Shown one piece after another: positions 1 through 64,000 of a DNA stretch of 64,000 nt. Each line of letters opens with the position of its first letter. The first letter of the stretch is position 1. The stretch is from Adhaeribacter aquaticus DSM 16391 (lineage in GTDB: Bacteria; Bacteroidota; Bacteroidia; Cytophagales; Hymenobacteraceae), in assembly GCF_000473365.1 (NCBI RefSeq), contig NZ_KI421517.1, positions 951,363-1,015,362 of the forward strand. Direction: 5' to 3'. The position numbers were made by a program, and so were the translations under genes. Under the pieces are notes generated by a model. That model did not search any database. It had not been told where the DNA came from and saw only the letters and a list, made by a program, of their open reading frames with translations.

Positions 1-166
1 ACTTTTGAATTTCATTTGATAATTAATTAGTTATTATGGTTTGTTTAGAATTTAATAATTTCAACCCCTCAGCTATTTCGCTAAATATTAAGCGGCATCT
101 GTTCCGTCTTCATCCAAAGCCGGGTATGGAAAGAACAAAATTAGAAAACTCACCGGATTATTTCAA
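1..166. other. window edge, no gene seen
   Basis: AT-rich stretch between the window edge and the stop codon of the bicupin gene. I see no open frame, RNA or convincing terminator in it. Confidence 0.5.
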
Positions 167-1393
167 TTAACGTTTATTCTGAGTCTGGTCATCCTCGCCC
201 ATTACGTCATACCCACGCCACTTGTATTCTTTCCCAATATTTATGGCTGCCGGCCAGGCAATCTGGTGCTGGCTGCTGGCTACCCATTTCCGGCGGTTTT
301 CTTCTGTATCAAACGAAATCTGGATTTGGTAATTGTAAGTAGTTGGTTCGGCCTGTATTTCTTTTGAAATATTTTCTGGGTATAAACGCAATAGTTTGGA
401 GCCTAAATATCCCTGCTGCACTAGCATGGCCGGCACATAAACGGAACGGTACATTTTCTCAAAGGCTTCACTTTCCTGTTTCGGAACCTTAAAGTCCATT
501 TGCAATACCATGGCTTTTGGTTTTCCCGGTGTTGTTTGTAAGCTAAGGCCTTTTTGTTTGGTAGTGGAAGTGCCAATAACCAATATTTCCAGGTCTTCTC
601 TTCCATCATTTGTAATAGTTACATTTTCACCAACTAAGCCATAGGCTGCATCTTCTGGTTTGAGTGCTGCTTTATCATTATTGATGGCAATGGCACCATT
701 CCCTTTTATTACAAAATATACTTCTTCGATGCCCTCCAACTGGCGTTGCCCGGAAGAACTGCCGGCTGGAATGATTACGTGGTCCACATGGTTCCAGCTG
801 GTACTGAAAATGTCAGGTCCAAAAACCCGGCGGTAAAGAACTCCCTTGCCCGTATAAGCTGGATTATTAGCTCTAAGTTTATCCCGCTCCAAACGACCAG
901 ATACAAACACCGGGATTGGATCGATAGCCGCACCTACGCGGGTATCACCCAGATCAAAGGCATCGCCGCGGCCTTTAGTTTCGCTAACAGCAAAGTTAAG
1001 CCAACGAACAGGTTGATTAGATGGATTGTGAATAGCATGGGCATCTCCCAATTTACATGGCACAACAGCTGGTGCTTTTATCTTGGAAGTACGACCATTC
1101 ACGGTAAATTCTGCTTCTCCGGTTAGCAGCACATACATTTCCTCAATTTTATGATGAAAATGGTGGCCAATACCTGATTTAGGCTCTATAACTCCGGAGT
1201 GCAGGTAAAGAAAATTAGAGGTTACTTCTTTACTGCCTACTAATTGGGTATAACCCATTTTCCCAGCTCCGGCATGTACGGCGGTTAAGGGACGGTATTT
1301 ACTTGGATCATTGGGAATAACCCTGTCTCTGGCAGGTTGGGCCACCGTCGCAAGAGACGTTAGTGTTAAAATTGTTAGTAATAATCGTTTCAT
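167..1393 (-). CDS. secreted bicupin protein
   Basis: 408-residue protein with a cleavable signal peptide (about residues 1-18, ending TVAQ). The first cupin domain (about 60-140) keeps the metal-ligand pattern: His77/His78, His80, Glu84/85 and a later His119 in a GDAH segment. The second cupin (about 205-285) has the fold spacing but no HxH pair, so it probably binds no metal. The last 100 residues are a separate alpha/beta domain, dimeric ferredoxin-like by appearance (weak). It lies 152 bases downstream of the PQQ dehydrogenase on the same strand, so the two may be cotranscribed and act on the same small molecule in the periplasm. The substrate cannot be told from sequence. Sure of the cupin fold, unsure of function. 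Confidence 0.8.
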   Translation of the reverse strand: MKRLLLTILTLTSLATVAQPARDRVIPNDPSKYRPLTAVHAGAGKMGYTQLVGSKEVTSNFLYLHSGVIEPKSGIGHHFHHKIEEMYVLLTGEAEFTVNGRTSKIKAPAVVPCKLGDAHAIHNPSNQPVRWLNFAVSETKGRGDAFDLGDTRVGAAIDPIPVFVSGRLERDKLRANNPAYTGKGVLYRRVFGPDIFSTSWNHVDHVIIPAGSSSGQRQLEGIEEVYFVIKGNGAIAINNDKAALKPEDAAYGLVGENVTITNDGREDLEILVIGTSTTKQKGLSLQTTPGKPKAMVLQMDFKVPKQESEAFEKMYRSVYVPAMLVQQGYLGSKLLRLYPENISKEIQAEPTTYNYQIQISFDTEENRRKWVASSQHQIAWPAAINIGKEYKWRGYDVMGEDDQTQNKR

Positions 1394-1442
1394 ATTAGGT
1401 GGTGGTTTAATTAACTAAATGAGTAGTAAATTTTAACATTAC

Positions 1443-1493
1443 AAGTAGTAAGATGCTAAGCTTTTATTAATCAAGCATTTCATCTTACTACTT
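1443..1493. repeat. inverted repeat between bicupin and PQQ genes
   Basis: Perfect 13-bp arms (1443-1455 and 1481-1493) around a 25-base loop. It lies just downstream of the PQQ dehydrogenase stop on the minus strand. No T-run follows on either strand, so it is a weak terminator candidate or an mRNA-end hairpin that partly separates expression of the two genes. Confidence 0.5.
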
Positions 1494-1545
1494 ATTAAAA
1501 TAAATTTAAGAATCTTAAAAGAAGCGTATTAGCTGCCTTAAAATA

Positions 1546-3789
1546 TTATTTTTTACCGGACAGTGCATATACCACGTAACCTCTTGGTAAAGCGCCTGGC
1601 TTTTTGGCATGGTTAATACCATCTTGCGTAAAGTTAGAAGAGGCATTAACTACCAAATATTGTTTACCTTTTGCTTCGTACATAATTGGCTGTGCATTCG
1701 ATTCATGGCTCAGGGTAGTTTCCCATAAAAGTTTACCATTGCCAGAGTCATAGGCATATAACTTACCACCTTTAGCAGTACAGAACAACACCCCGGTCGA
1801 CGTTACCACAATGCCTTTGCGCTGCGTACCACCCGGCGTGCCTAAGTTTTGGGTTTCTTTCTTCATCGCCAGCGTATCTTCGCCAATGGGTCTTTCCCAC
1901 TTAATGGTACCCGTGTTTAAATCGTAAGCCACTACTCTTGACCATTTCGGATTTAACAAGCCCGGCCAGAAGGTACCGTAATCAGTCGTATAGCGGTCTT
2001 TCGGGTGATCAACACCTTCCGGGTATTCTGACATGGGAGCTTTCGGGTTTACATCTGGTTTTATGGGTGCTCCGCCCGAAGCAACCACTGGACCTTCCGG
2101 CATTTTAGCCTCAGTATTGCGGCGGTTAAACATCCGCATATTGGGGTTACCTCCTAAAAACTTATAAATAGCCGTTACCTGCTCTTCCTGGATATGCGCA
2201 AAGCCCGGCATCTGACCACGACCACTGGCCAGTAAGCCTTTAAATTCATCTATGTTCAGACGTTGGCCAGCATTAACAATAGAAGGGGCAATACCCGCAC
2301 CGGTCATATTTTCGCCGTGGCAAGACCGGCAGGTGCTGGCATACAATGTTTTCGCTTTGTTTACATCATCCGCTGACATTAATTCAGTAGCTGGCTTAAT
2401 TCTTTCCAATTTGTATACCGAAGGGTATTCCTGCGCCAGAATATACATCATGCCTTTTTCGGGATCAGAAGCCGTATTCCCAAAATTTACCCCACCCAAA
2501 GCACCGGGTACGGCAATCGTTTCGTACTTATCAGAAAGCGGAACATATAAACCAGACTTAGCCGCGGCTATCCGCTTGGTCCATTTCTCTTTTTCGGCTT
2601 TCGAGTAATACGGGTTCAGGGTTTCCAGCGTCACCTCGTGCCGCGTGAAGCTTGGCAACGATGGAATAGGTTGCGTTGGCCAGGATTGTTCCCCCGGCAT
2701 TTCGCTCTTCGGGAAGGGCTTTTCTTCAATCGGGAAGACCGGCTCGCCCGTTACCCGGTCAAACACAAACATAAAACCATGCTTGGTCGCTACGGCCACC
2801 GCATCAATGCGCTTGCCTTTGCGGTTTACCGTTATTAACTGTGGCGCAGAAGCCAGGTCATAATCCCATAAATCATGGTGTACCGTCTGGAAGTGCCATT
2901 TACGTTTACCCGTGCGGGCATCCAACGCCACTAAGCTGTTACCAAATAAATTACTGCCTATCCGGTCAGCCCCGTAATAATCATAGGTAGGTGAGCCTAA
3001 AGGTAAATAAGCAATGCCGCGTTTGGTATCTACCGATATTTCGCTCCAGACATTTACCGCGCCTACATATTTATAAGCATCTTTTGGCCAGGTTTCGTAG
3101 CCATATTCGCCTGGATGGGGAATGGTGTGGAATATCCATTCTTGCTTACCAGTTACAATGTTATAAGCCCGCACGTGACCAGGAGGCGAAAAATAAGCTT
3201 CACCGGGTGCTGATCCCATAATGATCAGATTTTCAAAAATAACACCGGGCATCATGGCTTGTATTCTCCGGATACTTGAAACTTCCCGGTCCAGGCCCTC
3301 GCGCATATCTACATAGCCGTTTTTGCCAAAGGTCATAATCGATTTTCCGGTGAGAGCATCTATAGCCTGTAAACTGTTATTCAGGGTAAATAATAAGCGG
3401 CGATCTTTGCGGTCTTTGCTTTCCCAGTAATTAATACCACGGCGAGTTAAGCCTTGCAGGTTAGCATGAATCCAAATTTCTTTCCCCGTCAGGGCATTAA
3501 TCGCTACCAAAGAGTAGTTTTTAGCCATTACATACATAATGGTATCCACTACTATCGGGCTAAAAAAATTAGGCACCGAATCGGTGGTAGGGTAAACCCA
3601 GGCTACTTGTAGCTTGTCTACATTTTTTTTGGTGATTTGGGAGCCTTTAAAAAAGCGGGATTGGTCGGGGGTACCGCCGTAATGTTCCCATTTACTATGA
3701 TCGTTAGCGGGTGGCGAATCTGGCACAAAGGCTACGTAAGCAAATAAAGACGTTAATGCCACCAGGACACCGGTAATCTTTTTTTTCAT
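1546..3789 (-). CDS. PQQ-dependent dehydrogenase with internal cytochrome c domain
   Basis: 747 residues. After an N-terminal signal/anchor (about 1-22) come quinoprotein beta-propeller blades, with repeated 'ALDARTGKRKWHF'-type and 'AYDSGNGKLLWET'-type tryptophan-docking motifs. About residues 475-555 form a c-type heme domain: CRSCH at 487-491 and a later Met in 'GRGQMPGF' as likely axial ligand. The propeller resumes after it, so the heme domain is inserted between blades rather than fused at an end. The family oxidises sugars or alcohols in the periplasm and passes electrons to the respiratory chain through the heme. Membrane-bound glucose dehydrogenase-like quinoproteins are the nearest type I know. 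The downstream bicupin gene may share its pathway. Substrate not determinable; PQQ synthesis genes are not in this window. Confidence 0.88.
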   Translation of the reverse strand: MKKKITGVLVALTSLFAYVAFVPDSPPANDHSKWEHYGGTPDQSRFFKGSQITKKNVDKLQVAWVYPTTDSVPNFFSPIVVDTIMYVMAKNYSLVAINALTGKEIWIHANLQGLTRRGINYWESKDRKDRRLLFTLNNSLQAIDALTGKSIMTFGKNGYVDMREGLDREVSSIRRIQAMMPGVIFENLIIMGSAPGEAYFSPPGHVRAYNIVTGKQEWIFHTIPHPGEYGYETWPKDAYKYVGAVNVWSEISVDTKRGIAYLPLGSPTYDYYGADRIGSNLFGNSLVALDARTGKRKWHFQTVHHDLWDYDLASAPQLITVNRKGKRIDAVAVATKHGFMFVFDRVTGEPVFPIEEKPFPKSEMPGEQSWPTQPIPSLPSFTRHEVTLETLNPYYSKAEKEKWTKRIAAAKSGLYVPLSDKYETIAVPGALGGVNFGNTASDPEKGMMYILAQEYPSVYKLERIKPATELMSADDVNKAKTLYASTCRSCHGENMTGAGIAPSIVNAGQRLNIDEFKGLLASGRGQMPGFAHIQEEQVTAIYKFLGGNPNMRMFNRRNTEAKMPEGPVVASGGAPIKPDVNPKAPMSEYPEGVDHPKDRYTTDYGTFWPGLLNPKWSRVVAYDLNTGTIKWERPIGEDTLAMKKETQNLGTPGGTQRKGIVVTSTGVLFCTAKGGKLYAYDSGNGKLLWETTLSHESNAQPIMYEAKGKQYLVVNASSNFTQDGINHAKKPGALPRGYVVYALSGKK

Positions 3790-4346
3790 TGTTAGTTAAT
3801 TTGAATTATGAGTGGTGGTAAATAAATTTTGTTTAGCAGTATATTTTAAGTTTAACAGGGATTCTCCAGAGTGCCCGGGTAATAAGCCTGATCTTGGGGG
3901 GTAGCATTAAACTTATATACCTTGAAAGATTCAAGCATGATATCCGGAAAAGCTGACTTGCTACCTCATCGAAATTAAAATACAGGCGATGAGAACAAGC
4001 AATTATCTGAAATTTATGGGGGCATCCTCTTTTCACATGGCCATTTGCTTTAGCTTTATAAATCTGGTTCATACTGTTAAATGAACAATTTGTAAATCTA
4101 ATAGTTTGTTGCAATGGGTTTTAATAAATTATTAGATTTATTTAGAATAAGCTAGCTACACGATACGGTCAAATAAAATAATTTAAGTCTAAAATAAGAA
4201 CTAAAAAACTGAAGCAGTTGATATGTTTGTCTATAAAACAGAAAATATCAGTCTTTTGTAAACAACAATAAACAAAGTGTTTGAAGCTAAATAATAAATA
4301 AAATTAGTATACTAGAAGTTGATATCTTTTTAATTTGTTAGCAACC
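3790..4346. other. long AT-rich intergenic region
   Basis: Divergent upstream region of the PQQ dehydrogenase (minus) and the lipoprotein (plus). A 93-codon minus-strand frame at 3833-4114 has no recognisable features and I do not call it. It probably holds both promoters, but I cannot place them with confidence. Confidence 0.4.
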
Positions 4347-5111
4347 ATGGCTTTAAAGAAAATATTCGTTACCCTATTTACCGTTCTGGTTTTAGCTAAT
4401 CTTATCGGTTTAACTAGTTGTAAACTAAATCAAGGTAAAGAATCTAAGTCAGAATTATTACAGAAAACACTGGCTTACCACGACCCGGAAAATAATTGGC
4501 CTAAGTTGAAGGCACGTTTCTATTTAACTTCCACAGATACAACAGGAAAAACTAATTCTTTTGAATTAGAAATAGATAATACCATCGGGTACTTTGCTCA
4601 TATTAGCCGGAAAAACGGGAAAGAAGTAATAAAAGGCATGGCCGGAGGTAAGGCATTTTATCTCCTGGACGGGAAAAAAGAGATAAGCGACGCAGACCGT
4701 AAAGAATATGACCTTACTTCTGATGCGGTAAAGTGGGTGCATCAATTTCATGGATACTTATATGGCTTACCCATGAAACTTACTGATGAAAGTGCCCAGC
4801 CTTCAGATAATCCTGCAACAGAGGTATTTAACGGGGAAAGTTATCAGGTACTGCAGGTAACCTACGATCCTACTATAGGAAGTGACCATTGGTATTTTTA
4901 CCTAGATCCTAGAACTTATGCGATGCAGGCATATAAATTTAACCATGGCAAACCCGAAAGTGGTGAATATATTCTGCTGGAACAGGAAGAAACGGTGCAG
5001 GGGATAAAAGTACCCAAAGTGCGCAAGTGGTACCTGAATAAAAATAACAGATACCTGGGAACAGATACGTTAGTCAAAACCGAACCCCTCACCTCCTCCC
5101 GAAATAGTTAA
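4347..5111 (+). CDS. DUF6503-type lipoprotein
   Basis: About 254 residues from the ATG at 4347; a TTG four codons upstream also opens the frame, but the ATG directly precedes a good signal peptide (MALKKIFVTLF...). The signal ends in the lipobox LTSC, giving an acylated Cys. The mature part is soluble, rich in beta strands and aromatic residues (DHWYFYLDP, QFHGYLYGLP), and resembles the DUF6503 family of Bacteroidota outer-membrane-associated lipoproteins (family name from memory). It may act as a LolA/LolB-like or outer-membrane lipoprotein-type barrel, but that is only a fold impression. It stands alone, divergent from the PQQ gene. No function assigned. Confidence 0.7.
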   Translation: MALKKIFVTLFTVLVLANLIGLTSCKLNQGKESKSELLQKTLAYHDPENNWPKLKARFYLTSTDTTGKTNSFELEIDNTIGYFAHISRKNGKEVIKGMAGGKAFYLLDGKKEISDADRKEYDLTSDAVKWVHQFHGYLYGLPMKLTDESAQPSDNPATEVFNGESYQVLQVTYDPTIGSDHWYFYLDPRTYAMQAYKFNHGKPESGEYILLEQEETVQGIKVPKVRKWYLNKNNRYLGTDTLVKTEPLTSSRNS

Positions 5112-5454
5112 GGCTTACATATTTAAAAGTTTAGGCAACCTGTAATTTACCAAAGCCCCACTTTAAAGAGCTGAAAGTTTAAGAATGGTAAATCAGCATC
5201 TCTAGGATAGCAGCTTTAAATAAAAAAGAATGGAGCTAAAACTGGTGTGGCTGCTACCAAATAAACTTGCCGATATTACTGCTATTCTTCGGTAGATAAA
5301 CAGGCTCTAAAATTATGAATGGAAGCATTCCTGCAAACTTAAGAAAGAACAGGCAGTTCCTAAAGCAACTACTTTACGGTATGGGAACCCTAGCCGCTCC
5401 CTTTGGATAACTTTAAAAAATGAAATAATATTTAGCTTCTGCCAGAATAAGTAA
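5112..5454. other. intergenic, nothing recognised
   Basis: Convergent region between the lipoprotein and kmo. I see no gene, no strong hairpin and no repeat in these 343 bases. Confidence 0.4.
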
Positions 5455-6825
5455 TTAACTACTCCGGTCGCTACTGTCTTCGAGAACATATTTTTTGATC
5501 ATGAGCTGCACTTCCGGTTTATCAAAATCAGCTTCGGTTTGAATATGCGGCATTAGTTGGGCCATGATTTTCTCCTGTCGCTCACCGGCAGCTTTAGCTT
5601 CGGCATACGGAATATCGCTAAAGGTAACCATGGTATAGAGCGGAATCCAATGCTCCGGGTACAGCGCGTTGATTTTACTTTCTATTTTTTTTTGCAGTAA
5701 AAATCGTGGATCGGCCACTTTATCGCGCATTTCTATAAAATTATAGATGGCCAGATCGGCCATGGCATCGGTATTGGGCTTCCGCAACTTCTGGAAAGTA
5801 TCAAAAATAGTATGCCAGTCGCCGGTGTGCTGCTCCAGTAATTCATTAAAAATGGTACAATCTTCAAATCCTGCATTCATGCCCTGTCCGTAAAATGGAA
5901 CAATGCCATGAGACGCATCACCAAGGAGCAAAACTTTATCGCTAAATGCCCAGGGAGAACATTTTATGGTTACCAAATCTCCCACTGGGTTAGCAAAATA
6001 TTCTTTAGCTAAATCTGGCATTAGTGGCACCGCATCCGGAAATTGCTTATTAAAAAAAGCTAAAACATCAGCTTCTGTTTTTAAAGCACTAAAAGATTCT
6101 TCGCCATCATAAGGGAAAAACAAGGTACAGGTAAAAGTACCGTTCAGGTTTGGTAAGGCGATCATCATGTAATTTCCCCGGGGCCAGATATGCAAAGCTT
6201 CTTTTTCCAAAACCCATTTCCCGAAAGGCCCGGCAGCAATGGTTAATTCTTTATAGCCATAATTCAGGTAACTTTGAGAATAATCGAACCGCTCGGTTTT
6301 TTGCATAGAATAACGTACCATCGAATAAGCACCATCTACGCCAAACAAGCGGTCTGGCTTTATAATCGATTCTTCTCCGGTACCTGAGTTTTTTAAATAA
6401 ACTTTGTTCGTTTGTAAATCAACCCGCTGGCATTGCTGGCTAAAGTGTAGGTTAACGTTTGGCTCTGCTTCCACCAAATCCAGTAAAGCAATATTTAAAC
6501 CGCCCCTGGATACCGAGTAAATAGCCTGGCCGCCTTTGCCATAAGGTAAAAAGGATAAGTTTCCCTGTATGTCGTGCATCATCCGGCCATACATCGGAAT
6601 GGCTACTTTCCGAATATCGTCGCCAATACCAATACCGTTCAAGGCTTTCCAACCACGGTCGCTTAAAGCTAAATTTATAGAACGGCCATATTCTTTATAT
6701 GCTTTCCGCAGATCCGGTTTACGCTCATATACATCTACATGATAACCTTTTTTGGCCAGATATAAGCTAAGCAGGCAGCCCACCAAGCCGCCTCCCATAA
6801 CGGTAACATTCTCTTTATTTATCAT
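5455..6825 (-). CDS. kmo: kynurenine 3-monooxygenase
   Basis: 456 residues from the ATG at 6825 (a TTG 15 bases upstream is less likely, since the Rossmann strand starts right after MINKENVTV). FAD-dependent aromatic hydroxylase: GxGxxG at residues 11-16, the kynurenine-monooxygenase segment 'GRSINLALSDRGW', and the second FAD motif 'LLLGDASHGIVPFYGQGMNA'. It converts L-kynurenine to 3-hydroxykynurenine with NADPH and O2. The C-terminal 40-odd residues replace the membrane anchor of the mitochondrial enzyme. kynU lies about 8 kb away on the same strand and the 3-hydroxyanthranilate dioxygenase 25 kb away, so the window encodes three successive steps towards quinolinate and NAD, or tryptophan breakdown. 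A near-consensus TAACTTTA box lies at 6857-6864 on the minus strand. Confidence 0.95.
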   Translation of the reverse strand: MINKENVTVMGGGLVGCLLSLYLAKKGYHVDVYERKPDLRKAYKEYGRSINLALSDRGWKALNGIGIGDDIRKVAIPMYGRMMHDIQGNLSFLPYGKGGQAIYSVSRGGLNIALLDLVEAEPNVNLHFSQQCQRVDLQTNKVYLKNSGTGEESIIKPDRLFGVDGAYSMVRYSMQKTERFDYSQSYLNYGYKELTIAAGPFGKWVLEKEALHIWPRGNYMMIALPNLNGTFTCTLFFPYDGEESFSALKTEADVLAFFNKQFPDAVPLMPDLAKEYFANPVGDLVTIKCSPWAFSDKVLLLGDASHGIVPFYGQGMNAGFEDCTIFNELLEQHTGDWHTIFDTFQKLRKPNTDAMADLAIYNFIEMRDKVADPRFLLQKKIESKINALYPEHWIPLYTMVTFSDIPYAEAKAAGERQEKIMAQLMPHIQTEADFDKPEVQLMIKKYVLEDSSDRSS

Positions 6826-6905
6826 TTTTGTAGGCAGCAATGGCTACTTAAAGGAGTAAAGTTAGAAGAATAAACATTGCTTTCTTCTAATATTATAACA
6901 GATAA

Positions 6906-6938
6906 AAATACCCGGCTCTTCAGAAGAACCGGGTATTT
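6906..6938 (-). terminator. terminator of the GH1 gene
   Basis: Perfect 10-bp stem (6906-6915 with 6929-6938) rich in G/C, followed on the minus strand by TTATCT. It sits 26 bases after the glycosidase stop and separates that gene from kmo. Confidence 0.7.
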
Positions 6939-6963
6939 GCATTTTGATATAAGGATCAGGCTC

Positions 6964-8178
6964 CTATAAGTAATGGTTAAAGTGCAGGCCGTAGCTTTCT
7001 TCCTGCAGTACATTTTTCCATTGTTTTATAATTTTTTTGTATTCTTCCCCAGCCGGACGAATCTTTCGGTTCATATCGTACAGACCTAGAGGGTTGATAT
7101 TGCCGGCATCATTCCGTAAAGCTGAATCCCAGTCCACCTGGTCTGTCAGGCTGTACCACGTAAAACCTACTAACGGAATACCATCGCGTTTTAAGCGTTT
7201 AGCGTTAGCCCATTGCTTCCGCATCCACATAACCGAATTTGGTTCATTCATATTTGTTTCGGTATGCATAACCGGTAACCGGTAACGGCGGTAGTATTGA
7301 TGAGTAATTACGTAGTAACCAAAAATATCACCAGAAGCACTGGTGGTACCATTGGGGTGCACCATGTGTTCATTGGTATAATAATAATCGTTACCCATAA
7401 TACAATGTGCTTTTACCTGGTTTTCCCGGAACCACTCGTATTCTCTTCGGGTCATACCATGGTCCTGCAGATACAAAAGCATTTCAGCTGAAATTGGATA
7501 TCCGTAAGTAAAGTCTAAGGATAAAAACCTTTTCTGGTTCAGGAAGTGCGCCAGTTTCGTGCAACTTGGATCTTCGGCATGAAAATATTCTGAAGATTCA
7601 CTTTGGATGAAGATAGCATCGGGCTGCACACTTAGAATTGCCGCCATGGCCAGCACATTGGCTTTGCACAAGTTTTTCAAGGCAGTTACATACGCCCGAT
7701 CACTGGCCAGGCATTCGTTCCACCAGCCATATTGGGCCGAGAACATAGCCGTAATAAATATTTCATTTATTGGGGTATACAATTGTAAATAAGGAAACCG
7801 ACGCGCAAAAGCCAAGGCATATTCGGCAAAGTATGTCGGGAAATCTGGGTTCTGGAAATTACCTAACCAATCAGGCAAACCAAAATGGCATAGGTCTACG
7901 ATGGGTGTTATTCCCATTTCCTTCATAGCATGGAAGGTGGTATCGGTAAAATCCCAATTATATTTCCCTGGTCCTTCAAAGGTTGAGTATAAGGGTGGTC
8001 CGTACCGCAAAAACTCAATACCCATTTCTTTTACCAGTGTAAAATCTTCTTTCCACAGTTTATAATGACCGCATTTTTCCATTTCATCTACCCGCTTAAA
8101 TTTGCCATTTGGCAGCTTAATGTTGGGGTAGCTGTTTTCAATGCCCGTCGAAAACATAAATTGATTTACTGTTCTCAT
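6964..8178 (-). CDS. family 1 glycoside hydrolase-like protein
   Basis: 404 residues, a cytosolic TIM barrel without signal peptide. The acid/base site of clan GH-A is visible as TPINEIF (Asn138-Glu139) and the nucleophile as HTETN (Glu307), a variant of the usual ITENG of beta-glucosidases. An aromatic aglycone-site segment 'TWYSLTDQVDW' matches the GH1 'WSLLDNFEW' element. It is shorter than classical GH1 enzymes (about 450) and resembles the 'family 1 glycosylhydrolase' group sometimes fused to dTDP-rhamnose reductase-like domains. Likely hydrolyses a beta-glycoside; substrate unknown. It has its own terminator and no sugar importer next to it. Confidence 0.82.
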   Translation of the reverse strand: MRTVNQFMFSTGIENSYPNIKLPNGKFKRVDEMEKCGHYKLWKEDFTLVKEMGIEFLRYGPPLYSTFEGPGKYNWDFTDTTFHAMKEMGITPIVDLCHFGLPDWLGNFQNPDFPTYFAEYALAFARRFPYLQLYTPINEIFITAMFSAQYGWWNECLASDRAYVTALKNLCKANVLAMAAILSVQPDAIFIQSESSEYFHAEDPSCTKLAHFLNQKRFLSLDFTYGYPISAEMLLYLQDHGMTRREYEWFRENQVKAHCIMGNDYYYTNEHMVHPNGTTSASGDIFGYYVITHQYYRRYRLPVMHTETNMNEPNSVMWMRKQWANAKRLKRDGIPLVGFTWYSLTDQVDWDSALRNDAGNINPLGLYDMNRKIRPAGEEYKKIIKQWKNVLQEESYGLHFNHYL

Positions 8179-8482
8179 ATGCAGTTAAGCCTTTAAACAC
8201 GCTTCCGTTATATATACTTCAAAGCGCACGTTACATGTACTATTTATTTAGCTCGTTTAATAGTATTAGGTATAGCGGTAATTATTGGTTCAAGTATTAC
8301 ATTTAGGTTTTCAGCCACTCAAAAAGTATTTTCCTGGTAGCCTTTGGTTAATCAAAAACCTTCATACGTTAATATTCTTTAAACTGGTTGCATAGAAATC
8401 TATATCGTAGCTTATATTATAAAAATTATAAGTATTTACCTCTTCTGGGGCTGTTATGACCCGCTCCTAACAGTTATAATAT
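8179..8482. other. intergenic, upstream of GH1
   Basis: 304 AT-rich bases between the decayed alkB and the glycosidase start. It should hold the GH1 promoter, but I see no convincing -7/-33 pair and no gene. Confidence 0.4.
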
Positions 8483-8976
8483 TTACCTGACTATCCGAAA
8501 GGCAAGATTTAGACGAGGGGCAATAGATTTAGTTGTTTTAGAAATCTGGTGCTGCCAGAAATGCTGCGTAGTTCGCTGCATTACCACTAAGCTTCCGGAG
8601 GATAATAGTAAAGACATCCTGGGCTGGTTTTGATTTGTTTTATGCCGGAAAACAAATCAAAACCAGCCCATACTATCTTGCCCGCTGCGGTAATAATTTG
8701 AAGCAACAGTATTAAAACTTATACCAACAGATATTTCTAATACTTTTTTGATATTTTACAAGATAGGTTTCCAAGGTAAAGATCATTAATGAAGTTAAAG
8801 TCTTGATATGCTTTTCCGGAATCACCGTACCAGGCGGTTAGGCGCGGGAAAAGCTCTTCCTGACCAAATATCTTGATTTTATCTTGCTGCCAGGCGGTGG
8901 TAGTTAGCAACGCTTCCAGAGAAATTATGACTTTGTACGGCGGTGAAAAACCGGGAGCAATAATGCTCCTCTGCAT
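8483..8976 (-). pseudogene. alkB: alkB-family 2-oxoglutarate DNA repair dioxygenase, decayed
   Basis: Read on the minus strand, three pieces of an AlkB protein are present in order. Piece 1 (8976 to about 8806) gives 'TAWQQDKIKIFGQ' and 'FPRLTAWYGDSGKAY'. After a -1 type frameshift, piece 2 gives 'PWKPIL-stop-NIKKVLEISVG' and 'ISFNTVASNYYRSGQDSMGW', with a TAA at 8756-8758. Piece 3 gives 'FRHKTNQNQPRMSLLL', 'SSGSLVVMQRTTQHFWQH' and 'APRLNLAFRIVR', ending at a TAA at 8483-8485. Pieces 2 and 3 share a frame but are joined through an in-frame TGA (8657-8659). The HSDDE iron-ligand segment and about 20 following residues expected between 'SMGW' and 'FRHK' are gone. Several independent lesions make a sequencing error unlikely. 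The intact family member would oxidatively demethylate alkylated DNA; its divergent neighbour ogt is also an alkylation-repair gene. Confidence 0.9.
8621..8669. repeat. perfect 21-bp palindrome inside the alkB pseudogene
   Basis: Arms 8621-8641 and 8649-8669 are perfect reverse complements around a 7-base loop. No T-run follows, so it is not a normal terminator. One arm is genuine alkB coding sequence (KTNQNQP); the other occupies the place where the HSDDE region should be, which suggests it was copied from the first arm during a replication template switch. Confidence 0.9.
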
Positions 8977-9063
8977 ACTACATATTTAGCTTCTCGGAAC
9001 TTTCTGGCCCACTCAAATCTCCAATAAAATTGTTTTGCTAACTTTAGGCCTATACACCTGGCC

Positions 9064-9561
9064 ATGGATCCCTTACACCAAGCTTATTTTTCTTCCCCAA
9101 TTGGCACCATCATTATTTCTGCTACAGCAGCTGCCTTAATATCTGTACTTTTTACAGAAGAAGCTCCGCAGGTTAATTCTCCTGATTTACCGGTCTGCCT
9201 GCAAGATGGGTTACAGCAACTAACAGAATATTTCTCGGGCAATAGAAAAACATTCGATTTACCTCTCCATTCCGGCGGAACTGCTTTTCAGGAAACTGTT
9301 TGGCAACAGTTATCTCATATTCCTTTTGGGCAAACCCTCTCCTATTACAGTTTATCATCTCAGTTAGGCAATGTAGCTGCTATAAGAGCCGTAGGTAGCG
9401 CCAATGGTAAAAACCAACTGCTGTTAATTCGGCCTTGCCACCGCGTTATTGGTTCTAATGGGCAATTAGTAGGTTATGCCGGTAGCTTATGGCGGAAAAA
9501 ATGGCTACTGGAGCATGAACGTAAAGTGATGGGTACGCATCAGTTGAATTTATTTGGGTAA
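9064..9561 (+). CDS. ogt: methylated-DNA-[protein]-cysteine S-methyltransferase
   Basis: 165 residues. The active-site motif IRPCHRVI (Cys125) and the helix-turn-helix/Asn-hinge region 'AVGSANGKN' are intact, together with the N-terminal ribonuclease-like domain. It removes methyl groups from O6-methylguanine in a suicide reaction. The protein ends in HQLNLFG; residues 160-164 (QLNLF) closely match the bacterial sliding-clamp binding consensus QL[SD]LF. The gene is divergent from the alkB pseudogene, with 87 bases between the starts. The start ATG at 9064 is the only one ahead of the conserved 'YFSSPIGTIIISAT' strand. A near-consensus TAACTTTA box lies at 9039-9046. Confidence 0.93.
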   Translation: MDPLHQAYFSSPIGTIIISATAAALISVLFTEEAPQVNSPDLPVCLQDGLQQLTEYFSGNRKTFDLPLHSGGTAFQETVWQQLSHIPFGQTLSYYSLSSQLGNVAAIRAVGSANGKNQLLLIRPCHRVIGSNGQLVGYAGSLWRKKWLLEHERKVMGTHQLNLFG

Positions 9562-9672
9562 CAGAAAATTATTGTCAGCTTTTATTTCATTTAAGTCAAT
9601 GTATAGCCCTGTAATTCATTTAGCTTTCTATATAGAAGCCTTAACTCAATTTTAGGTGTATCTATTAAATAA

Positions 9673-10929
9673 TCATTTATTTGAGTTGTTATTAAGAAAA
9701 TAACTTACCTGCAATTGGGTTGCTTTAGTTTGCCAGCTAAAACTAGTATAGTTCGTAATGGGTGTTTTAATTGTTTGCAATAAAGCTATTTCTACTTTGT
9801 TGTTGATAGATACTCCGGATCGCAATACTCCCGAAAACCAAACCGGCACAAACTTATAGGGCGAATCTTGGTACATTTTTTTTTCTCCATTGGTTTGAAG
9901 AATAAGCAGGTAAGATTCATTATTGGAGTATATAGAATAATTCACCATTCCCCCACCGCCTATATAAAGTTTGAAGTTATTTTTATTATAAATATTCCAT
10001 ATTAATTGAGGAGCAACTGAGACATTTAGTTGAGTTAGTCGGTAACCTCTATACTCTGTTTCAAATTGATATTTTCCGCCTGTAAAAGAAGCTTCTCCTC
10101 TAAGGAAGAAACGTTGTACATTAGGATTAAAAAAAACATCTCTTCCCAAAACTACCTTAGGGAAATATGATAGTTTACTCTGTTGATTATACGCAAAAGT
10201 AATATTGCCTTCCACATCCATAACAGCCCTGTTCAAACCAGCGCCAATAAAGGATCTGTGACTTAATCTAATCTTAATTGCCTGCTTTATTTCTTCTACA
10301 CTCAAACCATTGATGCGACTAACTATATCTATCATATCATTGGCTACATATTCTGATGATGCTATCTTACGTTTTAATTCCGGAGAATTGTCATAAAAAG
10401 GTACAGCTGCTATCCCAAGCTGCCCTACATAAATTCTTGATGTTTTTATTGCTTTATCTATCCGGAACCTTCTGTAAAATAGCTCCTGTGGGGTTGTATC
10501 ATTTTTTTTCTGAATAAAAAATCGGGTCTTCCAATTATCTGTATAAGAAAATAGCGCCAGATTCTTTCCTTTCTGTAACACCTTTAAGAAAAAGGTCCCG
10601 ACGACAGTAGAGGTATCTATACCATTTGACAAATCATTTAATTCGGTTTTATCGTTTGTTATTCTTCCGGCATATTGCTGATAAGCTTCTACGTTTTCTA
10701 TTGAAAAATATTTTGTATTTTCCGGAAAGAACACTTTTTCATCTTTCTCCTCTAAAGACTTTTTAAAGGTGAACGTTTTAGGGTTCTGATCCCATTCACG
10801 GTAGTTGATATACCCAATTAAGGTATCTCCCTGAGCATTTACAACTAATCCTTTCTTATAATTAGCTTGCGAAAATAAAATTGCCGGATAAAAAAAGCAG
10901 CCAATTAAAACAGTTATAATATATTTCAT
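9673..10929 (-). CDS. uncharacterised secreted barrel-type protein, paralogue A
   Basis: 418 residues, signal peptide ending LFSQ, then the family signature 'ANYKKGLVVNAQGDTL' and 'INYREWDQNPKTF'. The N-terminal half (about 20-200) is a soluble beta-rich domain with the recurring 'LQKGK', 'LFSYTDNWKTRFFIQ' and 'ELFYRRFR' segments. After a helical hinge with 'VSRINGLSVEEIKQ', the C-terminal half reads as alternating strands of an outer-membrane barrel, typical of Bacteroidota PorT/OmpW-like domains. It is last in the tandem array, 46 bases after paralogue B. Most divergent of the four. Function unknown. Confidence 0.8.
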   Translation of the reverse strand: MKYIITVLIGCFFYPAILFSQANYKKGLVVNAQGDTLIGYINYREWDQNPKTFTFKKSLEEKDEKVFFPENTKYFSIENVEAYQQYAGRITNDKTELNDLSNGIDTSTVVGTFFLKVLQKGKNLALFSYTDNWKTRFFIQKKNDTTPQELFYRRFRIDKAIKTSRIYVGQLGIAAVPFYDNSPELKRKIASSEYVANDMIDIVSRINGLSVEEIKQAIKIRLSHRSFIGAGLNRAVMDVEGNITFAYNQQSKLSYFPKVVLGRDVFFNPNVQRFFLRGEASFTGGKYQFETEYRGYRLTQLNVSVAPQLIWNIYNKNNFKLYIGGGGMVNYSIYSNNESYLLILQTNGEKKMYQDSPYKFVPVWFSGVLRSGVSINNKVEIALLQTIKTPITNYTSFSWQTKATQLQVSYFLNNNSNK

Positions 10930-10975
10930 AAATAAACACCTGGAAAGACTTGTAAACTTTTTAGTATAATCAGAC

Positions 10976-12232
10976 CTATTTCTTCTTTCTATTAAACAGA
11001 TAATTCACCTCTGCCTGAACCGGACTGTACTTAAAAAAAGTATTTAAGCTTGGCTTTAGATATAGTACAGAAAAGTCTACTTTGTTGTTAATAATAATGC
11101 CTGTTCTTAATAAATAGCCATAATAAAGGGGCGGTAAAAAATTAAGTTCGGATATACTATTGGAACTAGTGTTCTGGTTTGCCTTTATGCTGGCAGTGGT
11201 GCTTTTATCATAGGAGGCAATAGTATAGAAACCACCTCCGCCTATGTTAAACTTGAATTTTTCCGAATTATAGAAGTTATAAAGCAGCTGCGGCGCAATA
11301 TTAAACGTGCTTTGCTTTATATTAAACTTTACTACCCCATCCTCAGAACTAACATTGAAAGAAGCCAGCGCATACGAGAATTGGAACCGTAAAAAGAATT
11401 GCTGTACATCCGGATTAAGATAAGTATCGGCCCCAAAAGAGACTTTTGGTAAAAGAGAGGTATAGGAAGGTTTATCTAAAGTTAGCGCCCATACCGGTTC
11501 TGCCTGCAGTTGCGTCCGGCTTAAGCCAGCTCCGGCAAAATACCTCATCTTCGGGCTCCCTGCACTCCTGGATATTTTTAGTTCTTCTTTACTTACATGA
11601 TTTATTAGGCTAACTACTTGTAAAAGATCTGCCTCGCTATAGGCAGCCAGTTCTATCCGGCGCTTTAATTCGGGCGTAGATACGCCAAATTCAGTAGCCG
11701 CATTCCAAAGCTGCGGTGCATATATTTTTAAGTTTATAATGGCGTTGTTTCCGTTATCGGTTTGGGAGCGGTACCGCCGAAACTGCAGCTCCTGAGGCGC
11801 CAATTCATTAGCCTTCTGCAAAAAGAACCGATTCTTTAATTCATCCCGGTAAGAGTAAAGCGACACGGATTTACCTCGTTGTAAAAGCTTCAGGAAAACA
11901 GAGACTTTAGCGGTACTGGTATCCGAAGTAATAGCCAGGTCTTTTGTTTCTACATTGCCCATACTAATCCGGCCATCATACTTTTGATAGGCCCCTAATC
12001 CGTCCAAGGCAAAATATTGGATAGTAAGCGGATTGAATTCTTGTACTTTATTTGATTCTAGGCTTTCCTTATAAGAAATCTTTCTGGGATTTTTATCCCA
12101 CTCCCGGTAGTCAATAAATCCGCGAAGGGTATCTCCTTGGGTATTTACCACTAACCCCTTTTTATAATTGGATTGAGCACTAATAAAAAATGGAGAAAGA
12201 AATAAACAGGCAAAAAAACTTAGGCACTTCAT
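10976..12232 (-). CDS. uncharacterised secreted barrel-type protein, paralogue B
   Basis: 418 residues, signal peptide ending FISAQ, then 'SNYKKGLVVNTQGDTLRG' and 'DYREWDKNPR'. It shares with its neighbours 'DTSTAKVSVFLKLLQRGK', 'YSYRDELKNRFFLQ' and 'ELKRRIELAAYSEAD'. A Gly-rich strand segment 'FNIGGGGFYTI' lies in the barrel-like C-terminal half. It follows a 183-base gap with a promoter-like element, so B and A probably form their own two-gene transcript. Closest in sequence to paralogue D by eye. Function unknown. Confidence 0.8.
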   Translation of the reverse strand: MKCLSFFACLFLSPFFISAQSNYKKGLVVNTQGDTLRGFIDYREWDKNPRKISYKESLESNKVQEFNPLTIQYFALDGLGAYQKYDGRISMGNVETKDLAITSDTSTAKVSVFLKLLQRGKSVSLYSYRDELKNRFFLQKANELAPQELQFRRYRSQTDNGNNAIINLKIYAPQLWNAATEFGVSTPELKRRIELAAYSEADLLQVVSLINHVSKEELKISRSAGSPKMRYFAGAGLSRTQLQAEPVWALTLDKPSYTSLLPKVSFGADTYLNPDVQQFFLRFQFSYALASFNVSSEDGVVKFNIKQSTFNIAPQLLYNFYNSEKFKFNIGGGGFYTIASYDKSTTASIKANQNTSSNSISELNFLPPLYYGYLLRTGIIINNKVDFSVLYLKPSLNTFFKYSPVQAEVNYLFNRKKK

Positions 12233-12272
12233 TTAATTCGGCGGTAGTCAGAATATATCTTAAAGAATAAAC

Positions 12273-12304
12273 CAAAGTTACTCTCACTTTCGCAGAAGGC
12301 ACAA
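12273..12304 (-). promoter_or_regulatory. Bacteroidota-type promoter for paralogues B and A
   Basis: On the minus strand TAACTTTG (12273-12280) matches the -7 consensus TAnnTTTG. A TTG at 12302-12304 lies 21 bases upstream as the -33 element. The predicted start is about 37 bases before the paralogue B ATG. Confidence 0.5.
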
Positions 12305-12415
12305 TTTCATTAGGAGAAAAAGTAAATTAGAAATTTTTGCCACTACCTATTTAGCTTTAATTAAATAAGTAAATGGAAGCTTTTAATCAGGCAGGACAGG
12401 TAATTTGTGCAAACT

Positions 12416-13699
12416 TTATCTCTTAAAAAAATAGTTTAGCTCAAGATGAATCATTTGCGATCTAAATTCATAATCACCGTCTGAGGTTAATAAAACAGGT
12501 GAGTAATACAAGGCCGATAAGTCAATTTTTTTATTAATAATCAACCCGGACCTTAATAACACACCGGCTGTTTTCTTAGGAAAATACTGATAATTTTTCC
12601 GCAGGGTACCTATTTCTTCCTTTTCTGAAGTTAAGTAAGATTTCCTGTAGTCGATATTGGAGTATTCAGAAATATTTGCAAACCCGCCAACTCCTATGTT
12701 AAATTTAAAAATATCTTTATTAAAAATATTATATATTAACTCTGGAGAAAGTGATAAAGTGTTTTGCTGAACTTTTAGATTAGTTAAATACGAATTATAT
12801 ACAGATGTAATTTCTGTTTTGGAGCTTAAAAAGGAAACTTCTCCTCTAAAAAATAATCGTTGGGTATTTCTGTTAAAAAACAAATCAATGCCAGTAGATA
12901 TTTTAGGAGAATACTCTGACTTTCCGGCAAGCTTTAAGTTACCCTGATTTTTAATTCCTGTTACCGTTAAATTACTTCTATTACCCCCAAACCCCAAGAA
13001 AAACCGAGCTTTATTAGGCGTGTTACCCTTGCCGGTAATTACCTCCTGCTTTCCTAGCCCATTGAGTTTATTTAGGATATTTACAAAATCTTTTTTAGCG
13101 TATTCAGCTGATTCAATTTGGTTTTTAAGTGCAGGCGAAACAACCTTCAGGTTATTAGCTAAAAGCCAAAGTTGTCCTTTATATATTCTTGAACTCTGGA
13201 TCTTTCGGATATTAACATCATCATATGTTTGGTAATATTGCCTGAATAATAATTCTGTTGGTTTAACATCGGCATTTTCCTGAATAAAAAACCGGGTTTT
13301 AATATTATCCGTGTAAGAAAGTAAATTTACCCTTTCCCCCTTTTGGACAATTCTGATAAATCTATTTGCTTTGCTCGTGGTTGTATCAATATCTACAGAC
13401 AGGTGAGTCATGTTTATTGGGTCCATGGTAACCCGCCCAACGTATCTTTGATAGGCATCCAAACCCGTTATTTCAAAATAGTTAGCCGTTTCGTTAGTAA
13501 ATTCAATAGGATTAGTATCGTTCAAATTCTTTTTATAATAAACTGATACAGGATCACTGCGCCATTCCTGATAATCAATAAATCCTCTTAAAGTATCTCC
13601 CTGAATATTTACTACCAGCCCTTTTTTATAATTGGATTGGGAGAAGGAAATTGTGGGTAGAAAAATGCTCCAAAAAAGAACGGCTAAGAAAAATCTCAC
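12416..13699 (-). CDS. uncharacterised secreted barrel-type protein, paralogue C
   Basis: 427 residues, signal peptide ending ISFSQ, then 'SNYKKGLVVNIQGDTLRG' and 'DYQEWRSDPVSVYY'. It keeps the shared 'DTTTSKANRFIRIVQKGE', 'SYTDNIKTRFFIQ' and 'ELLFRQY' blocks. The C-terminal half has barrel strands ending in 'HLELNYFFKR', a typical outer-membrane C-terminal strand with terminal aromatics. It follows paralogue D by 47 bases and is probably cotranscribed with it. Function unknown. Confidence 0.8.
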   Translation of the reverse strand: MRFFLAVLFWSIFLPTISFSQSNYKKGLVVNIQGDTLRGFIDYQEWRSDPVSVYYKKNLNDTNPIEFTNETANYFEITGLDAYQRYVGRVTMDPINMTHLSVDIDTTTSKANRFIRIVQKGERVNLLSYTDNIKTRFFIQENADVKPTELLFRQYYQTYDDVNIRKIQSSRIYKGQLWLLANNLKVVSPALKNQIESAEYAKKDFVNILNKLNGLGKQEVITGKGNTPNKARFFLGFGGNRSNLTVTGIKNQGNLKLAGKSEYSPKISTGIDLFFNRNTQRLFFRGEVSFLSSKTEITSVYNSYLTNLKVQQNTLSLSPELIYNIFNKDIFKFNIGVGGFANISEYSNIDYRKSYLTSEKEEIGTLRKNYQYFPKKTAGVLLRSGLIINKKIDLSALYYSPVLLTSDGDYEFRSQMIHLELNYFFKR

Positions 13700-13746
13700 A
13701 AATAATTATATAAAGGACGAAAAAATAAAAAGGAATTGGCTATATC

Positions 13747-14991
13747 TTATTGCTTTTTATTAAATAGATAGTTCACCTCAAAATGAACAGTATTAACTTT
13801 AAAAATTGCTAAGGTAGATGCCGGAAAGTATAGAACTGATAAATCTACTTTATTATTAACCATAATACCTGTTCTTACCATAAAGCCATACCATAAAGTT
13901 TTATAATAGTAAAGGTCATTTCTTTCCGTAGTAGAAACTACTTTTCCTTCGGAGTTTTTAATTTCTCTTTTAAATTGATTTTTGGGGTAAGAAGAATAAT
14001 TGAATACAACCCCTCCGCCTACATTGAATTTAAAGTTTTCTTTATTGTATACATTAAACAGAACTTGCGGGAGCGCCGAAATACTATTTTGGTTCAAGGT
14101 ATATTCAGCATTTTCTGAGGCGAACCTGAAACTAGCCATAGAGTAAGATAATTGGCCTCTCAAAATCACCCTTTGTACATCCGGATTTAAGAAAGCATCT
14201 GCTCCTATCGATACCTTTGGCATATAAGATACTTCCGCCGGATTATTTATCGAGGACATAATACTATTTGCTGATTTAAAAGAAGACTTGTTGATGCCAA
14301 CTCCGGCAAAAAATCGTGTTTTGGAGCTTGTAACCTTACTGTTGGCCAACTCCTGCTTACTTATATTATTAATCCGGCTAACAATCTTTAGTAAATCAGA
14401 TTCTGTGTATTGAGCAAACTCAACCTGACGCTTTAACTCAGGTGTACCCTGGTTATGGGCATTGGCCACATTCCAAAGCTGAGCAGCATAAATTTTAGTA
14501 TTAGTTACTTCTGTTTTACCATTGTTAGTTAAGTACCTTCTGAATATTAATTCTTCTGGCTTTGCAGCATTTTGCTGCTTTAAGAAAAACCGAACCTTTA
14601 CTTCATCCCGGTAAGAGTAGAGGGCAACGTTCTTACCGTTCTGCAATATTTTTAGAAATGCGGTAACGGTTGCTGTACTGGTATCAATATCAGTGGAGAG
14701 CCTACGGGCATCCACTTTGTTCATGCTTATACGGCCCTGATAACGTTCGTATGCTGCCATCCCATCTATCGCAAAATAGGTACTGGTCTTTGGTGTAAAT
14801 TCCAGGATACTACCTGCTTCAGAAGATTTAAAAGAAAAAGATCTTGGGTTCTGATCCCATTCCCGGTAATCAACAAAACCCCTAAGCGTATCTCCCTGCG
14901 TATTAACAACCAATCCTTTTTTATAGTTGGATTGAGCTTTTATAAAAAATGGGATAAAAAGAAAAATAACGAGGGTATAGCAGTGTTTCAT
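13747..14991 (-). CDS. uncharacterised secreted barrel-type protein, paralogue D
   Basis: 414 residues, signal peptide ending FIKAQ, then 'SNYKKGLVVNTQGDTLRG' and 'DYREWDQNPRSFSF'. Shared blocks: 'DTSTATVTAFLKILQNGK', 'YSYRDEVKVRFFLKQ', 'ELIFRRYL', 'SRINNISKQELANS'. It ends with the barrel strand 'VHFEVNYLFNKKQ'. It starts 58 bases after the kynU stop on the same strand with no obvious terminator between, so it may be read from the kynU transcript. First gene of the four-gene array. Function unknown. Confidence 0.8.
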   Translation of the reverse strand: MKHCYTLVIFLFIPFFIKAQSNYKKGLVVNTQGDTLRGFVDYREWDQNPRSFSFKSSEAGSILEFTPKTSTYFAIDGMAAYERYQGRISMNKVDARRLSTDIDTSTATVTAFLKILQNGKNVALYSYRDEVKVRFFLKQQNAAKPEELIFRRYLTNNGKTEVTNTKIYAAQLWNVANAHNQGTPELKRQVEFAQYTESDLLKIVSRINNISKQELANSKVTSSKTRFFAGVGINKSSFKSANSIMSSINNPAEVSYMPKVSIGADAFLNPDVQRVILRGQLSYSMASFRFASENAEYTLNQNSISALPQVLFNVYNKENFKFNVGGGVVFNYSSYPKNQFKREIKNSEGKVVSTTERNDLYYYKTLWYGFMVRTGIMVNNKVDLSVLYFPASTLAIFKVNTVHFEVNYLFNKKQ

Positions 14992-15049
14992 AAATTATAG
15001 ATTCAACTGCCAAGGTAATAACATATTTATACTATATATAATTATGTTA

Positions 15050-16333
15050 TTATTTTATTTTGGGTTGTAAGAGGCTGCCTTTTAATACCTGAATAAAGTA
15101 AAACACATCTGCAAAAGTATTATACAGCGGAGTAGGCGCTACCCGTATTACATTAGGCTCGCGCCAATCTACAATTATGCCCGCATCCGTCAATTTCTGA
15201 AATACCTCCCGCCCATTTTTATTAATCAGCAAGGATAATTGGCAACCCCGTTGGGCCGGATTGGATGGGGTAATAATTTGTAATATATCCTCTCCCACAC
15301 CAATATCGTTAATTAGATACTCCAGGAAACCGGTCAGCTGCTCACTTTTCTGGCGGAGAGCCGGCATGGTAGCGGCATCAAATATATCAAGGGAAGCTTT
15401 GTGAATGGCCATGGTAAAAATAGAAGCATTGCTTAACTGCCAGCCAGCAGCACCGGCCATGGGTTTAAAGCCTTTGCGCATCTGGAAACGCTCTTCTTTG
15501 TTATGGCCCCACCAACCGCCAAACCGAGGCAAAGAGAAGTTGTTTCCATGGTTTTCATGCACAAAGGTACCCGACACCCCGCCCGGACCAGAATTCAGGT
15601 ATTTATAAGTACACCAGACAGCAAAATCTACTTCCCAATCGTGCAGGTTTAATACTATATTACCGGCAGCATGCGCCAAATCAAAACCTACATATGCACC
15701 AATGGCATGGCCTGCTTTCGTGATAGCGGCCATATCAAACACTTGTCCTGTATAATAATTGATACCACCCATCATGATTAACGCAACCTCTGAACCATGC
15801 GCTTCTATCGTAGCTAAAATATCTTCGGTATGTAAAGTATATTCACCTGGTCGGGGAGAGAGTTCTATAATGGCATCATCCGGGTTAAAGCCATGGTATT
15901 TCACCTGCGTTTCCAGGGCATATTGGTCAGATGGAAAAGCTCCGGCTTCGGTAATTATTTTGTAGCGCTGCGGAGTGGGCTGGTAAAACGATACCAGCAT
16001 CAGGTGCAGGTTCGTGGTCAGGTTATTCATTACCACTACTTCGAAGGGCCTGGCACCAACTACCCGGGCTTCTTTTTCTTCCAGGTACTCGTGGTAATGC
16101 AGCCAGGGATTGGTACCATGAAAATGACCTTCTACTCCCAGGTTTTGCCAATCCAGAAACTCTTGTTCTACGGCAGCCCGGGCGGTTTTAGGTTGTAGCC
16201 CCAGCGAATTGCCGCATAAATAAATAGAATCTTTCCCATTTACTGGTGGTATATAAAACTGCTCACGGAAATGCTTAAGGCGATCCTGTTTATCTAATTC
16301 TTGGGCAAAAGCAATGTTATTCTCGTACTTCAT
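15050..16333 (-). CDS. kynU: kynureninase
   Basis: 427 residues, PLP fold type I, normal length for the family. The PLP lysine is Lys244 in 'VWCTYKYLNSGPGG', the ring-binding Asp218 and His221 lie in 'GFDLAHAAGN', and the N-terminal 'YLCGNSLGLQP' segment is typical of the family. It hydrolyses 3-hydroxykynurenine (or kynurenine) to 3-hydroxyanthranilate and alanine, the step after kmo. The gene is separated from kmo by the alkB/ogt pair and the four paralogues. On the minus strand TAAATTTG at 16362-16369 matches the -7 promoter consensus, about 29 bases before the ATG. Confidence 0.96.
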   Translation of the reverse strand: MKYENNIAFAQELDKQDRLKHFREQFYIPPVNGKDSIYLCGNSLGLQPKTARAAVEQEFLDWQNLGVEGHFHGTNPWLHYHEYLEEKEARVVGARPFEVVVMNNLTTNLHLMLVSFYQPTPQRYKIITEAGAFPSDQYALETQVKYHGFNPDDAIIELSPRPGEYTLHTEDILATIEAHGSEVALIMMGGINYYTGQVFDMAAITKAGHAIGAYVGFDLAHAAGNIVLNLHDWEVDFAVWCTYKYLNSGPGGVSGTFVHENHGNNFSLPRFGGWWGHNKEERFQMRKGFKPMAGAAGWQLSNASIFTMAIHKASLDIFDAATMPALRQKSEQLTGFLEYLINDIGVGEDILQIITPSNPAQRGCQLSLLINKNGREVFQKLTDAGIIVDWREPNVIRVAPTPLYNTFADVFYFIQVLKGSLLQPKIK

Positions 16334-16361
16334 AATTTAATGCAGGAGCTTTTTCTGCGGG

Positions 16362-16369
16362 CAAATTTA
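16362..16369 (-). promoter_or_regulatory. -7 box upstream of kynU
   Basis: TAAATTTG on the minus strand fits TAnnTTTG exactly. No clear -33 TTG was found at the right spacing, so this is moderate evidence only. Confidence 0.4.
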
Positions 16370-16500
16370 CGTATACTTTATACTTATAAAATAAGGTTTT
16401 AAATCTACGTTCTTTCCAACACATTGAATAATCGCTAATTAATTTACCCGAACTTTAAAATAATTTTAGTCCAAATAGCGTAAAAGTCGTAAACCAATAG

Positions 16501-16707
16501 TAACTTTACAGCAGTTTTATTTTCCCTATGGAATTAGTATACTTTTCTCCGGCTATTTTTACATACACACAAACATGTTGTATGTGTTGTGGTAAACTTT
16601 CGTGAGGGAAGGCTGTATAATATTTTATATTCTTTAGGTCTTTCCTCCATTGTTGGGCAAGACCTTTTTTATTTTTAACTGAAACGTAAATTTTAAACGA
16701 TAAAATA
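16501..16707 (+). promoter_or_regulatory. structured leader with possible attenuator before the sulfite reductase
   Basis: A near-consensus -7 box TAACTTTA lies at 16501-16508. Downstream, three pairings compete. (1) TTCCCT 16522-16527 with AGGGAA 16605-16610, enclosing a 7-bp hairpin ACATACA 16561-16567 / TGTATGT 16579-16585. (2) GAGGGAAG 16604-16611 with CTTTCCTC 16640-16647 (one G-U). (3) AGGTCTT 16636-16642 with AAGACCT 16659-16665, followed by six Ts and a second T-run, an intrinsic-terminator shape 38 bases before the ATG. Pairing 2 excludes both 1 and 3, the layout of an attenuator or riboswitch. I do not recognise a known aptamer. Pairings are seen in the sequence; the regulatory role is inference. 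Confidence 0.5.
16636..16676 (+). terminator. terminator-like hairpin in the sulfite reductase leader
   Basis: 7-bp stem with a 16-base loop and a run of six Ts interrupted once before five more. It lies upstream of, not after, a gene, so it may be an attenuator or the end of a short leader RNA. Confidence 0.5.
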
Positions 16708-18846
16708 ATGCTTAGTTTTCGTTCCGAATTAGAGAATCCGATAGTACAGAAGGAAATTATTGAGCTGGACAAGAAAATACGGATGTTTCGGGAAGGCCAG
16801 ATTCCGGATGAGAAATTCCGTAGTTTGCGTCTGACACGTGGTATCTATGGTCAGCGCCAGCCAGGCGTACAAATGATCCGGATCAAATTACCTTTTGGTA
16901 AAGTTACGGTTAAGCAGTTGTACCGCATCAGTGATGTTTCGGACGAGTATGCTTCTAAAAACCTGCACTTAACTACCCGTCAGGATATTCAGATACACTT
17001 TGTAAGCTTAGACCGCACGCCGGAGCTTTGGAATAAATTAGCAGAAGACGACATTACGTTACGGGAAGCTTGCGGTAATACCGTACGGAACGTAACGGCT
17101 TCGCCTAATGCTGGTATCGATCCAAAAGAACCGTTTGATGTATCGCCTTACGCTTATGAAACTTTCCGTTACTTCCTGCGCAATCCTATTTGCCAGGACA
17201 TGGGACGGAAATTTAAAATTGCTTTTTCTTCCAGCGACGATGATACTGCCTTCTCCTATATCCATGACTTAGGATTTATTCCGAAGGTTCAGATTGAGAA
17301 TGGCCAGGAAGTTCGTGGATTTAAAGTAATGGTAGCCGGTGGTTTAGGGGCACAACCTATGTTGGCGCACCCGGCTTACGAATTCTTACCAGAAGATCAG
17401 ATTATTCCGTTTACCGAAGCTGTTATCCGGGTATTCGACCGCCATGGTGAGCGTGTTAGCCGGAACAAGGCGCGTATGAAGTACCTGATTCAAAAAATTG
17501 GCTTTGATGCTTTTATGGAACTGGTAACTCAGGAACGTACCGCTAATAAAGCTAAATCGTTTGTAATCGATAGAAACAGTGTACCAGAAGCAGGCCCGGC
17601 TCCCGAAAGAGAAGTGCCAGCGGTTACTGTTAACAACCAGGCAATGTACGATGATTGGTATAAAACCAATGTTTTCGAACAAAAGCAAAAAGGTTACTAT
17701 GGGGTTTGGGTACGCGTATTAAAAGGCGATATCAGCACCGAGAAAGCCAGAGTTATTGCTAAACTGGTTTCAGAATTTGCTGCGGATGACATCCGGATTA
17801 CACCAAATCAGGGCTTATTATTTAAATACGTACGTCCGGAAGCATTACCTTATGTGTTCCATGTACTAAACAGCCTAGGTTTTGCTTTACCAGGTTTTGA
17901 TAGCACCACTGATATTACTACCTGTCCGGGTACTGATACCTGTAACTTAGGTATTACCAACAGTATGGACCTGGCCGCGGTGTTAGAGCGCATGATGCTG
18001 GACGAATTTCCGGACTTGATTTATAACAACGATATCAAAATAAAAATCAGTGGCTGTATGAACTCCTGCGGCCAGCATGGTTTAGCCCAGATTGGGTTCC
18101 ACGGCAGCTCTATCAAACATGGTGCTAACGTAATTCCGGCCCTACAGGTAATGCTGGGTGGTGGTACGGTTGGTAACGGAGTAGGCCGTACAGCCGATCG
18201 CGTAGTTAAAGTTCCTACAAAAAAAGGACCGCATATTTTGCGTACGTTGTTCAACGATTTTGAAGCTAACCACCAGGAAGGTGAGTTATTCAACGAATAC
18301 TACGACCGTCAGGGTAAAAACTATTTTTATACCTTACTAAAACCATTAGCAGATTTAACTAAACTGGAGCCAGGCGATTATGTAGACTGGGGCCACGTAG
18401 AAGAATTCGTTACAGCTATTGGAGTTGGTGAGTGTGCCGGCGTAATGATTGATTTGGTTGCTACTTTATTGTTCGAATCAGAAGAAAAAGCAGAATGGGC
18501 TAACGAAGCCTTACAACAAGGCCAATATGCCGATTCTATTTACCATAGCTACAGTGTATTTGTAAGCACCGCTAAAGCTTTATTACTGGCTAAAAGTGTA
18601 GGTGCAAATACGCAAGTTGGTATTATTAATGATTTCGAAACGCATTTTGTACAAGATGGTACTTTTACATTTGAACCTGATTTCAAATCAGTAGTAATGC
18701 AAATTAACCAGAACGAACCAAATGCTGAATTTGCGGCTAAATATTTAAATGAGGCCCTTAACTTCCTGGAAGCTGCGAAAGTACACCGTAACGAAGAAGT
18801 TAAACGTCCGGAAGTATTGGATAATTTATTGAAAGTAAATATTTAA
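16708..18846 (+). CDS. sulfite/nitrite reductase with C-terminal HEPN-like extension
   Basis: 712 residues. Two ferredoxin-like half-domains and siroheme/4Fe-4S half-domains cover about 1-560. Cluster ligands are visible as Cys406 and Cys412 in 'TCPGTDTCNLG' and Cys450 and Cys454 in 'SGCMNSCGQHG'. The siroheme-contact 'HLTTRQDIQIHFV' block is present. It reduces sulfite to sulfide (or nitrite to ammonia). The last ~130 residues form an all-helical region resembling the HEPN domain that database entries assign to this Bacteroidota group (from memory). The next genes make siroheme, carry a sulfur-type permease and form homocysteine, so sulfite is the likelier substrate. A strong terminator follows the stop. 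Confidence 0.88.
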   Translation: MLSFRSELENPIVQKEIIELDKKIRMFREGQIPDEKFRSLRLTRGIYGQRQPGVQMIRIKLPFGKVTVKQLYRISDVSDEYASKNLHLTTRQDIQIHFVSLDRTPELWNKLAEDDITLREACGNTVRNVTASPNAGIDPKEPFDVSPYAYETFRYFLRNPICQDMGRKFKIAFSSSDDDTAFSYIHDLGFIPKVQIENGQEVRGFKVMVAGGLGAQPMLAHPAYEFLPEDQIIPFTEAVIRVFDRHGERVSRNKARMKYLIQKIGFDAFMELVTQERTANKAKSFVIDRNSVPEAGPAPEREVPAVTVNNQAMYDDWYKTNVFEQKQKGYYGVWVRVLKGDISTEKARVIAKLVSEFAADDIRITPNQGLLFKYVRPEALPYVFHVLNSLGFALPGFDSTTDITTCPGTDTCNLGITNSMDLAAVLERMMLDEFPDLIYNNDIKIKISGCMNSCGQHGLAQIGFHGSSIKHGANVIPALQVMLGGGTVGNGVGRTADRVVKVPTKKGPHILRTLFNDFEANHQEGELFNEYYDRQGKNYFYTLLKPLADLTKLEPGDYVDWGHVEEFVTAIGVGECAGVMIDLVATLLFESEEKAEWANEALQQGQYADSIYHSYSVFVSTAKALLLAKSVGANTQVGIINDFETHFVQDGTFTFEPDFKSVVMQINQNEPNAEFAAKYLNEALNFLEAAKVHRNEEVKRPEVLDNLLKVNI

Positions 18847-18849
18847 TTT

Positions 18850-18892
18850 AAAGTTAGGTAAGCTAAAGCTTACCTAACTTTTTCTATTTTTG
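18850..18892 (+). terminator. terminator after the reductase, followed by a -7 box
   Basis: Near-perfect stem 18850-18864 / 18867-18881 followed by TTTCTATTTTTG. The same T-rich end contains TATTTTTG (18885-18892), an exact TAnnTTTG match, so the siroheme gene may have its own promoter right at the terminator. Confidence 0.75.
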
Positions 18893-18924
18893 TATACTAA
18901 TTCTATCGACAAATATTATTTCAA

Positions 18925-20460
18925 GTGTTATCCGAAACCGAGAAGACAACAACTACTACTGAAAACCACTTATTCCCGGTTTTTCTAAAGCTGCACGAAC
19001 TCCATACATTAATTGTGGGCGGCGGATATGTAGGAGAAGAAAAAATTACCGCTGTTCTGCGCAATAGCCCGGAAGCCACTATAACCTTAGTAGCACCAGA
19101 AATCAGACCAGAAATTGCCATTCTGGTAGAACAGTATCCTAATCTAACCTTAATTCAGAAAGAGTTTTCCCCGGAAGACCTTGATGGCAAAGATTTAGTA
19201 ATTGCTGCTACTAATAATAAAGCTGTTAACTCAGAAGTGAAAACCGCGGCGAAAGCCCGGAAAATGTTAGCCAACGTGGCCGACACCCCGGAAGAATGCG
19301 ATTTTTACTTAAGCTCTATTGTGCAGAAGGGCAATTTAAAAATTGCTATTTCCACCAATGGCAAATCACCTACCGTAGCCAAGCGGGTAAAAGAGGTTTT
19401 AAATGAGACTTTCCCGGACGAGATTGAAGATGTACTGCAAAACATGGAGCAAATCCGAAATTCATTAAAAGGAGATTTTGCCCAAAAAGTGAAACAGCTG
19501 AATGAGGTAACTGCTTCGCTCGTACAAAATCCGGATGCCCAAGCCCTTGCTCCTGCCCCAGAGGTGCAGAAACCTATTTTCATCCGTCACAGCTGGAAAT
19601 TTAGAATACTGATCGGTTTATCGGCTTTGGCTTTAATGATTATTGGCCATGTGCTGTTCAGCTTTATTCCGGTTGACGAGTTAAGTGGCTTTGCAGTACA
19701 AACCTACAATAGCCTGGACGAAGATATTTTATGGTTTATGCTGGGTGGTTTTATTGCCCAAATGATTGATGGTGCCCTGGGTATGGCATACGGCGTAAGT
19801 GCTACCACCTTTTTATTATCTTTTGGGGTTCCACCGGCGGCGGCCAGCGCTAGCGTACATGCTTCCGAAATATTTACCAGTGGTGTTTCCGGTTTGATGC
19901 ACCTGCGTTTTGGTAATGTAAACAGTAAACTATTTAAAACCTTATTACTACCGGGTGTGTTAGGGGCTATCTTAGGCGCCTATGTTTTATCATCTGCCGA
20001 AGAATACGCCCACGTAATAAAGCCAATTGTTGCCGTATACACTTTTTGCTTAGGATTTGTAATTATTCGGAAAGCCCTTCAACAACATACCAAGAAAAAG
20101 AAGATCCGTAAAATGGGCTTATTGGCTCTTACCGGTGGTTTTCTGGATTCTATCGGTGGAGGTGGTTGGGGCCCAATCGTTTCGTCATCCCTGATTGCTA
20201 GTGGTCGTCACCCGATGTATACCATTGGATCAGTTAACTTAACTGAATTCTTTGTGTCCTTTGCCAGTTCCGCCACCTTTATTACCCTTATTGGCTTAGA
20301 CCATTGGCAGGTAGTACTGGGCCTGGTATTAGGAGGCATGGTAGCAGCGCCAATTGCTGCTGTTGCAGCCCGCCGCTTACCTGTTAAAACCATGATGATA
20401 TTGGTAGGTTTAGTTGTAATAATTGTCAGTATGCGTAATATATATACCTCCTTATTTTAG
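18925..20460 (+). CDS. siroheme synthase (CysG N-terminal type) fused to a TSUP permease
   Basis: 511 residues from a GTG at 18925; an in-frame TAA at 18898-18900 and the absence of ATG before the fold fix this start. Residues about 15-210 are a precorrin-2 dehydrogenase/ferrochelatase: NAD motif 'LIVGGGYVGEEK', 'VIAATNNKAVN', 'NVADTPEECDF', 'IAISTNGKSPTVAKRV'. Residues about 220-511 are an eight-helix TauE/SafE (TSUP) permease with 'GGFIAQMIDGALGMAYG' and the repeat 'GGFLDSIGGGGWGP'. The N-terminal half makes the siroheme cofactor needed by the upstream reductase; the C-terminal half probably moves sulfite, sulfate or an organosulfur anion. The linker (about 205-225, 'QALAPAPEVQKP') is Pro/Ala-rich. 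No frameshift: one continuous frame. Confidence 0.93.
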   Translation: MLSETEKTTTTTENHLFPVFLKLHELHTLIVGGGYVGEEKITAVLRNSPEATITLVAPEIRPEIAILVEQYPNLTLIQKEFSPEDLDGKDLVIAATNNKAVNSEVKTAAKARKMLANVADTPEECDFYLSSIVQKGNLKIAISTNGKSPTVAKRVKEVLNETFPDEIEDVLQNMEQIRNSLKGDFAQKVKQLNEVTASLVQNPDAQALAPAPEVQKPIFIRHSWKFRILIGLSALALMIIGHVLFSFIPVDELSGFAVQTYNSLDEDILWFMLGGFIAQMIDGALGMAYGVSATTFLLSFGVPPAAASASVHASEIFTSGVSGLMHLRFGNVNSKLFKTLLLPGVLGAILGAYVLSSAEEYAHVIKPIVAVYTFCLGFVIIRKALQQHTKKKKIRKMGLLALTGGFLDSIGGGGWGPIVSSSLIASGRHPMYTIGSVNLTEFFVSFASSATFITLIGLDHWQVVLGLVLGGMVAAPIAAVAARRLPVKTMMILVGLVVIIVSMRNIYTSLF

Positions 20461-20511
20461 ACTTAATCTGATCTGAAAACTATCATCTAGTTTAGCTATA
20501 AACTTCTTTTT

Positions 20512-20570
20512 TAGCTTTTCTGCCTTTAGATTTTACCAGGTAATATTTAAAGGCAGAAAAGCTAGTTTTA
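20512..20570 (+). terminator. terminator of the siroheme/TSUP gene
   Basis: Perfect 17-bp stem (20512-20528 with 20548-20564), followed by GTTTTAT. It isolates the siroheme gene from the SAM-controlled gene. Confidence 0.8.
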
Positions 20571-20610
20571 TATAAGCTAACCAGAATTAGCAATTACACA
20601 AAAAGTTGCT

Positions 20611-20645
20611 TACTTTTGCACCCATATTACGCTTCCCTACTTTTG
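20611..20645 (+). promoter_or_regulatory. twin promoter boxes before the SAM riboswitch
   Basis: TACTTTTG occurs at 20611-20618 and again at 20638-20645; both fit TAnnTTTG. The TTTG of the first (20615-20618) lies 19 bases upstream of the second, exactly where a -33 TTTG is expected. The inferred start from the second box is about 20649-20650. Confidence 0.6.
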
Positions 20646-20649
20646 AGGA

Positions 20650-20754
20650 TTGATTTATAAAGAAGAGGCGAGAGAATAGGCTCCGTGACCCTCTGGCAAC
20701 CGCAGACAAACTGAAAGGTGCCAAATCCTATCCCAAATGGGAAATATAAACCAA
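20650..20754 (+). ncRNA. SAM-I (S-box) riboswitch
   Basis: The conserved core 'TGGCAACC' (from 20694) followed by a short P3 hairpin (CAG...CTG) and 'AAGGTGCCAAATCC' (20715-20728) is diagnostic of the S-box. P1 pairs 20650-20659 with 20745-20754 (one mismatch). P4 is the CCC-AAAT-GGG hairpin near 20732-20741. The P1 3' strand ends five bases before the ATG, leaving no room for a terminator, so control by SAM is probably at translation initiation. The aptamer precedes a homocysteine-forming enzyme, as expected. Confidence 0.88.
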
Positions 20755-20759
20755 TAAAA

Positions 20760-21926
20760 ATGAACAAAGACACAGAAATTATCCGTACCCAGAGTGGCCA
20801 ATCACAGAATCGTGAACACTCCGTTCCGCTTTACTTAACATCCAGCTTTACTTTTGAATCGGCTGAACAAGCCAGATCCTTATTTGCTGACGAGATTGAA
20901 GGCAATATTTACTCCCGCTTCTCTAACCCGAACACATCAGAATTTATTGAAAAAATGTGTTTGCTGGAAGGCGCTGAAGATGGTTTTGCTTTCGCTACTG
21001 GTATGGCTGCCGTTTTTGTTGGATTTGGCGCTTTTTTACAGGCCGGCGATCACGTACTAGCTGCCCGTTCTGTTTTTGGCTCTTCGCACCAGTTGCTTAC
21101 TAAAGTGTTACCGAAATGGGGCATTACCAGCTCTTACGCCGATGTAAGTAAACCAGAAGAATGGGAAAGCTTAATTCAGCCAAATACCAAGTTAATCTTC
21201 ATTGAAACGCCTTCTAACCCGCAATTAGAGTTAATAGATTTAGAATGGTTAGGCAACCTGAAACGGAAGCATAACTTAATTTTAAGTGTAGATAATTGCT
21301 TTGCTACGCCTTACTTACAAACCCCAATTGCATTTGGCGCTGATTTAGTGATTCACTCGGCTACTAAATTTATTGATGGCCAGGGCCGTGTTTTAGGTGG
21401 TGCTATCTTAGGCCGGAAAGATTTAATTTCAGAAGTTAGATTTTTTGCGCGCCATACCGGTCCTTCTATGTCGCCGTTTAATGCTTGGATTTTGTCTAAG
21501 AGCCTGGAGACTTTACCAGTGCGGATGGATCGCCATTGTAGCAGTGCTTTAGCTTTAGCCGAACAATTAGATGGACACGCTGAATTAGAATCGGTAGCTT
21601 ATCCGTTTTTGCCTTCTTTCCCACAATATGAGTTGGCCAAGAAACAAATGAAGCAAGGTGGCGGCATTGTAACTTTAATTGTGAAGGGTGGCTACGAGCG
21701 GGCACATAAATTTATTGATGCCCTGCAAATGCTTTCAAAAACGTCTAACTTAGGCGATTCCCGCACCACCATCACGCATCCTGCTTCTACCACGCATTCT
21801 AAACTTACTTTAGAAGAGCGCGAAGCAGTAGGCATTTTTGATGGATTAGTACGTATTTCGGTAGGCTTAGAGAACAAAGAAGATATTATTCAGGATATAG
21901 AAAGAGCGCTGGAAGCTTCTAAATAA
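20760..21926 (+). CDS. metZ: O-succinyl/O-acetylhomoserine sulfhydrylase
   Basis: 388 residues from the ATG at 20760; the frame is open further upstream, but that part is riboswitch sequence. Cys/Met-metabolism PLP enzyme: PLP lysine Lys203 in 'VIHSATKFIDGQGRVLGG', Tyr/Arg 'YSRFSNPN' and 'TSNLGDSRTTITHPAS' segments. The 'TKFIDGQGR' form is typical of MetZ (O-succinylhomoserine sulfhydrylase), though O-acetylhomoserine cannot be excluded. It uses sulfide from the upstream reductase to make homocysteine. Expression is expected to fall when SAM is high, through the riboswitch. A strong terminator follows. Confidence 0.92.
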   Translation: MNKDTEIIRTQSGQSQNREHSVPLYLTSSFTFESAEQARSLFADEIEGNIYSRFSNPNTSEFIEKMCLLEGAEDGFAFATGMAAVFVGFGAFLQAGDHVLAARSVFGSSHQLLTKVLPKWGITSSYADVSKPEEWESLIQPNTKLIFIETPSNPQLELIDLEWLGNLKRKHNLILSVDNCFATPYLQTPIAFGADLVIHSATKFIDGQGRVLGGAILGRKDLISEVRFFARHTGPSMSPFNAWILSKSLETLPVRMDRHCSSALALAEQLDGHAELESVAYPFLPSFPQYELAKKQMKQGGGIVTLIVKGGYERAHKFIDALQMLSKTSNLGDSRTTITHPASTTHSKLTLEEREAVGIFDGLVRISVGLENKEDIIQDIERALEASK

Positions 21927-21937
21927 ATAAGTATAAA

Positions 21938-21986
21938 TAATAATACCACCCCCATCTGTAAGAATCAGGGGTGGTATTATTATTTT
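21938..21986 (+). terminator. terminator of the sulfhydrylase gene
   Basis: Perfect 15-bp stem (21938-21952 with 21968-21982), loop of 15 bases, then TTTT. Confidence 0.8.
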
Positions 21987-22032
21987 GAAATGTAAACAAT
22001 GTTCTGAATTTTGTCCGGCTCCTACTTTAACT

Positions 22033-22935
22033 ATGCGTAAGCTTCATTATTATTTAGTTGATGTTTTCACCGACGAAGTTTTTGGTGGCAACCAGTTAGC
22101 CGTTTTCCCGGAAGGACAGGAAGTACCAGAGCATCTGATGCAAAAAATTGCCAAGGAGCTTAACCTTTCCGAAACTACTTTTGTTTTACCCCCGGTAAAT
22201 CCGGCTAATGATATCAAGTTACGTATTTTCACCCCTGGTAAAGAACTACCCATGGCCGGACATCCTACCATAGGTACTGCGTTTGTATTACTGCAAAAGG
22301 AATACCTAACCGCAAAAAATAACCAACTAATTTTTGAGGAGGGTGTGGGCGATATTGTAATTGATATTGAGGAGCAGAATAAGGTCCTAAGTAAAATAAC
22401 TATGGGGCAGCCTTTACCACAGTTTGGGCAAACTTTCACCGACACTCAGGTTTTAGCCGATCTACTATCTCTTTCTCCGGCAGATATTGAAACTTCTCTT
22501 CCGGCCCAGGTGGTATCATGCGGGGTTCCTTTTTTTTATATTCCACTTAAAACATTGGATGCAGTAAAAAAAGCTAAACTCCGAGCTGATGTTCTGGAAA
22601 AAGAATTAAATACGATTGGAGCCGAAAGTGTTTTTCTTTTTTCTACCCAAACAGAATTACCAGGCAACACTGTACATGGCCGCATGTTTGCCCCCGCTTT
22701 TGGCATTCCTGAAGATCCGGCCACCGGAAGTGCAGCAGGACCATTGGGTTGCTACCTGGTTAAATATGGTCTCACGCCAGAGCAATCTGTTTTCAAAATT
22801 ATCTGTGAACAAGGTTTTGAAATGGGCAGGCCCAGCATTTTACATATTACCATTGAGCAAAGCCAAAATAAAATTACTTCTGTAAAAGTGGGCGGCAATA
22901 GTGCATTTGTAGGCGAAGGGTACCTTTACTTATAA
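22033..22935 (+). CDS. PhzF-family isomerase
   Basis: 300 residues from the ATG at 22033; the frame extends 16 codons upstream to a TTG inside terminator sequence, which I reject. Features of PhzF/YddE: 'VDVFTDEVFGGNQLAVF' N-terminus, catalytic-Glu segment 'LNLSETTFV', 'RIFTPGKELPMAGHPTIGTA', and in the second pseudo-symmetric half 'GIPEDPATGSAAGPLGCYL'. Family members isomerise small metabolites by proton shuttling (DHHA in phenazine synthesis), but most chromosomal copies have unknown substrates. No phenazine genes lie nearby. Monocistronic, cytosolic. Confidence 0.9.
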   Translation: MRKLHYYLVDVFTDEVFGGNQLAVFPEGQEVPEHLMQKIAKELNLSETTFVLPPVNPANDIKLRIFTPGKELPMAGHPTIGTAFVLLQKEYLTAKNNQLIFEEGVGDIVIDIEEQNKVLSKITMGQPLPQFGQTFTDTQVLADLLSLSPADIETSLPAQVVSCGVPFFYIPLKTLDAVKKAKLRADVLEKELNTIGAESVFLFSTQTELPGNTVHGRMFAPAFGIPEDPATGSAAGPLGCYLVKYGLTPEQSVFKIICEQGFEMGRPSILHITIEQSQNKITSVKVGGNSAFVGEGYLYL

Positions 22936-23330
22936 AAAAACAGTGGGTGGCAGTACCTATATTTAGCAGGATTAAAATCAGATATCTTAATAAATTCAAA
23001 ATCACCCCTTAAAAACTAACCTAGTACGTATAGGAACGTACTATATTAAAATTTCTTACTATTTAAGGAAACGCTGGTTCTTTGTACTTTTCTATTGTTT
23101 ATTACCCTGCACAACTAATAGGGCTTAGCCCCGTCAGGCATAATTTTCCGTGTTCCAGGTTATGGGTTTTAGGTAATATATAAAACAGGGTAACAACTGC
23201 AGAAAAAAAACAAAGATTAGTTAGGCAATATATTTTATTTATTTAATGTTTGTACTAATGATTACATCTTATTAATTTATTCATAAATCTTTTTATCATT
23301 CCTTATTTTCTTTCATTAATTACTTAGAAC
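22936..23330. other. intergenic region with inverted repeats
   Basis: No gene seen. An 8-bp inverted repeat lies at 23022-23029/23036-23043. A second pair (23102-23109 with 23186-23193) encloses a small GGGC-TTA-GCCC hairpin, so a structured transcript is conceivable. It also holds the promoter of the collagen-like lipoprotein, not located. Confidence 0.4.
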
Positions 23331-23903
23331 ATGAAGAATTTACTACACTTTGTTTTTATTTTGGCTTTGTTGTTTTCACAAGCATGTAAGGGCCCTGAAG
23401 GGGCAGAAGGACCTCCGGGACCAGCAGGACCGGCAGGACCAGCGGGACCGGCAGGACCAGCGGGAGCTTCATCAACAGCCACTGTTGTAGATGTGACCCA
23501 GGTTAATTTTACTGCTGAAAATCAGTACTCTTCCGGTTTGAATTTCTCTCAGGCTAATATTACCCTAGGCGCCTCTGATGTAGTATTGGTTTATATTTTG
23601 GCTGCCGTTCAGAATAATATGCCTTTCTGGAGCCCTTTACCACAAACCTACTACACCAACAATGATGCTATTACCTATAACTTTGCCTTTGCCCAGGCAG
23701 GAGTTATTATATTTTTAGATGCCGCAAAACCAGAGGATTTATCTAATGATTTTACTACAAATCAAACCTTTAGAATTGTAGTGGTTCCTGGTGCACCTAA
23801 AACAGGAAGATTAGCCGGAAAACTACCAGACTACAAAAACTACAAAGAAGTAGCTGAGTACTATAACATAAACGAAAGCCAGGTAAAAAAAGTAAGTTTA
23901 TAA
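23331..23903 (+). CDS. collagen-like repeat lipoprotein
   Basis: 190 residues. Signal peptide with lipobox FSQAC (Cys19), then a run of Gly-X-Y triplets (about residues 21-46, mostly GPA) followed by a globular domain of about 140 residues with aromatic beta segments ('FWSPLPQTYYTNN'). Short collagen-like stalks on lipoproteins are common in Cytophagales and other Bacteroidota and probably trimerise the head at the cell surface. The head is not one I recognise. The triplets are encoded by near-identical 9-base units. Own terminator follows; the gene sits just before the SusC operon but is transcribed separately. Confidence 0.85.
   Translation: MKNLLHFVFILALLFSQACKGPEGAEGPPGPAGPAGPAGPAGPAGASSTATVVDVTQVNFTAENQYSSGLNFSQANITLGASDVVLVYILAAVQNNMPFWSPLPQTYYTNNDAITYNFAFAQAGVIIFLDAAKPEDLSNDFTTNQTFRIVVVPGAPKTGRLAGKLPDYKNYKEVAEYYNINESQVKKVSL
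23418..23462 (+). repeat. 9-bp tandem repeat coding for GPA triplets
   Basis: Five units of 9 bases (GGACCAGCA/GGACCGGCA and variants) lie head to tail and alternate between two forms, effectively an 18-bp period. Loss or gain of units stays in frame and would change stalk length. Confidence 0.85.
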
Positions 23904-23924
23904 AATAACTGGTGTTGCCCTTTT

Positions 23925-23960
23925 AAAAAGCTACTCTAAATTATGAGTAGCTTTTTTGTT
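23925..23960 (+). terminator. terminator of the collagen-like gene
   Basis: Perfect 12-bp stem (23925-23936 with 23945-23956) ending in a T-run and TTGTTT. Confidence 0.8.
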
Positions 23961-24181
23961 TAATAATCTTTGTCAAATAAGACCTCCTTTTACCACGTAG
24001 AAATTAAAAAATATTGAATTTATACGCTTAGCAATTTCTTGCCTTATTTATATAATAAATACCTTATTATTAGGTTATAAGGAGACCAATATTTAAATTA
24101 TCAAACTAAAATAATAAGTTTATTTTAGGTACTCATTAAATCCGGGAATATACTATACTACACGCTTACTCTCTATAATTT

Positions 24182-27100
24182 ATGGATAATACCTTTTACA
24201 AAAAGATAAAGGGAAGATTACAGCTTATTCTGCCAGTAATGGCAATTATATATTCCAGCACCTCACCTGCCTACGCAACCTCCTCCCCCCTATTTTTTGT
24301 CCGGGAAACGTTAGCAGATGTGGTGGTAAAGGGCATTGTAAAAACCCAGGGCGCCAGTGGCGCAGCCGAAGCAAGTCCCGGCATAACGGTTACAGTAAAA
24401 GGAGCTACTAACGGAACCGTAACCGATATTAATGGCAATTTTCAGCTAACAGTGCCCGATAATGCTATTTTAGTATTTTCCATGGTAGGCTACAAAACCC
24501 AGGAAGTAGCCTTAGCTGGTCGTACTACCATTAACATTACCCTTCAGGAAGATGTAAGTTCTTTAAAAGAAGTAGTGGTTACTGGTTACCAAACTATAGA
24601 CCGCAAAATGTTCACCGGCTCGGCAGCCTTACTTAAAGCAGATGATGCTAAGCGCGAAGGTGTAAACGATGTAAGCCGAATGTTGGAAGGCCGGGTAGCT
24701 GGCGTATCGGTACAAAATGTTTCAGGTACTTTTGGCGCTGCGCCTAAAATACGGGTGCGGGGTGCCACCTCCATTACCGGCGATAATAAGCCCTTATGGG
24801 TTGTGGATGGGGTGGTGCTGGAAGATATTGTTAACGTATCCAATGAGCAATTATCAACCGGAGATCCTTCTACCTTGATAGGTTCTTCAGTAGCTGGCTT
24901 GAACCCGAATGATATTGAAAGTTTTCAGATTTTGAAAGATGCCTCGGCCACAGCATTATATGGAGCCCGCGCAATGAATGGGGTGGTGGTAATTACTACT
25001 AAAAAAGGGAAAGTGGGTAAACCGGTTATTTCGTATACCGGCAACTATACCTCTTATTTAAAGCCTACTTACAACTCTTTCAACATTATGAATTCGGCCG
25101 ACCAAATGTCGGTTTATGCCGAAATGGCTAGAAAGGGCTGGTTAAACCATGCTGATGTCTCCCGCCGGCAGGATGGTGGTGTTTACACAAAAATGTATGA
25201 TCTTATCAATTCTTATGATGCTACCAATGGCACCTATGGTTTACGAAATACGCCCGAAGACCGCGCTAACTTCTTAAATCGTTATGCCCAAACTAATACC
25301 GATTGGTTTGACACTTTATTTAAGAATTCTTTTATGCAGGAGCACTCGCTTAGTATTGCCTCCGGTACCGAAAAATCCCAATTATACTTTTCCACCAGCT
25401 ACCTGCAAGATAATGGCTGGACAGTAGCTGACCAGGTTAAACGCTTTACCGGAAATGCCCGGGCCAATTTTAATGTTTCTGATAAAATAACTTTAGGCTT
25501 AATTACGCAAGGTTCCATTCGGGATCAGCGGGTACCCGGGACAGTGGGCCGGATCAGCAACCCGGTAACCGGCCAGTTTGATCGGGACTTCGATATTAAC
25601 CCTTTTAGTTATGCTCTTAATACCAGCCGTACCTTAACGGCTTTTGATGAGAATGGTAAACGGGAATATTTCCGCCGCAACTTTGCTCCTTTTAATATCT
25701 TGGACGAATTAGAAAATAACACTCTAAACTTATCAGTACTGGATTTAAAACTGCAAGGTGATTTTTCCTACAAAATACGGAACAACCTTAAATATTCTTT
25801 TTTAGGAGCTCTCCGCTACGCTAAAACCAACCAGGAGCATAAAGTAAATGAAAACGCTAACATGGCTAATGCTTATCGGGCAGCTGGCGATGCAACAATT
25901 GAGCAAAGCAATAAATTCTTATACCGCGACCCCGACGACCCGGAAGCACAACCGGTAGTTGTTTTGCCTTATGGGGGCTTTTATAATACCAACGATGATA
26001 ACCTGGTAAGTTATAACCTGCGGAACGCCCTGGAATGGGACAAAAAATTTAATAATATCCATACCATTCGTTTTTTTGCATCGCAGGAATTACGCTACGC
26101 CGACCGCCAAAACCGAACTTTTAACGGCTTTGGCTATCAGTACGATAAAGGAGGAGTTCCTTACATAGACTACCGCATTCTTAAGCAAAATATAGAAAAC
26201 AACTTTAACTATTACAGCATGCGCATGCGCTACGACCGATTCTTGGCTTATATGGCGAATGCTGCTTATTCTTATTTAGGCAAATATAATATTAACGGTA
26301 CCGTTCGGTACGATGGATCTAATTTACTTGGCCAATCGCGCCAGGCCCGGTGGTTACCTACCTGGAACATAAGTGGCTCCTGGAATGTTGATACAGAACC
26401 ATTTATGCAGAAACAGGACATTGTTAACCGGTTAACGTTGCGGGCTACTTACGGGCTTACCGCCAGTATGGGCAGTGCTACCAACTCCAGCTTGGTTTTG
26501 CAGAATGGCAGCACCCGTCGGCCTTATTTATCGGAAGTAGAATCTATGATTTACATTCAGAACCTGGAAAATTCGGAATTAACATGGGAAAAACAATACG
26601 AAACGAACGTAGGCGTAGATGCCGGTTTCTTTAATGAAAGAATCCAATTAACCATAGATGGCTACCTGAGAAGAGGATTTGATCTGATAGGATTAATCAG
26701 AACATCTGGTATTGGCGGCGAATCTACTAAAATTGCCAATTACGCCGATATGCAATCGCACGGGGTTGAACTAACATTAGGCAGTAATATATATCAGGAA
26801 ACAGATTGGGGCGTGCGTACTCAGCTTACTTTGGGTTATAATCAAGGCAAAATTACCAACTTACAGAATAACCCTGATATTTTTTCCTTGGTAAGCCCAG
26901 AAGGTGGTCCAAAGCAGGGATACCCCTACCGAGGTTTATTTTCCATTCCTTTTGAAGGACTTGATCCTAATACTGGCTCTCCTTTATTCATAAATGAAAA
27001 TGGTGAAAAAAGCGGGAATGTTTATTTGCAAAGTGATCAAACACAACATCTGAAATACGAAGGTCCGGTTGATCCCATAATTACAGGTGGCTGGTTTAAT

Positions 27101-27586
27101 TCAGTACGCTACAAGAATTTCTCCCTTTCCGGGTTAATAACTTTCAGTGGCGGGAACAAAATTAGGTTAAGACCTGCCTTTAGAAACAGTTATACTGATT
27201 TAGATGCTATGCCAAAAGATTTTGTTAACCGCTGGACATTACCGGGAGACGAAGAAAACACCAATATCCCTTCTATTCTGGACCGGACAAGTGTAGCGAA
27301 TTTAGGGGGCATCTACCCATATAATGTATACAATTATTCTTCGGCTCGGGTAGTGAACGGCGACTTTGCCCGGTTAAAGCAAGTATCCTTTACTTATAAC
27401 CTTCCGGCAAACCGGGCCAGTGCTATTGGCCTATCTACTATGTCGTTAAGTTTGGTAGCCAACAATGTATTCTTGTTATATGCTGATAAACGTTTAAACG
27501 GACAGGACCCGGAATTTTTTGGATCAGGAGGAGTTGCCTTACCTATACCACGGCAGTTTACTTTATCATTAAAAGTTGGTTTATAG
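24182..27586 (+). CDS. SusC/RagA-family TonB-linked outer membrane transporter
   Basis: 1134 residues. Signal peptide (to about 32, ending AYA), carboxypeptidase-regulatory-like beta domain (about 50-125, 'GTVTDINGNFQLTVPDN', 'FSMVGYKTQEV'), TonB-box-like 'LKEVVVTGYQ', plug domain (about 135-270, 'RMLEGRVAGVSVQN', 'LWVVDGVVLEDI', 'LKDASATALYGARAMNGVVVITTKKGK'), then a 22-strand barrel. It imports a large substrate captured by the SusD partner, powered by TonB. It heads an operon with SusD, a zinc metallohydrolase lipoprotein and a DUF4302 lipoprotein. That set has no glycosidase, so the substrate is not obviously a glycan. No anti-sigma/ECF pair is adjacent. Confidence 0.95.
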   Translation: MDNTFYKKIKGRLQLILPVMAIIYSSTSPAYATSSPLFFVRETLADVVVKGIVKTQGASGAAEASPGITVTVKGATNGTVTDINGNFQLTVPDNAILVFSMVGYKTQEVALAGRTTINITLQEDVSSLKEVVVTGYQTIDRKMFTGSAALLKADDAKREGVNDVSRMLEGRVAGVSVQNVSGTFGAAPKIRVRGATSITGDNKPLWVVDGVVLEDIVNVSNEQLSTGDPSTLIGSSVAGLNPNDIESFQILKDASATALYGARAMNGVVVITTKKGKVGKPVISYTGNYTSYLKPTYNSFNIMNSADQMSVYAEMARKGWLNHADVSRRQDGGVYTKMYDLINSYDATNGTYGLRNTPEDRANFLNRYAQTNTDWFDTLFKNSFMQEHSLSIASGTEKSQLYFSTSYLQDNGWTVADQVKRFTGNARANFNVSDKITLGLITQGSIRDQRVPGTVGRISNPVTGQFDRDFDINPFSYALNTSRTLTAFDENGKREYFRRNFAPFNILDELENNTLNLSVLDLKLQGDFSYKIRNNLKYSFLGALRYAKTNQEHKVNENANMANAYRAAGDATIEQSNKFLYRDPDDPEAQPVVVLPYGGFYNTNDDNLVSYNLRNALEWDKKFNNIHTIRFFASQELRYADRQNRTFNGFGYQYDKGGVPYIDYRILKQNIENNFNYYSMRMRYDRFLAYMANAAYSYLGKYNINGTVRYDGSNLLGQSRQARWLPTWNISGSWNVDTEPFMQKQDIVNRLTLRATYGLTASMGSATNSSLVLQNGSTRRPYLSEVESMIYIQNLENSELTWEKQYETNVGVDAGFFNERIQLTIDGYLRRGFDLIGLIRTSGIGGESTKIANYADMQSHGVELTLGSNIYQETDWGVRTQLTLGYNQGKITNLQNNPDIFSLVSPEGGPKQGYPYRGLFSIPFEGLDPNTGSPLFINENGEKSGNVYLQSDQTQHLKYEGPVDPIITGGWFNSVRYKNFSLSGLITFSGGNKIRLRPAFRNSYTDLDAMPKDFVNRWTLPGDEENTNIPSILDRTSVANLGGIYPYNVYNYSSARVVNGDFARLKQVSFTYNLPANRASAIGLSTMSLSLVANNVFLLYADKRLNGQDPEFFGSGGVALPIPRQFTLSLKVGL

Positions 27587-27604
27587 CAGTTGCTTATTAT
27601 TAAA

Positions 27605-29059
27605 ATGAAAAAAATACTTACTTATACCTTTCTTTGTAGCCTACTTGTAAACACCGGGTGCAAAGATTACCTGGAGCAAGCTGTAGACCAGCGGACGCAG
27701 TTAAATTCGGTTGAAAAAGTTAGTGAATTACTGACAACAGCTTACCCGCAGGCGGATTACGCTACTTTCACCGAAGCCATGTCAGATCTGGCTATGGATA
27801 AAGGCACCAACAATGTAGAAACCGAAGAGGTAAATCGTAACCCATACTTTTTCCAGGATGTGATAGACCGCAATCAGGGTTCGCCCAATAACTATTGGTT
27901 TGCCTGCTATGCCGCCATTGCTGCTGCTAATCAGGCTTTGGATGCCATAAACAAAGCTTCAAACCCAGATGATTACAAAGCCCAGAAAGGAGAAGCTTTA
28001 GTAGCCCGGGCTTATTCCCATTTTATGCTGGTTACGCTTTTCGCTAAAGTATATACTCCAGCCACGGCTGCTTCAGATCCGGGCATACCTTATGTAACTG
28101 AGCCCGAAAGAGTAGTATTGGCCAAATACGACCGTAAAACAGTAGCCTATGTTTATGAACAAATAGAAAAAGATCTCCTAGAGGGTTTGCCTTTGCTTAA
28201 TAACAACGCTTATCGTTCTCCAAAATACCATTTTAATACAGCCGCTGCTAATGCCTTTGCTGCCCGTTTTTATTTATTTAAAAAGGATTACCAGAAAGTG
28301 ATACAGCATGCTAATCAGGTTTTTCCGGGTGGTAATATTAGTTCTAACCTGCGCCCCTGGGTAAGTGTTTACAGCAAACTAACTGCAAAAGAGGGCTTGG
28401 CTATTTACACCCAGGCCACTGAAACGGCTAATTTACTTTTAGTAGAAGCACCTTCTAACTGGGCCCGTAATTATGCTACCTACCGTTATGGATTAGCTAC
28501 GCCTACTGTAAATAAATATTTCCGAAGCAATAATGTTACCGGCGCCCGCTGGATTTTTCCTTTATACACCCAAGGCGATAACAATTGGGTTATTTTAAAA
28601 TTCAGGGAGCACTTTGTACGGGAAAGCACGAATGCAAATATTGGTTTCCCGTATACCATCTTTCCTTTATTTACAGCAGAAGAAGTATTGTTTAACCGGG
28701 CCGAGGCTAATTTAGAATTAGGGAATAATGAAGCGGCCCGTACCGATCTTAACAGCTATGCCAGTACCCGCATTGAAAATTATAATGCCACGCACCATGC
28801 CATAACCAATGCTAAGCTTTCCAGCTACTACGGCACCACCAACCTGAAACAAGGTTTATTAATGGCTTTACTCGATTTTAAAGCCGCCGAATTTGCGCAG
28901 GAAGGAATGCGTTGGTTTGATATCCTACGCCATAATATTCTCGTTCAACATACTACTGTAGAAGGACAATCTTTTACCTTGGGTCCCAATGATCCGCGCC
29001 GTTTATTACAATTGCCGCAGGAAGTTAAATTAGCAGGAGTTGCCCAAAATCCGCGTTAA
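27605..29059 (+). CDS. SusD/RagB-family substrate-binding lipoprotein
   Basis: 484 residues from the ATG at 27605 (a TTG five codons upstream is less likely), starting 18 bases after the SusC stop. Lipobox VNTGC. The N-terminal segment 'DYLEQAVDQRTQL' and the four TPR-like helical pairs ('GEALVARAYSHFMLVTLFAKVYTP', 'NTAAANAFAARFYLFKKDY', 'VLFNRAEANLELGN') are typical, as is the C-terminal 'LLDFKAAEFAQEGMRWFDILRH'. It forms the lid of the SusC transporter on the cell surface and binds the nutrient. Cotranscribed with its neighbours. Confidence 0.95.
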   Translation: MKKILTYTFLCSLLVNTGCKDYLEQAVDQRTQLNSVEKVSELLTTAYPQADYATFTEAMSDLAMDKGTNNVETEEVNRNPYFFQDVIDRNQGSPNNYWFACYAAIAAANQALDAINKASNPDDYKAQKGEALVARAYSHFMLVTLFAKVYTPATAASDPGIPYVTEPERVVLAKYDRKTVAYVYEQIEKDLLEGLPLLNNNAYRSPKYHFNTAAANAFAARFYLFKKDYQKVIQHANQVFPGGNISSNLRPWVSVYSKLTAKEGLAIYTQATETANLLLVEAPSNWARNYATYRYGLATPTVNKYFRSNNVTGARWIFPLYTQGDNNWVILKFREHFVRESTNANIGFPYTIFPLFTAEEVLFNRAEANLELGNNEAARTDLNSYASTRIENYNATHHAITNAKLSSYYGTTNLKQGLLMALLDFKAAEFAQEGMRWFDILRHNILVQHTTVEGQSFTLGPNDPRRLLQLPQEVKLAGVAQNPR

Positions 29060-29072
29060 AATTTATTCACCC

Positions 29073-29918
29073 ATGAAAACATTCTATTCTAACATAATAT
29101 TTATTCTCTTATCGGTTGGGATTATAGCTGCCTGTTCAGAAAAAGAGAACCTGGATACCGACCTGACCGGCATAGGTGGTGACACCTGGACGAAAGGACA
29201 GGTAGATAACTGGCTGGAGCAAAATTACATCAACCCTTATAACATTGAAGTAAAATACCGCTTCGACCGGTATGAGGTTGCTCTTGGCAAAGTTCTTTCT
29301 CCCGTACGCGAAGACAAGGTTATTCCGGTAATGGAAACGATAAAGAGAACCTGGATAGAACCATATGAGCAGCAAGCTGGCGAAACGTTTATTAAAAGGT
29401 TGTCACCGAAGCAATTTGTTTTGGTGGGTAGTGCCGAGTATAATAATAACAACACCATAAAATTAGGAGCGGCTGAAGGCGGGCGCAAGGTAATTTTGTT
29501 TGTAATCAATGATTTTGATAAAAAACAAAAATCAGAAGTAAAACAAATGCTGCACACCATTCATCACGAATTTGGACATATTCTGCACCAAACGGTCATG
29601 TACTCGGTTGATTACAAAACCATAACACCGAGCTATACCGCCAGCTGGAACGATTATTCACTGGAAGATGCCCGTTCGCGCGGCTTTATCACAGAATATG
29701 CGCGCAATAACCCGGATGATGATTTTGTGGAAATGATTTCCATTATGCTGATAGAAGGCAAAGCAGGTTTCGATGCCATTGTAAATAGCCTTCCCGCTGA
29801 TGCACAAGCTTCTCTCAGAAAAAAAGAACAGCTGGTTGTAAGGTATTATAAGGAAGCCTGGAACATAGATTTCTACAGTTTACAGTCCAAGGCTCAGGCA
29901 GCTATCAACTCTTTATAG
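29073..29918 (+). CDS. substrate-import-associated zinc metallohydrolase lipoprotein
   Basis: 281 residues from the ATG at 29073, 13 bases after the SusD stop. Lipobox IAAC (Cys21). The zinc site is HHEFGH (His165-Glu166-x-x-His169), and a downstream 'EYARNNPDDDFVEMISI' segment may give the third ligand. It matches the lipoprotein HExxH family that travels with SusC/SusD pairs (TIGR04549-type, from memory). It probably cuts a peptide or protein substrate at the cell surface before import. The specific substrate is unknown. Confidence 0.88.
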   Translation: MKTFYSNIIFILLSVGIIAACSEKENLDTDLTGIGGDTWTKGQVDNWLEQNYINPYNIEVKYRFDRYEVALGKVLSPVREDKVIPVMETIKRTWIEPYEQQAGETFIKRLSPKQFVLVGSAEYNNNNTIKLGAAEGGRKVILFVINDFDKKQKSEVKQMLHTIHHEFGHILHQTVMYSVDYKTITPSYTASWNDYSLEDARSRGFITEYARNNPDDDFVEMISIMLIEGKAGFDAIVNSLPADAQASLRKKEQLVVRYYKEAWNIDFYSLQSKAQAAINSL

Positions 29919-29952
29919 TAGGGAAGCTTTTCATCCAGTAAAAGTACAGAAC

Positions 29953-31263
29953 ATGAAAAAAATAGTATTGTTTAGTTTGCTCATAATCAGCTTACTTGCA
30001 GGCTGCCAATTAAAGGAAGATGATCCGGCTCCTGGGGAGAGGCCTGATGAACGTTTAAATCAAACACTTACCCAGTATAAAAACCAGCTAACTACTGCTC
30101 CCTTTGGCTGGAAAGCCGTACTACATACCGGTAAAGGGGCTGGTTATAGCTTTATCATGAAATTTGGCACCGATGACCGGGTAACTATGGCCGGTGATGT
30201 GGATGCCAGCAGTGCCACCCCTATGGGAAGTACTTATCGGGTTAAAGCGCTTCAGAAACCTACTCTATTATTTGATACATATTCTTACCTGCATATTATA
30301 GGAGATCCGGATCCGAGGAAGAGTGGTGGCGATGTTGGCCAGGGAAAGTATTCTGATTTTGAATTTTCGTTTGAATCTGTAACTCCGGAAACCATAACCT
30401 TAACGGGTAATTTGCAGGGTAGCCGGTTGGTTTTAACCAAAGCTACTCAAGACGAAGCTACCAACTATGTAGCTCGTATTACAGCTGCCGCCCGGGCTTT
30501 TGAATCTATTACCAGGTTTACTACTTATTTTAAACGGCTCACGCTTGGCTCTGCTGTATATGATGTTCATGTAGATATAAATGCAAGAACTATAACCTTT
30601 ATTTATTTTGAAGGGAATGTATCCAGATCTTTTACAACTCCTTTTGCCTATACTGAAAACGGTGTTGCTCTCTCCAATGCTTTTACTGCAGGCGGTGTTT
30701 CCATTACAACACTGTCTAACGTACAGTATAATGCCACTCTCCGAAGAATAAGCTTTAATGCTAATAATACAGCCGGAAGCATTCAGGAATCTGCCAGGCC
30801 GGCCAGAATTGATGCACAAGCCGCCAGAAATTTTGTAAACCTGGCTACCGGCGATGACTATTGGATAGCTGAAGCCGGCTTTACTATAAATGGGAAAATT
30901 GATTCTTTAAAAATTGCCGAAATCCCTAATTTCTACTTTATGGTAGTCTGGCCAAAATTTGGTGCATCTGGCTTTACGTCCTATGATTTGATGGGCTATA
31001 TATTTTTAGATCCGGGTCAGAGTCAGGCATATATTGGCTATGGCACAGCTGCTACTCCAACGGTTACACAGGATGGGCGACTTGTTTATACCGAATTTGG
31101 CACCTTAGGAACCGTACCGCCAGCGGATGAACCTAAAGTGACAGCCATGAAAAATATTTGGACCGATCCGCAAGGCTTTTATGTAGTACAGGTATCTAGT
31201 ACCCAAATAGATTTGGTTAGTGCCAAGGATGGCAAAACCTGGCTTAACCTCTACAATTCTTAA
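29953..31263 (+). CDS. DUF4302 lipoprotein of the SusCD operon
   Basis: 436 residues, lipobox LLAGC (Cys17), starting 34 bases after the metallohydrolase. N-terminal part 'RLNQTLTQYKNQLTTAPFGWKAVLHTG' is characteristic of DUF4302 proteins, which co-occur with the zinc metallohydrolase in SusCD operons. The rest is beta-rich with no catalytic motif. It may be an accessory surface binding protein. Ends the operon at a strong terminator. Confidence 0.82.
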   Translation: MKKIVLFSLLIISLLAGCQLKEDDPAPGERPDERLNQTLTQYKNQLTTAPFGWKAVLHTGKGAGYSFIMKFGTDDRVTMAGDVDASSATPMGSTYRVKALQKPTLLFDTYSYLHIIGDPDPRKSGGDVGQGKYSDFEFSFESVTPETITLTGNLQGSRLVLTKATQDEATNYVARITAAARAFESITRFTTYFKRLTLGSAVYDVHVDINARTITFIYFEGNVSRSFTTPFAYTENGVALSNAFTAGGVSITTLSNVQYNATLRRISFNANNTAGSIQESARPARIDAQAARNFVNLATGDDYWIAEAGFTINGKIDSLKIAEIPNFYFMVVWPKFGASGFTSYDLMGYIFLDPGQSQAYIGYGTAATPTVTQDGRLVYTEFGTLGTVPPADEPKVTAMKNIWTDPQGFYVVQVSSTQIDLVSAKDGKTWLNLYNS

Positions 31264-31274
31264 CAGGAAGTATT

Positions 31275-31322
31275 GCAAATAAAAAGGGCTGTACTTTAGT
31301 TGGTAGAGCCCTTTTTATTTGC
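31275..31322. terminator. bidirectional terminator, SusCD operon / osmC
   Basis: Perfect 16-bp stem (31275-31290 with 31307-31322). The AAATAAAAA and TTTTTATTT flanks serve both strands, between convergent genes. Confidence 0.85.
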
Positions 31323-31337
31323 AGCTTTACCAGCCCT

Positions 31338-31751
31338 TTAGTTAATAGAATAGCTATGCGTAATTTCTGCTGTTTTATTTAAAATGGCTGTAACGGAGCA
31401 ATACTTATCCATAGAAAGCTCAATAGCTCGTTTTACTTTTTCTTCATTTAAATCGCCTTTAAACTTATAGTGCACATGAATAGTCTTGAAAACGGAAGGA
31501 GTTTCATTAGGAACCCGTTCTGCTTCAATAGTAATAGCCATGTCCTCTATAACCTGGCGTTGCTTTTGCAAAATCAAGACAATATCAATTGCACTGCAGC
31601 CCCCTAAACCCATCAAAATCATTTCCATGGGACGGGCACCAGCATTTTCTCCACCAATATCCGGCGAGCCATCTATATGCACAGCAACATTAGCTGCACC
31701 TACTGCTTCAAAATGGAAGGCATCATTTACGCGCCTGAGTTCTACTTTCAT
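31338..31751 (-). CDS. OsmC-family protein
   Basis: 137 residues, the usual size. The two redox cysteines lie in 'RPMEMILMGLGGCSAIDI' and 'MDKYCSVTAIL'. OsmC/Ohr proteins reduce organic hydroperoxides or bind related thiol-reactive compounds; this shorter form is nearer the YhfA-like branch than Ohr. Cytosolic, probably monocistronic, convergent with the SusCD operon and 127 bases downstream of the 3-hydroxyanthranilate dioxygenase on the same strand. Confidence 0.9.
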   Translation of the reverse strand: MKVELRRVNDAFHFEAVGAANVAVHIDGSPDIGGENAGARPMEMILMGLGGCSAIDIVLILQKQRQVIEDMAITIEAERVPNETPSVFKTIHVHYKFKGDLNEEKVKRAIELSMDKYCSVTAILNKTAEITHSYSIN

Positions 31752-31877
31752 ATTTTTTATCCTTTAGTAGCAGGAGGTTAGAAAAATCTAACATTACTAC
31801 TTTATTATAACATAACTGCTGCAAAAATAATTTAATAACGGTACTCCTACTAGTTATTCCTGCTAAAAATACCTTTA

Positions 31878-32414
31878 TTATTCAGAGGCCTTTGCTGGTT
31901 GAGGAGGAGCCATCACGGTACCACAACTTTTGCAGGTACGCTTTTCCTCAGCTGCATAAAACCTATTCATTACTTCCGGCAGCTGTTTTACAATATCGGT
32001 TACTTCTAAATATTCTTCATAAAGTTTGGTGCCACAATTTTCACAAAACCATAGGAAGCCATCCTGCTCCCCCGCTTGTCTGTATCGTTCAATTACCAGG
32101 CCAATGGTATTAGCCGGACGCTGTGGCAAATGTGGTACTTTTCCTGGCAACAAAAATATTTCACCTTGTTTTATAGGCACATCAACCGGTTTTCCATCCT
32201 CAATTATCCGAACATTAATGTCACCCTCTAACTGGTAAAAGAACTCTTCTCCTTCATTATAATGAAAATCTTTTCGGGAATTAGGCCCTCCTACAACCAT
32301 TACAATAAAATCCTTATTATCCTTAAACACTTGAGAGTTACCCACCGGAGGCTTTAGTAAATGCCGGTGCTCATCAATCCATTTCTGAAAATTAAAAGGT
32401 CTTGTTACAGCCAT
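31878..32414 (-). CDS. nbaC: 3-hydroxyanthranilate 3,4-dioxygenase
   Basis: 178 residues, bacterial-type single cupin. Fe(II) ligands His51, Glu57 and His95, and substrate Arg47, are visible in 'NSRKDFHYNEGEEFFYQ' and 'GKVPHLPQRP'. The C-terminal rubredoxin-like iron site CENC (124-127) and CKSC (161-164) found in bacterial and fungal enzymes is intact. It opens 3-hydroxyanthranilate to aminocarboxymuconate semialdehyde, which closes to quinolinate for NAD. It continues the kmo-kynU route, although it lies 15 kb from kynU. Confidence 0.95.
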   Translation of the reverse strand: MAVTRPFNFQKWIDEHRHLLKPPVGNSQVFKDNKDFIVMVVGGPNSRKDFHYNEGEEFFYQLEGDINVRIIEDGKPVDVPIKQGEIFLLPGKVPHLPQRPANTIGLVIERYRQAGEQDGFLWFCENCGTKLYEEYLEVTDIVKQLPEVMNRFYAAEEKRTCKSCGTVMAPPQPAKASE

Positions 32415-32571
32415 TCGATATCTTTATTAACAGTTCATTTAAAATATTTATCTGAAAATCTCGTAAATCAAGCATGTTGCGTATTCGGATTCGAAATTAG
32501 AAAAAAGCGGGCAAATATTTACTTTGCTCAATATTTTAACGCACTATACCAATTTTACTTATTTTTAAGTT

Positions 32572-33360
32572 ATGAATTTAAACTTACGAGATAAACAAGC
32601 CATTGTTTGTGGCAGTACCCAAGGCATTGGTAAAGCCACTGCCATCGAGTTAGCATTATTAGGCGCATCTGTTACGCTAATAGCCCGGAACGAAGAAAAA
32701 CTGGAAGAAACGCTACAGGAATTAGATAGTAGCCAAGGGCAGCACCATGATTATATATGCGTTGATTTTAACAAACCTGACGTACTGGCACAAAAAATCA
32801 AAGCGTACGCAGATCAAAAATCAGCCATACATATTCTGGTAAACAATACTGGCGGACCTGCTGGCGGACCAATTTTAGATGCCGCTTTAGAAGAGTTTAA
32901 ACAAGCTATTTCTAACCATTTATTGTGTAATCATATTCTGGTGCAAGCTGTAGTACCATCAATGAAAGCACAAAACTTCGGTCGTATTATTAATATTATA
33001 TCTACCTCAGTAAAACAACCCATTCCGGGTTTAGGAGTTTCCAATACTACCCGGGGTGCAGTAGCCAGCTGGGCTAAAACGTTATCTTTTGAATTGGGCA
33101 GCTTTGGAATTACGGTAAATAATGTGTTGCCAGGTGCAACAGTTACAAGTCGTCATACTTCTATAATACAGAGTAAATCCGAGAAGACAGGTCAGGCAGT
33201 GGCCGATATTGAAGCAGAAATGTTAAAAACAATTCCGGCCAACCGCTTTGGAGAACCGAAAGAAGTAGCTGCTGCAGCCGCTTTTTTAGCTACTCCTGCC
33301 GCCGCGTATATTAATGGGGTAAGCATCCAGGTAGATGGTGGTCGCATTACAAGCTTATGA
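32572..33360 (+). CDS. SDR-family oxidoreductase with atypical active site
   Basis: 262 residues, Rossmann fold. NAD(P) motif 'GSTQGIGKATA' (14-24), 'NNTGG' (91-95) and the C-terminal 'GVSIQVDGGRI' are normal for FabG-like enzymes. The catalytic serine (Ser144 region, 'IISTSVKQP') is present, but the YxxxK motif is replaced: the aligned residues are Ser157 and Arg161 in 'GVSNTTRGAVASWAKTL'. A subgroup of FabG-like SDRs shares this 'SNxxR' form. It may have a different mechanism or be non-redox. Divergent from the dioxygenase gene with 157 bases between starts. Substrate unknown. Confidence 0.88.
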   Translation: MNLNLRDKQAIVCGSTQGIGKATAIELALLGASVTLIARNEEKLEETLQELDSSQGQHHDYICVDFNKPDVLAQKIKAYADQKSAIHILVNNTGGPAGGPILDAALEEFKQAISNHLLCNHILVQAVVPSMKAQNFGRIINIISTSVKQPIPGLGVSNTTRGAVASWAKTLSFELGSFGITVNNVLPGATVTSRHTSIIQSKSEKTGQAVADIEAEMLKTIPANRFGEPKEVAAAAAFLATPAAAYINGVSIQVDGGRITSL

Positions 33361-33679
33361 CAGCATAATTATCAAATAATAAAAGCCCGCAATTGCTTTT
33401 TAAGTGAATAAGCTATTGCGGGCTTATACTACGATCTTTCTATACCTTCAACCAAAGCAACGGTATACCAGTTACTATTGCTCCTAAACTTTATGCCTTT
33501 ACCTGCAAGTAAGAATTTGATAAGCTAATAATTAGTTTCCTTTATAATACCCATCTATTTACAAGCTTTAGGTAAAACCCCAATAACCAAATTTATAAAT
33601 TAAATCAGCTTATCCGTAAGATTTAATAATTTTACAACGTTAAGAAAAGCATAATGCTTTTGTCAGAATTAAAACCTAC
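33361..33679. other. intergenic with terminator, otherwise nothing
   Basis: Apart from the terminator at its start I see no feature. The rest is AT-rich upstream sequence of the next lipoprotein. Confidence 0.4.
33383..33425 (+). terminator. terminator of the SDR gene
   Basis: Perfect 11-bp stem (33383-33393 with 33415-33425), loop of 21 bases. The downstream T-tract is weak. Confidence 0.65.
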
Positions 33680-34585
33680 ATGCTTAAACTGAAACGTATC
33701 AGAAAATACTTTTTATCCGGCTTTATAATATTAATACTCTTTACCGGATGTAATTCAGATCCGGAACCCCGGACAGAATTATTGTTTGCCTCCGGAAACA
33801 ACTTAACTACCACCAATCGGAGTAATGTTAGAGGAGGTGAAATTTTATCTACTTCTATTTATGCCCGTACACCGGCCAGTAATAAATTTCAGAATTTTAA
33901 AGTTACTTATACCTATGATACTACGGATGCTAAAAACCTCACTACTTATTTAGACTCTACTTTAAATGCGGAGGAATATGCCATGCTCTTTACCTTTAGC
34001 ACCCGTGCTTTAACTGGCTATGAAGTATGGAATTTTGAAATTAAGGATAGCAATAACAAAGTTTACTCTAAAAGGTATAGAATTACTACTACTTCTACCA
34101 ATAGCCAAAACCGGCCTTTTTATACAGACTCAACTTACTTTTACAGAAAATCTAATGTGGAAAACCTCCAGTACTTTTCTGTAACGGATGGTACGGTTTA
34201 CCCGGGTAATGTTGTTCGGCAAAATATTCAGATTCGTAATAAAATCAATTTCTACTTTGAACAGCCAACCCCGGAAACGTCGCCTGAAACTGTTAATTTA
34301 AAAAGCTTTAACAATACTAGTTTTAAAACTACCAATCTTACTGTAAAAGAATTTAATAGCGTTAAAACAATAAGTAGTTTAGAAAGTGCATATAGTAATG
34401 CTACCGATGCCAGTAATACCATACCTACTTTAAAACAAGGACAAGTGGTTGCTTTTAAAACAGGTACTATTGGTCAGGAAAAAATAGGGTTAATTAAAAT
34501 AATAAATTTTGTAACTGCTTTTGATAGGCAAAAAAATGATTCTATTTTAATCAGGATGCCTTACATTGTGAAAGTTCAGAAATAA
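33680..34585 (+). CDS. uncharacterised lipoprotein
   Basis: 301 residues, N-terminal basic region and hydrophobic helix with lipobox LFTGC (Cys24). The mature part begins with acidic 'NSDPEPRTELLFASG' and consists of beta strands typical of an Ig-like domain ('NFKVTYTYDTTD', 'YEVWNFEIKDSNNKVYSKRYRITT'), followed by a second domain with many Thr/Asn. I do not recognise a family. It is monocistronic, with its own long terminator shared with the convergent porin gene. Probably surface or outer-membrane anchored. Confidence 0.75.
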   Translation: MLKLKRIRKYFLSGFIILILFTGCNSDPEPRTELLFASGNNLTTTNRSNVRGGEILSTSIYARTPASNKFQNFKVTYTYDTTDAKNLTTYLDSTLNAEEYAMLFTFSTRALTGYEVWNFEIKDSNNKVYSKRYRITTTSTNSQNRPFYTDSTYFYRKSNVENLQYFSVTDGTVYPGNVVRQNIQIRNKINFYFEQPTPETSPETVNLKSFNNTSFKTTNLTVKEFNSVKTISSLESAYSNATDASNTIPTLKQGQVVAFKTGTIGQEKIGLIKIINFVTAFDRQKNDSILIRMPYIVKVQK

Positions 34586-34588
34586 GGT

Positions 34589-34628
34589 AAAAAGAAAAGG
34601 CTGCTAAAATTAGCAGCCTTTTCTTTTT
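34589..34628. terminator. bidirectional terminator, lipoprotein / porin
   Basis: Perfect 19-base arms (34589-34607 and 34610-34628) with A- and T-rich outer ends; serves both convergent genes. Confidence 0.85.
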
Positions 34629-34641
34629 AGGGGAAATCCAG

Positions 34642-36099
34642 TTAGAAGTTGATTCCGAAAGTAAATAATAAGTTATTATAGCGATTTTTAGTAACCACTA
34701 CGGGCTGCGAGTTATCACTTATGGTATACGGCGAATAAACTGAATTATAAGCTGTATTCACAAAAGCAACATCAAAAAAGCGGTTAGCTTGTCTAATACC
34801 ACCACCCAGCGTTACAAAAGATTTTTGCCGGTCGTAGGCATCGTTTTTATACGGACTACCATACAACGCGTAACCTGCCCGAACTCTAAATATATCGAAC
34901 CGTCCTTCAGCACCTAATCTTAAATTTACAGCAGAAGCATACTTTGTACTGATGGTATTATTAATACCTTGGAACCCGGCATTATCTGCAGGATCCTTTA
35001 AGCGGGCACTGCTATAGTCTACATACTCAACATCACCGGAAATAAAACCATACTTATTTAAAAACACTGCAACGCCACCGGTAGCACGCATTGGCGTAGT
35101 TAAGTTATATTGGTATTCACCTGGGTCCGTTGATTCAGAATAAGACTGGTTCAACCTGGTATCCAGCGAAGTGGAATAGTCATCGTGCATAGAGAAATAG
35201 GTTGGCGTTTGAAAACTTGCACCAAAACGAATGAGATCTAAAGGCCTGTAGATCAAACCTAAACGAGCATTTAATCCATTTCCAGTAGTTGTCAAATCGT
35301 CGCGCAAGGTTAAATTTTGAAACGGCGTGTTAGGGTTGTTTTCTACTTCCCGGTAAATACGCTGCTGTGTAAACCGTAAAGAGGATAAACCCAGGGAAGC
35401 ACCTACGTATAATTTATCTTTATAACTTGCACCGTAAGAAAAATCCCATTGATTTTGAGCACCTTTACTTAAAACATCTTCCGACTGCTGAATTCTTCCC
35501 TGCCGGTTTACGGCAAAATACTCCTGATTAGTATTATCATAATCAATGATGTAAGTTTCGTAAGCTAAATCTTCTAAATTTTCTAAATTCCCGTTGGTAC
35601 TTAACCCAAAACGGTTAGCTTTTTCGGCTATTGATTCTACAATAGAGAAGTCTGTTTCTCCGGTTAAGTTCGAATAGTTAAACTTATTGTGGAAGGTGTT
35701 CTGGCGGGTAAAACCGATGCCAAATGCACCACCTCGCCAACCGCCTCCTTCGCCATCGCTTTTCCGGTTAGCAAATATCACCCCGAAGTTAGAAAAATTC
35801 AAGTTATTACGCTGATCTACAGAGGTACTACCACCAACCACACTGGAAGTATTATTACCACTGATAGCAGGAGATAAGGAAAACTCCGACCGGCGGAATA
35901 AACCTAAACCGGCGGGGTTCCCGGATAAATTACCGGCATCAGCTCCAATAGCGGTTTGCACACCTCCAATACCCTGAGTACGGGCTGTACCTCCAAAATC
36001 AAGTCGAGAATAGCGTAACGCATCTTCCTCGTTTTGGGCATAAACTTTCCCGGTCAGGCAAAGCATTGCCAGACCGGTTAAAATTATAAACGATTTCAT
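34642..36099 (-). CDS. FadL/OmpP1-type outer membrane protein
   Basis: 485 residues, signal peptide ending VYAQ. The N-terminal hatch segment 'ALRYSRLDFGGTARTQGIGG' with 'AIGADAGNLSGNPAGLGLFRRSEFSLSP' is typical of the OMPP1/FadL/TodX superfamily, followed by about 14 strands and a terminal 'LFTFGINF' strand. It probably moves hydrophobic compounds across the outer membrane, or acts as a PorV-like shuttle; old annotations call similar proteins hemin receptors without evidence. It starts 28 bases after the stop of the Gly/Arg-rich lipoprotein and is likely in one operon with it. Confidence 0.85.
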   Translation of the reverse strand: MKSFIILTGLAMLCLTGKVYAQNEEDALRYSRLDFGGTARTQGIGGVQTAIGADAGNLSGNPAGLGLFRRSEFSLSPAISGNNTSSVVGGSTSVDQRNNLNFSNFGVIFANRKSDGEGGGWRGGAFGIGFTRQNTFHNKFNYSNLTGETDFSIVESIAEKANRFGLSTNGNLENLEDLAYETYIIDYDNTNQEYFAVNRQGRIQQSEDVLSKGAQNQWDFSYGASYKDKLYVGASLGLSSLRFTQQRIYREVENNPNTPFQNLTLRDDLTTTGNGLNARLGLIYRPLDLIRFGASFQTPTYFSMHDDYSTSLDTRLNQSYSESTDPGEYQYNLTTPMRATGGVAVFLNKYGFISGDVEYVDYSSARLKDPADNAGFQGINNTISTKYASAVNLRLGAEGRFDIFRVRAGYALYGSPYKNDAYDRQKSFVTLGGGIRQANRFFDVAFVNTAYNSVYSPYTISDNSQPVVVTKNRYNNLLFTFGINF

Positions 36100-36127
36100 G
36101 TGTTTTCTTATTTTTACAAAGGATTAA

Positions 36128-37498
36128 CTATCGGCTTCTGCGGCCTCCACCGCCTCCGCCACCACCATTGTAGCCACCGCCACCTCCGCCGCCGAAGCCA
36201 CCATTGCTGCGGCTACCGCCATTGTAATTGCCACCATTATAGGTAGGCTGGCTACTTGGCATTTCATAAGAGCGGGTTCTGGCAGGCGCCTGATAAGTTG
36301 GCTCAGAGCGATATATTTCCCGGGTACGCTCCTGACGCTGCTGCGGCTGATAAGTTGGCTGCTGTTCCATGCGCCGTGTACGGAACTCCCGATTAGGTTG
36401 CTGCTCAAGCTGAGCTGGACTTGTATTAATGTTATTATCCGGCTGGCCAGAAGGAGTTGAAGGAATTTCATAAGACCGGCCCCGGCGTCCTCTCTCCATG
36501 TTGCCATTGTTTGGAAGCTGAGCTGGCGTATTCTCTAACCCAGCTGCATTATCTATCCGGCGCGCACGACGGTCTCCACGATTAATGTCTTCTACCCGGC
36601 CCAAATTAGAGTCGTTCATGATAACCTGGTTTTGTTCTCCAACGGTTTCTGCACCAGTTGCCCTGCGACCGTTCCGAACAGTATTACCGGAAGGATTTGC
36701 CATACCTCCATTATTAGGAGCACCTATATCTCCCCGTGGCCGACTACCGGCATTTACCGCACCACCACCTGGCACACTACTTCTGTCTGTTCTTGGGCCA
36801 TATTGCACCCGGCGGGCATTGTTGTCACCGTAACCATATCCGCTGTTAGCAAAGTTATTGTAATAACGGTTATACCCCCCGTACGGATTGCCAAAGCCCA
36901 TGCCGTAACCCATTCCATAGCCAAGGCCTCCCCATCCGAAACCATAAGGGCGGCCAATCATAATAGCTATATTAGTAGAGTACCGAGGATGTCCCCAGCC
37001 CCAACCTGGGTAGCCTGAATACATAAATGGATCATATAAACCATACCCGCCATAACCATAAAAAGGATCATAGAAAGTACTGCCTAAAAACCGAGGGTTA
37101 TACCAGTAATTGCTGGTAAATCCATAATCAAAATAAGAGCGGCCAATATACGGTGTATGAAAACGACTTAACTGAGAAGCATAATAATAATCGTTTTCAC
37201 TAAAGTTAGGGTTATAATAATCCTGAGAGTTATTGTTATTGGTAGCATTACCAGATCTTGCCGAATATTCGGGGTTTTGCACGTCAGCATTACTACTTGC
37301 TCCCGAGGTAGGAGCCTGCGCAGAATTCTGAGCGGCCTGGCTGGCAGCCACTACATAACTATCCTGGATTATGGTTTTATCTTTGGAAGTATAATAAACG
37401 TCATCGTATTCCGATGACTGCATGGAGGTCGGAACGCTACAACCTACGGTTAAGGCTGCGAGCAAAGGTAAAATGAATAATTTGTCTATATTTCTCAT
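36128..37498 (-). CDS. low-complexity Tyr/Gly/Arg-rich lipoprotein
   Basis: 456 residues, lipobox TVGC (Cys20). After a Ser/Ala/Asn-rich stretch comes a Tyr/Gly/Trp-rich block (about 130-230, 'YGYGGYGLYDPFMYSG', 'GMGYGMGFGNPYGGYN'), then an Arg/Pro/Gln-rich region (about 300-430) and a C-terminal Gly/Arg tail with runs of eight glycines. No folded domain is evident. The net charge of the last 200 residues is strongly basic. It heads a two-gene unit with the FadL-type porin. I infer a cell-envelope or matrix role, perhaps adhesive, but no function is known. A 127-codon frame (36124-36507) on the same strand is its shadow. Confidence 0.75.
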   Translation of the reverse strand: MRNIDKLFILPLLAALTVGCSVPTSMQSSEYDDVYYTSKDKTIIQDSYVVAASQAAQNSAQAPTSGASSNADVQNPEYSARSGNATNNNNSQDYYNPNFSENDYYYASQLSRFHTPYIGRSYFDYGFTSNYWYNPRFLGSTFYDPFYGYGGYGLYDPFMYSGYPGWGWGHPRYSTNIAIMIGRPYGFGWGGLGYGMGYGMGFGNPYGGYNRYYNNFANSGYGYGDNNARRVQYGPRTDRSSVPGGGAVNAGSRPRGDIGAPNNGGMANPSGNTVRNGRRATGAETVGEQNQVIMNDSNLGRVEDINRGDRRARRIDNAAGLENTPAQLPNNGNMERGRRGRSYEIPSTPSGQPDNNINTSPAQLEQQPNREFRTRRMEQQPTYQPQQRQERTREIYRSEPTYQAPARTRSYEMPSSQPTYNGGNYNGGSRSNGGFGGGGGGGYNGGGGGGGGRRSR

Positions 37499-37580
37499 CG
37501 CCGTGGTGAATAAAGAATACCTGGAATAAAAATTAAAACAATCGCGCCTCCAAGTAACAGTTTTATATATTTATTTAACG

Positions 37581-37588
37581 TAATTTTG
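37581..37588 (+). promoter_or_regulatory. -7 box upstream of proS
   Basis: TAATTTTG fits TAnnTTTG exactly. No clear -33 TTG at the right distance. Confidence 0.35.
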
Positions 37589-37670
37589 GGCAAGATTGAT
37601 ATGTTTTTTATAAAGCAAATCTTATACCAAAATATAATAGGATAACTATACTACAAATATAATAATAAAA

Positions 37671-39149
37671 ATGAGCAAAAGCTTACCAAAAAGAAGCGAA
37701 GATTATTCGGGTTGGTATAACGAGTTAGTAAAAAGAGCCGGCTTAGCCGAAAACTCCTCTGTACGGGGTTGTATGGTTATAAAACCTTATGGTTATGCCA
37801 TTTGGGAAAAGATGCAACGGGTGCTGGATGATATGTTTAAAAGAACCGGCCATTCGAATGCCTACTTCCCATTATTTGTTCCTAAAAGTCTATTTGAAGC
37901 CGAGGAGAAAAATGCAGAGGGCTTTGCAAAAGAGTGTGCTGTAGTAACGCACTACCGACTAAAAACTAATCCGGATGCCAAGGGTAAGTTAATGGTGGAC
38001 CCCGAAGCAAAACTGGAAGAAGAACTGATTGTACGGCCTACCAGTGAAGCCGTGATCTGGAACACCTATAAAGGCTGGATCCAATCTTACCGGGATCTTC
38101 CAATTCTGGTAAACCAGTGGGCAAACGTAGTTCGCTGGGAAATGCGCACCCGTTTATTCTTACGTACGGCAGAATTTTTATGGCAGGAAGGCCACACAGC
38201 CCACGCTACCAAAGAAGAAGCTATTGCCGAAACCGAACAAATGCTGGATGTTTATGCCGAGTTCGCAGAAAAGTATATGGCGGTACCAGTAGTAAAAGGC
38301 ATTAAAACCCCTAATGAGCGTTTTGCCGGTGCCGTAGAAACCTATTGTATTGAAAGCTTGATGCAAGATGGCAAAGCTTTACAAACCGGTACTTCGCACT
38401 TTTTAGGCCAGAATTTTGCAGAGGCTTTCGATGTTAAATACGCTACTAAAGAAGGTGGTTTAGAGCATGTTTGGGGTACTTCCTGGGGAGTAAGCACCCG
38501 CTTAATGGGTGCTTTAATCATGACTCACTCTGATGATGCTGGTTTGGTATTACCTCCTAAACTGGCTCCTATACAAGTAGTTATTGTGCCTGTATTTTTT
38601 AATGATACCCAGCTAGAACAAATCAGTTTGAAAGCTAACGAGATTAAGAAGAACTTGGAGGCTAAAGGCGTTTCGGTTAAATATGATAACCGCGATACCC
38701 AAAAGCCAGGCTGGAAATTTGCTGAGTATGAATTACAAGGTGTACCAGTACGGATAGCAATTGGTGCCCGCGATTTAGAAAATGGCACTGCTGAAGTTGC
38801 TCGCCGCGATACAAAAGAAAAAAAGGCTTACCCGCTGGAAAATATTGAAACTATTGTAGAAGGTTTGCTACATGACATCCAGGAAAATATTTTCCAGAAG
38901 GCCTTAGATTTCCGGAAAGAACACACTACTAAAGTAGATTCTTACGAGGAGTTTAAGGAGGTACTAAATAAAAAAGGCGGTTTTGTATTAGCACATTGGG
39001 ACGGAACTCCGGAAACAGAAGAACGCATCAAAGAAGAAACCAAGGCCACTATCCGTTGTATAGCTTTACAAACTGAACCAGAAGAAGGCTCTTGTATGGT
39101 TACGGGCAAGCCATCTGGCAAAAGAGTGTATTTTGCCCGGGCATATTAA
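37671..39149 (+). CDS. proS: prolyl-tRNA synthetase, archaeal/eukaryote-like form
   Basis: 492 residues, class II synthetase without the bacterial editing insertion. Motif 2 region '[26 protein letters not shown]' and motif 3 '[33 protein letters not shown]' are clear, followed by the anticodon-binding domain and a C-terminal extension ending in Tyr ('KRVYFARAY'), a hallmark of the type-3 ProS. It charges tRNA-Pro in the cytosol. Several Bacteroidota carry this form instead of the bacterial one. Monocistronic, with a strong terminator. Confidence 0.97.
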
Positions 39150-39163
39150 ACCAAATTTTTAAT

Positions 39164-39208
39164 AATAAAAAAGGCCGCTATAACTTATTAATAGCGGCCT
39201 TTTTTATT
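39164..39208. terminator. bidirectional terminator, proS / OmpA-family gene
   Basis: Perfect 18-bp stem (39164-39181 with 39191-39208), A-rich and T-rich outer ends, between convergent genes. Confidence 0.88.
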
Positions 39209-39235
39209 GCTTAGTATCAATTAAATCAAATAGGC

Positions 39236-41212
39236 TTATTGGCTAGTTAATAACTTTTTAGGCGTTTCCATGCTTACCACCTGATACCGTTGGTTTTGCT
39301 TTTTGTCGCCAACCTTAGCTAATAACACAAATTCTACCCGTCTGTTTAATCTTCTGGTTTCTTCTATATAATTGCTAAAATCGGGCCTCGTACTGCCATA
39401 GCCACGGGTATAAATACGCTTTTTTGAAATACCCTGAGCTATCAGGTAATTTCTAACCACTTTTACCCGATTTTGTGATAAAATATAATTCGCCTTCTGG
39501 TCGCCCTGGTTATCCGTGTGACCTTGTACTGCTATTTCAAAATTGGGATTTTCTTTTAGTATTTCAGTTAAACGTTCCAATTCCTCCAGAGATGGATCTA
39601 GCAACACATACTTACTTTGTTCAAAGAGAATCATATTTACGTTAAACCTGATTCTACTATCTTCAACGGGTACTCTTTGTCTTTTAGGTTTAGAGGTAAA
39701 TTTTGTTTCTTCATTAACTACCGGCTTCTCCTCTTTAACTCTGGGTTTTACTGGTGCTTTAGCAACTGCTTTAACTAACGGCTTTGCAACTTCTTCAGCT
39801 TTAGGCTTCGCTTCTGCCTTTATTACTGGTTTTGCTACTTCTTTAACCAATGGTTTAACTACCGCTATAGCCTCTGGTATTGCTACTGGTTTTACCTCCT
39901 CTGCCGGTAATGGCTTAATCTCTTCCTTAGGAACCGCTTTAACTTCTTCATTCGCTACAGGAGTTGCTTCTACTTTAGCAATGGGTTTAGCTTCTTTAGC
40001 AACAAGTCGTATATCTTTAGTTTTTTCATTATAAGCAACTGTAGAAGTACCAATAATTTTATCATCAACTGTATTATATCCAACAGACTCTACCTGGAAA
40101 CTATAATCTTTACCACCAGGCAAAACTATGGTATAGGAGCCATCGACCGGATTAGTGCGGGCAGTTCCAATTTCCTTTCCATCTACCAGCGATCTATAAA
40201 TTATTTTAGCGTTTAAAGGAAGGTTAGTTTCTGAGTCTAAAACCCGACCTTTAACTAAAATTACCGGTTCCGGCTTAAACTTTTCCTTTATATCCATGCG
40301 AAAAATATCGCGTGAACCTTCTGTTCCATTTTTAGAAGAAACAATATAGGCTTGCTGCCCAGAAGCAGTAGTGGTAAAATAAGCATCCCAATCAGAGGTA
40401 TTAACAGAACGGCCCATATTTACCGGCACCGTCCAGTTTTGCCAGGTATCATCTAACCGCTTGGTATAAAAAATATCGCTTTTGCCATAACCTTTATGCC
40501 CTTCAGAAGCAAAATATAAGGTTTTTTCGTCTGCTGCTAAAAAGGGGGCAAAATCAGCTTTTCTGGAGTTTACTTGCTTCCCAAGGTTTAGAGGCTTAGA
40601 CCAATTTCCTGATGCCTGTAGAAAACTCACAAACAAATCTTGGTCCCCTAAGCCGTCTCTTCTTTCTACCGCCATTAATAATATTTTGCCGGAGTAAGAC
40701 AGAAAGTAATCTACGTTATCTGGGTTATTATTATAATAATTATCAATATTTACTTTTACCGGTAACGACCAGCCATTGGCCGTTCGGGTTGAAATGGAAA
40801 CGCCATCTCCTTCCAAACTACCATCAGCGTTATATGTATTTATTACTAAAAGAGAATTCCCATCTGCAGTAACGGCACAAACCCCATTGGGAGCACGGTT
40901 GTTTATAGGAGACCCTAGGTTAACCGCTTTAGACCAAGTATTTGCGCTGGCATCTTGCAGTGTTGCGTACCATACATCTTGGTCATCCCGGGCACCACCC
41001 TTATTCTGGGGATGAAATTGCCTGGCAAAGAACAAGGTTTTACCATCCGGGGAAATTACGGGTCTAACTTCTGTGTATTTAGAATTTACAGAAGGCCCAA
41101 GGTTATGCCACACAGAATCATAAGCAACAGCTGTCCGTTCAGCTTGTTGGGCATATACAGAAAACCAGGAAAGAAGAATAAAAATAAGAGTAAACGTGTT
41201 TCTCATTCGCAT
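39236..41212 (-). CDS. OmpA-family protein with WD40-like propeller
   Basis: 658 residues. Signal peptide ending VYAQ; PD40/TolB-like propeller repeats (about 30-310, 'VISPDGKTLFFARQ', 'FLAADEKTLYFASEGHKGYGKSDIFY'); carboxypeptidase-regulatory-like domain (about 318-400); a Lys/Pro/Val/Ala/Glu repeat linker (about 405-515); OmpA-like peptidoglycan-binding domain (about 530-640) with 'AVQGHTDNQGDQKANYILSQ' and 'RRLNRRVEFVL'. The layout equals the PorE type of Bacteroidota, linking outer-membrane systems (for example type 9 secretion or gliding complexes) to peptidoglycan; PorE identity is not proven. A second ATG two codons in may be the true start. Confidence 0.88.
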   Translation of the reverse strand: MRMRNTFTLIFILLSWFSVYAQQAERTAVAYDSVWHNLGPSVNSKYTEVRPVISPDGKTLFFARQFHPQNKGGARDDQDVWYATLQDASANTWSKAVNLGSPINNRAPNGVCAVTADGNSLLVINTYNADGSLEGDGVSISTRTANGWSLPVKVNIDNYYNNNPDNVDYFLSYSGKILLMAVERRDGLGDQDLFVSFLQASGNWSKPLNLGKQVNSRKADFAPFLAADEKTLYFASEGHKGYGKSDIFYTKRLDDTWQNWTVPVNMGRSVNTSDWDAYFTTTASGQQAYIVSSKNGTEGSRDIFRMDIKEKFKPEPVILVKGRVLDSETNLPLNAKIIYRSLVDGKEIGTARTNPVDGSYTIVLPGGKDYSFQVESVGYNTVDDKIIGTSTVAYNEKTKDIRLVAKEAKPIAKVEATPVANEEVKAVPKEEIKPLPAEEVKPVAIPEAIAVVKPLVKEVAKPVIKAEAKPKAEEVAKPLVKAVAKAPVKPRVKEEKPVVNEETKFTSKPKRQRVPVEDSRIRFNVNMILFEQSKYVLLDPSLEELERLTEILKENPNFEIAVQGHTDNQGDQKANYILSQNRVKVVRNYLIAQGISKKRIYTRGYGSTRPDFSNYIEETRRLNRRVEFVLLAKVGDKKQNQRYQVVSMETPKKLLTSQ

Positions 41213-41297
41213 CCAGATTAATTTTCCTATATATTAATAAAGTGATATGTTCTACTCTGATTTATGAATTAAGTTTTAAATTTTTAATAAAAAAAGA

Positions 41298-41332
41298 ATC
41301 CGCTTAAATCTATTTAATAGATCCAAGCGGAT
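41298..41332 (-). terminator. terminator of the His-rich lipoprotein gene
   Basis: Stem of 8 bp (41298-41305 with 41325-41332) with further pairing inside; on the minus strand it is followed by TCTTTTTTTATT. Confidence 0.8.
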
Positions 41333-41358
41333 ATAAATATCTTTATAGATAGAATTAT

Positions 41359-42174
41359 TTAGGAAGCTTTCAAAGTAATTTTTCTTTCCACAGTATTGAA
41401 AGGCCCAGGTACAACGTTACCATTTTTATCTAGTAGTTCAAGTTTAATGGTGCTCTCTCCCATTGGTAAACCTTCAATGGTATGTGGTTGCCATTTATCA
41501 ATTAAAAATTCGGTACCATTTATAGTAGCGCGTACTTTATTGCCACTACGAGCCAGGTCAGTATTAACCAAGTAAAAGTCCAGCATTATTTTTTTTGTGT
41601 CATTGCCTACATACTCTCCTTTTGGTCGGCTGTAAAACATATGTTTGCCTTTTACATCAAAACCAGCTCCCGGGCCTGATGTGCTGTTTCCCACATTTAC
41701 AATACGTAAATCATAAGCATTTTTATGTTTTAAGCTTTCATGATAAGAGCGGGATAAGAAAGACAAAACTACATGGCTGCCCTCCTGCATAGGCTTGGCA
41801 AAAGTGGTAGTATAATGAGCTGTGTAAGGCTCGTTATCTACAATATTATGAATATGCTGCCCCTGGGCCGAATTTGCATGATCGTGATGCGCAGAACCAT
41901 CTGTCTGAGCTGTTAATTGGTAGTTTTCTAACTGATAATTAAAGGTTACCTCGCCGGCAGGCACCGAACTAGCCGTTCCTGGTTCTGAAAGTTTTAATTT
42001 AGCATCCGGAAATTTAGGAGAATCGTTAAAAGCATAAACTTTTAAACCACCCTTTTCCATTGCGGCACTACTGGAGCTGGTGCTTTGGGAACTGGCAGAC
42101 TGATGACTGGACGGGCTACAGGCATTAAAGCCCAAACTAGCAATCGTTGCAGCTAATACTATAGATTTTTTCAT
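41359..42174 (-). CDS. lipoprotein with His-rich segment
   Basis: 271 residues, lipobox FNAC (Cys19), then a Ser-rich linker. Residues about 90-110 contain 'HHDHANSAQGQHIHNIVDNE', where several histidines lie in a strand-turn-strand setting recalling DUF4399-like or metal-binding envelope domains. The rest is beta-rich and ends with an Ig-like 'LELLDKNGNVVPGPFNTVER' strand pair. It might bind copper or another metal; that is inference from the histidines. Divergent from the 2-oxoglutarate oxygenase. A TATTTTTG box (42220-42227, minus strand) lies about 45 bases before the ATG. Confidence 0.72.
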   Translation of the reverse strand: MKKSIVLAATIASLGFNACSPSSHQSASSQSTSSSSAAMEKGGLKVYAFNDSPKFPDAKLKLSEPGTASSVPAGEVTFNYQLENYQLTAQTDGSAHHDHANSAQGQHIHNIVDNEPYTAHYTTTFAKPMQEGSHVVLSFLSRSYHESLKHKNAYDLRIVNVGNSTSGPGAGFDVKGKHMFYSRPKGEYVGNDTKKIMLDFYLVNTDLARSGNKVRATINGTEFLIDKWQPHTIEGLPMGESTIKLELLDKNGNVVPGPFNTVERKITLKAS

Positions 42175-42219
42175 AGTTCTGATACGGTTTTAGAGGTTAT
42201 GAGTGTTTCTAATTTACAT

Positions 42220-42227
42220 CAAAAATA
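42220..42227 (-). promoter_or_regulatory. -7 box upstream of the His-rich lipoprotein
   Basis: TATTTTTG on the minus strand matches TAnnTTTG. The -33 element is unclear. Confidence 0.35.
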
Positions 42228-42288
42228 TAAATTATCCATAAATTGCAGTCTATAAAACGGTATATTTACCAATAAACGAGAAAAGAGT

Positions 42289-43266
42289 ATGAGTGAGCAA
42301 TTACTAGACAAAATACCCTCTTTGGATTTAGCTGATTTTACATCCGGAGATGCCGATAAAAAAAACCAGTTTGTACAGAATTTAGGCGAAGCTTTCCAAA
42401 ACATTGGCTTTGTTGCCATTCGTAATCATGGTTTGAGCGATACCTTAACTCAGGATTTATACGATGCCGCCAAGAATTTTTTTTCCTTACCTGATGAAGT
42501 AAAACAAAAATACGAGCGCCCAGAACTGGCAGGGCAGCGTGGTTATATAGGCAAAGGAAAAGAACATGCCAAAGGCCGCAATACCGGTGATTTAAAAGAA
42601 TTTTATCACGTAGGTCAGGAGCTACCGGATGAGGAACTAAAAGCAGAAAATTATCCGGCTAATATTTGGCCAGAAGAAGTACCTGAATTTAAAGAAACGG
42701 CTTTACAGGCTTACCGGGCACTGGAAAAGGCTGGACATAATATGCTACGAGCCATTGCGCTTTATTTAGGTTTAAATGAAAGCTATTTCGATGATAAAGT
42801 ATACCATGGCAACAGCATTTTGCGACAAATCCATTATTTCCCGATTGAGGATCCGGATAGCGTACCAGCTGATGCCGTACGAGCGGCTGAACACGGCGAT
42901 ATAAACCTGATAACTTTACTTATGGGTGCCAGCGCCGATGGGTTACAGGTATTGCGCCGCGATGGCAAATGGATTCCTATAACCGCTCTGCCAGAACAAA
43001 TAATTGTTAATGTAGGTGATATGCTTTCGCGCCACACCAACAATAAATTAAAATCTACAATTCACCGGGTAGTAAATCCGCCCCGAGAATTAATGCACAC
43101 ATCGCGTTTCTCCATTCCTTTCTTTATGCACCCACGTTCAGAAATGGACCTTACCTGTTTAGAGAGCTGCATAGACGAAGAAAACCCTAAAGCTTATACA
43201 GATATAACTGCCGGCGACTTTTTAACTGAACGCTTAATTGAATTGGGTTTATTAAAAAAGAAATAA
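42289..43266 (+). CDS. isopenicillin N synthase-like Fe(II)/2-oxoglutarate oxygenase
   Basis: 325 residues. N-terminal DIOX_N domain ('IPSLDLADF', 'LGEAFQNIGFVAIRNHGL') and the double-stranded beta-helix core. Iron ligands are the HxD of 'AAEHGDINLITLL' and the distal His of 'LKSTIHRVVNPP'; the 2-oxoglutarate Arg/Ser pair is in 'RFSIPFFMHP'. Family members hydroxylate or desaturate small molecules. No biosynthetic cluster surrounds it, and the substrate is unknown. Cytosolic, monocistronic, followed by a long inverted repeat. Confidence 0.9.
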   Translation: MSEQLLDKIPSLDLADFTSGDADKKNQFVQNLGEAFQNIGFVAIRNHGLSDTLTQDLYDAAKNFFSLPDEVKQKYERPELAGQRGYIGKGKEHAKGRNTGDLKEFYHVGQELPDEELKAENYPANIWPEEVPEFKETALQAYRALEKAGHNMLRAIALYLGLNESYFDDKVYHGNSILRQIHYFPIEDPDSVPADAVRAAEHGDINLITLLMGASADGLQVLRRDGKWIPITALPEQIIVNVGDMLSRHTNNKLKSTIHRVVNPPRELMHTSRFSIPFFMHPRSEMDLTCLESCIDEENPKAYTDITAGDFLTERLIELGLLKKK

Positions 43267-43282
43267 CATTGGTAAGTAAAAA

Positions 43283-43325
43283 TTAACAGCAGGAAATATA
43301 GGCACATCTATATTCCTGCTGTTAA
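43283..43325 (+). terminator. hairpin after the oxygenase gene
   Basis: 13-bp stem (43283-43295 with 43313-43325) with extended imperfect pairing inside. No real T-run follows, so it is a weak terminator call. Confidence 0.5.
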
Positions 43326-43430
43326 TCAATATCTTACTATATTTAGATAAATAAATTAGATAAAAGCAGCAAGACTTTTAAACTAATTTTGAAATCAGTT
43401 AAATATAGTTTAAACCCCACCTAATTTAAT

Positions 43431-44603
43431 TTGAGTCTTAGGCATTATATCTTCCTAAAAGATGTGCTAAAGCTAGCCTTAACTGCTTTTGGCGGCCCAC
43501 AAGCACATATTGCTATGATGCTAAGTTTAATGGTAGACAAGCGCCGGTACCTAACCGAAAAAGAATTAATAGAACTAAACGCGCTTTGCCAGATACTCCC
43601 CGGGCCAACTTCTACCCAGACCCTTACGGCTATTGGCTTTCGGGTGGGGGGGCCTAACTTAGCATATTTAACTTTACTAGTCTGGATTACTCCAACAGCC
43701 ATTCTCATGACTATTGCCGGAATAGCCATGGCTTATTTGCACCGCAACAACATACCTTTAAGCTTTATGCGTTTTATTCAGCCCATGGCAGTTGGTTTCG
43801 TAGCCTTTGCTGCTTATAAAATAAGCTTTAAAGTTGTAGAAACTAAGATTGGAGTTATTCTGATGGTTTTAGCGGCTATTATTTCTTACTTCTTTAAATC
43901 GCCGTGGGTTTTTCCAATTTTACTAATATCCGGAGCTTCTGTCACGGCTCTCAGGTTTAAGAGCCACCCTCAGGAACAGAATAAAAAAATAAAAATAGAA
44001 TGGAGCAATTTCATCCTTTTTATTGCGGTATTGATAACAGCCGCAATTTTAGGGGGCACCACCCGCTTATTACCAATCCGTTTGTTTGAAAATTTTTACC
44101 GCAACGGCAGCCTGATATTTGGTGGCGGGCAAGTGCTCATACCTTTCATGTATACAGAATTTGTTCAATTTAAAGGCTACCTTACTTCTAAGGAATTTCT
44201 TTCTGGTTTTGCATTATCGCAGGCCATACCAGGCCCCACCTTTATCTTTTGCACCTACATTGGCACCCTAGCTATGCGCGGCTATGGCATTTGGGGGCAG
44301 TTGTTAGGCGCTTTTGTGGCAACAGTTGGCATTTTTTTACCAGGCACTTTTTTAATATTTTTTATAATCCGATTTTGGGATGAACTAAAAAAGTACCGCA
44401 TTATAAAAGCATCACTGGAAGGTATCAATGCGGTTAGTTCTGGCATGGTGTGCGCAGCTGCTATACTTCTGTATCATCCTATTGAGAACTCATTGCTAAA
44501 CTTTAGTATTGTAGTAATAACTTTTTCTTTATTACTCTGGACTAAAACTCCTCCTTACATTTTGATTTTATTTGGCTTAGTAGCTGGGATATTTATAAAA
44601 TAA
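43431..44603 (+). CDS. chrA: chromate transporter, two-domain ChrA type
   Basis: 390 residues. The only start compatible with the conserved N-terminus is a TTG at 43431: an in-frame TAA lies three codons upstream and the next ATG would remove the first helix. Two CHR domains are visible, each with 'FGGPQAHIAMM'/'FGGGQVLIPFMY' and 'LCQILPGPTSTQT'/'LSQAIPGPTFIFCTYIG' motifs in internal repeat. It exports chromate, or takes up a related anion, across the inner membrane. No regulator is nearby. A terminator follows. Confidence 0.9.
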   Translation: MSLRHYIFLKDVLKLALTAFGGPQAHIAMMLSLMVDKRRYLTEKELIELNALCQILPGPTSTQTLTAIGFRVGGPNLAYLTLLVWITPTAILMTIAGIAMAYLHRNNIPLSFMRFIQPMAVGFVAFAAYKISFKVVETKIGVILMVLAAIISYFFKSPWVFPILLISGASVTALRFKSHPQEQNKKIKIEWSNFILFIAVLITAAILGGTTRLLPIRLFENFYRNGSLIFGGGQVLIPFMYTEFVQFKGYLTSKEFLSGFALSQAIPGPTFIFCTYIGTLAMRGYGIWGQLLGAFVATVGIFLPGTFLIFFIIRFWDELKKYRIIKASLEGINAVSSGMVCAAAILLYHPIENSLLNFSIVVITFSLLLWTKTPPYILILFGLVAGIFIK

Positions 44604-44631
44604 AAAGCTGCTTCAGGAGCAGCTTTTTATT
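44599..44631. terminator. bidirectional terminator, chrA / sugar-nucleotide operon
   Basis: Perfect 14-bp stem (44599-44612 with 44618-44631), A/T-rich outer ends, between convergent units. Confidence 0.8.
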
Positions 44632-44685
44632 AATAGATTATGTTAAACTATAGGTATCATCTAATCAAGGAAAATATAGCTTACC

Positions 44686-45693
44686 TTACTTTTCCTGATA
44701 AATAAATTCCTGATTATTCTTAAACCATTCCAACGTGCGTTGCAATCCTTCCTTAATTCTTACCTGGGGTTCATAGCCCAATAATTGCTTAGCTTTAGAA
44801 ATATCTGCTAAACTATCCCGGATATCCCCTGCCCGATCGGGCCCGTATTCTGGCTCAATAGTAGCTCCGGCTTCTTCTTTTAAAATATTAAACAAATCAT
44901 TTAACGATGTTCTGTCTCCTACCGCAATATTATAAACCTGATTGACGGCCTGCGGATCCTGAACCAATGCTGCCCGGATATTAGCTTCAACACAATTTTC
45001 TACAAATGTAAAATCACGAGTCTGGCCACCATCGCCGTTTATACGCGGCGATTTACCTTGTAAAACGGCATCAATAAACAAAGGAATAACTGCTGCATAG
45101 GCCCCATTCGGGTCCTGACGCGGACCGAATATATTAAAGTAACGCAAACCAATAATCTCCATGCCGTAAGTTTTACCAAAAACATCGGCATATAACTCAT
45201 TTGCATATTTGGTAACGGCGTACGGTGATAAGGGCTTGCCTATTTTATCTTCTACTTTAGGCAGGGCTTTACTATCACCGTAAGTAGAGGAAGATGCGGC
45301 ATAAACAAAACGTTTTACCTGCTTTTCTTTTGCAGCCAACAACATATTTACAAAACCACCAATATTTACATTATTGGTAGTAACCGGGTCTTTTATACTA
45401 CGGGGCACCGATCCTAAAGCCGCTTGGTGCAACACAATATCTATGCCCTCACAGGCTGCCATACACGTATCTACCTCTCTGATATCTCCCTCCACTACTT
45501 CAAATGCCGGGTTATCTAAAAAGAATTTAATATTTTTCCGGAAACCATTAGATAAATTATCCAACACCCGAACCTTACCGGCGCCATATTTTAGCAAATA
45601 CTCAACCAGATTAGAGCCTATAAATCCAGCTCCGCCTGTAATTAAAAACGATAGGTTTTCTAATGATTGATTATGAAAGGGTTTTTCGTACAC
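44686..45693 (-). CDS. UDP-N-acetylglucosamine/galactosaminuronate 4-epimerase (WbpP/TviC type)
   Basis: 335 residues from a GTG at 45693, extended SDR. NAD motif 'ITGGAGFIGSNLVEYLL', catalytic 'YAVTK' (YxxxK), and the WbpP/TviC hallmark 'HQAALGSVPRSIKDP'. It interconverts UDP-GlcNAc and UDP-GalNAc or their uronic acids. With the TviB-like dehydrogenase at the head of the operon it would make UDP-GalNAcA or a similar acidic sugar for a capsule or O-antigen. It is the last gene of the operon, 78 bases after rfbB. Confidence 0.88.
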   Translation of the reverse strand: MYEKPFHNQSLENLSFLITGGAGFIGSNLVEYLLKYGAGKVRVLDNLSNGFRKNIKFFLDNPAFEVVEGDIREVDTCMAACEGIDIVLHQAALGSVPRSIKDPVTTNNVNIGGFVNMLLAAKEKQVKRFVYAASSSTYGDSKALPKVEDKIGKPLSPYAVTKYANELYADVFGKTYGMEIIGLRYFNIFGPRQDPNGAYAAVIPLFIDAVLQGKSPRINGDGGQTRDFTFVENCVEANIRAALVQDPQAVNQVYNIAVGDRTSLNDLFNILKEEAGATIEPEYGPDRAGDIRDSLADISKAKQLLGYEPQVRIKEGLQRTLEWFKNNQEFIYQEK

Positions 45694-45771
45694 AGCTTTT
45701 ATATAAATTTGTATATTTTTGCAGATTGGATTTTTATTGCATTAAGCTAAGCATTAGCTTTGCCAGCACAA

Positions 45772-46818
45772 TTATCTTGTATATTGGGTCTGATAATAAT
45801 CTTGGTAGCTGCCACTTGTTACATGTTGCAGCCATTCTTTGTTTTCTAAATACCAGTCTACTGTTTTAGAAAGACCTTCTTCAAAAGTCACGGAAGGTTT
45901 CCAGTCCAATTCGTGCATTATCTTAGACGAATCAATGGCATAACGTAAGTCATGTCCTGCCCGGTCAGTAACAAACGTTATTAATTGCTGAGAAGTCCCT
46001 TGGGGTTCGCCAGTTTTCTCATCCATAATATCGCATAGCAACCGAATCAGATCTATGTTTTTCCACTCGTTTACGCCTCCAATATTATAAGTATCGCCAA
46101 TTTTACCTTTATGAAAAACAGCATCAATAGCAGTAGCGTGGTCTTTTACAAATAACCAATCCCGTACGTTTTCTCCTTTTCCATAAACAGGCACTGGCTT
46201 ACCATTCTTAATATTATTAATAGCTAGCGGAATGAGCTTCTCCGGAAAGTGATTTGGCCCGTAGTTATTAGAACAGTTAGATACTTTTACCGGCAATCCA
46301 TAGGTTTCGTGGTAAGCTCTTACAAAATGGTCGGAACTGGCTTTAGAAGCAGAATAGGGAGACCGGGGATCGTAGGGCGTTTCTTCTGTAAACATTCCTT
46401 CTTCTCCCAATGATCCATAAACCTCATCTGTAGAAACATGGTAGAAAAGGTGACCATCAAAGTTTCCTTTCCATTGTTCTTTGGCTGCATTCAGTAAGTT
46501 TACTGTACCTATAACATTGGTAAACACAAAAGCTAAAGGATCTGTAATAGACCGATCAACATGAGATTCTGCGGCTAGGTGAATAACAGCATCAAATGCT
46601 TCTTGCTGGAATATACTATTTATGAATTCCGCGTCTACTATATCTCCTTTAATAAAATTATAGTTGGACGCATTTTCAATATCACGCAGGTTTTCTAAGT
46701 TACCTGCATATGTTAATTTATCCAGGTTAAAGATTTGATACTCCGGATACTTGGTTACAAATAGCCGAACCACATGAGACCCAATAAAACCGGCACCACC
46801 AGTAATTAAAATTTTCAT
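45772..46818 (-). CDS. rfbB: dTDP-glucose 4,6-dehydratase
   Basis: 348 residues from the ATG at 46818. 'MKILITGGAGFIGSHVV', 'AAESHVDRSI', 'STDEVYGSLG' and catalytic 'YSASKASSDH' are the standard RmlB motifs. It makes dTDP-4-keto-6-deoxyglucose, the branch point to rhamnose, fucosamine and related sugars. No rmlA, rmlC or rmlD lies in the window. Its ATG shares one base with the galE stop (TAATG), so translation is likely coupled to galE. Confidence 0.95.
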   Translation of the reverse strand: MKILITGGAGFIGSHVVRLFVTKYPEYQIFNLDKLTYAGNLENLRDIENASNYNFIKGDIVDAEFINSIFQQEAFDAVIHLAAESHVDRSITDPLAFVFTNVIGTVNLLNAAKEQWKGNFDGHLFYHVSTDEVYGSLGEEGMFTEETPYDPRSPYSASKASSDHFVRAYHETYGLPVKVSNCSNNYGPNHFPEKLIPLAINNIKNGKPVPVYGKGENVRDWLFVKDHATAIDAVFHKGKIGDTYNIGGVNEWKNIDLIRLLCDIMDEKTGEPQGTSQQLITFVTDRAGHDLRYAIDSSKIMHELDWKPSVTFEEGLSKTVDWYLENKEWLQHVTSGSYQDYYQTQYTR

Positions 46819-47852
46819 TATAAACTGTTTTTTAAATTTACTTCCCACTGCCAAGCACTAGACAAGGCTTCTTCTAAGCCTAATTCGGTTTTAAAACCAA
46901 GCTCCTGCGTTGATTTAGTAACGTCTGCGTAAATAGCAGGAACATCACCAAGACGTCTGGGACCTATTTCATAATTCAGCTTCTGCCCGGTAACTTTTTC
47001 AAAAGTATTTACTACTTCCAAAACTGTGTTACCACGGCCTGTACCTATGTTAAACATTTCAATTGCTTTGGCCTTACCTTGGATTAAACGATCAATGGCA
47101 ACTACGTGTGCTTTCGCTAAATCCACAACATGGATATAATCCCGGATATTGCTACCATCCGGTGTATCATAATCATTGCCAAATACCGTAAGCTTTTCTC
47201 TGATACCAATAGCAGTTTGGGTAATAAAAGGCACCAAATTGTTAGGAACACCAAGAGGCAATTCACCGATCTGAGCAGAAGAGTGTGCTCCAATTGGGTT
47301 AAAGTAACGTAAAGCGATGGTTTTTACCTGGCTACTCCCGCTATTAGCTAAATCTGTTAAAATATCTTCACAAATTTGCTTTGTATTACCATAAGGAGAG
47401 TTCGCTTTTTTAACGGGTGTTTCTTCCGTAACCGGTAACGTATCCGGAATGCCATAAACTGTACAGGAAGAAGAAAATACCAGGTTATTTACTCCAAATT
47501 CTTCCATTACCTGTAATAAGGTTATCAATGACCCTACATTGTTATGGTAGTATTTTAGTGGTTCTTTAACAGATTCACCTACTGCTTTGTAGGCCGCAAA
47601 ATGAATAACGCCCGTTATATCTTGTTCTTTCCGGAAAACATCCTGCAAAGCTTGTTTATCTGTGCAGTCAATCCTATAACAAGGGAATTCCTGCTGGGTA
47701 ATGGCTGCTATTCCTTTTAAAGCTGTTTCTTTTGAGTTTACAAAATTATCAACAATAACAGGTTCATATCCTGCTTCAAATAATTCAACTACGGCATGTG
47801 AGCCAATATAACCAGCGCCACCAGTTACTAATATTTTACCTTTTGTTTCCAA
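46818..47852 (-). CDS. galE: UDP-glucose 4-epimerase
   Basis: 344 residues from a TTG at 47852; an in-frame TAA two codons before it excludes an upstream start. NAD motif 'VTGGAGYIGSHAVVEL', 'HFAAYKAVGESVKEP', catalytic 'YGNTK', and 'RYFNPIGAHSSAQIGE' are diagnostic of GalE. It interconverts UDP-glucose and UDP-galactose. Second gene of the sugar-nucleotide operon, 30 bases after the dehydrogenase and overlapping rfbB by one base. Confidence 0.95.
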   Translation of the reverse strand: METKGKILVTGGAGYIGSHAVVELFEAGYEPVIVDNFVNSKETALKGIAAITQQEFPCYRIDCTDKQALQDVFRKEQDITGVIHFAAYKAVGESVKEPLKYYHNNVGSLITLLQVMEEFGVNNLVFSSSCTVYGIPDTLPVTEETPVKKANSPYGNTKQICEDILTDLANSGSSQVKTIALRYFNPIGAHSSAQIGELPLGVPNNLVPFITQTAIGIREKLTVFGNDYDTPDGSNIRDYIHVVDLAKAHVVAIDRLIQGKAKAIEMFNIGTGRGNTVLEVVNTFEKVTGQKLNYEIGPRRLGDVPAIYADVTKSTQELGFKTELGLEEALSSAWQWEVNLKNSL

Positions 47853-47882
47853 CGTTTAGTTTGTTTAGATACCTATAAGTTA

Positions 47883-49172
47883 TTATAAACTCCAGTAAGT
47901 TAAATCATTTATTTTATTCCGGAATATACCCTTTATGTCTACCAAGATAGCTCTGTCAGATACAATACCTTTAAAGTATTCCTCATCCAAACCAACATAT
48001 TGCCGGTGGTTTACAGCTACAATTACCGCATCATAGTCTTGGGCTGGCTCCTCTGTTAAACTAAAACCATATTCATGCTTTAATTCTTCTGAATTGGCAA
48101 ATGGATCTACCACATCCACATTTACAGAAAACCCTTTTAGCTCATTAATAACATCTGCTACTTTAGAGTTTCGGATATCTTCCACATTCTCTTTAAAGGT
48201 AGCTCCCATTACTAAAACTTTCGATTTAGAAATATCTTTACCCGCTTTTATAATAAGCTGTACGGTTTTTTTAGCGATGTAAGCACCCATACTATCGTTG
48301 GTAGTGCGGCCGCTTAAAATTACTTTGGCATCATAACCTAATTCTTTTGCTTTATAGGTTAAATAATAGGGATCTACGCCAATACAATGCCCCCCCACCA
48401 GACCAGGAAAAAATTTCAGGAAATTCCACTTAGTTCCGGCTGCTTCTAATACTTCATAGGTGTTAATGTTTAAGCGGTCAAAAATGAGGGAAAGCTCATT
48501 CATCAGGGCTATATTTACATCACGCTGCGTATTTTCAATAATCTTGGCTGCTTCTGCTACTTTAATAGAAGATGCCCGGTGTATTCCTGCCTCTACCACT
48601 AACTCATACGTTTTAGCTATATTCTCCAAAGATTCTTCATCACAGCCCGAAACCACCTTAACTATTCGGGTAAGCGTATGCTCCTTATCACCAGGGTTTA
48701 TTCGTTCCGGTGAGTATCCTACTTTAAAGTCCTCACAAAATTTTAACCCTGAAAGCTTTTCTAAAATAGGTACACAGTCTTCTTCCGTACAACCCGGATA
48801 AACAGTGGATTCGTAAACAACGTAATCGCCCTTTTTAAGTACTTTCCCAACAGTATTAGATGCCCCAATCAGTGGTTTCAAATCGGGCATGGCATGCTCA
48901 TCAATTGGAGTAGGTACTGCTACAATAAAAAAAGAAGCTTCTCTCAAAACTTCGATATCATTGGTGAAAACAATATCGCAGCCCACAAAAGCATCTGCCT
49001 CCAATTCTCCGCTCGGATCAATTTGTTGGCGCATCATTTCAACCCGGGCAGCATTGATATCAAAACCGATAACTTTTACCTTCTTTGCAAATTCTAGCGC
49101 GATTGGCAAGCCCACATAACCTAATCCAATTACAGCCAAGGTGGCTTCTCTATTCAGTATCTTATTATACAT
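47883..49172 (-). CDS. UDP-N-acetylhexosamine 6-dehydrogenase (TviB/WbpO type)
   Basis: 429 residues, UDP-glucose/GDP-mannose dehydrogenase family. N-terminal 'AVIGLGYVGLPIALEFAKK', central 'EAAKIIENTQRDVNIALMNEL' and the catalytic Cys263 in 'GLVGGHCIGVDPYYL' are all there. The sequence style ('KVVSGCDEESLENIAKTYE') is of the TviB/WbpO/CapL branch acting on UDP-GlcNAc or UDP-GalNAc rather than Ugd. It makes the 6-carboxylic acid, paired with the WbpP/TviC-type epimerase at the end of the operon. First gene of the operon. Confidence 0.9.
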   Translation of the reverse strand: MYNKILNREATLAVIGLGYVGLPIALEFAKKVKVIGFDINAARVEMMRQQIDPSGELEADAFVGCDIVFTNDIEVLREASFFIVAVPTPIDEHAMPDLKPLIGASNTVGKVLKKGDYVVYESTVYPGCTEEDCVPILEKLSGLKFCEDFKVGYSPERINPGDKEHTLTRIVKVVSGCDEESLENIAKTYELVVEAGIHRASSIKVAEAAKIIENTQRDVNIALMNELSLIFDRLNINTYEVLEAAGTKWNFLKFFPGLVGGHCIGVDPYYLTYKAKELGYDAKVILSGRTTNDSMGAYIAKKTVQLIIKAGKDISKSKVLVMGATFKENVEDIRNSKVADVINELKGFSVNVDVVDPFANSEELKHEYGFSLTEEPAQDYDAVIVAVNHRQYVGLDEEYFKGIVSDRAILVDIKGIFRNKINDLTYWSL

Positions 49173-49473
49173 AGTTTTATTTTAAAATAGCTTGTATACC
49201 TGATTTTGTTTAGCTTATAAGACTAACTTTAAACTCAAACAAGCTCATGTCTCATTGTATATGATTATAGCATTAATGGACTAATGCTAATTATTTACAT
49301 TTTTATATTATTTTTTACTACTTATACTTTTGGCTAGACATAAAAAAGACATGCAAAACTAATATCTAAGCATAATTCCAGCTCTTTTACACATTTTCTA
49401 ACTAAGATTTTTTAACTGGAAGATGCACAAAAATAGACTTTTCTTCTTAAATGAATAGTTAATTAACATTTAC
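49173..49473. other. intergenic, upstream of the sugar-nucleotide operon
   Basis: 301 AT-rich bases. It must hold the operon promoter and the end of prmC, but I find no exact TAnnTTTG box or strong hairpin. Confidence 0.4.
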
Positions 49474-50334
49474 TTAATGCATTGCCTTAACAAACCGATC
49501 TTTACTAAATAAATCTTTTATTATTTGGGTGGTAGTATAACCAAGTTCTTTAAGCAGAGGCATTAAATTAGTAGCTTGTCCTTCATTTATTTCGAAATAT
49601 AAAGCGCCGTTAGGCTTTAACAGTGAAAAACTAAGTTGTGCAATGCGCCTGTAAAATAATAAGGGATTTGTATCTGGCACAAATAAAGCCAAATGCGGTT
49701 CAAAGTCTAATACGTTCTTGCGCATTAATTTTTTTTCCTGATTTAAAACGTATGGCGGATTACTAACAATGATGTCTAAGCTGCCTGGCTCCAGATTAAT
49801 ATTTTCTTCCAGTATGTTCTGCTGCAGCCAGGTAATATCCTGCTTATATTTTAGGGCATTATTACGGGCTACAGCCAACGCAGGTTCTGAAATATCTAAA
49901 CCAAATACTTTTTCTGTTTTTAAATGTACTGATAATGCAATAGGAATACAGCCGCTACCAGTACAGATATCTAATATACGCAGGTCTTGTTTAGCCTTAT
50001 TTTCCCGAATTATAATATCTACCAATTCTTCAGTTTCTGGTCGGGGAATTAATACCGATGGATTCACATCTAATTCCAAACCATAAAAGTGGGCACAACC
50101 CAATACATATTGCAAAGGTTCGTGTTGCTGAAGCCGCTGAATAATTTGCTTTGCATTTACCCATGAACTTTCAGATACCGGGCTTTGCCGCTGTAAACTA
50201 AGCTGTAATCGGGTTAGCTGCAGCACATGTTCTGTTACCTGCATAGCAATAGCATCCGCTTCATAGGTTTCGTATATAGTTCCTATTGATGTTCGGATGT
50301 AATTTATTAATTCTTGAATATTTTTCTCAGCCAC
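49474..50334 (-). CDS. prmC: release factor glutamine methyltransferase
   Basis: 286 residues from a GTG at 50334. N-terminal helical domain with 'LQYVLGCAHFYGLELDV', SAM site 'ILDICTGSGCIPIAL' and catalytic NPPY (192-195, 'IIVSNPPYVLN'). It methylates the GGQ glutamine of peptide-chain release factors in the cytosol. Divergent from ribD with 50 bases between the start codons. Confidence 0.95.
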   Translation of the reverse strand: MAEKNIQELINYIRTSIGTIYETYEADAIAMQVTEHVLQLTRLQLSLQRQSPVSESSWVNAKQIIQRLQQHEPLQYVLGCAHFYGLELDVNPSVLIPRPETEELVDIIIRENKAKQDLRILDICTGSGCIPIALSVHLKTEKVFGLDISEPALAVARNNALKYKQDITWLQQNILEENINLEPGSLDIIVSNPPYVLNQEKKLMRKNVLDFEPHLALFVPDTNPLLFYRRIAQLSFSLLKPNGALYFEINEGQATNLMPLLKELGYTTTQIIKDLFSKDRFVKAMH

Positions 50335-50359
50335 AGTTCAGTAACGCTATTCCTTTTAA

Positions 50360-50367
50360 TACTTTTG
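50360..50367 (+). promoter_or_regulatory. -7 box of ribD
   Basis: TACTTTTG matches TAnnTTTG, about 18 bases before the ribD ATG, so the leader would be only about 14 bases. The -33 element is poor (TTCAG near 50337). Confidence 0.5.
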
Positions 50368-50384
50368 CAAAAATAGCAGCCCTT

Positions 50385-51419
50385 ATGACAACTACCGACC
50401 AAATATTTATGCGCCGTGCTTTAGAGTTAGCTGCCCTTGGCCGGGGAACGACCAGTCCCAACCCTATGGTTGGTTGTGTAATTGTACACGAAGGTAAAAT
50501 TATTGGCGAAGGCTGGCACCAGCAATACGGTGGTCCACATGCCGAAGTTAATGCCATTAACTCTGTTGAAGATAAATCACTACTGCCAGCTAGCCGTTTA
50601 TTTGTAACCTTAGAACCTTGTTCGCATTACGGCAAAACACCTCCCTGTGCCGACTTTTTAATTAATCATGGCATTAAGGATGTAGTTATTTGTAATACAG
50701 ATCCTAACCCCATGGTAAAAGGAAATGGTATACGTAAATTATTGGAAGCTGATTGCCAGGTGCATGTAGGATTGTTGGAAGAAGAAGGGCTAGAACTAAA
50801 TAAATATTTTTTTACTTACCACACGCATAAGAGGCCTTATATTACTTTAAAATGGGCTGAAACAGCGGACGGTTTTATCGGCCGCCAGAACAACAGCCCT
50901 CTTTGGATTTCTAATAAATTATCTAAAAAGGTAGTTCATAAATGGCGTGCCGAGAAACAAGCCATTATGGTGGGCACCCGTACCGCTTTAGTAGATAATC
51001 CACATCTTAATACCCGGGAATGGACCGGAAAAAACCCACTCCGAGTTATTTTAGATAAAAACCTAAGACTGCCAGAACATCTCCAAATATTTAACCAAAG
51101 TCAACCAACTGTTATCTATAATTATATTAAGCAGGAAGCCGAGGTAAACCGGGAGTGGGTAAAACTGAAAGAAGATGAGCCTTTGGTGGAAAATATTTTA
51201 GCCGACTTGTATCAACGTAATATTCAATCTGTATTAGTGGAAGGTGGGGCCGCTTTATTAAATAGCTTTATTAAAGCAAATTTATGGGATGAGGCCTTTG
51301 TGTTTAAAAGCTCCTTTTATTTAAATGAACCGGGCATAGCAGCTCCCAATTTGCCTTTAGCTAATTTAAAATTTACAAACCACATCGCCACTGATAAATT
51401 ACTTCTGTATAAGAATTAA
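50385..51419 (+). CDS. ribD: bifunctional riboflavin biosynthesis deaminase/reductase
   Basis: 344 residues from the ATG at 50385; the frame extends upstream into prmC but the domain starts here ('TDQIFMRRALELAALG'). N-terminal zinc deaminase with 'HAEVNAI' and 'EPCSHYGKTPPCADFLI', then the RibD reductase ('PYITLKWAETADGFIG', 'ILVEGGAALLNSFI' type segment). It catalyses two steps of the pyrimidine branch of riboflavin synthesis. The rest of the rib pathway is not in the window. No FMN riboswitch is seen before it. Confidence 0.95.
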   Translation: MTTTDQIFMRRALELAALGRGTTSPNPMVGCVIVHEGKIIGEGWHQQYGGPHAEVNAINSVEDKSLLPASRLFVTLEPCSHYGKTPPCADFLINHGIKDVVICNTDPNPMVKGNGIRKLLEADCQVHVGLLEEEGLELNKYFFTYHTHKRPYITLKWAETADGFIGRQNNSPLWISNKLSKKVVHKWRAEKQAIMVGTRTALVDNPHLNTREWTGKNPLRVILDKNLRLPEHLQIFNQSQPTVIYNYIKQEAEVNREWVKLKEDEPLVENILADLYQRNIQSVLVEGGAALLNSFIKANLWDEAFVFKSSFYLNEPGIAAPNLPLANLKFTNHIATDKLLLYKN

Positions 51420-51475
51420 TACTTCTTATTACTTGTTCAACTTAAAACTTACTTTCATTAATCAGTACCTAAACC

Positions 51476-51958
51476 ATGGCTGAATCGCTAATAATAGACT
51501 CTACTTTAGAAAAAGCAGAAAAATATAAAGCATTGCTTCCGCAAATAGAAGCATTAGTTACCGGCGAAAACGATTTAATTGCAAACCTTGCCAATACTAT
51601 GGCCGCACTTAAACAAGGATTTAACTTCTTTTGGGTAGGTGCTTACCTGGTAAAAGACGGAGAACTTGTTTTGGGGCCGTTTCAGGGGCCGGTAGCCTGC
51701 ACCCGCATTGCTTTTACCAGAGGCGTATGCGGAGCCAGTTATTCCCGCCAGGAAACCATTATTGTTCCAGATGTAGACGCATTTCCTGGCCATATCGCCT
51801 GCAGCAGCGATTCTAAATCAGAAATTGTAGTACCTGTTTTCAAAAATGAACAAGTGGTAATGGTATTGGACGTAGACAGCAATAAACTTGATGATTTTGA
51901 CGAGACTGATAAATATTATTTAGAACAGTTGGCAACCCTAATGACTAATTGGTTTTAA
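51476..51958 (+). CDS. msrC: free methionine-(R)-sulfoxide reductase (GAF domain)
   Basis: 160 residues, a single GAF domain. The three conserved cysteines are Cys75 ('ACTRIAF'), Cys85 ('RGVCGASY') and Cys109 ('HIACSSDSKSEIVVPV'), which together with 'VPDVDAFPGH' define the fRMsr family. It reduces free Met-R-O using thioredoxin. Follows ribD by 56 bases and ends at a 24-bp terminator. Confidence 0.93.
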   Translation: MAESLIIDSTLEKAEKYKALLPQIEALVTGENDLIANLANTMAALKQGFNFFWVGAYLVKDGELVLGPFQGPVACTRIAFTRGVCGASYSRQETIIVPDVDAFPGHIACSSDSKSEIVVPVFKNEQVVMVLDVDSNKLDDFDETDKYYLEQLATLMTNWF

Positions 51959-51988
51959 ATTATTACTTGTAATTTAACAAAGTACTAC

Positions 51989-52039
51989 ATAAAAAGCAGA
52001 AGCGCCATTCAATTATTGAATGGCGCTTCTGCTTTTTAT
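51989..52039. terminator. bidirectional terminator, msrC / psd
   Basis: Perfect 24-bp stem (51989-52012 with 52016-52039), the longest in the window, with A/T-rich outer ends between convergent genes. Confidence 0.92.
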
Positions 52040-52060
52040 AAACTTTTGAAGGCATATAGT

Positions 52061-52744
52061 CTAACCAAAGAAAGAACCTCCCCCTGTTTTAAGCTGGGCT
52101 ATTACGGTTTGGCCACCTTTTGTTTTCTGGCCTATCTTCACTTTTACTTCAGTATCAACGGGTACAAATATATCAACACGCGATCCAAATTTGATAAATC
52201 CAAATTCTTCCCCCTGGCTTACTTCATCACCTTCTTTTACATACCATACAATCCGGCGGGCCATAGCTCCGGCAATCTGGCGGAATAAAATATCCGGACC
52301 TACATCAGCGGTTACTACTACTGTGGTGCGTTCGTTTTTAGTACTGGATTTTGGATGCCAGGCCACTAAATAGTTACCCGGATGATATTTAAAATATTTA
52401 ACTGTGCCGGAAACCGGATTACGGGTAATGTGCACATTTATGGGCGACATGAAAATGGAAATCTGCTTTCGCACGTCGTTGAAAAACTCGGGTTCATGCA
52501 CATCCTCAATTACTACTACTTTCCCATCGGCAGGTGCAATAATCAAATCCTCGTGAGTAATTAAATTTCGGAAAGGACTTCTAAAGAACTGCAGGATAAG
52601 CAGAAATATGATTCCAGAAATAACCGAAAATATTTTATTGAAAGTGGGATGAGATGCATTAAATATATGTAATGCTACATTTATAATTAAAAGCCCCAGC
52701 AGAGTAAAAAATAAAATCCTACGCCCTTCCTTATGAATTTTCAT
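52061..52744 (-). CDS. psd: phosphatidylserine decarboxylase proenzyme
   Basis: 227 residues, short PSD type. Two N-terminal membrane helices (about 10-52), the 'APADGKVVVIED' strand, the histidine-containing 'INVHITRNPVSG' loop and the self-cleavage site Gly187-Ser188 in 'FGSRVDIFVP', which yields the pyruvoyl group. It converts phosphatidylserine to phosphatidylethanolamine. cdsA lies 182 bases upstream on the same strand. The phosphatidylserine synthase is not in the window. Confidence 0.95.
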   Translation of the reverse strand: MKIHKEGRRILFFTLLGLLIINVALHIFNASHPTFNKIFSVISGIIFLLILQFFRSPFRNLITHEDLIIAPADGKVVVIEDVHEPEFFNDVRKQISIFMSPINVHITRNPVSGTVKYFKYHPGNYLVAWHPKSSTKNERTTVVVTADVGPDILFRQIAGAMARRIVWYVKEGDEVSQGEEFGFIKFGSRVDIFVPVDTEVKVKIGQKTKGGQTVIAQLKTGGGSFFG

Positions 52745-52926
52745 GTACTAAAATGTTAACCGGCTTTTATCAAACGTAAGAGTATACCTAAAAAGTTAGG
52801 AATTTACGATACCAGCGAACAAATTAACACTGAAAATATGAATTTTAAAAACATGAATACCCTCCAACCTTACCTAATTACTAATAAAACTGGTTAAAAG
52901 CCAGAAAATACGATACCAAAGCACTG

Positions 52927-53760
52927 TTAAAAAATTTTTAAAAAAGCAATAATAAAAGGTACTACCATTATCAAACTATCAAATCGGTCTAATATACCGC
53001 CATGGCCGGGCAACAAAGAGCCGGAATCTTTTACGCCCAAGCTCCGCTTTAACATAGATTCTACCAAATCCCCTAAAACTCCAAATATCGAAACCAAAAC
53101 AGCTACACCCAACCAGTGAAACACATCTAAATCAGTAAAATATAAGGATAGCACATACGATGCCCCCAAGCAGAGTAAAGTACCTCCTACCCAGCCTTCC
53201 CAGGTTTTGCCCGGTGATATTCGCTCGAACAATTTATGGCGCCCAAAACTTTTCCCGAAGAAATAAGCTCCGGTATCAGCTGCCCAGATTAAGAGCAAAG
53301 TACCTAAAATAACATGCCAGCTATAAGTAGTTGCATCTGCTGGAAAACCTAATAAAATTACTCCGGAGAAAGGACCTGCAACATACAAGACGCCTAAAAA
53401 AGTAAAAGCAATATTGGTAAATGGCTGCGCTTTCTTACGGTAAAGCTCTGCAACCAGCGAAACCATAAATAAGGGAGGCAGCAGAAACAAGTAACGATTT
53501 TCTAAAAACCCTGTTTGAATGAGAAAAACTAATAAAAATAAACCGCTTCCCATTAAAATGCCAAAACTTCGGTTAGGTTCAAAACCTTTAAACGAAACCA
53601 GCTTGTAGAATTCCATTAAACCTAAAACCGTCAGGCTTAAGAATAAAGCTCCAAAGGTCCATTGACTGAACCAGATAGCTCCTATAAACACCAGACCGCC
53701 CAGAATACCAGTAATTACACGTTGTTGCAGATTAGATAAATTGGCGGGTTCAGCGGCCAT
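52927..53760 (-). CDS. cdsA: phosphatidate cytidylyltransferase
   Basis: 277 residues from the ATG at 53760 (a TTG two codons upstream is possible). Eight or so membrane helices and the CDP-DAG synthase signature near the C-terminus: 'SMLKRSLGVKDSGSLLPGHG' followed by GILDRFDS, with the metal-binding acidic residues intact. It makes CDP-diacylglycerol, the precursor of phosphatidylserine used by psd. In tandem with the CPBP protease gene, 59 bases after its stop. Confidence 0.95.
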   Translation of the reverse strand: MAAEPANLSNLQQRVITGILGGLVFIGAIWFSQWTFGALFLSLTVLGLMEFYKLVSFKGFEPNRSFGILMGSGLFLLVFLIQTGFLENRYLFLLPPLFMVSLVAELYRKKAQPFTNIAFTFLGVLYVAGPFSGVILLGFPADATTYSWHVILGTLLLIWAADTGAYFFGKSFGRHKLFERISPGKTWEGWVGGTLLCLGASYVLSLYFTDLDVFHWLGVAVLVSIFGVLGDLVESMLKRSLGVKDSGSLLPGHGGILDRFDSLIMVVPFIIAFLKIF

Positions 53761-53818
53761 AAACAAATAAAAAAGGTTGATTAGATTTTTTAAAGATAGC
53801 TATTTAGCAGCAGTAGTT

Positions 53819-54772
53819 TTACCAGGTATCATCATATTTTACTTCTGGGACCCGGGCCGGAACCGCTTTTAGTTGTTTCTGCAAAAGAATTAATAAAACA
53901 ATTGAAAGTACCACAGAAAACAAGATGCTTTGCCAGGACATGGCTTCTACGGAATCAACATCATAATCTACCATTTTCTGCCTTACCATATACGATAATA
54001 CTACCACAAAACCATTGTTTATAAAATGTCCGATGATAGGTATCCAGATGTTTCCTGACCACCAATACAAATAACCGAACAAGGCTCCTAAAAGCGTGCG
54101 GGGCAACATACCGTAAAATTGCAAATGAATGGCTCCGAATATGATAGCCGTTACCCATATTGCCAGATGCGGTTTTTTAAACCACCTAAGGAGTTGCTGC
54201 TGAATTATTCCTCTAAAAACCAGTTCCTCGCCAATGGCCGGTATTAAAGCAAATACCACCAGGCCTAACAAAAATTGCCCCACGGTATCAAACTGAGTTA
54301 AGTATTGCGTAAGCTTGCGCAAGGTTTCTTCCTTTTCTTTAGCCCACTGCTCAAGGCCCTGCATGAAACCTGGCAAGTTCATTTTGCTATTAATATCAAT
54401 AAACCAGGAGTTTACGGGCATAATAATAAAGCACAAAATAGCAGCCAATACTACTGCTGAAAAGGGGATAGCTGTTTTAGGAGAAAAATATTTATCGAGA
54501 TTAAACCCAAAGCTTAGCATCATGATTACGGGACCTAGGGTAAAAGCACAAAAATGAGAAATTCCCTGAAAAATACTCATTGCTTCTTTGCCTTGGGGGT
54601 ATCCTGCCGGATTTTGTACCATCATGGCCAGTTCGGATATACCCAAATGATAGCGAAGAAACAGCACCGCCATGGAAAAGAAGTTTCCTACGAAAAAGCC
54701 ACCTAGTATAAATACCAGTAATAGTAAAATATAATTAACCGGATGAGTATTTCTCGGAATGAAACCTTTCAT
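53819..54772 (-). CDS. CPBP-family intramembrane protease
   Basis: 317 residues with about eight membrane helices. Active-site motifs: EExxxR (Glu182-Glu183...Arg187 in 'GEELVFRGII'), FxxxH (His216 in 'FGAIHL') and HxxxN (His249...Asn253). Type II CAAX-processing-like (Rce1/ABI) proteases; bacterial members are implicated in bacteriocin immunity or membrane protein processing, but most have no known substrate. It stands at the head of a membrane-lipid group (cdsA, psd) and is divergent from the dihydrouridine synthase. Confidence 0.88.
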   Translation of the reverse strand: MKGFIPRNTHPVNYILLLLVFILGGFFVGNFFSMAVLFLRYHLGISELAMMVQNPAGYPQGKEAMSIFQGISHFCAFTLGPVIMMLSFGFNLDKYFSPKTAIPFSAVVLAAILCFIIMPVNSWFIDINSKMNLPGFMQGLEQWAKEKEETLRKLTQYLTQFDTVGQFLLGLVVFALIPAIGEELVFRGIIQQQLLRWFKKPHLAIWVTAIIFGAIHLQFYGMLPRTLLGALFGYLYWWSGNIWIPIIGHFINNGFVVVLSYMVRQKMVDYDVDSVEAMSWQSILFSVVLSIVLLILLQKQLKAVPARVPEVKYDDTW

Positions 54773-54830
54773 GTGTGCATTTAAGTTAATAAAGACGTAA
54801 ATTTACCCTAAATTTTAAATTTCGCTAAGC

Positions 54831-55814
54831 GTGGTACAAATTGGCAATATTTCGCTACCTGATTTTCCTTTGTTACTGGCCCCTATGGAAGATGTAAGTG
54901 ATCCTCCTTTTCGGGCAGTCTGCAAAGAAAATGGTGCTGACCTGATGTATACGGAATTTATTTCGTCGGAGGGATTGATACGGGCGGCAGCCAAGAGCCG
55001 TCAGAAGCTGGACGTTTTTGATTACGAAAGACCAATCGGCATCCAGATATTTGGTTCCGATATAGAATCAATGCGCGAATCTGCAGCTATTTCTACCGAA
55101 GCCGGACCAGATTTAATTGATATAAATTATGGTTGTCCGGTAAAGAATGTAGCTTGTAAAGGAGCCGGAGCGGCATTATTACGGGACATTCCTAAAATGG
55201 TGGCCATGACGGAAGCTGTAGTAAAAGCCACCCATTTGCCGGTTACTGTTAAAACCCGTTTAGGTTGGGACGATTCTACTAAAAACATTATAGAAGTAGC
55301 TGAACGCTTACAGGATATTGGCATAAAAGCCTTAACCATTCATGGCCGTACCCGGGTTCAAATGTATAAAGGCGAAGCTGATTGGCGCTTAATTGCCGAA
55401 GTCAAGAATAATTCCCGCATCCAGATACCTATATTTGGTAACGGAGATATTGATTGCCCGGAGAAGGCTGTAGCCTACAAAGACCATTATGGTGTAGATG
55501 GCGTTATGATTGGCCGGGCAGCTATTGGCTATCCCTGGATTTTTAGGGAAGTAAAACATTTTGCTAAAACCGGAGAGTTATTGGCGCCGCCAACATTGCA
55601 GGAACGGATGGAAGCCTGTAAATCTCATTTTACTAAATCAATAGAATGGAAAGGCGAACGATTAGGCATCTTTGAAATGCGCCGGCATTACACCAATTAC
55701 TTCCGCGGATTACCTCACTTTAAGCCTTACCGCATGCGGTTGGTGCAAACCGAAAATCCACAGGAAATTTATGATATTCTGGATGAGGTTGCCGGCACAA
55801 TGGCTTATGCTTAA
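54831..55814 (+). CDS. dusB: tRNA-dihydrouridine synthase
   Basis: 327 residues from a GTG at 54831. FMN TIM barrel with 'LLAPMEDVSDPPFRAVC', the catalytic Cys in 'INYGCPVKNVACKGAGAALL', 'TVKTRLGWDD', 'LTIHGRTRVQMYKGEADW' and 'GVDGVMIGRAAIGYPW'. It reduces uridines in the tRNA D-loop. The closest type is DusB. Divergent from the CPBP gene with 58 bases between the starts. A short hairpin (55921-55947) lies about 100 bases downstream. Confidence 0.95.
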   Translation: MVQIGNISLPDFPLLLAPMEDVSDPPFRAVCKENGADLMYTEFISSEGLIRAAAKSRQKLDVFDYERPIGIQIFGSDIESMRESAAISTEAGPDLIDINYGCPVKNVACKGAGAALLRDIPKMVAMTEAVVKATHLPVTVKTRLGWDDSTKNIIEVAERLQDIGIKALTIHGRTRVQMYKGEADWRLIAEVKNNSRIQIPIFGNGDIDCPEKAVAYKDHYGVDGVMIGRAAIGYPWIFREVKHFAKTGELLAPPTLQERMEACKSHFTKSIEWKGERLGIFEMRRHYTNYFRGLPHFKPYRMRLVQTENPQEIYDILDEVAGTMAYA

Positions 55815-55941
55815 AAGCTGCTGAATCATACGCTAATTTTCGACAACCTAATGCGGCAGAAAAATTACCTCTGCCGCCCTATAATTCTTAAAGATTATTA
55901 TTGAAACCTTAAATACACAAGGCCAGCATTCTTTTAGTAAG

Positions 55942-56799
55942 CTGGCCTGGCTATTATTGTTATTTCTTTCTTTGGTGTGGGGTTCTTCCTTCATTTTAAT
56001 GAAGAAAGGTTTAGAAGTTTATACCTCCGATGAATTAGGAGCCGCCCGCATTACCATAGCTTGCCTGGTTTTATTACCTTTTGCCCTTAACAACATTCGT
56101 AAAGTAGAGTCTGCTAAATGGAAATACCTCGTTGCCTGCGGCCTGATTGGCAATTTATTTCCGGCTTTCCTGTTTGCTTATGCTGAAACCCGACTGGCAA
56201 GCGGTTTAGCTGGTGTACTAAATTCCTTAACTTCTCTTTTTACTTTACTTATTGGAGCCATTTTCTTCCGGCAGCGCATTACATCATTGCGATTGGTTGG
56301 TATACTCATCGGTATTATGGGTACAACCGTACTTATTTTAGGCGGAAGCGAAAAAGAAAATTCAGATAACGCTTATTTTGGGCTTTACGTGGTACTGGCA
56401 ACCATTATGTATGGCGGTAGCTTAAATATTATCAAATTTCGTCTGCAAGGCATTCCGGCTCTAACAATGGCCAGTTTAGCTTTATTTTCGGTAGGTCCGG
56501 TAGCTTTTACTTATTTATGTTCTACCTCGTTCTTTCATAAGTTAACCTCCGCTTCCGGTGGTTTAGAAGCACTGGCCTATATTGGTGTGTTAGCAATCTT
56601 AAGCACGGCTATTGGCCTGATTCTGTACAGTAAGTTAATCCATTTAACAACCACCCTTTTTGCCAGCTCATCTACTTACCTGATGCCCATTGTTGCCTTA
56701 CTTTGGGGACTCCTAGATGGCGAACAAATCCACCTGATTCATTATGCCGGTATGGCGATTATTCTCGCAGGGGTATTTATAGTTAATCGGAATAAATAA
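55942..56799 (+). CDS. EamA/DMT-family transporter, start uncertain
   Basis: Ten-helix drug/metabolite transporter: 'LSLVWGSSFILMKKGLEVY' at the start of the first EamA repeat and 'YIGVLAILSTAIGLILYSKLI' in the second. The first standard start is TTG at 55957 (280 residues), but the hydrophobic helix clearly begins before it: the in-frame codons upstream read KLAWLLL and stay open to a TAA at 55882-55884, with no ATG, GTG or TTG. Candidate starts are CTG at 55942 (used here) or an ATT near 55894-55900. Substrate unknown. Confidence 0.8.
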   Translation: MAWLLLLFLSLVWGSSFILMKKGLEVYTSDELGAARITIACLVLLPFALNNIRKVESAKWKYLVACGLIGNLFPAFLFAYAETRLASGLAGVLNSLTSLFTLLIGAIFFRQRITSLRLVGILIGIMGTTVLILGGSEKENSDNAYFGLYVVLATIMYGGSLNIIKFRLQGIPALTMASLALFSVGPVAFTYLCSTSFFHKLTSASGGLEALAYIGVLAILSTAIGLILYSKLIHLTTTLFASSSTYLMPIVALLWGLLDGEQIHLIHYAGMAIILAGVFIVNRNK

Positions 56800-56871
56800 G
56801 GTTAGCACCAGCTTTTAAAAGGTTGCTTTGAGCTCCTTCAGAAATGCAAGAAGTTATACTTCCTATATTTA

Positions 56872-58806
56872 TTATATCTCTCCTTCCGTAAACTTCCATT
56901 TGACAAAGGCTTCCATAGCTTCATAATCCGCTAAGCCGAGCTGGTCGTAGAGCTTAGCGGTTTCACGGTTACGTTCCGCTGCTCTAACCCAGAACTCGCG
57001 GGAGTCTTCACCTGGAAACACGGGTGTATCCTTCTGTGACTGGTGCTTGAAGATGGCGTTGCGTTTGCGGATAACCTCCTGCGGGGAGAGCGGCACAGCC
57101 ATCTCAATCTCATGGATCTCAAACTCATGCCAGGCGCCCCGGTAGAGCCACAGCCAGCAATCCTGTGTCCATTCCTCTGTTTGCCGCAGGCGCGTTAAGG
57201 CTTCCAGGATAATGTTAAAGCACACCACGTGCGTGCCATGCGGATCGGCAAAATCACCGGCCGCAAATATTTGATGAGGCTTTACCTGTTGCAATAGCTC
57301 CATGGTTAGCTGCACATCTACTTCCGAAACCGCATTCTTTTTGGTTTTACCGGTTTCGTAAAATGGCAAAGCCATGAAGTGGATCTGCTCATCGGGTAAG
57401 CCGGCATAACGGGCTCCGGCAATGGCTTCGGTCTTGCGGATAAAGCCTTTCACGTTGCGCACCTCCGGCGTATCTACCTGGTTGGGCTGCTTGTCCTGAA
57501 AGAACTGGCGCATGTCTTCGTAGATACTTTTGAGCTGGCCTGTATCCTGGCTCATACTTTCGTTGAAGTCAATGGCAAACTCCACATACCGCAGCACATC
57601 ATCGTCCCACACGGCGGTATTGCCCGAAGTCTGGTACGCCACGTGCACCTGATGCCCCTGGTCTACCAGCCGGATAAACGTGCCGCCCATGGAAATGACA
57701 TCATCATCGGGATGGGGCGAGAAGATAAGGGCTCTTTTCTGCGCTGGCTGGGCCCGCTCCGGCCGCTGGGAATCATCAGCATTTGGTTTACCACCGGGCC
57801 AGCCGGTAATGGTTCGCTGGAGCTGGTTAAACACATGGATATTGATGTTGTAGGCGGGTCCTTTCTCTACTGCCAGCTGCGCCATGCCATGGTTGTTATA
57901 GTCTTCGTCGGTGAGCTTCAGGATAGGCTTGTTTACTTCTGCTGATAACCAGATGATGGCTTTTTTGATCAGCTGTTCCTCCCAAAGGCAGTCTTTCACC
58001 AGCCAGGGAGTATCAAAGCGGGTCAGCAGGGAAGCCGCATCCTGGTCCAGCACAAACTCTACCTGCTCGGAAAGCTGCAGGTAGGTAGCGGGGACTTCGC
58101 TGGAGATCTCTCCTTCCACAGCTTTCTTCACAATAGGTGCTTTCTTGCCGTTCCAGGCCATCAGGATGATTTCCCGGGCTTTGAAGATGGTGCCGATGCC
58201 CATGGTTATGGCTTTGGTGGGTACGTTTTCCTTGCCGCCAAAGTCACGTGCGGCATCTCTTCTGGTCAGATCATCCAGCGTTACCAGGCGGGTGCCGGAG
58301 TTAGGTGCCGAGCCGGGTTCGTTGAAGCCAATGTGGCCGGTGCGGCCAATGCCCAGGATCTGCAAATCCAGTCCACCCAGAGCTTCTATCTTGTGTTCGT
58401 AGGCCAGGCAGAAAGCGGGTATGGCTTCCAGGGGTAGGGTACCATCGGGTATATGAATGTTAGCCGGATCGATATCAATGTGGTCGAACAGGTTCTCGTG
58501 CATAAAGCGCACATAGCTTTGCTTAGCAGTGGGCTGCATGGGGTAGTATTCATCCAGGTTAAAGGTGATGACGTTGTGAAAGCTTAAACCTTCTTCCTGG
58601 TGCAAACGCACCAGTTCGGCATACACGCCCACGGGCGTAGCGCCGGTGGCTAAACCTAAGACAGCCGGCTGCCCCTGGGCCTGCTTCTTCTGGATGAGCT
58701 GGGCAATCCGACCAGCTACCTGTTTAGAAGCTATATGCTGATCCGGATATATCCGCACCGGTAACTTCTCGTATCTCGTCTCTTCTAATAAATTTAACCG
58801 TGCCAT
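56872..58806 (-). CDS. nagB: glucosamine-6-phosphate deaminase fused to a PIG-L deacetylase domain
   Basis: 644 residues. Residues about 1-275 are NagB: 'LGLATGATPVGVYAELV', 'TFNLDEYY', 'ILGIGRTGHIGFNEPGS'. Residues about 360-640 are a LmbE/PIG-L zinc deacetylase: 'ALIFSPHPDDDVISMGGTF' (HPDD motif) and the distal 'DPHGTHVVCFN' histidines. This two-domain form is typical of Bacteroidota. It converts GlcN-6-P to Fru-6-P and ammonia; the second domain may deacetylate an amino sugar. The DNA is noticeably G+C richer than its neighbours (36 of the 60 bases from 58321). Confidence 0.95.
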   Translation of the reverse strand: MARLNLLEETRYEKLPVRIYPDQHIASKQVAGRIAQLIQKKQAQGQPAVLGLATGATPVGVYAELVRLHQEEGLSFHNVITFNLDEYYPMQPTAKQSYVRFMHENLFDHIDIDPANIHIPDGTLPLEAIPAFCLAYEHKIEALGGLDLQILGIGRTGHIGFNEPGSAPNSGTRLVTLDDLTRRDAARDFGGKENVPTKAITMGIGTIFKAREIILMAWNGKKAPIVKKAVEGEISSEVPATYLQLSEQVEFVLDQDAASLLTRFDTPWLVKDCLWEEQLIKKAIIWLSAEVNKPILKLTDEDYNNHGMAQLAVEKGPAYNINIHVFNQLQRTITGWPGGKPNADDSQRPERAQPAQKRALIFSPHPDDDVISMGGTFIRLVDQGHQVHVAYQTSGNTAVWDDDVLRYVEFAIDFNESMSQDTGQLKSIYEDMRQFFQDKQPNQVDTPEVRNVKGFIRKTEAIAGARYAGLPDEQIHFMALPFYETGKTKKNAVSEVDVQLTMELLQQVKPHQIFAAGDFADPHGTHVVCFNIILEALTRLRQTEEWTQDCWLWLYRGAWHEFEIHEIEMAVPLSPQEVIRKRNAIFKHQSQKDTPVFPGEDSREFWVRAAERNRETAKLYDQLGLADYEAMEAFVKWKFTEGEI

Positions 58807-59004
58807 AGGGTTGCAGATTTAGATAGATTAAGCAATTAATATACAAGTAAGAAAACAAATACTTTACCTCGACCTTCTTATTTTGATCAAACTCTATTAA
58901 GGTAAAAAGTAAAAGCTAATATAATACTCTTGGAATACCTCCTGTGTTAATTTTAGGTAAATAAAAACTTCAATTAAGGACCCTGATAATAGAATACGGT
59001 AAGG

Positions 59005-60741
59005 CTATTTAGCTATATTTAATTTACTGTTTTTTTGTCCGTACAAGAAATAAATAAGCAACCCTAAAGCTAACCAGGCTAAAAAGCGGCTCCAATTAGT
59101 TATTCCCAACTCTGTCATCAGGTACAAGTTAGTAATCAGGCCCAATACCGGGATAAGCGAAAGATTCTTAAGATAAGATAAAACAGTAATTACTATACAG
59201 AATAAAATAAACCCTATTAAAGGTATTTTGTGTTTAAATACCTCCCAGCCCTGCTCATTTCCATCACTAAAACTAAAGAAGCTTTGTATTCCGCTTTGGT
59301 TAAAAAACAAGAGAATAACTACTATTAAAACCATTAATAAAGGCACTAAATATTTCCCATTGTAGTAAGGCACTTTGAACCCGGAACGCCCCACATGATC
59401 ACCGGAATTATCAGCTAATAATATTCCGCCACATACCAGCACAAAAGCAAATAAAGTTCCTATACTGGTTAAATCCGTAACTTCGGTCAGGTTCATAAAC
59501 AAGGCGGGTATGGCCACTACAAAACCTGTTACAATGGTAGAGAACGAAGGTGTTTTGTGACGTGGGTGCAGCCTGGAAAATACTTTAGGTAATAATCCAT
59601 CCCGGCTCATCGACATCCAAATGCGGGGCTGGCCAATTTGAAACACCAGTAAAACACTAGCCATGGCTACTACCGCGCTTACCGCTACTACTCCCGAAAT
59701 AAAATTAAGGCCAATGCGGCCAAATACATAAGCTAACGGATCGCCAACTGCCAACTCGGAGTAAGGCACAATACCGGTTAAAATTAAGGCTACTAAAATG
59801 TAAAGAACTGTGCAAATAACCAATGAATAAATCATGGCCTTAGGCAAATCGCGCTGGGGGTCCTGACATTCTTCTGCCGTGGTAGAAATAGCATCAAAAC
59901 CAATATAAGCAAAAAATACCGCCGAAACACCTTTTAATATACCAGTAACGCCATTAGGCGCAAAAGGACTCCAGTTAGTTGGTGACACATAGAATATACC
60001 CACTCCTACTACTAATACAATTACCAGCAACTTAAGTAATACCAGTAAATTAGCAGTACGTTTCGATTCTTTGATACCAACATAAACTAAATAAGTAATG
60101 ACTACTACAATTAATAAAGCCGGCAAATCAGCTACCAAATGCAGGCTACCTAAACGAGGAGCATATTGCCAGGCCTCATAGGCTGCCTGCAAATTAGGTG
60201 TTAATTGGTTTAAAGGTGTGCCAGCCGCCACCAGAGCATTGGCTTCGGTAAAACCGCGGGAAGCACTCAGGAAATCCATGGTTAAATAAGCCGGAATATG
60301 CATTCCTATACCCTCTAGCAAACTGGTGAAATAATCTGACCAGGAGATAGCAACCGCAATATTACCGATGGCATACTCCATCAGTAAATCCCAGCCAATA
60401 ATCCAGGCAACCAGTTCCCCAAAAGAAGTATAGGCGTAAGTATAAGCGCTGCCGGCTACTGGCAAGGTAGAAGCAAACTGGGCATAACATAAAGCAGAAA
60501 AAGCGCAGGCAATAGCTGTAAAAACAAAAAGCAAGGAAACTGCGGGGCCACCAGATGCACTGGCATTACCAATAGTACTAAAAATGCCGGCTCCAATAAC
60601 AGCAGCAATGCCTAAAGCAGTTAAATCGCGAAGAGTAAGATTTTTAACTAAACTTATTCCATGTCCTGTTTCAGGATCAGCATGGATTTCTGCCAACATG
60701 GTTGTAATATCCTTCTTCCGAAAAAGACTTTTAAAATTCAT
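59005..60741 (-). CDS. APC-family cationic amino acid permease
   Basis: 578 residues from the ATG at 60741; the frame extends 23 codons upstream but that part is poor. About 12-14 membrane helices. The first helix carries the APC 'GIAAVIGAGIFSTIG' motif, and 'CYAQFASTLPVAGSAYTYAYT' is typical of the CAT subgroup. It takes up or exchanges amino acids across the inner membrane. Not compositionally unusual, though it lies between two G+C-rich genes. Confidence 0.92.
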   Translation of the reverse strand: MNFKSLFRKKDITTMLAEIHADPETGHGISLVKNLTLRDLTALGIAAVIGAGIFSTIGNASASGGPAVSLLFVFTAIACAFSALCYAQFASTLPVAGSAYTYAYTSFGELVAWIIGWDLLMEYAIGNIAVAISWSDYFTSLLEGIGMHIPAYLTMDFLSASRGFTEANALVAAGTPLNQLTPNLQAAYEAWQYAPRLGSLHLVADLPALLIVVVITYLVYVGIKESKRTANLLVLLKLLVIVLVVGVGIFYVSPTNWSPFAPNGVTGILKGVSAVFFAYIGFDAISTTAEECQDPQRDLPKAMIYSLVICTVLYILVALILTGIVPYSELAVGDPLAYVFGRIGLNFISGVVAVSAVVAMASVLLVFQIGQPRIWMSMSRDGLLPKVFSRLHPRHKTPSFSTIVTGFVVAIPALFMNLTEVTDLTSIGTLFAFVLVCGGILLADNSGDHVGRSGFKVPYYNGKYLVPLLMVLIVVILLFFNQSGIQSFFSFSDGNEQGWEVFKHKIPLIGFILFCIVITVLSYLKNLSLIPVLGLITNLYLMTELGITNWSRFLAWLALGLLIYFLYGQKNSKLNIAK

Positions 60742-60818
60742 GTAATTGTAGTTTAAAGTCAAAAGGTAGGGAATAATTACGAACTTTTCTAAAATGACCT
60801 TACCCGCCAATTGTAACA

Positions 60819-60856
60819 GGAAGAGGCTGAATAAAATTAATTATTCAGCCTCTTCC
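60819..60856 (-). terminator. hairpin terminator of the enolase-family gene
   Basis: Perfect 16-bp stem (60819-60834 with 60841-60856), loop AATTAA. The T-tract is weak, but the position 21 bases after the stop on the minus strand fits. Confidence 0.7.
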
Positions 60857-60876
60857 GAAAGAAAATTTAAGCTTGC

Positions 60877-62235
60877 TTACGGTCTGACGAGGGTACCATC
60901 GAACTTGCGCACCTGCCAGTTACCTGCATTATTGGTGATAGGATATTTAGCGGCTGCTTTTTCATTTATCTCCACCCCCAATCCCGGCACCTCATTCACG
61001 CTCATGTAGCCCTTGTTCATGGTGGGGCAGCCCTGGAACACCTCCAGCATCTTCTCATTAAAGCTCACCGCCTCCTGAATACCAAAGTTCCAGGTGGCCA
61101 GGTCCATGTGACACTGCGCCGCGTGCCCTACCGGCGAGACATCTCCCGGTCCGTGCCAGGCCGTCTTGATGTTAAACCACTCCCCCAAACGGGCTACTTT
61201 CATGGCTGGTGTTATACCACCTATCTGCGAGACGTGGATGCGGATGTAGTCAAACCACTGGTTCACCATGGCCTCTTTCCACTCGTTCTGGTTGTTGAAC
61301 AGCTCGCCCATGGCAATCGGCACCGTGGTGTTCTGCCTAAGCATCTGGAACCACTTGGGGTTCTCCGGCGAGAAGGGATCTTCAATAAAGAAGGGCCGGT
61401 ACTCTTCCACTGACTTGATCAGGTGAATAGCATCCATGGGATCCAGCCGCTCATGAATATCATGCAGCAGCTCTACTTCCTCGCCGCATACTTTCCGGGC
61501 TACTTCAAACAGCTTCGGCACTGACTTGCGGTAAGCGACCTGGTCCATGTACTGGTCTTTTTCATTGGCAAAACCAGCGGTTTTAAAATCTGGTTTACTC
61601 GATATGGCCGTTGCCCCATAACCGCCCTGCTGCACCCGTACATAACGGAAGCCCCGCTCCATGATCCGCTTGGCATCTTCGGCCGTTTCTTCCGGGCTTC
61701 GGCCATTGGCGTGGGTATAGCAAGGCACGGCAAAGCGTACCTTCCCGCCCAGCAGCTGATACACCGGCATGCCGGCTCGTTTGCCTTTGATGTCCCACAA
61801 AGCCTGGTCCAGCCCGCTCAGGGCATTGTTGAGCACCGGCCCGTTGCGCCAGTAAGAACTGGTATAGACACTATGCCAGGCATCTTCTATGTTATCGGCA
61901 TCTTTGCCGGTACACAAATCATTTAAGTAGCGGTTGATGGCGGTCACCACCACTTCGGCCCGCTGGGTAAAGGTAGCGCAGCCTAAGCCATACAGGCCCG
62001 GCTCGGTAGTATCTACCCGTACGACTACTAAGTTAGAACCTTGCGGAGCGGTGCCAATGGCCCGTACGCTCTTGATGCGGATGGGCTTCATGCCTTTGGC
62101 ATAGCTTGGCACTGCTTGCTCTGCCTGGGCGCTGCTGCTGTTAAACAAGCCTAATACGCCGGCCCCGGCGCCCAAGCCCAGCTTCTTCAGCAGCTCCCGA
62201 CGACTCTCTTGTACTTGCTGTTCCTCTTTGTTCAT
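60877..62235 (-). CDS. mannonate dehydratase-like enolase-superfamily protein, Tat-exported
   Basis: 452 residues. N-terminal twin-arginine signal ('ESRRELLKKLGLGAGAGVLG', residues about 10-30), unusual for this family. Then MR_MLE N- and C-terminal domains: 'SSYWRNGPVLNNALSGLDQA', 'LLHDIHERLDP', 'FFIEDPFSPENPKW', 'IAMGELFNN', and 'WHGPGDVSPVGHAAQ', which follow the D-mannonate dehydratase/RspA pattern. It dehydrates a sugar acid, probably in the periplasm. G+C-rich DNA (39 of the 60 bases from 61081). Divergent from nothing; the permease lies downstream on the same strand. Confidence 0.88.
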   Translation of the reverse strand: MNKEEQQVQESRRELLKKLGLGAGAGVLGLFNSSSAQAEQAVPSYAKGMKPIRIKSVRAIGTAPQGSNLVVVRVDTTEPGLYGLGCATFTQRAEVVVTAINRYLNDLCTGKDADNIEDAWHSVYTSSYWRNGPVLNNALSGLDQALWDIKGKRAGMPVYQLLGGKVRFAVPCYTHANGRSPEETAEDAKRIMERGFRYVRVQQGGYGATAISSKPDFKTAGFANEKDQYMDQVAYRKSVPKLFEVARKVCGEEVELLHDIHERLDPMDAIHLIKSVEEYRPFFIEDPFSPENPKWFQMLRQNTTVPIAMGELFNNQNEWKEAMVNQWFDYIRIHVSQIGGITPAMKVARLGEWFNIKTAWHGPGDVSPVGHAAQCHMDLATWNFGIQEAVSFNEKMLEVFQGCPTMNKGYMSVNEVPGLGVEINEKAAAKYPITNNAGNWQVRKFDGTLVRP

Positions 62236-62456
62236 TCCTTTTGTCCTTTTTATTCTGGTGGATATACTGGATATTAAATAAGGCTTTAATTCTTACTTCC
62301 TCACCTGCTTACTTTGTAGGGTAAATTGGTGCAAATTAGAATTACAGCTACTTCAATAATAGTAAATAAAATGAGGTTTGCCAAAAATAGCTGGTCTTCT
62401 ATATTTGAAAAAGAGGAATCAACAAGGCAGGAAAACAAAACAAAAGCAATAATTAA

Positions 62457-63632
62457 TTACCGATTTAAGACCAGGCGAAAAGTGGTTCCCTTCCCTACTT
62501 CAGACCATTTCACAAATAAACGGCCACGATGATAATTTTCTATAATTCGTTTTGCTAGCGCTAAGCCTAAACCCCAACCCCGCTTTTTAGTAGTATAACC
62601 AGGTAAGAAAACATCGTTTACTTTAGTTTTCGGAATCCCTTTACCGGTATCTTTTATATCAATAGCTATGTTATTTTTCCCGGCAGAACATAAGGTCACA
62701 TCTATACTTCCTCTGCCCTCCATAGCATCTATAGCATTCTTACAAATATTCTCAATCACCCATTCAAACAGCGGAATATTTACTTTAGCCTTTGTATCAG
62801 GTGGAAATTCTGCTTTTACACTAAATGCCACTTTTTTAGAAACTCTATTTTGCAAGTAGCCAATGGCATTCTCTGTCACCTGCAGAATGTTTTCATCTTT
62901 AAGCGCTGGCACTGAGCCAATATTTGAAAAACGTTCAGTTATAATTTCCAGGCGCCTTACATCCTTACCAAGTTCTTCCACAATAGGCTCATTGGTAAAT
63001 TTGGGGCTTACTTTCAAATACTCGTACCAGGCCATTAAAGATGACAAAGGCGTACCTAACTGATGGGCAGTTTCTTTGGCCAGCCCTACCCAAACCCGGT
63101 TTTGCTCTGCTTTACGAGAATAACTAAAAGCAAAATAAGCCATCAAAGAAAAGCAGGCCATCACCATAAGCTGCACATAAGGATAGTATCGTAATTGCGC
63201 TAGCAAATCAGAATCTTTATAGAAAATATAGCTCTTTGCATTTTTACCGTAATTAACGACAATGGGCGTATGCTGCTCCTTCATTTCTTCAATCTCCCGC
63301 CGGAGCAATATCTTTTTTCGCCGTTCAGAAATATTTGCCGGTAAATTCAGATTACTGTAACTCTCTACATTTTCATTGGCATCAGTCTGAATAACAGGTA
63401 CAGATTTATTTGCTCCAATAATTTCTTCCTGTATAAAAACCAGGTTATCATCGCTTTTGGAATTAATCATGTACCGCAAGCCATCAGCATAAATATCTAT
63501 TAATTGCTCTTCCCGCTCGGCAAGTTTTCCTACCAATATATTAGTATAGATAACAGTTGCTGCACCTATAATTAAGGCGACAACTAAAATAAGCAATTTT
63601 ACCCGGGATTTTTGCGAATATATTGGCAGCAT
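62457..63632 (-). CDS. sensor histidine kinase
   Basis: 391 residues. Two membrane helices (about 12-33 and 152-170) flank a periplasmic domain of about 115 residues rich in charged residues. The H-box is 'KETAHQLGTPLSSLMAW' (His190), a variant of the usual HELRTPL. ATPase motifs: N-box 'ENICKNAIDA' (Asn299), G1 'DTGKGI', G2 'GWGLGLALAKRI'. No HAMP domain. It would phosphorylate a response regulator, none of which lies in the window; one may follow beyond the edge. Signal unknown. A run of 220 bases without genes separates it from the enolase gene. Confidence 0.92.
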   Translation of the reverse strand: MLPIYSQKSRVKLLILVVALIIGAATVIYTNILVGKLAEREEQLIDIYADGLRYMINSKSDDNLVFIQEEIIGANKSVPVIQTDANENVESYSNLNLPANISERRKKILLRREIEEMKEQHTPIVVNYGKNAKSYIFYKDSDLLAQLRYYPYVQLMVMACFSLMAYFAFSYSRKAEQNRVWVGLAKETAHQLGTPLSSLMAWYEYLKVSPKFTNEPIVEELGKDVRRLEIITERFSNIGSVPALKDENILQVTENAIGYLQNRVSKKVAFSVKAEFPPDTKAKVNIPLFEWVIENICKNAIDAMEGRGSIDVTLCSAGKNNIAIDIKDTGKGIPKTKVNDVFLPGYTTKKRGWGLGLALAKRIIENYHRGRLFVKWSEVGKGTTFRLVLNR

Positions 63633-64000
63633 GTATATCAGAGAACAATAGCAAAGAAGCTACTGTATAAGGGCTTTTTTAATTTTACTTAATAACGGAC
63701 TTAGGTATAAAAGTATTCGAAAATTTTAAAATATAAAGCTTTATCCTAAAGATCATAAAGAGTTCTGCTCCTCTTCCCTCCCATTAATTTCCTGTTCCTT
63801 CTTCTAAATACACCATATTAATGTAGGTACATTATTTAAATATTTGTCAATTAGACATTTATTAAGAGTAAAACAGTAAAAAGTTTATTTTTTTATTTTT
63901 TTGCACTTATAGATATTAAAAATTTAAAACATTTTGAAAATCATTGGACTTTTTAAAATCAGCAGGGGGGCTTATTGTAAATTTGCCAATAAGAAATTAC
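63633..64000. other. window edge, AT-rich upstream region
   Basis: Upstream of the histidine kinase and probably of a plus-strand gene beyond the edge. TAAATTTG at 63978-63985 matches the -7 consensus on the plus strand but has no clear -33. A run of six G at 63965-63970 is conspicuous. No gene seen. Confidence 0.4.

Follow-up and report, generated by a model that had tools for sequence, protein, structure and literature searches.

Beside a divergently oriented, intact ogt, Adhaeribacter aquaticus has a decayed alkB with a probable template-switch scar

What did the minus strand beside ogt once encode in Adhaeribacter aquaticus DSM 16391, and what broke it? The stretch analyzed, hereafter the window, is 64,000 nucleotides of a 5.17-Mb genome (four contigs, 99.34% completeness) that we compared with those of seven other Adhaeribacter species. 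The initial annotation had proposed a two-gene alkylation-repair locus in which alkB died recently next to a divergent ogt, and expected both that the broken pieces would resemble AlkB proteins of relatives and that sister genomes would have an intact alkB divergent from ogt. We favor, with a probability of about 0.7, the reading that the decayed alkB was, in an ancestral Adhaeribacter, the divergent partner of ogt in a pair of direct-reversal repair genes and that its scar is that of a template switch.

The minus strand from 8483 to 8990 spells out AlkB blocks in order, including PRLTAWYGD, FRHK, and TTQHFWQH, and closes with a TAA (8483–8485). A profile was built from 26 intact AlkB rows of 23 related genomes (three represented twice; at least one row from outside the family), drawn from the 28 of 60 loci that passed a script filter reading the given strand only, and searched against every stop-to-stop piece of 20 aa or longer from the six reading frames of the whole window (1,761 in all). 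Three pieces are significant, all on the minus strand between 8486 and 8985 and in the order proposed at the outset; the next-best piece has an E-value of 4.5. Piece 1 (AWQQDKIKIFG...PRLTAWYGD; 8740–8985) corresponds to profile positions 14–64 (E = 6.9e-14), piece 2 (SFNTVASNYYRSGQDSMGW; 8660–8755) to positions 81–110 (E = 7.9e-9), and piece 3 (FRHK...RLNLAFRIVR; 8486–8656) to positions 135–190 (E = 1.6e-19). The expected similarity is thus present in all three pieces, and a tblastn search with a congener AlkB likewise matches the locus (E = 6e-29). Family similarity spans the domain, with PF13532 itself matching the last piece only (32.8 bits; cutoff of 31.2), and NCBIfam returned no match for that piece, the sole one submitted. 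Similarity extends to about 8985–8990. On the basis of profile hits, tblastn, and DNA alignment, 8483–8990 is an alkB pseudogene and the positional ortholog of the 194-aa AlkB of congeners. A small hairpin, GGAGCA-ttat-TGCTCC, is present at 8954–8969, close to the lost start.

The remnant can no longer make the enzyme, with two frame changes, two internal stops, no aligned start codon, and the HxD ligands gone. The in-frame TAA (8756–8758) and the TGA (8657–8659), both on the minus strand, are exactly where the initial annotation had placed them. It had counted a single frameshift; a change of frame is confirmed, but DNA alignment to two congeners reveals two differences in length of a single base each, one near 8902 and the other around 8783/8784, both placed with an uncertainty of a few bases. 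The same alignment has no ATG at the aligned start, and the remnant consequently has no single open frame with a start. The HSDDE of congeners is absent as had been described, and distal QH and RLNLAFR are kept. It was not merely lost, however, because the missing span (profile positions 111–134) is occupied by an arm of an inverted repeat. We judged the remnant against HxD ... H and RxNxTxR, which we take to be the iron-ligand motif of AlkB. Since the HxD segment is missing, the remnant is classed as an AlkB-family pseudogene and not as a functional member.

The divergent neighbor is an intact ogt, as had been supposed. This plus-strand gene (9064–9561) encodes a 165-aa O6-methylguanine-DNA methyltransferase that exceeds the cutoffs for both MGMT domains (PF01035, 102 bits; PF02870, 39 bits) and for TIGR00589. 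The protein is 67–72% identical to the Ogts of three congeners, and all four aligned Ogts have PCHRV, presumably the Ogt/MGMT active-site motif. A GH1-like glycoside hydrolase gene (6964–8178, minus strand; PF00232, 51.9 bits) flanks the remnant and is the same neighbor in three congeners, giving an order in the window of ogt, alkB remnant, GH1-like gene, and kmo. In A. rhizoryzae DK36 and A. aerolatus NBRC 106133, an intact 194-aa alkB is divergent from a 165-aa ogt, and the order is kynureninase and ogt on one side of the divergence and alkB, GH1-like gene, and kmo on the other (the names kynureninase and kmo are presumed from the sequences). The comparison of sister genomes therefore came out as predicted, and the intact divergent pair, in the same order in two of the seven other species, supports a repair locus with a dead partner. 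The AlkB (PF13532) of these two species agrees with the remnant in place, orientation, neighbors, and order of blocks, whereas the copy in the window is broken and without the HxD segment. The window genome has no intact alkB at the place of the remnant and no intact ortholog elsewhere, as expected of a unitary pseudogene.

The inverted repeat, which the initial annotation overlooked, is perfect, with arms of 22 bp (8620–8641 and 8649–8670) and a 7-nt loop, and it is located exactly at the missing profile span. Read along the minus strand, the first arm (8649–8670) starts in the MGW codons with an 8-nt seed (8663–8670) and continues with 14 nt that replace HSDDE...FDF; the TGA is inside this arm. 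The loop, CCGGCAT (8642–8648), is within the FRH codons, and the second arm (8620–8641) consists of the codons of KTNQNQP and keeps the register of the C-terminal piece of AlkB. Where congeners have MGW-HSDDEPELG...RRFD-F/L-R, the window has MGW, 14 nt, and then the FRHK block. Together with the preceding 8 nt, these 14 nt form an exact reverse complement of 8620–8641 (22 of 22), such that the new bases are an inverted copy of sequence right beside them. At their outer ends the arms consist of TGGGCTGG, which belongs to the MGW codons and is common to congeners, and CCAGCCCA (8620–8627), which is absent in congeners; the two may have served as a seed. Because no gap interrupts the alignment of the second arm to the AlkB profile, we take this arm to be native and the first arm to be new.

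Neither simulated sequence nor intact alkB genes reach this hairpin size. The longest perfect arm is 13 bp across ten first-order simulations of the window and 11 bp across 60 intact alkB stretches (54 genomes, six represented twice), and the DNA fold z score at the inverted repeat is −8.0. The scar is the second longest perfect hairpin in the window when loops of 3–30 nt are considered. It could be argued that ordinary frame changes and stops killed alkB and that the inverted repeat is a later product of chance or of selection for a terminator or RNA hairpin. Consistent with this, none of the 13 perfect hairpins in the window with arms of at least 12 bp is inside an open frame of at least 120 codons, and six of the 12 other than the scar have the A-rich start and T-rich end of terminator-like sequences. 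Long hairpins are therefore common in noncoding DNA here, and the case for a template switch depends on the location of the repeat and on the AlkB code of its second arm. Both count against a later origin, as the arms are exactly at the missing span and one of them encodes AlkB; the ends of the scar also are without A/T tails, and simulated arms fall short of its length. We regard a later origin as improbable and do not favor a role of the hairpin as a transcription terminator.

A repeat element or MITE was ruled out as the source of the arms. Within the genome, 21 of the 22 arm bases, allowing up to three mismatches, are found at this locus alone, and other genome matches to the 81-nt stretch have E-values of 0.195 or worse. 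An artifact of sequencing or assembly, namely a hairpin chimera accompanied by indel errors, merits thought because palindromes favor such artifacts. It is very unlikely in this case, as several separate lesions are spread over 500 bp of a four-contig, 99.34%-complete genome and the flanking genes are intact.

We suggest that the iron-ligand segment was lost when replication switched template locally, with the match between TGGGCTGG and CCAGCCCA as the seed, and that codons close by were thereby copied in reverse complement into the place of HSDDE...FDF. After synthesizing ...GGGCTGG, the nascent strand would have jumped ∼100 nt ahead (as judged from congeners) to the complementary seed CCAGCCC, where ∼14 nt would have been added in reverse complement to the local codons before the strand went back at CCGGCAT. 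Such a switch would leave the TGA and the inverted repeat, with its 22 perfectly paired bases around a loop of 7 nt, and the second arm would be the probable template of the first.

Template switching is an established mechanism of mutation, as set out in PMC7202029, on the quasipalindrome mutation mechanism of E. coli, and in PMC8794818, on four switch points and the creation of perfect stems. PMC8604942 reports template-switch changes in 39 yeast coding genes. The quasipalindrome and short template-switch mutations covered in the three papers share with the scar a local reverse-complement copy that yields a perfect inverted repeat beside a short inverted match. In contrast to them, the scar is in a naturally dead bacterial repair gene whose ancestor was not observed, and ∼80 nt, as estimated from congeners, were lost. 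The unitary pseudogene and the probable template-switch scar are both of known kinds and occur here in a new place; no title among the papers listed in our literature search concerns this locus.

The history of the first arm can also be told in two steps, in which a plain deletion joined the MGW codons to the FDF codons and the resulting imperfect repeat was later perfected by a small quasipalindrome correction. Within the first arm, TTTTGATTT resembles the FDF codons of congeners (TTCGATTTC/TTCGATTTA), and TTYGATTT occurs in 3.8% of shuffled inserts. Part of the first arm may hence be native, and its likeness to TTCGATTTC makes the two-step deletion a serious rival, to which we attach a small but real chance. 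It needs two events and preexisting complementarity on both sides, and it still ends in template switching, so that it departs from a single switch mainly in the succession of events and less in the mechanism. The alkB of A. rhizoryzae differs from the remnant at 30% of codon positions 1 and 2 and at 57% of position 3. Congener genes are therefore too diverged for the sequence before the event, or its right-hand seed, to be recovered from them. Nor is there a nearer relative among the best 80 of 335 relatives from a scan that may have skipped records close to A. aquaticus itself; in this set, the three congeners (72%, 72%, and 67% identity in Ogt) are followed by Ogts at 53% or lower, including that of A. 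terrigena at 51%.

Patterns of substitution suggest a late death of alkB. Outside the scar (counted without the start codon and without everything between MGW and the GS codons that follow the second arm), the ratio of change at codon positions 1 and 2 to change at position 3 is 0.48 on the branch of the window (bootstrap 0.31–0.73), a 2.4-fold rise over the 0.20 between the alkB genes of congeners. Intact neighbors have higher ratios on the same branch as well (ogt, 0.26 vs. 0.12 between congeners; GH1-like gene, 0.13 vs. 0.07; kmo, 0.20 vs. 0.06). Because the rise in the remnant is similar to theirs, alkB is suggested to have worked for most of the branch. The perfect arms agree with this: zero mismatches in 22 pairs correspond by arithmetic to neutral change at no more than ∼6% of sites after the event (95%), a bound that presumes the arms were not kept alike by repeated switching. 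Conversely, raw differences specific to the window are spread almost evenly over the three codon positions of the remnant (50, 37, and 47), more evenly than in ogt (36, 19, and 50), which allows for a longer decay. The initial proposal of a recent death thus agrees with the ratios and the arms but not with the raw counts. That positions 1 and 2 still change less than position 3 could be taken to mean that the remnant has a residual role under selection, as a short peptide or RNA. This is extremely unlikely given the missing HxD ligands, the lack of an aligned start, and the frame changes, and the low ratio is attributable to constraint before death.

Loss of alkB has apparently also occurred independently in the metagenome-assembled genome RYN_302. 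There, 483 nt separate ogt from the GH1-like gene, as compared to 967 in A. rhizoryzae and 964 in A. aerolatus, and both edges of the alkB region align, with the gene almost wholly gone (1311–1793 of L047); a PF13532 profile search of this genome found no AlkB-like match. The glycoside hydrolase of the window is 86–88% identical to those of A. rhizoryzae, A. aerolatus, and RYN_302, which are 95–97% identical to one another. By pairwise identities of two genes, which stand in for a tree in giving the order of branching, the window lineage is outside these three congeners, implying at least two losses of alkB. It is tempting to generalize that the template switch was the killing blow and that alkB is lost again and again in Adhaeribacter while the adjacent ogt stays, each loss with a scar of its own (an almost complete deletion in RYN_302, an inverted copy in the window), but we advance this only tentatively and consider it doubtful.

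Across relatives, linkage of ogt and alkB is real, yet it is not fixed. The locus in the window has in common with ada-alkB and ogt-alkB direct-reversal loci a gene for an O6-alkylguanine methyltransferase near alkB. Arrangements differ, in that the genes are divergent in the window and two congeners, whereas in three further congeners (G003–G005) the full-length AlkB match has an Ada/Ogt-like match nearby in the same orientation, and those of genus g6 are convergent. Outside the genus, we surveyed linkage at the family ogt loci with the 26 highest scores in a search of 204 genomes. In 13 of these loci, alkB is within 1.5 kb, and all 13 are convergent and belong to g6; they comprise every g6 locus among the 26. 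The other 13, from genera g3 and g2, have no alkB within 1.5 kb. In the family, 178 of 204 genomes, that of A. aquaticus included, match congener AlkB at E ≤ 0.001, so absence of alkB is not rare.

Other repair genes may bear on why the loss was tolerated. The only other PF13532 match in the A. aquaticus genome is a divergent, intact AlkB-like protein of 210 aa (1408–2040 of L001, minus strand), which scores 60.9 bits in one search and 62.8 bits in another; the AlkBs of five congeners with full-length matches score 121–140 bits, and one congener (G006) has a divergent AlkB-like match only (66.7 bits). By eye, the divergent protein keeps HxD, a later H, and the C-terminal arginine motif, and its gene adjoins an ORF resembling a methyltransferase. 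The genome also has a match to PF02245 (198.6 bits), which we take to be an Mpg/AAG-type glycosylase and which is present in seven of eight genomes of the genus, that of A. aquaticus included. With ogt kept, candidate cover by these two proteins may have made loss of alkB tolerable. AlkD was set aside as compensation, as the genome has a weak PF08713 match alone (29.6 bits). Two separate losses beside a kept ogt in one genus raise the question of whether the AlkB-like protein and the PF02245 glycosylase make alkB dispensable. If the template switch is correct, the locus would show cleanly, in a natural genome, how a mutation that breaks a gene can preserve the template it was copied from, and counting perfect inverted repeats in conserved-locus pseudogenes across bacteria could weigh template switching against simple deletion in gene removal.

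Two further features of the window are worth recording. Its longest perfect inverted repeat (51989–52039) has 24-bp arms, a 3-nt loop, and A-rich and T-rich ends like those of a bidirectional terminator. On the minus strand, 9673–14991 contains at least four tandem paralogous ORFs. Two were scanned: the ORF at 9673–10929 has no Pfam or NCBIfam match and that at 13747–14991 has a subthreshold Pfam match only. The paralogs are 414–427 aa in length and have a common start, NYKKGLVVN.QGDTL.
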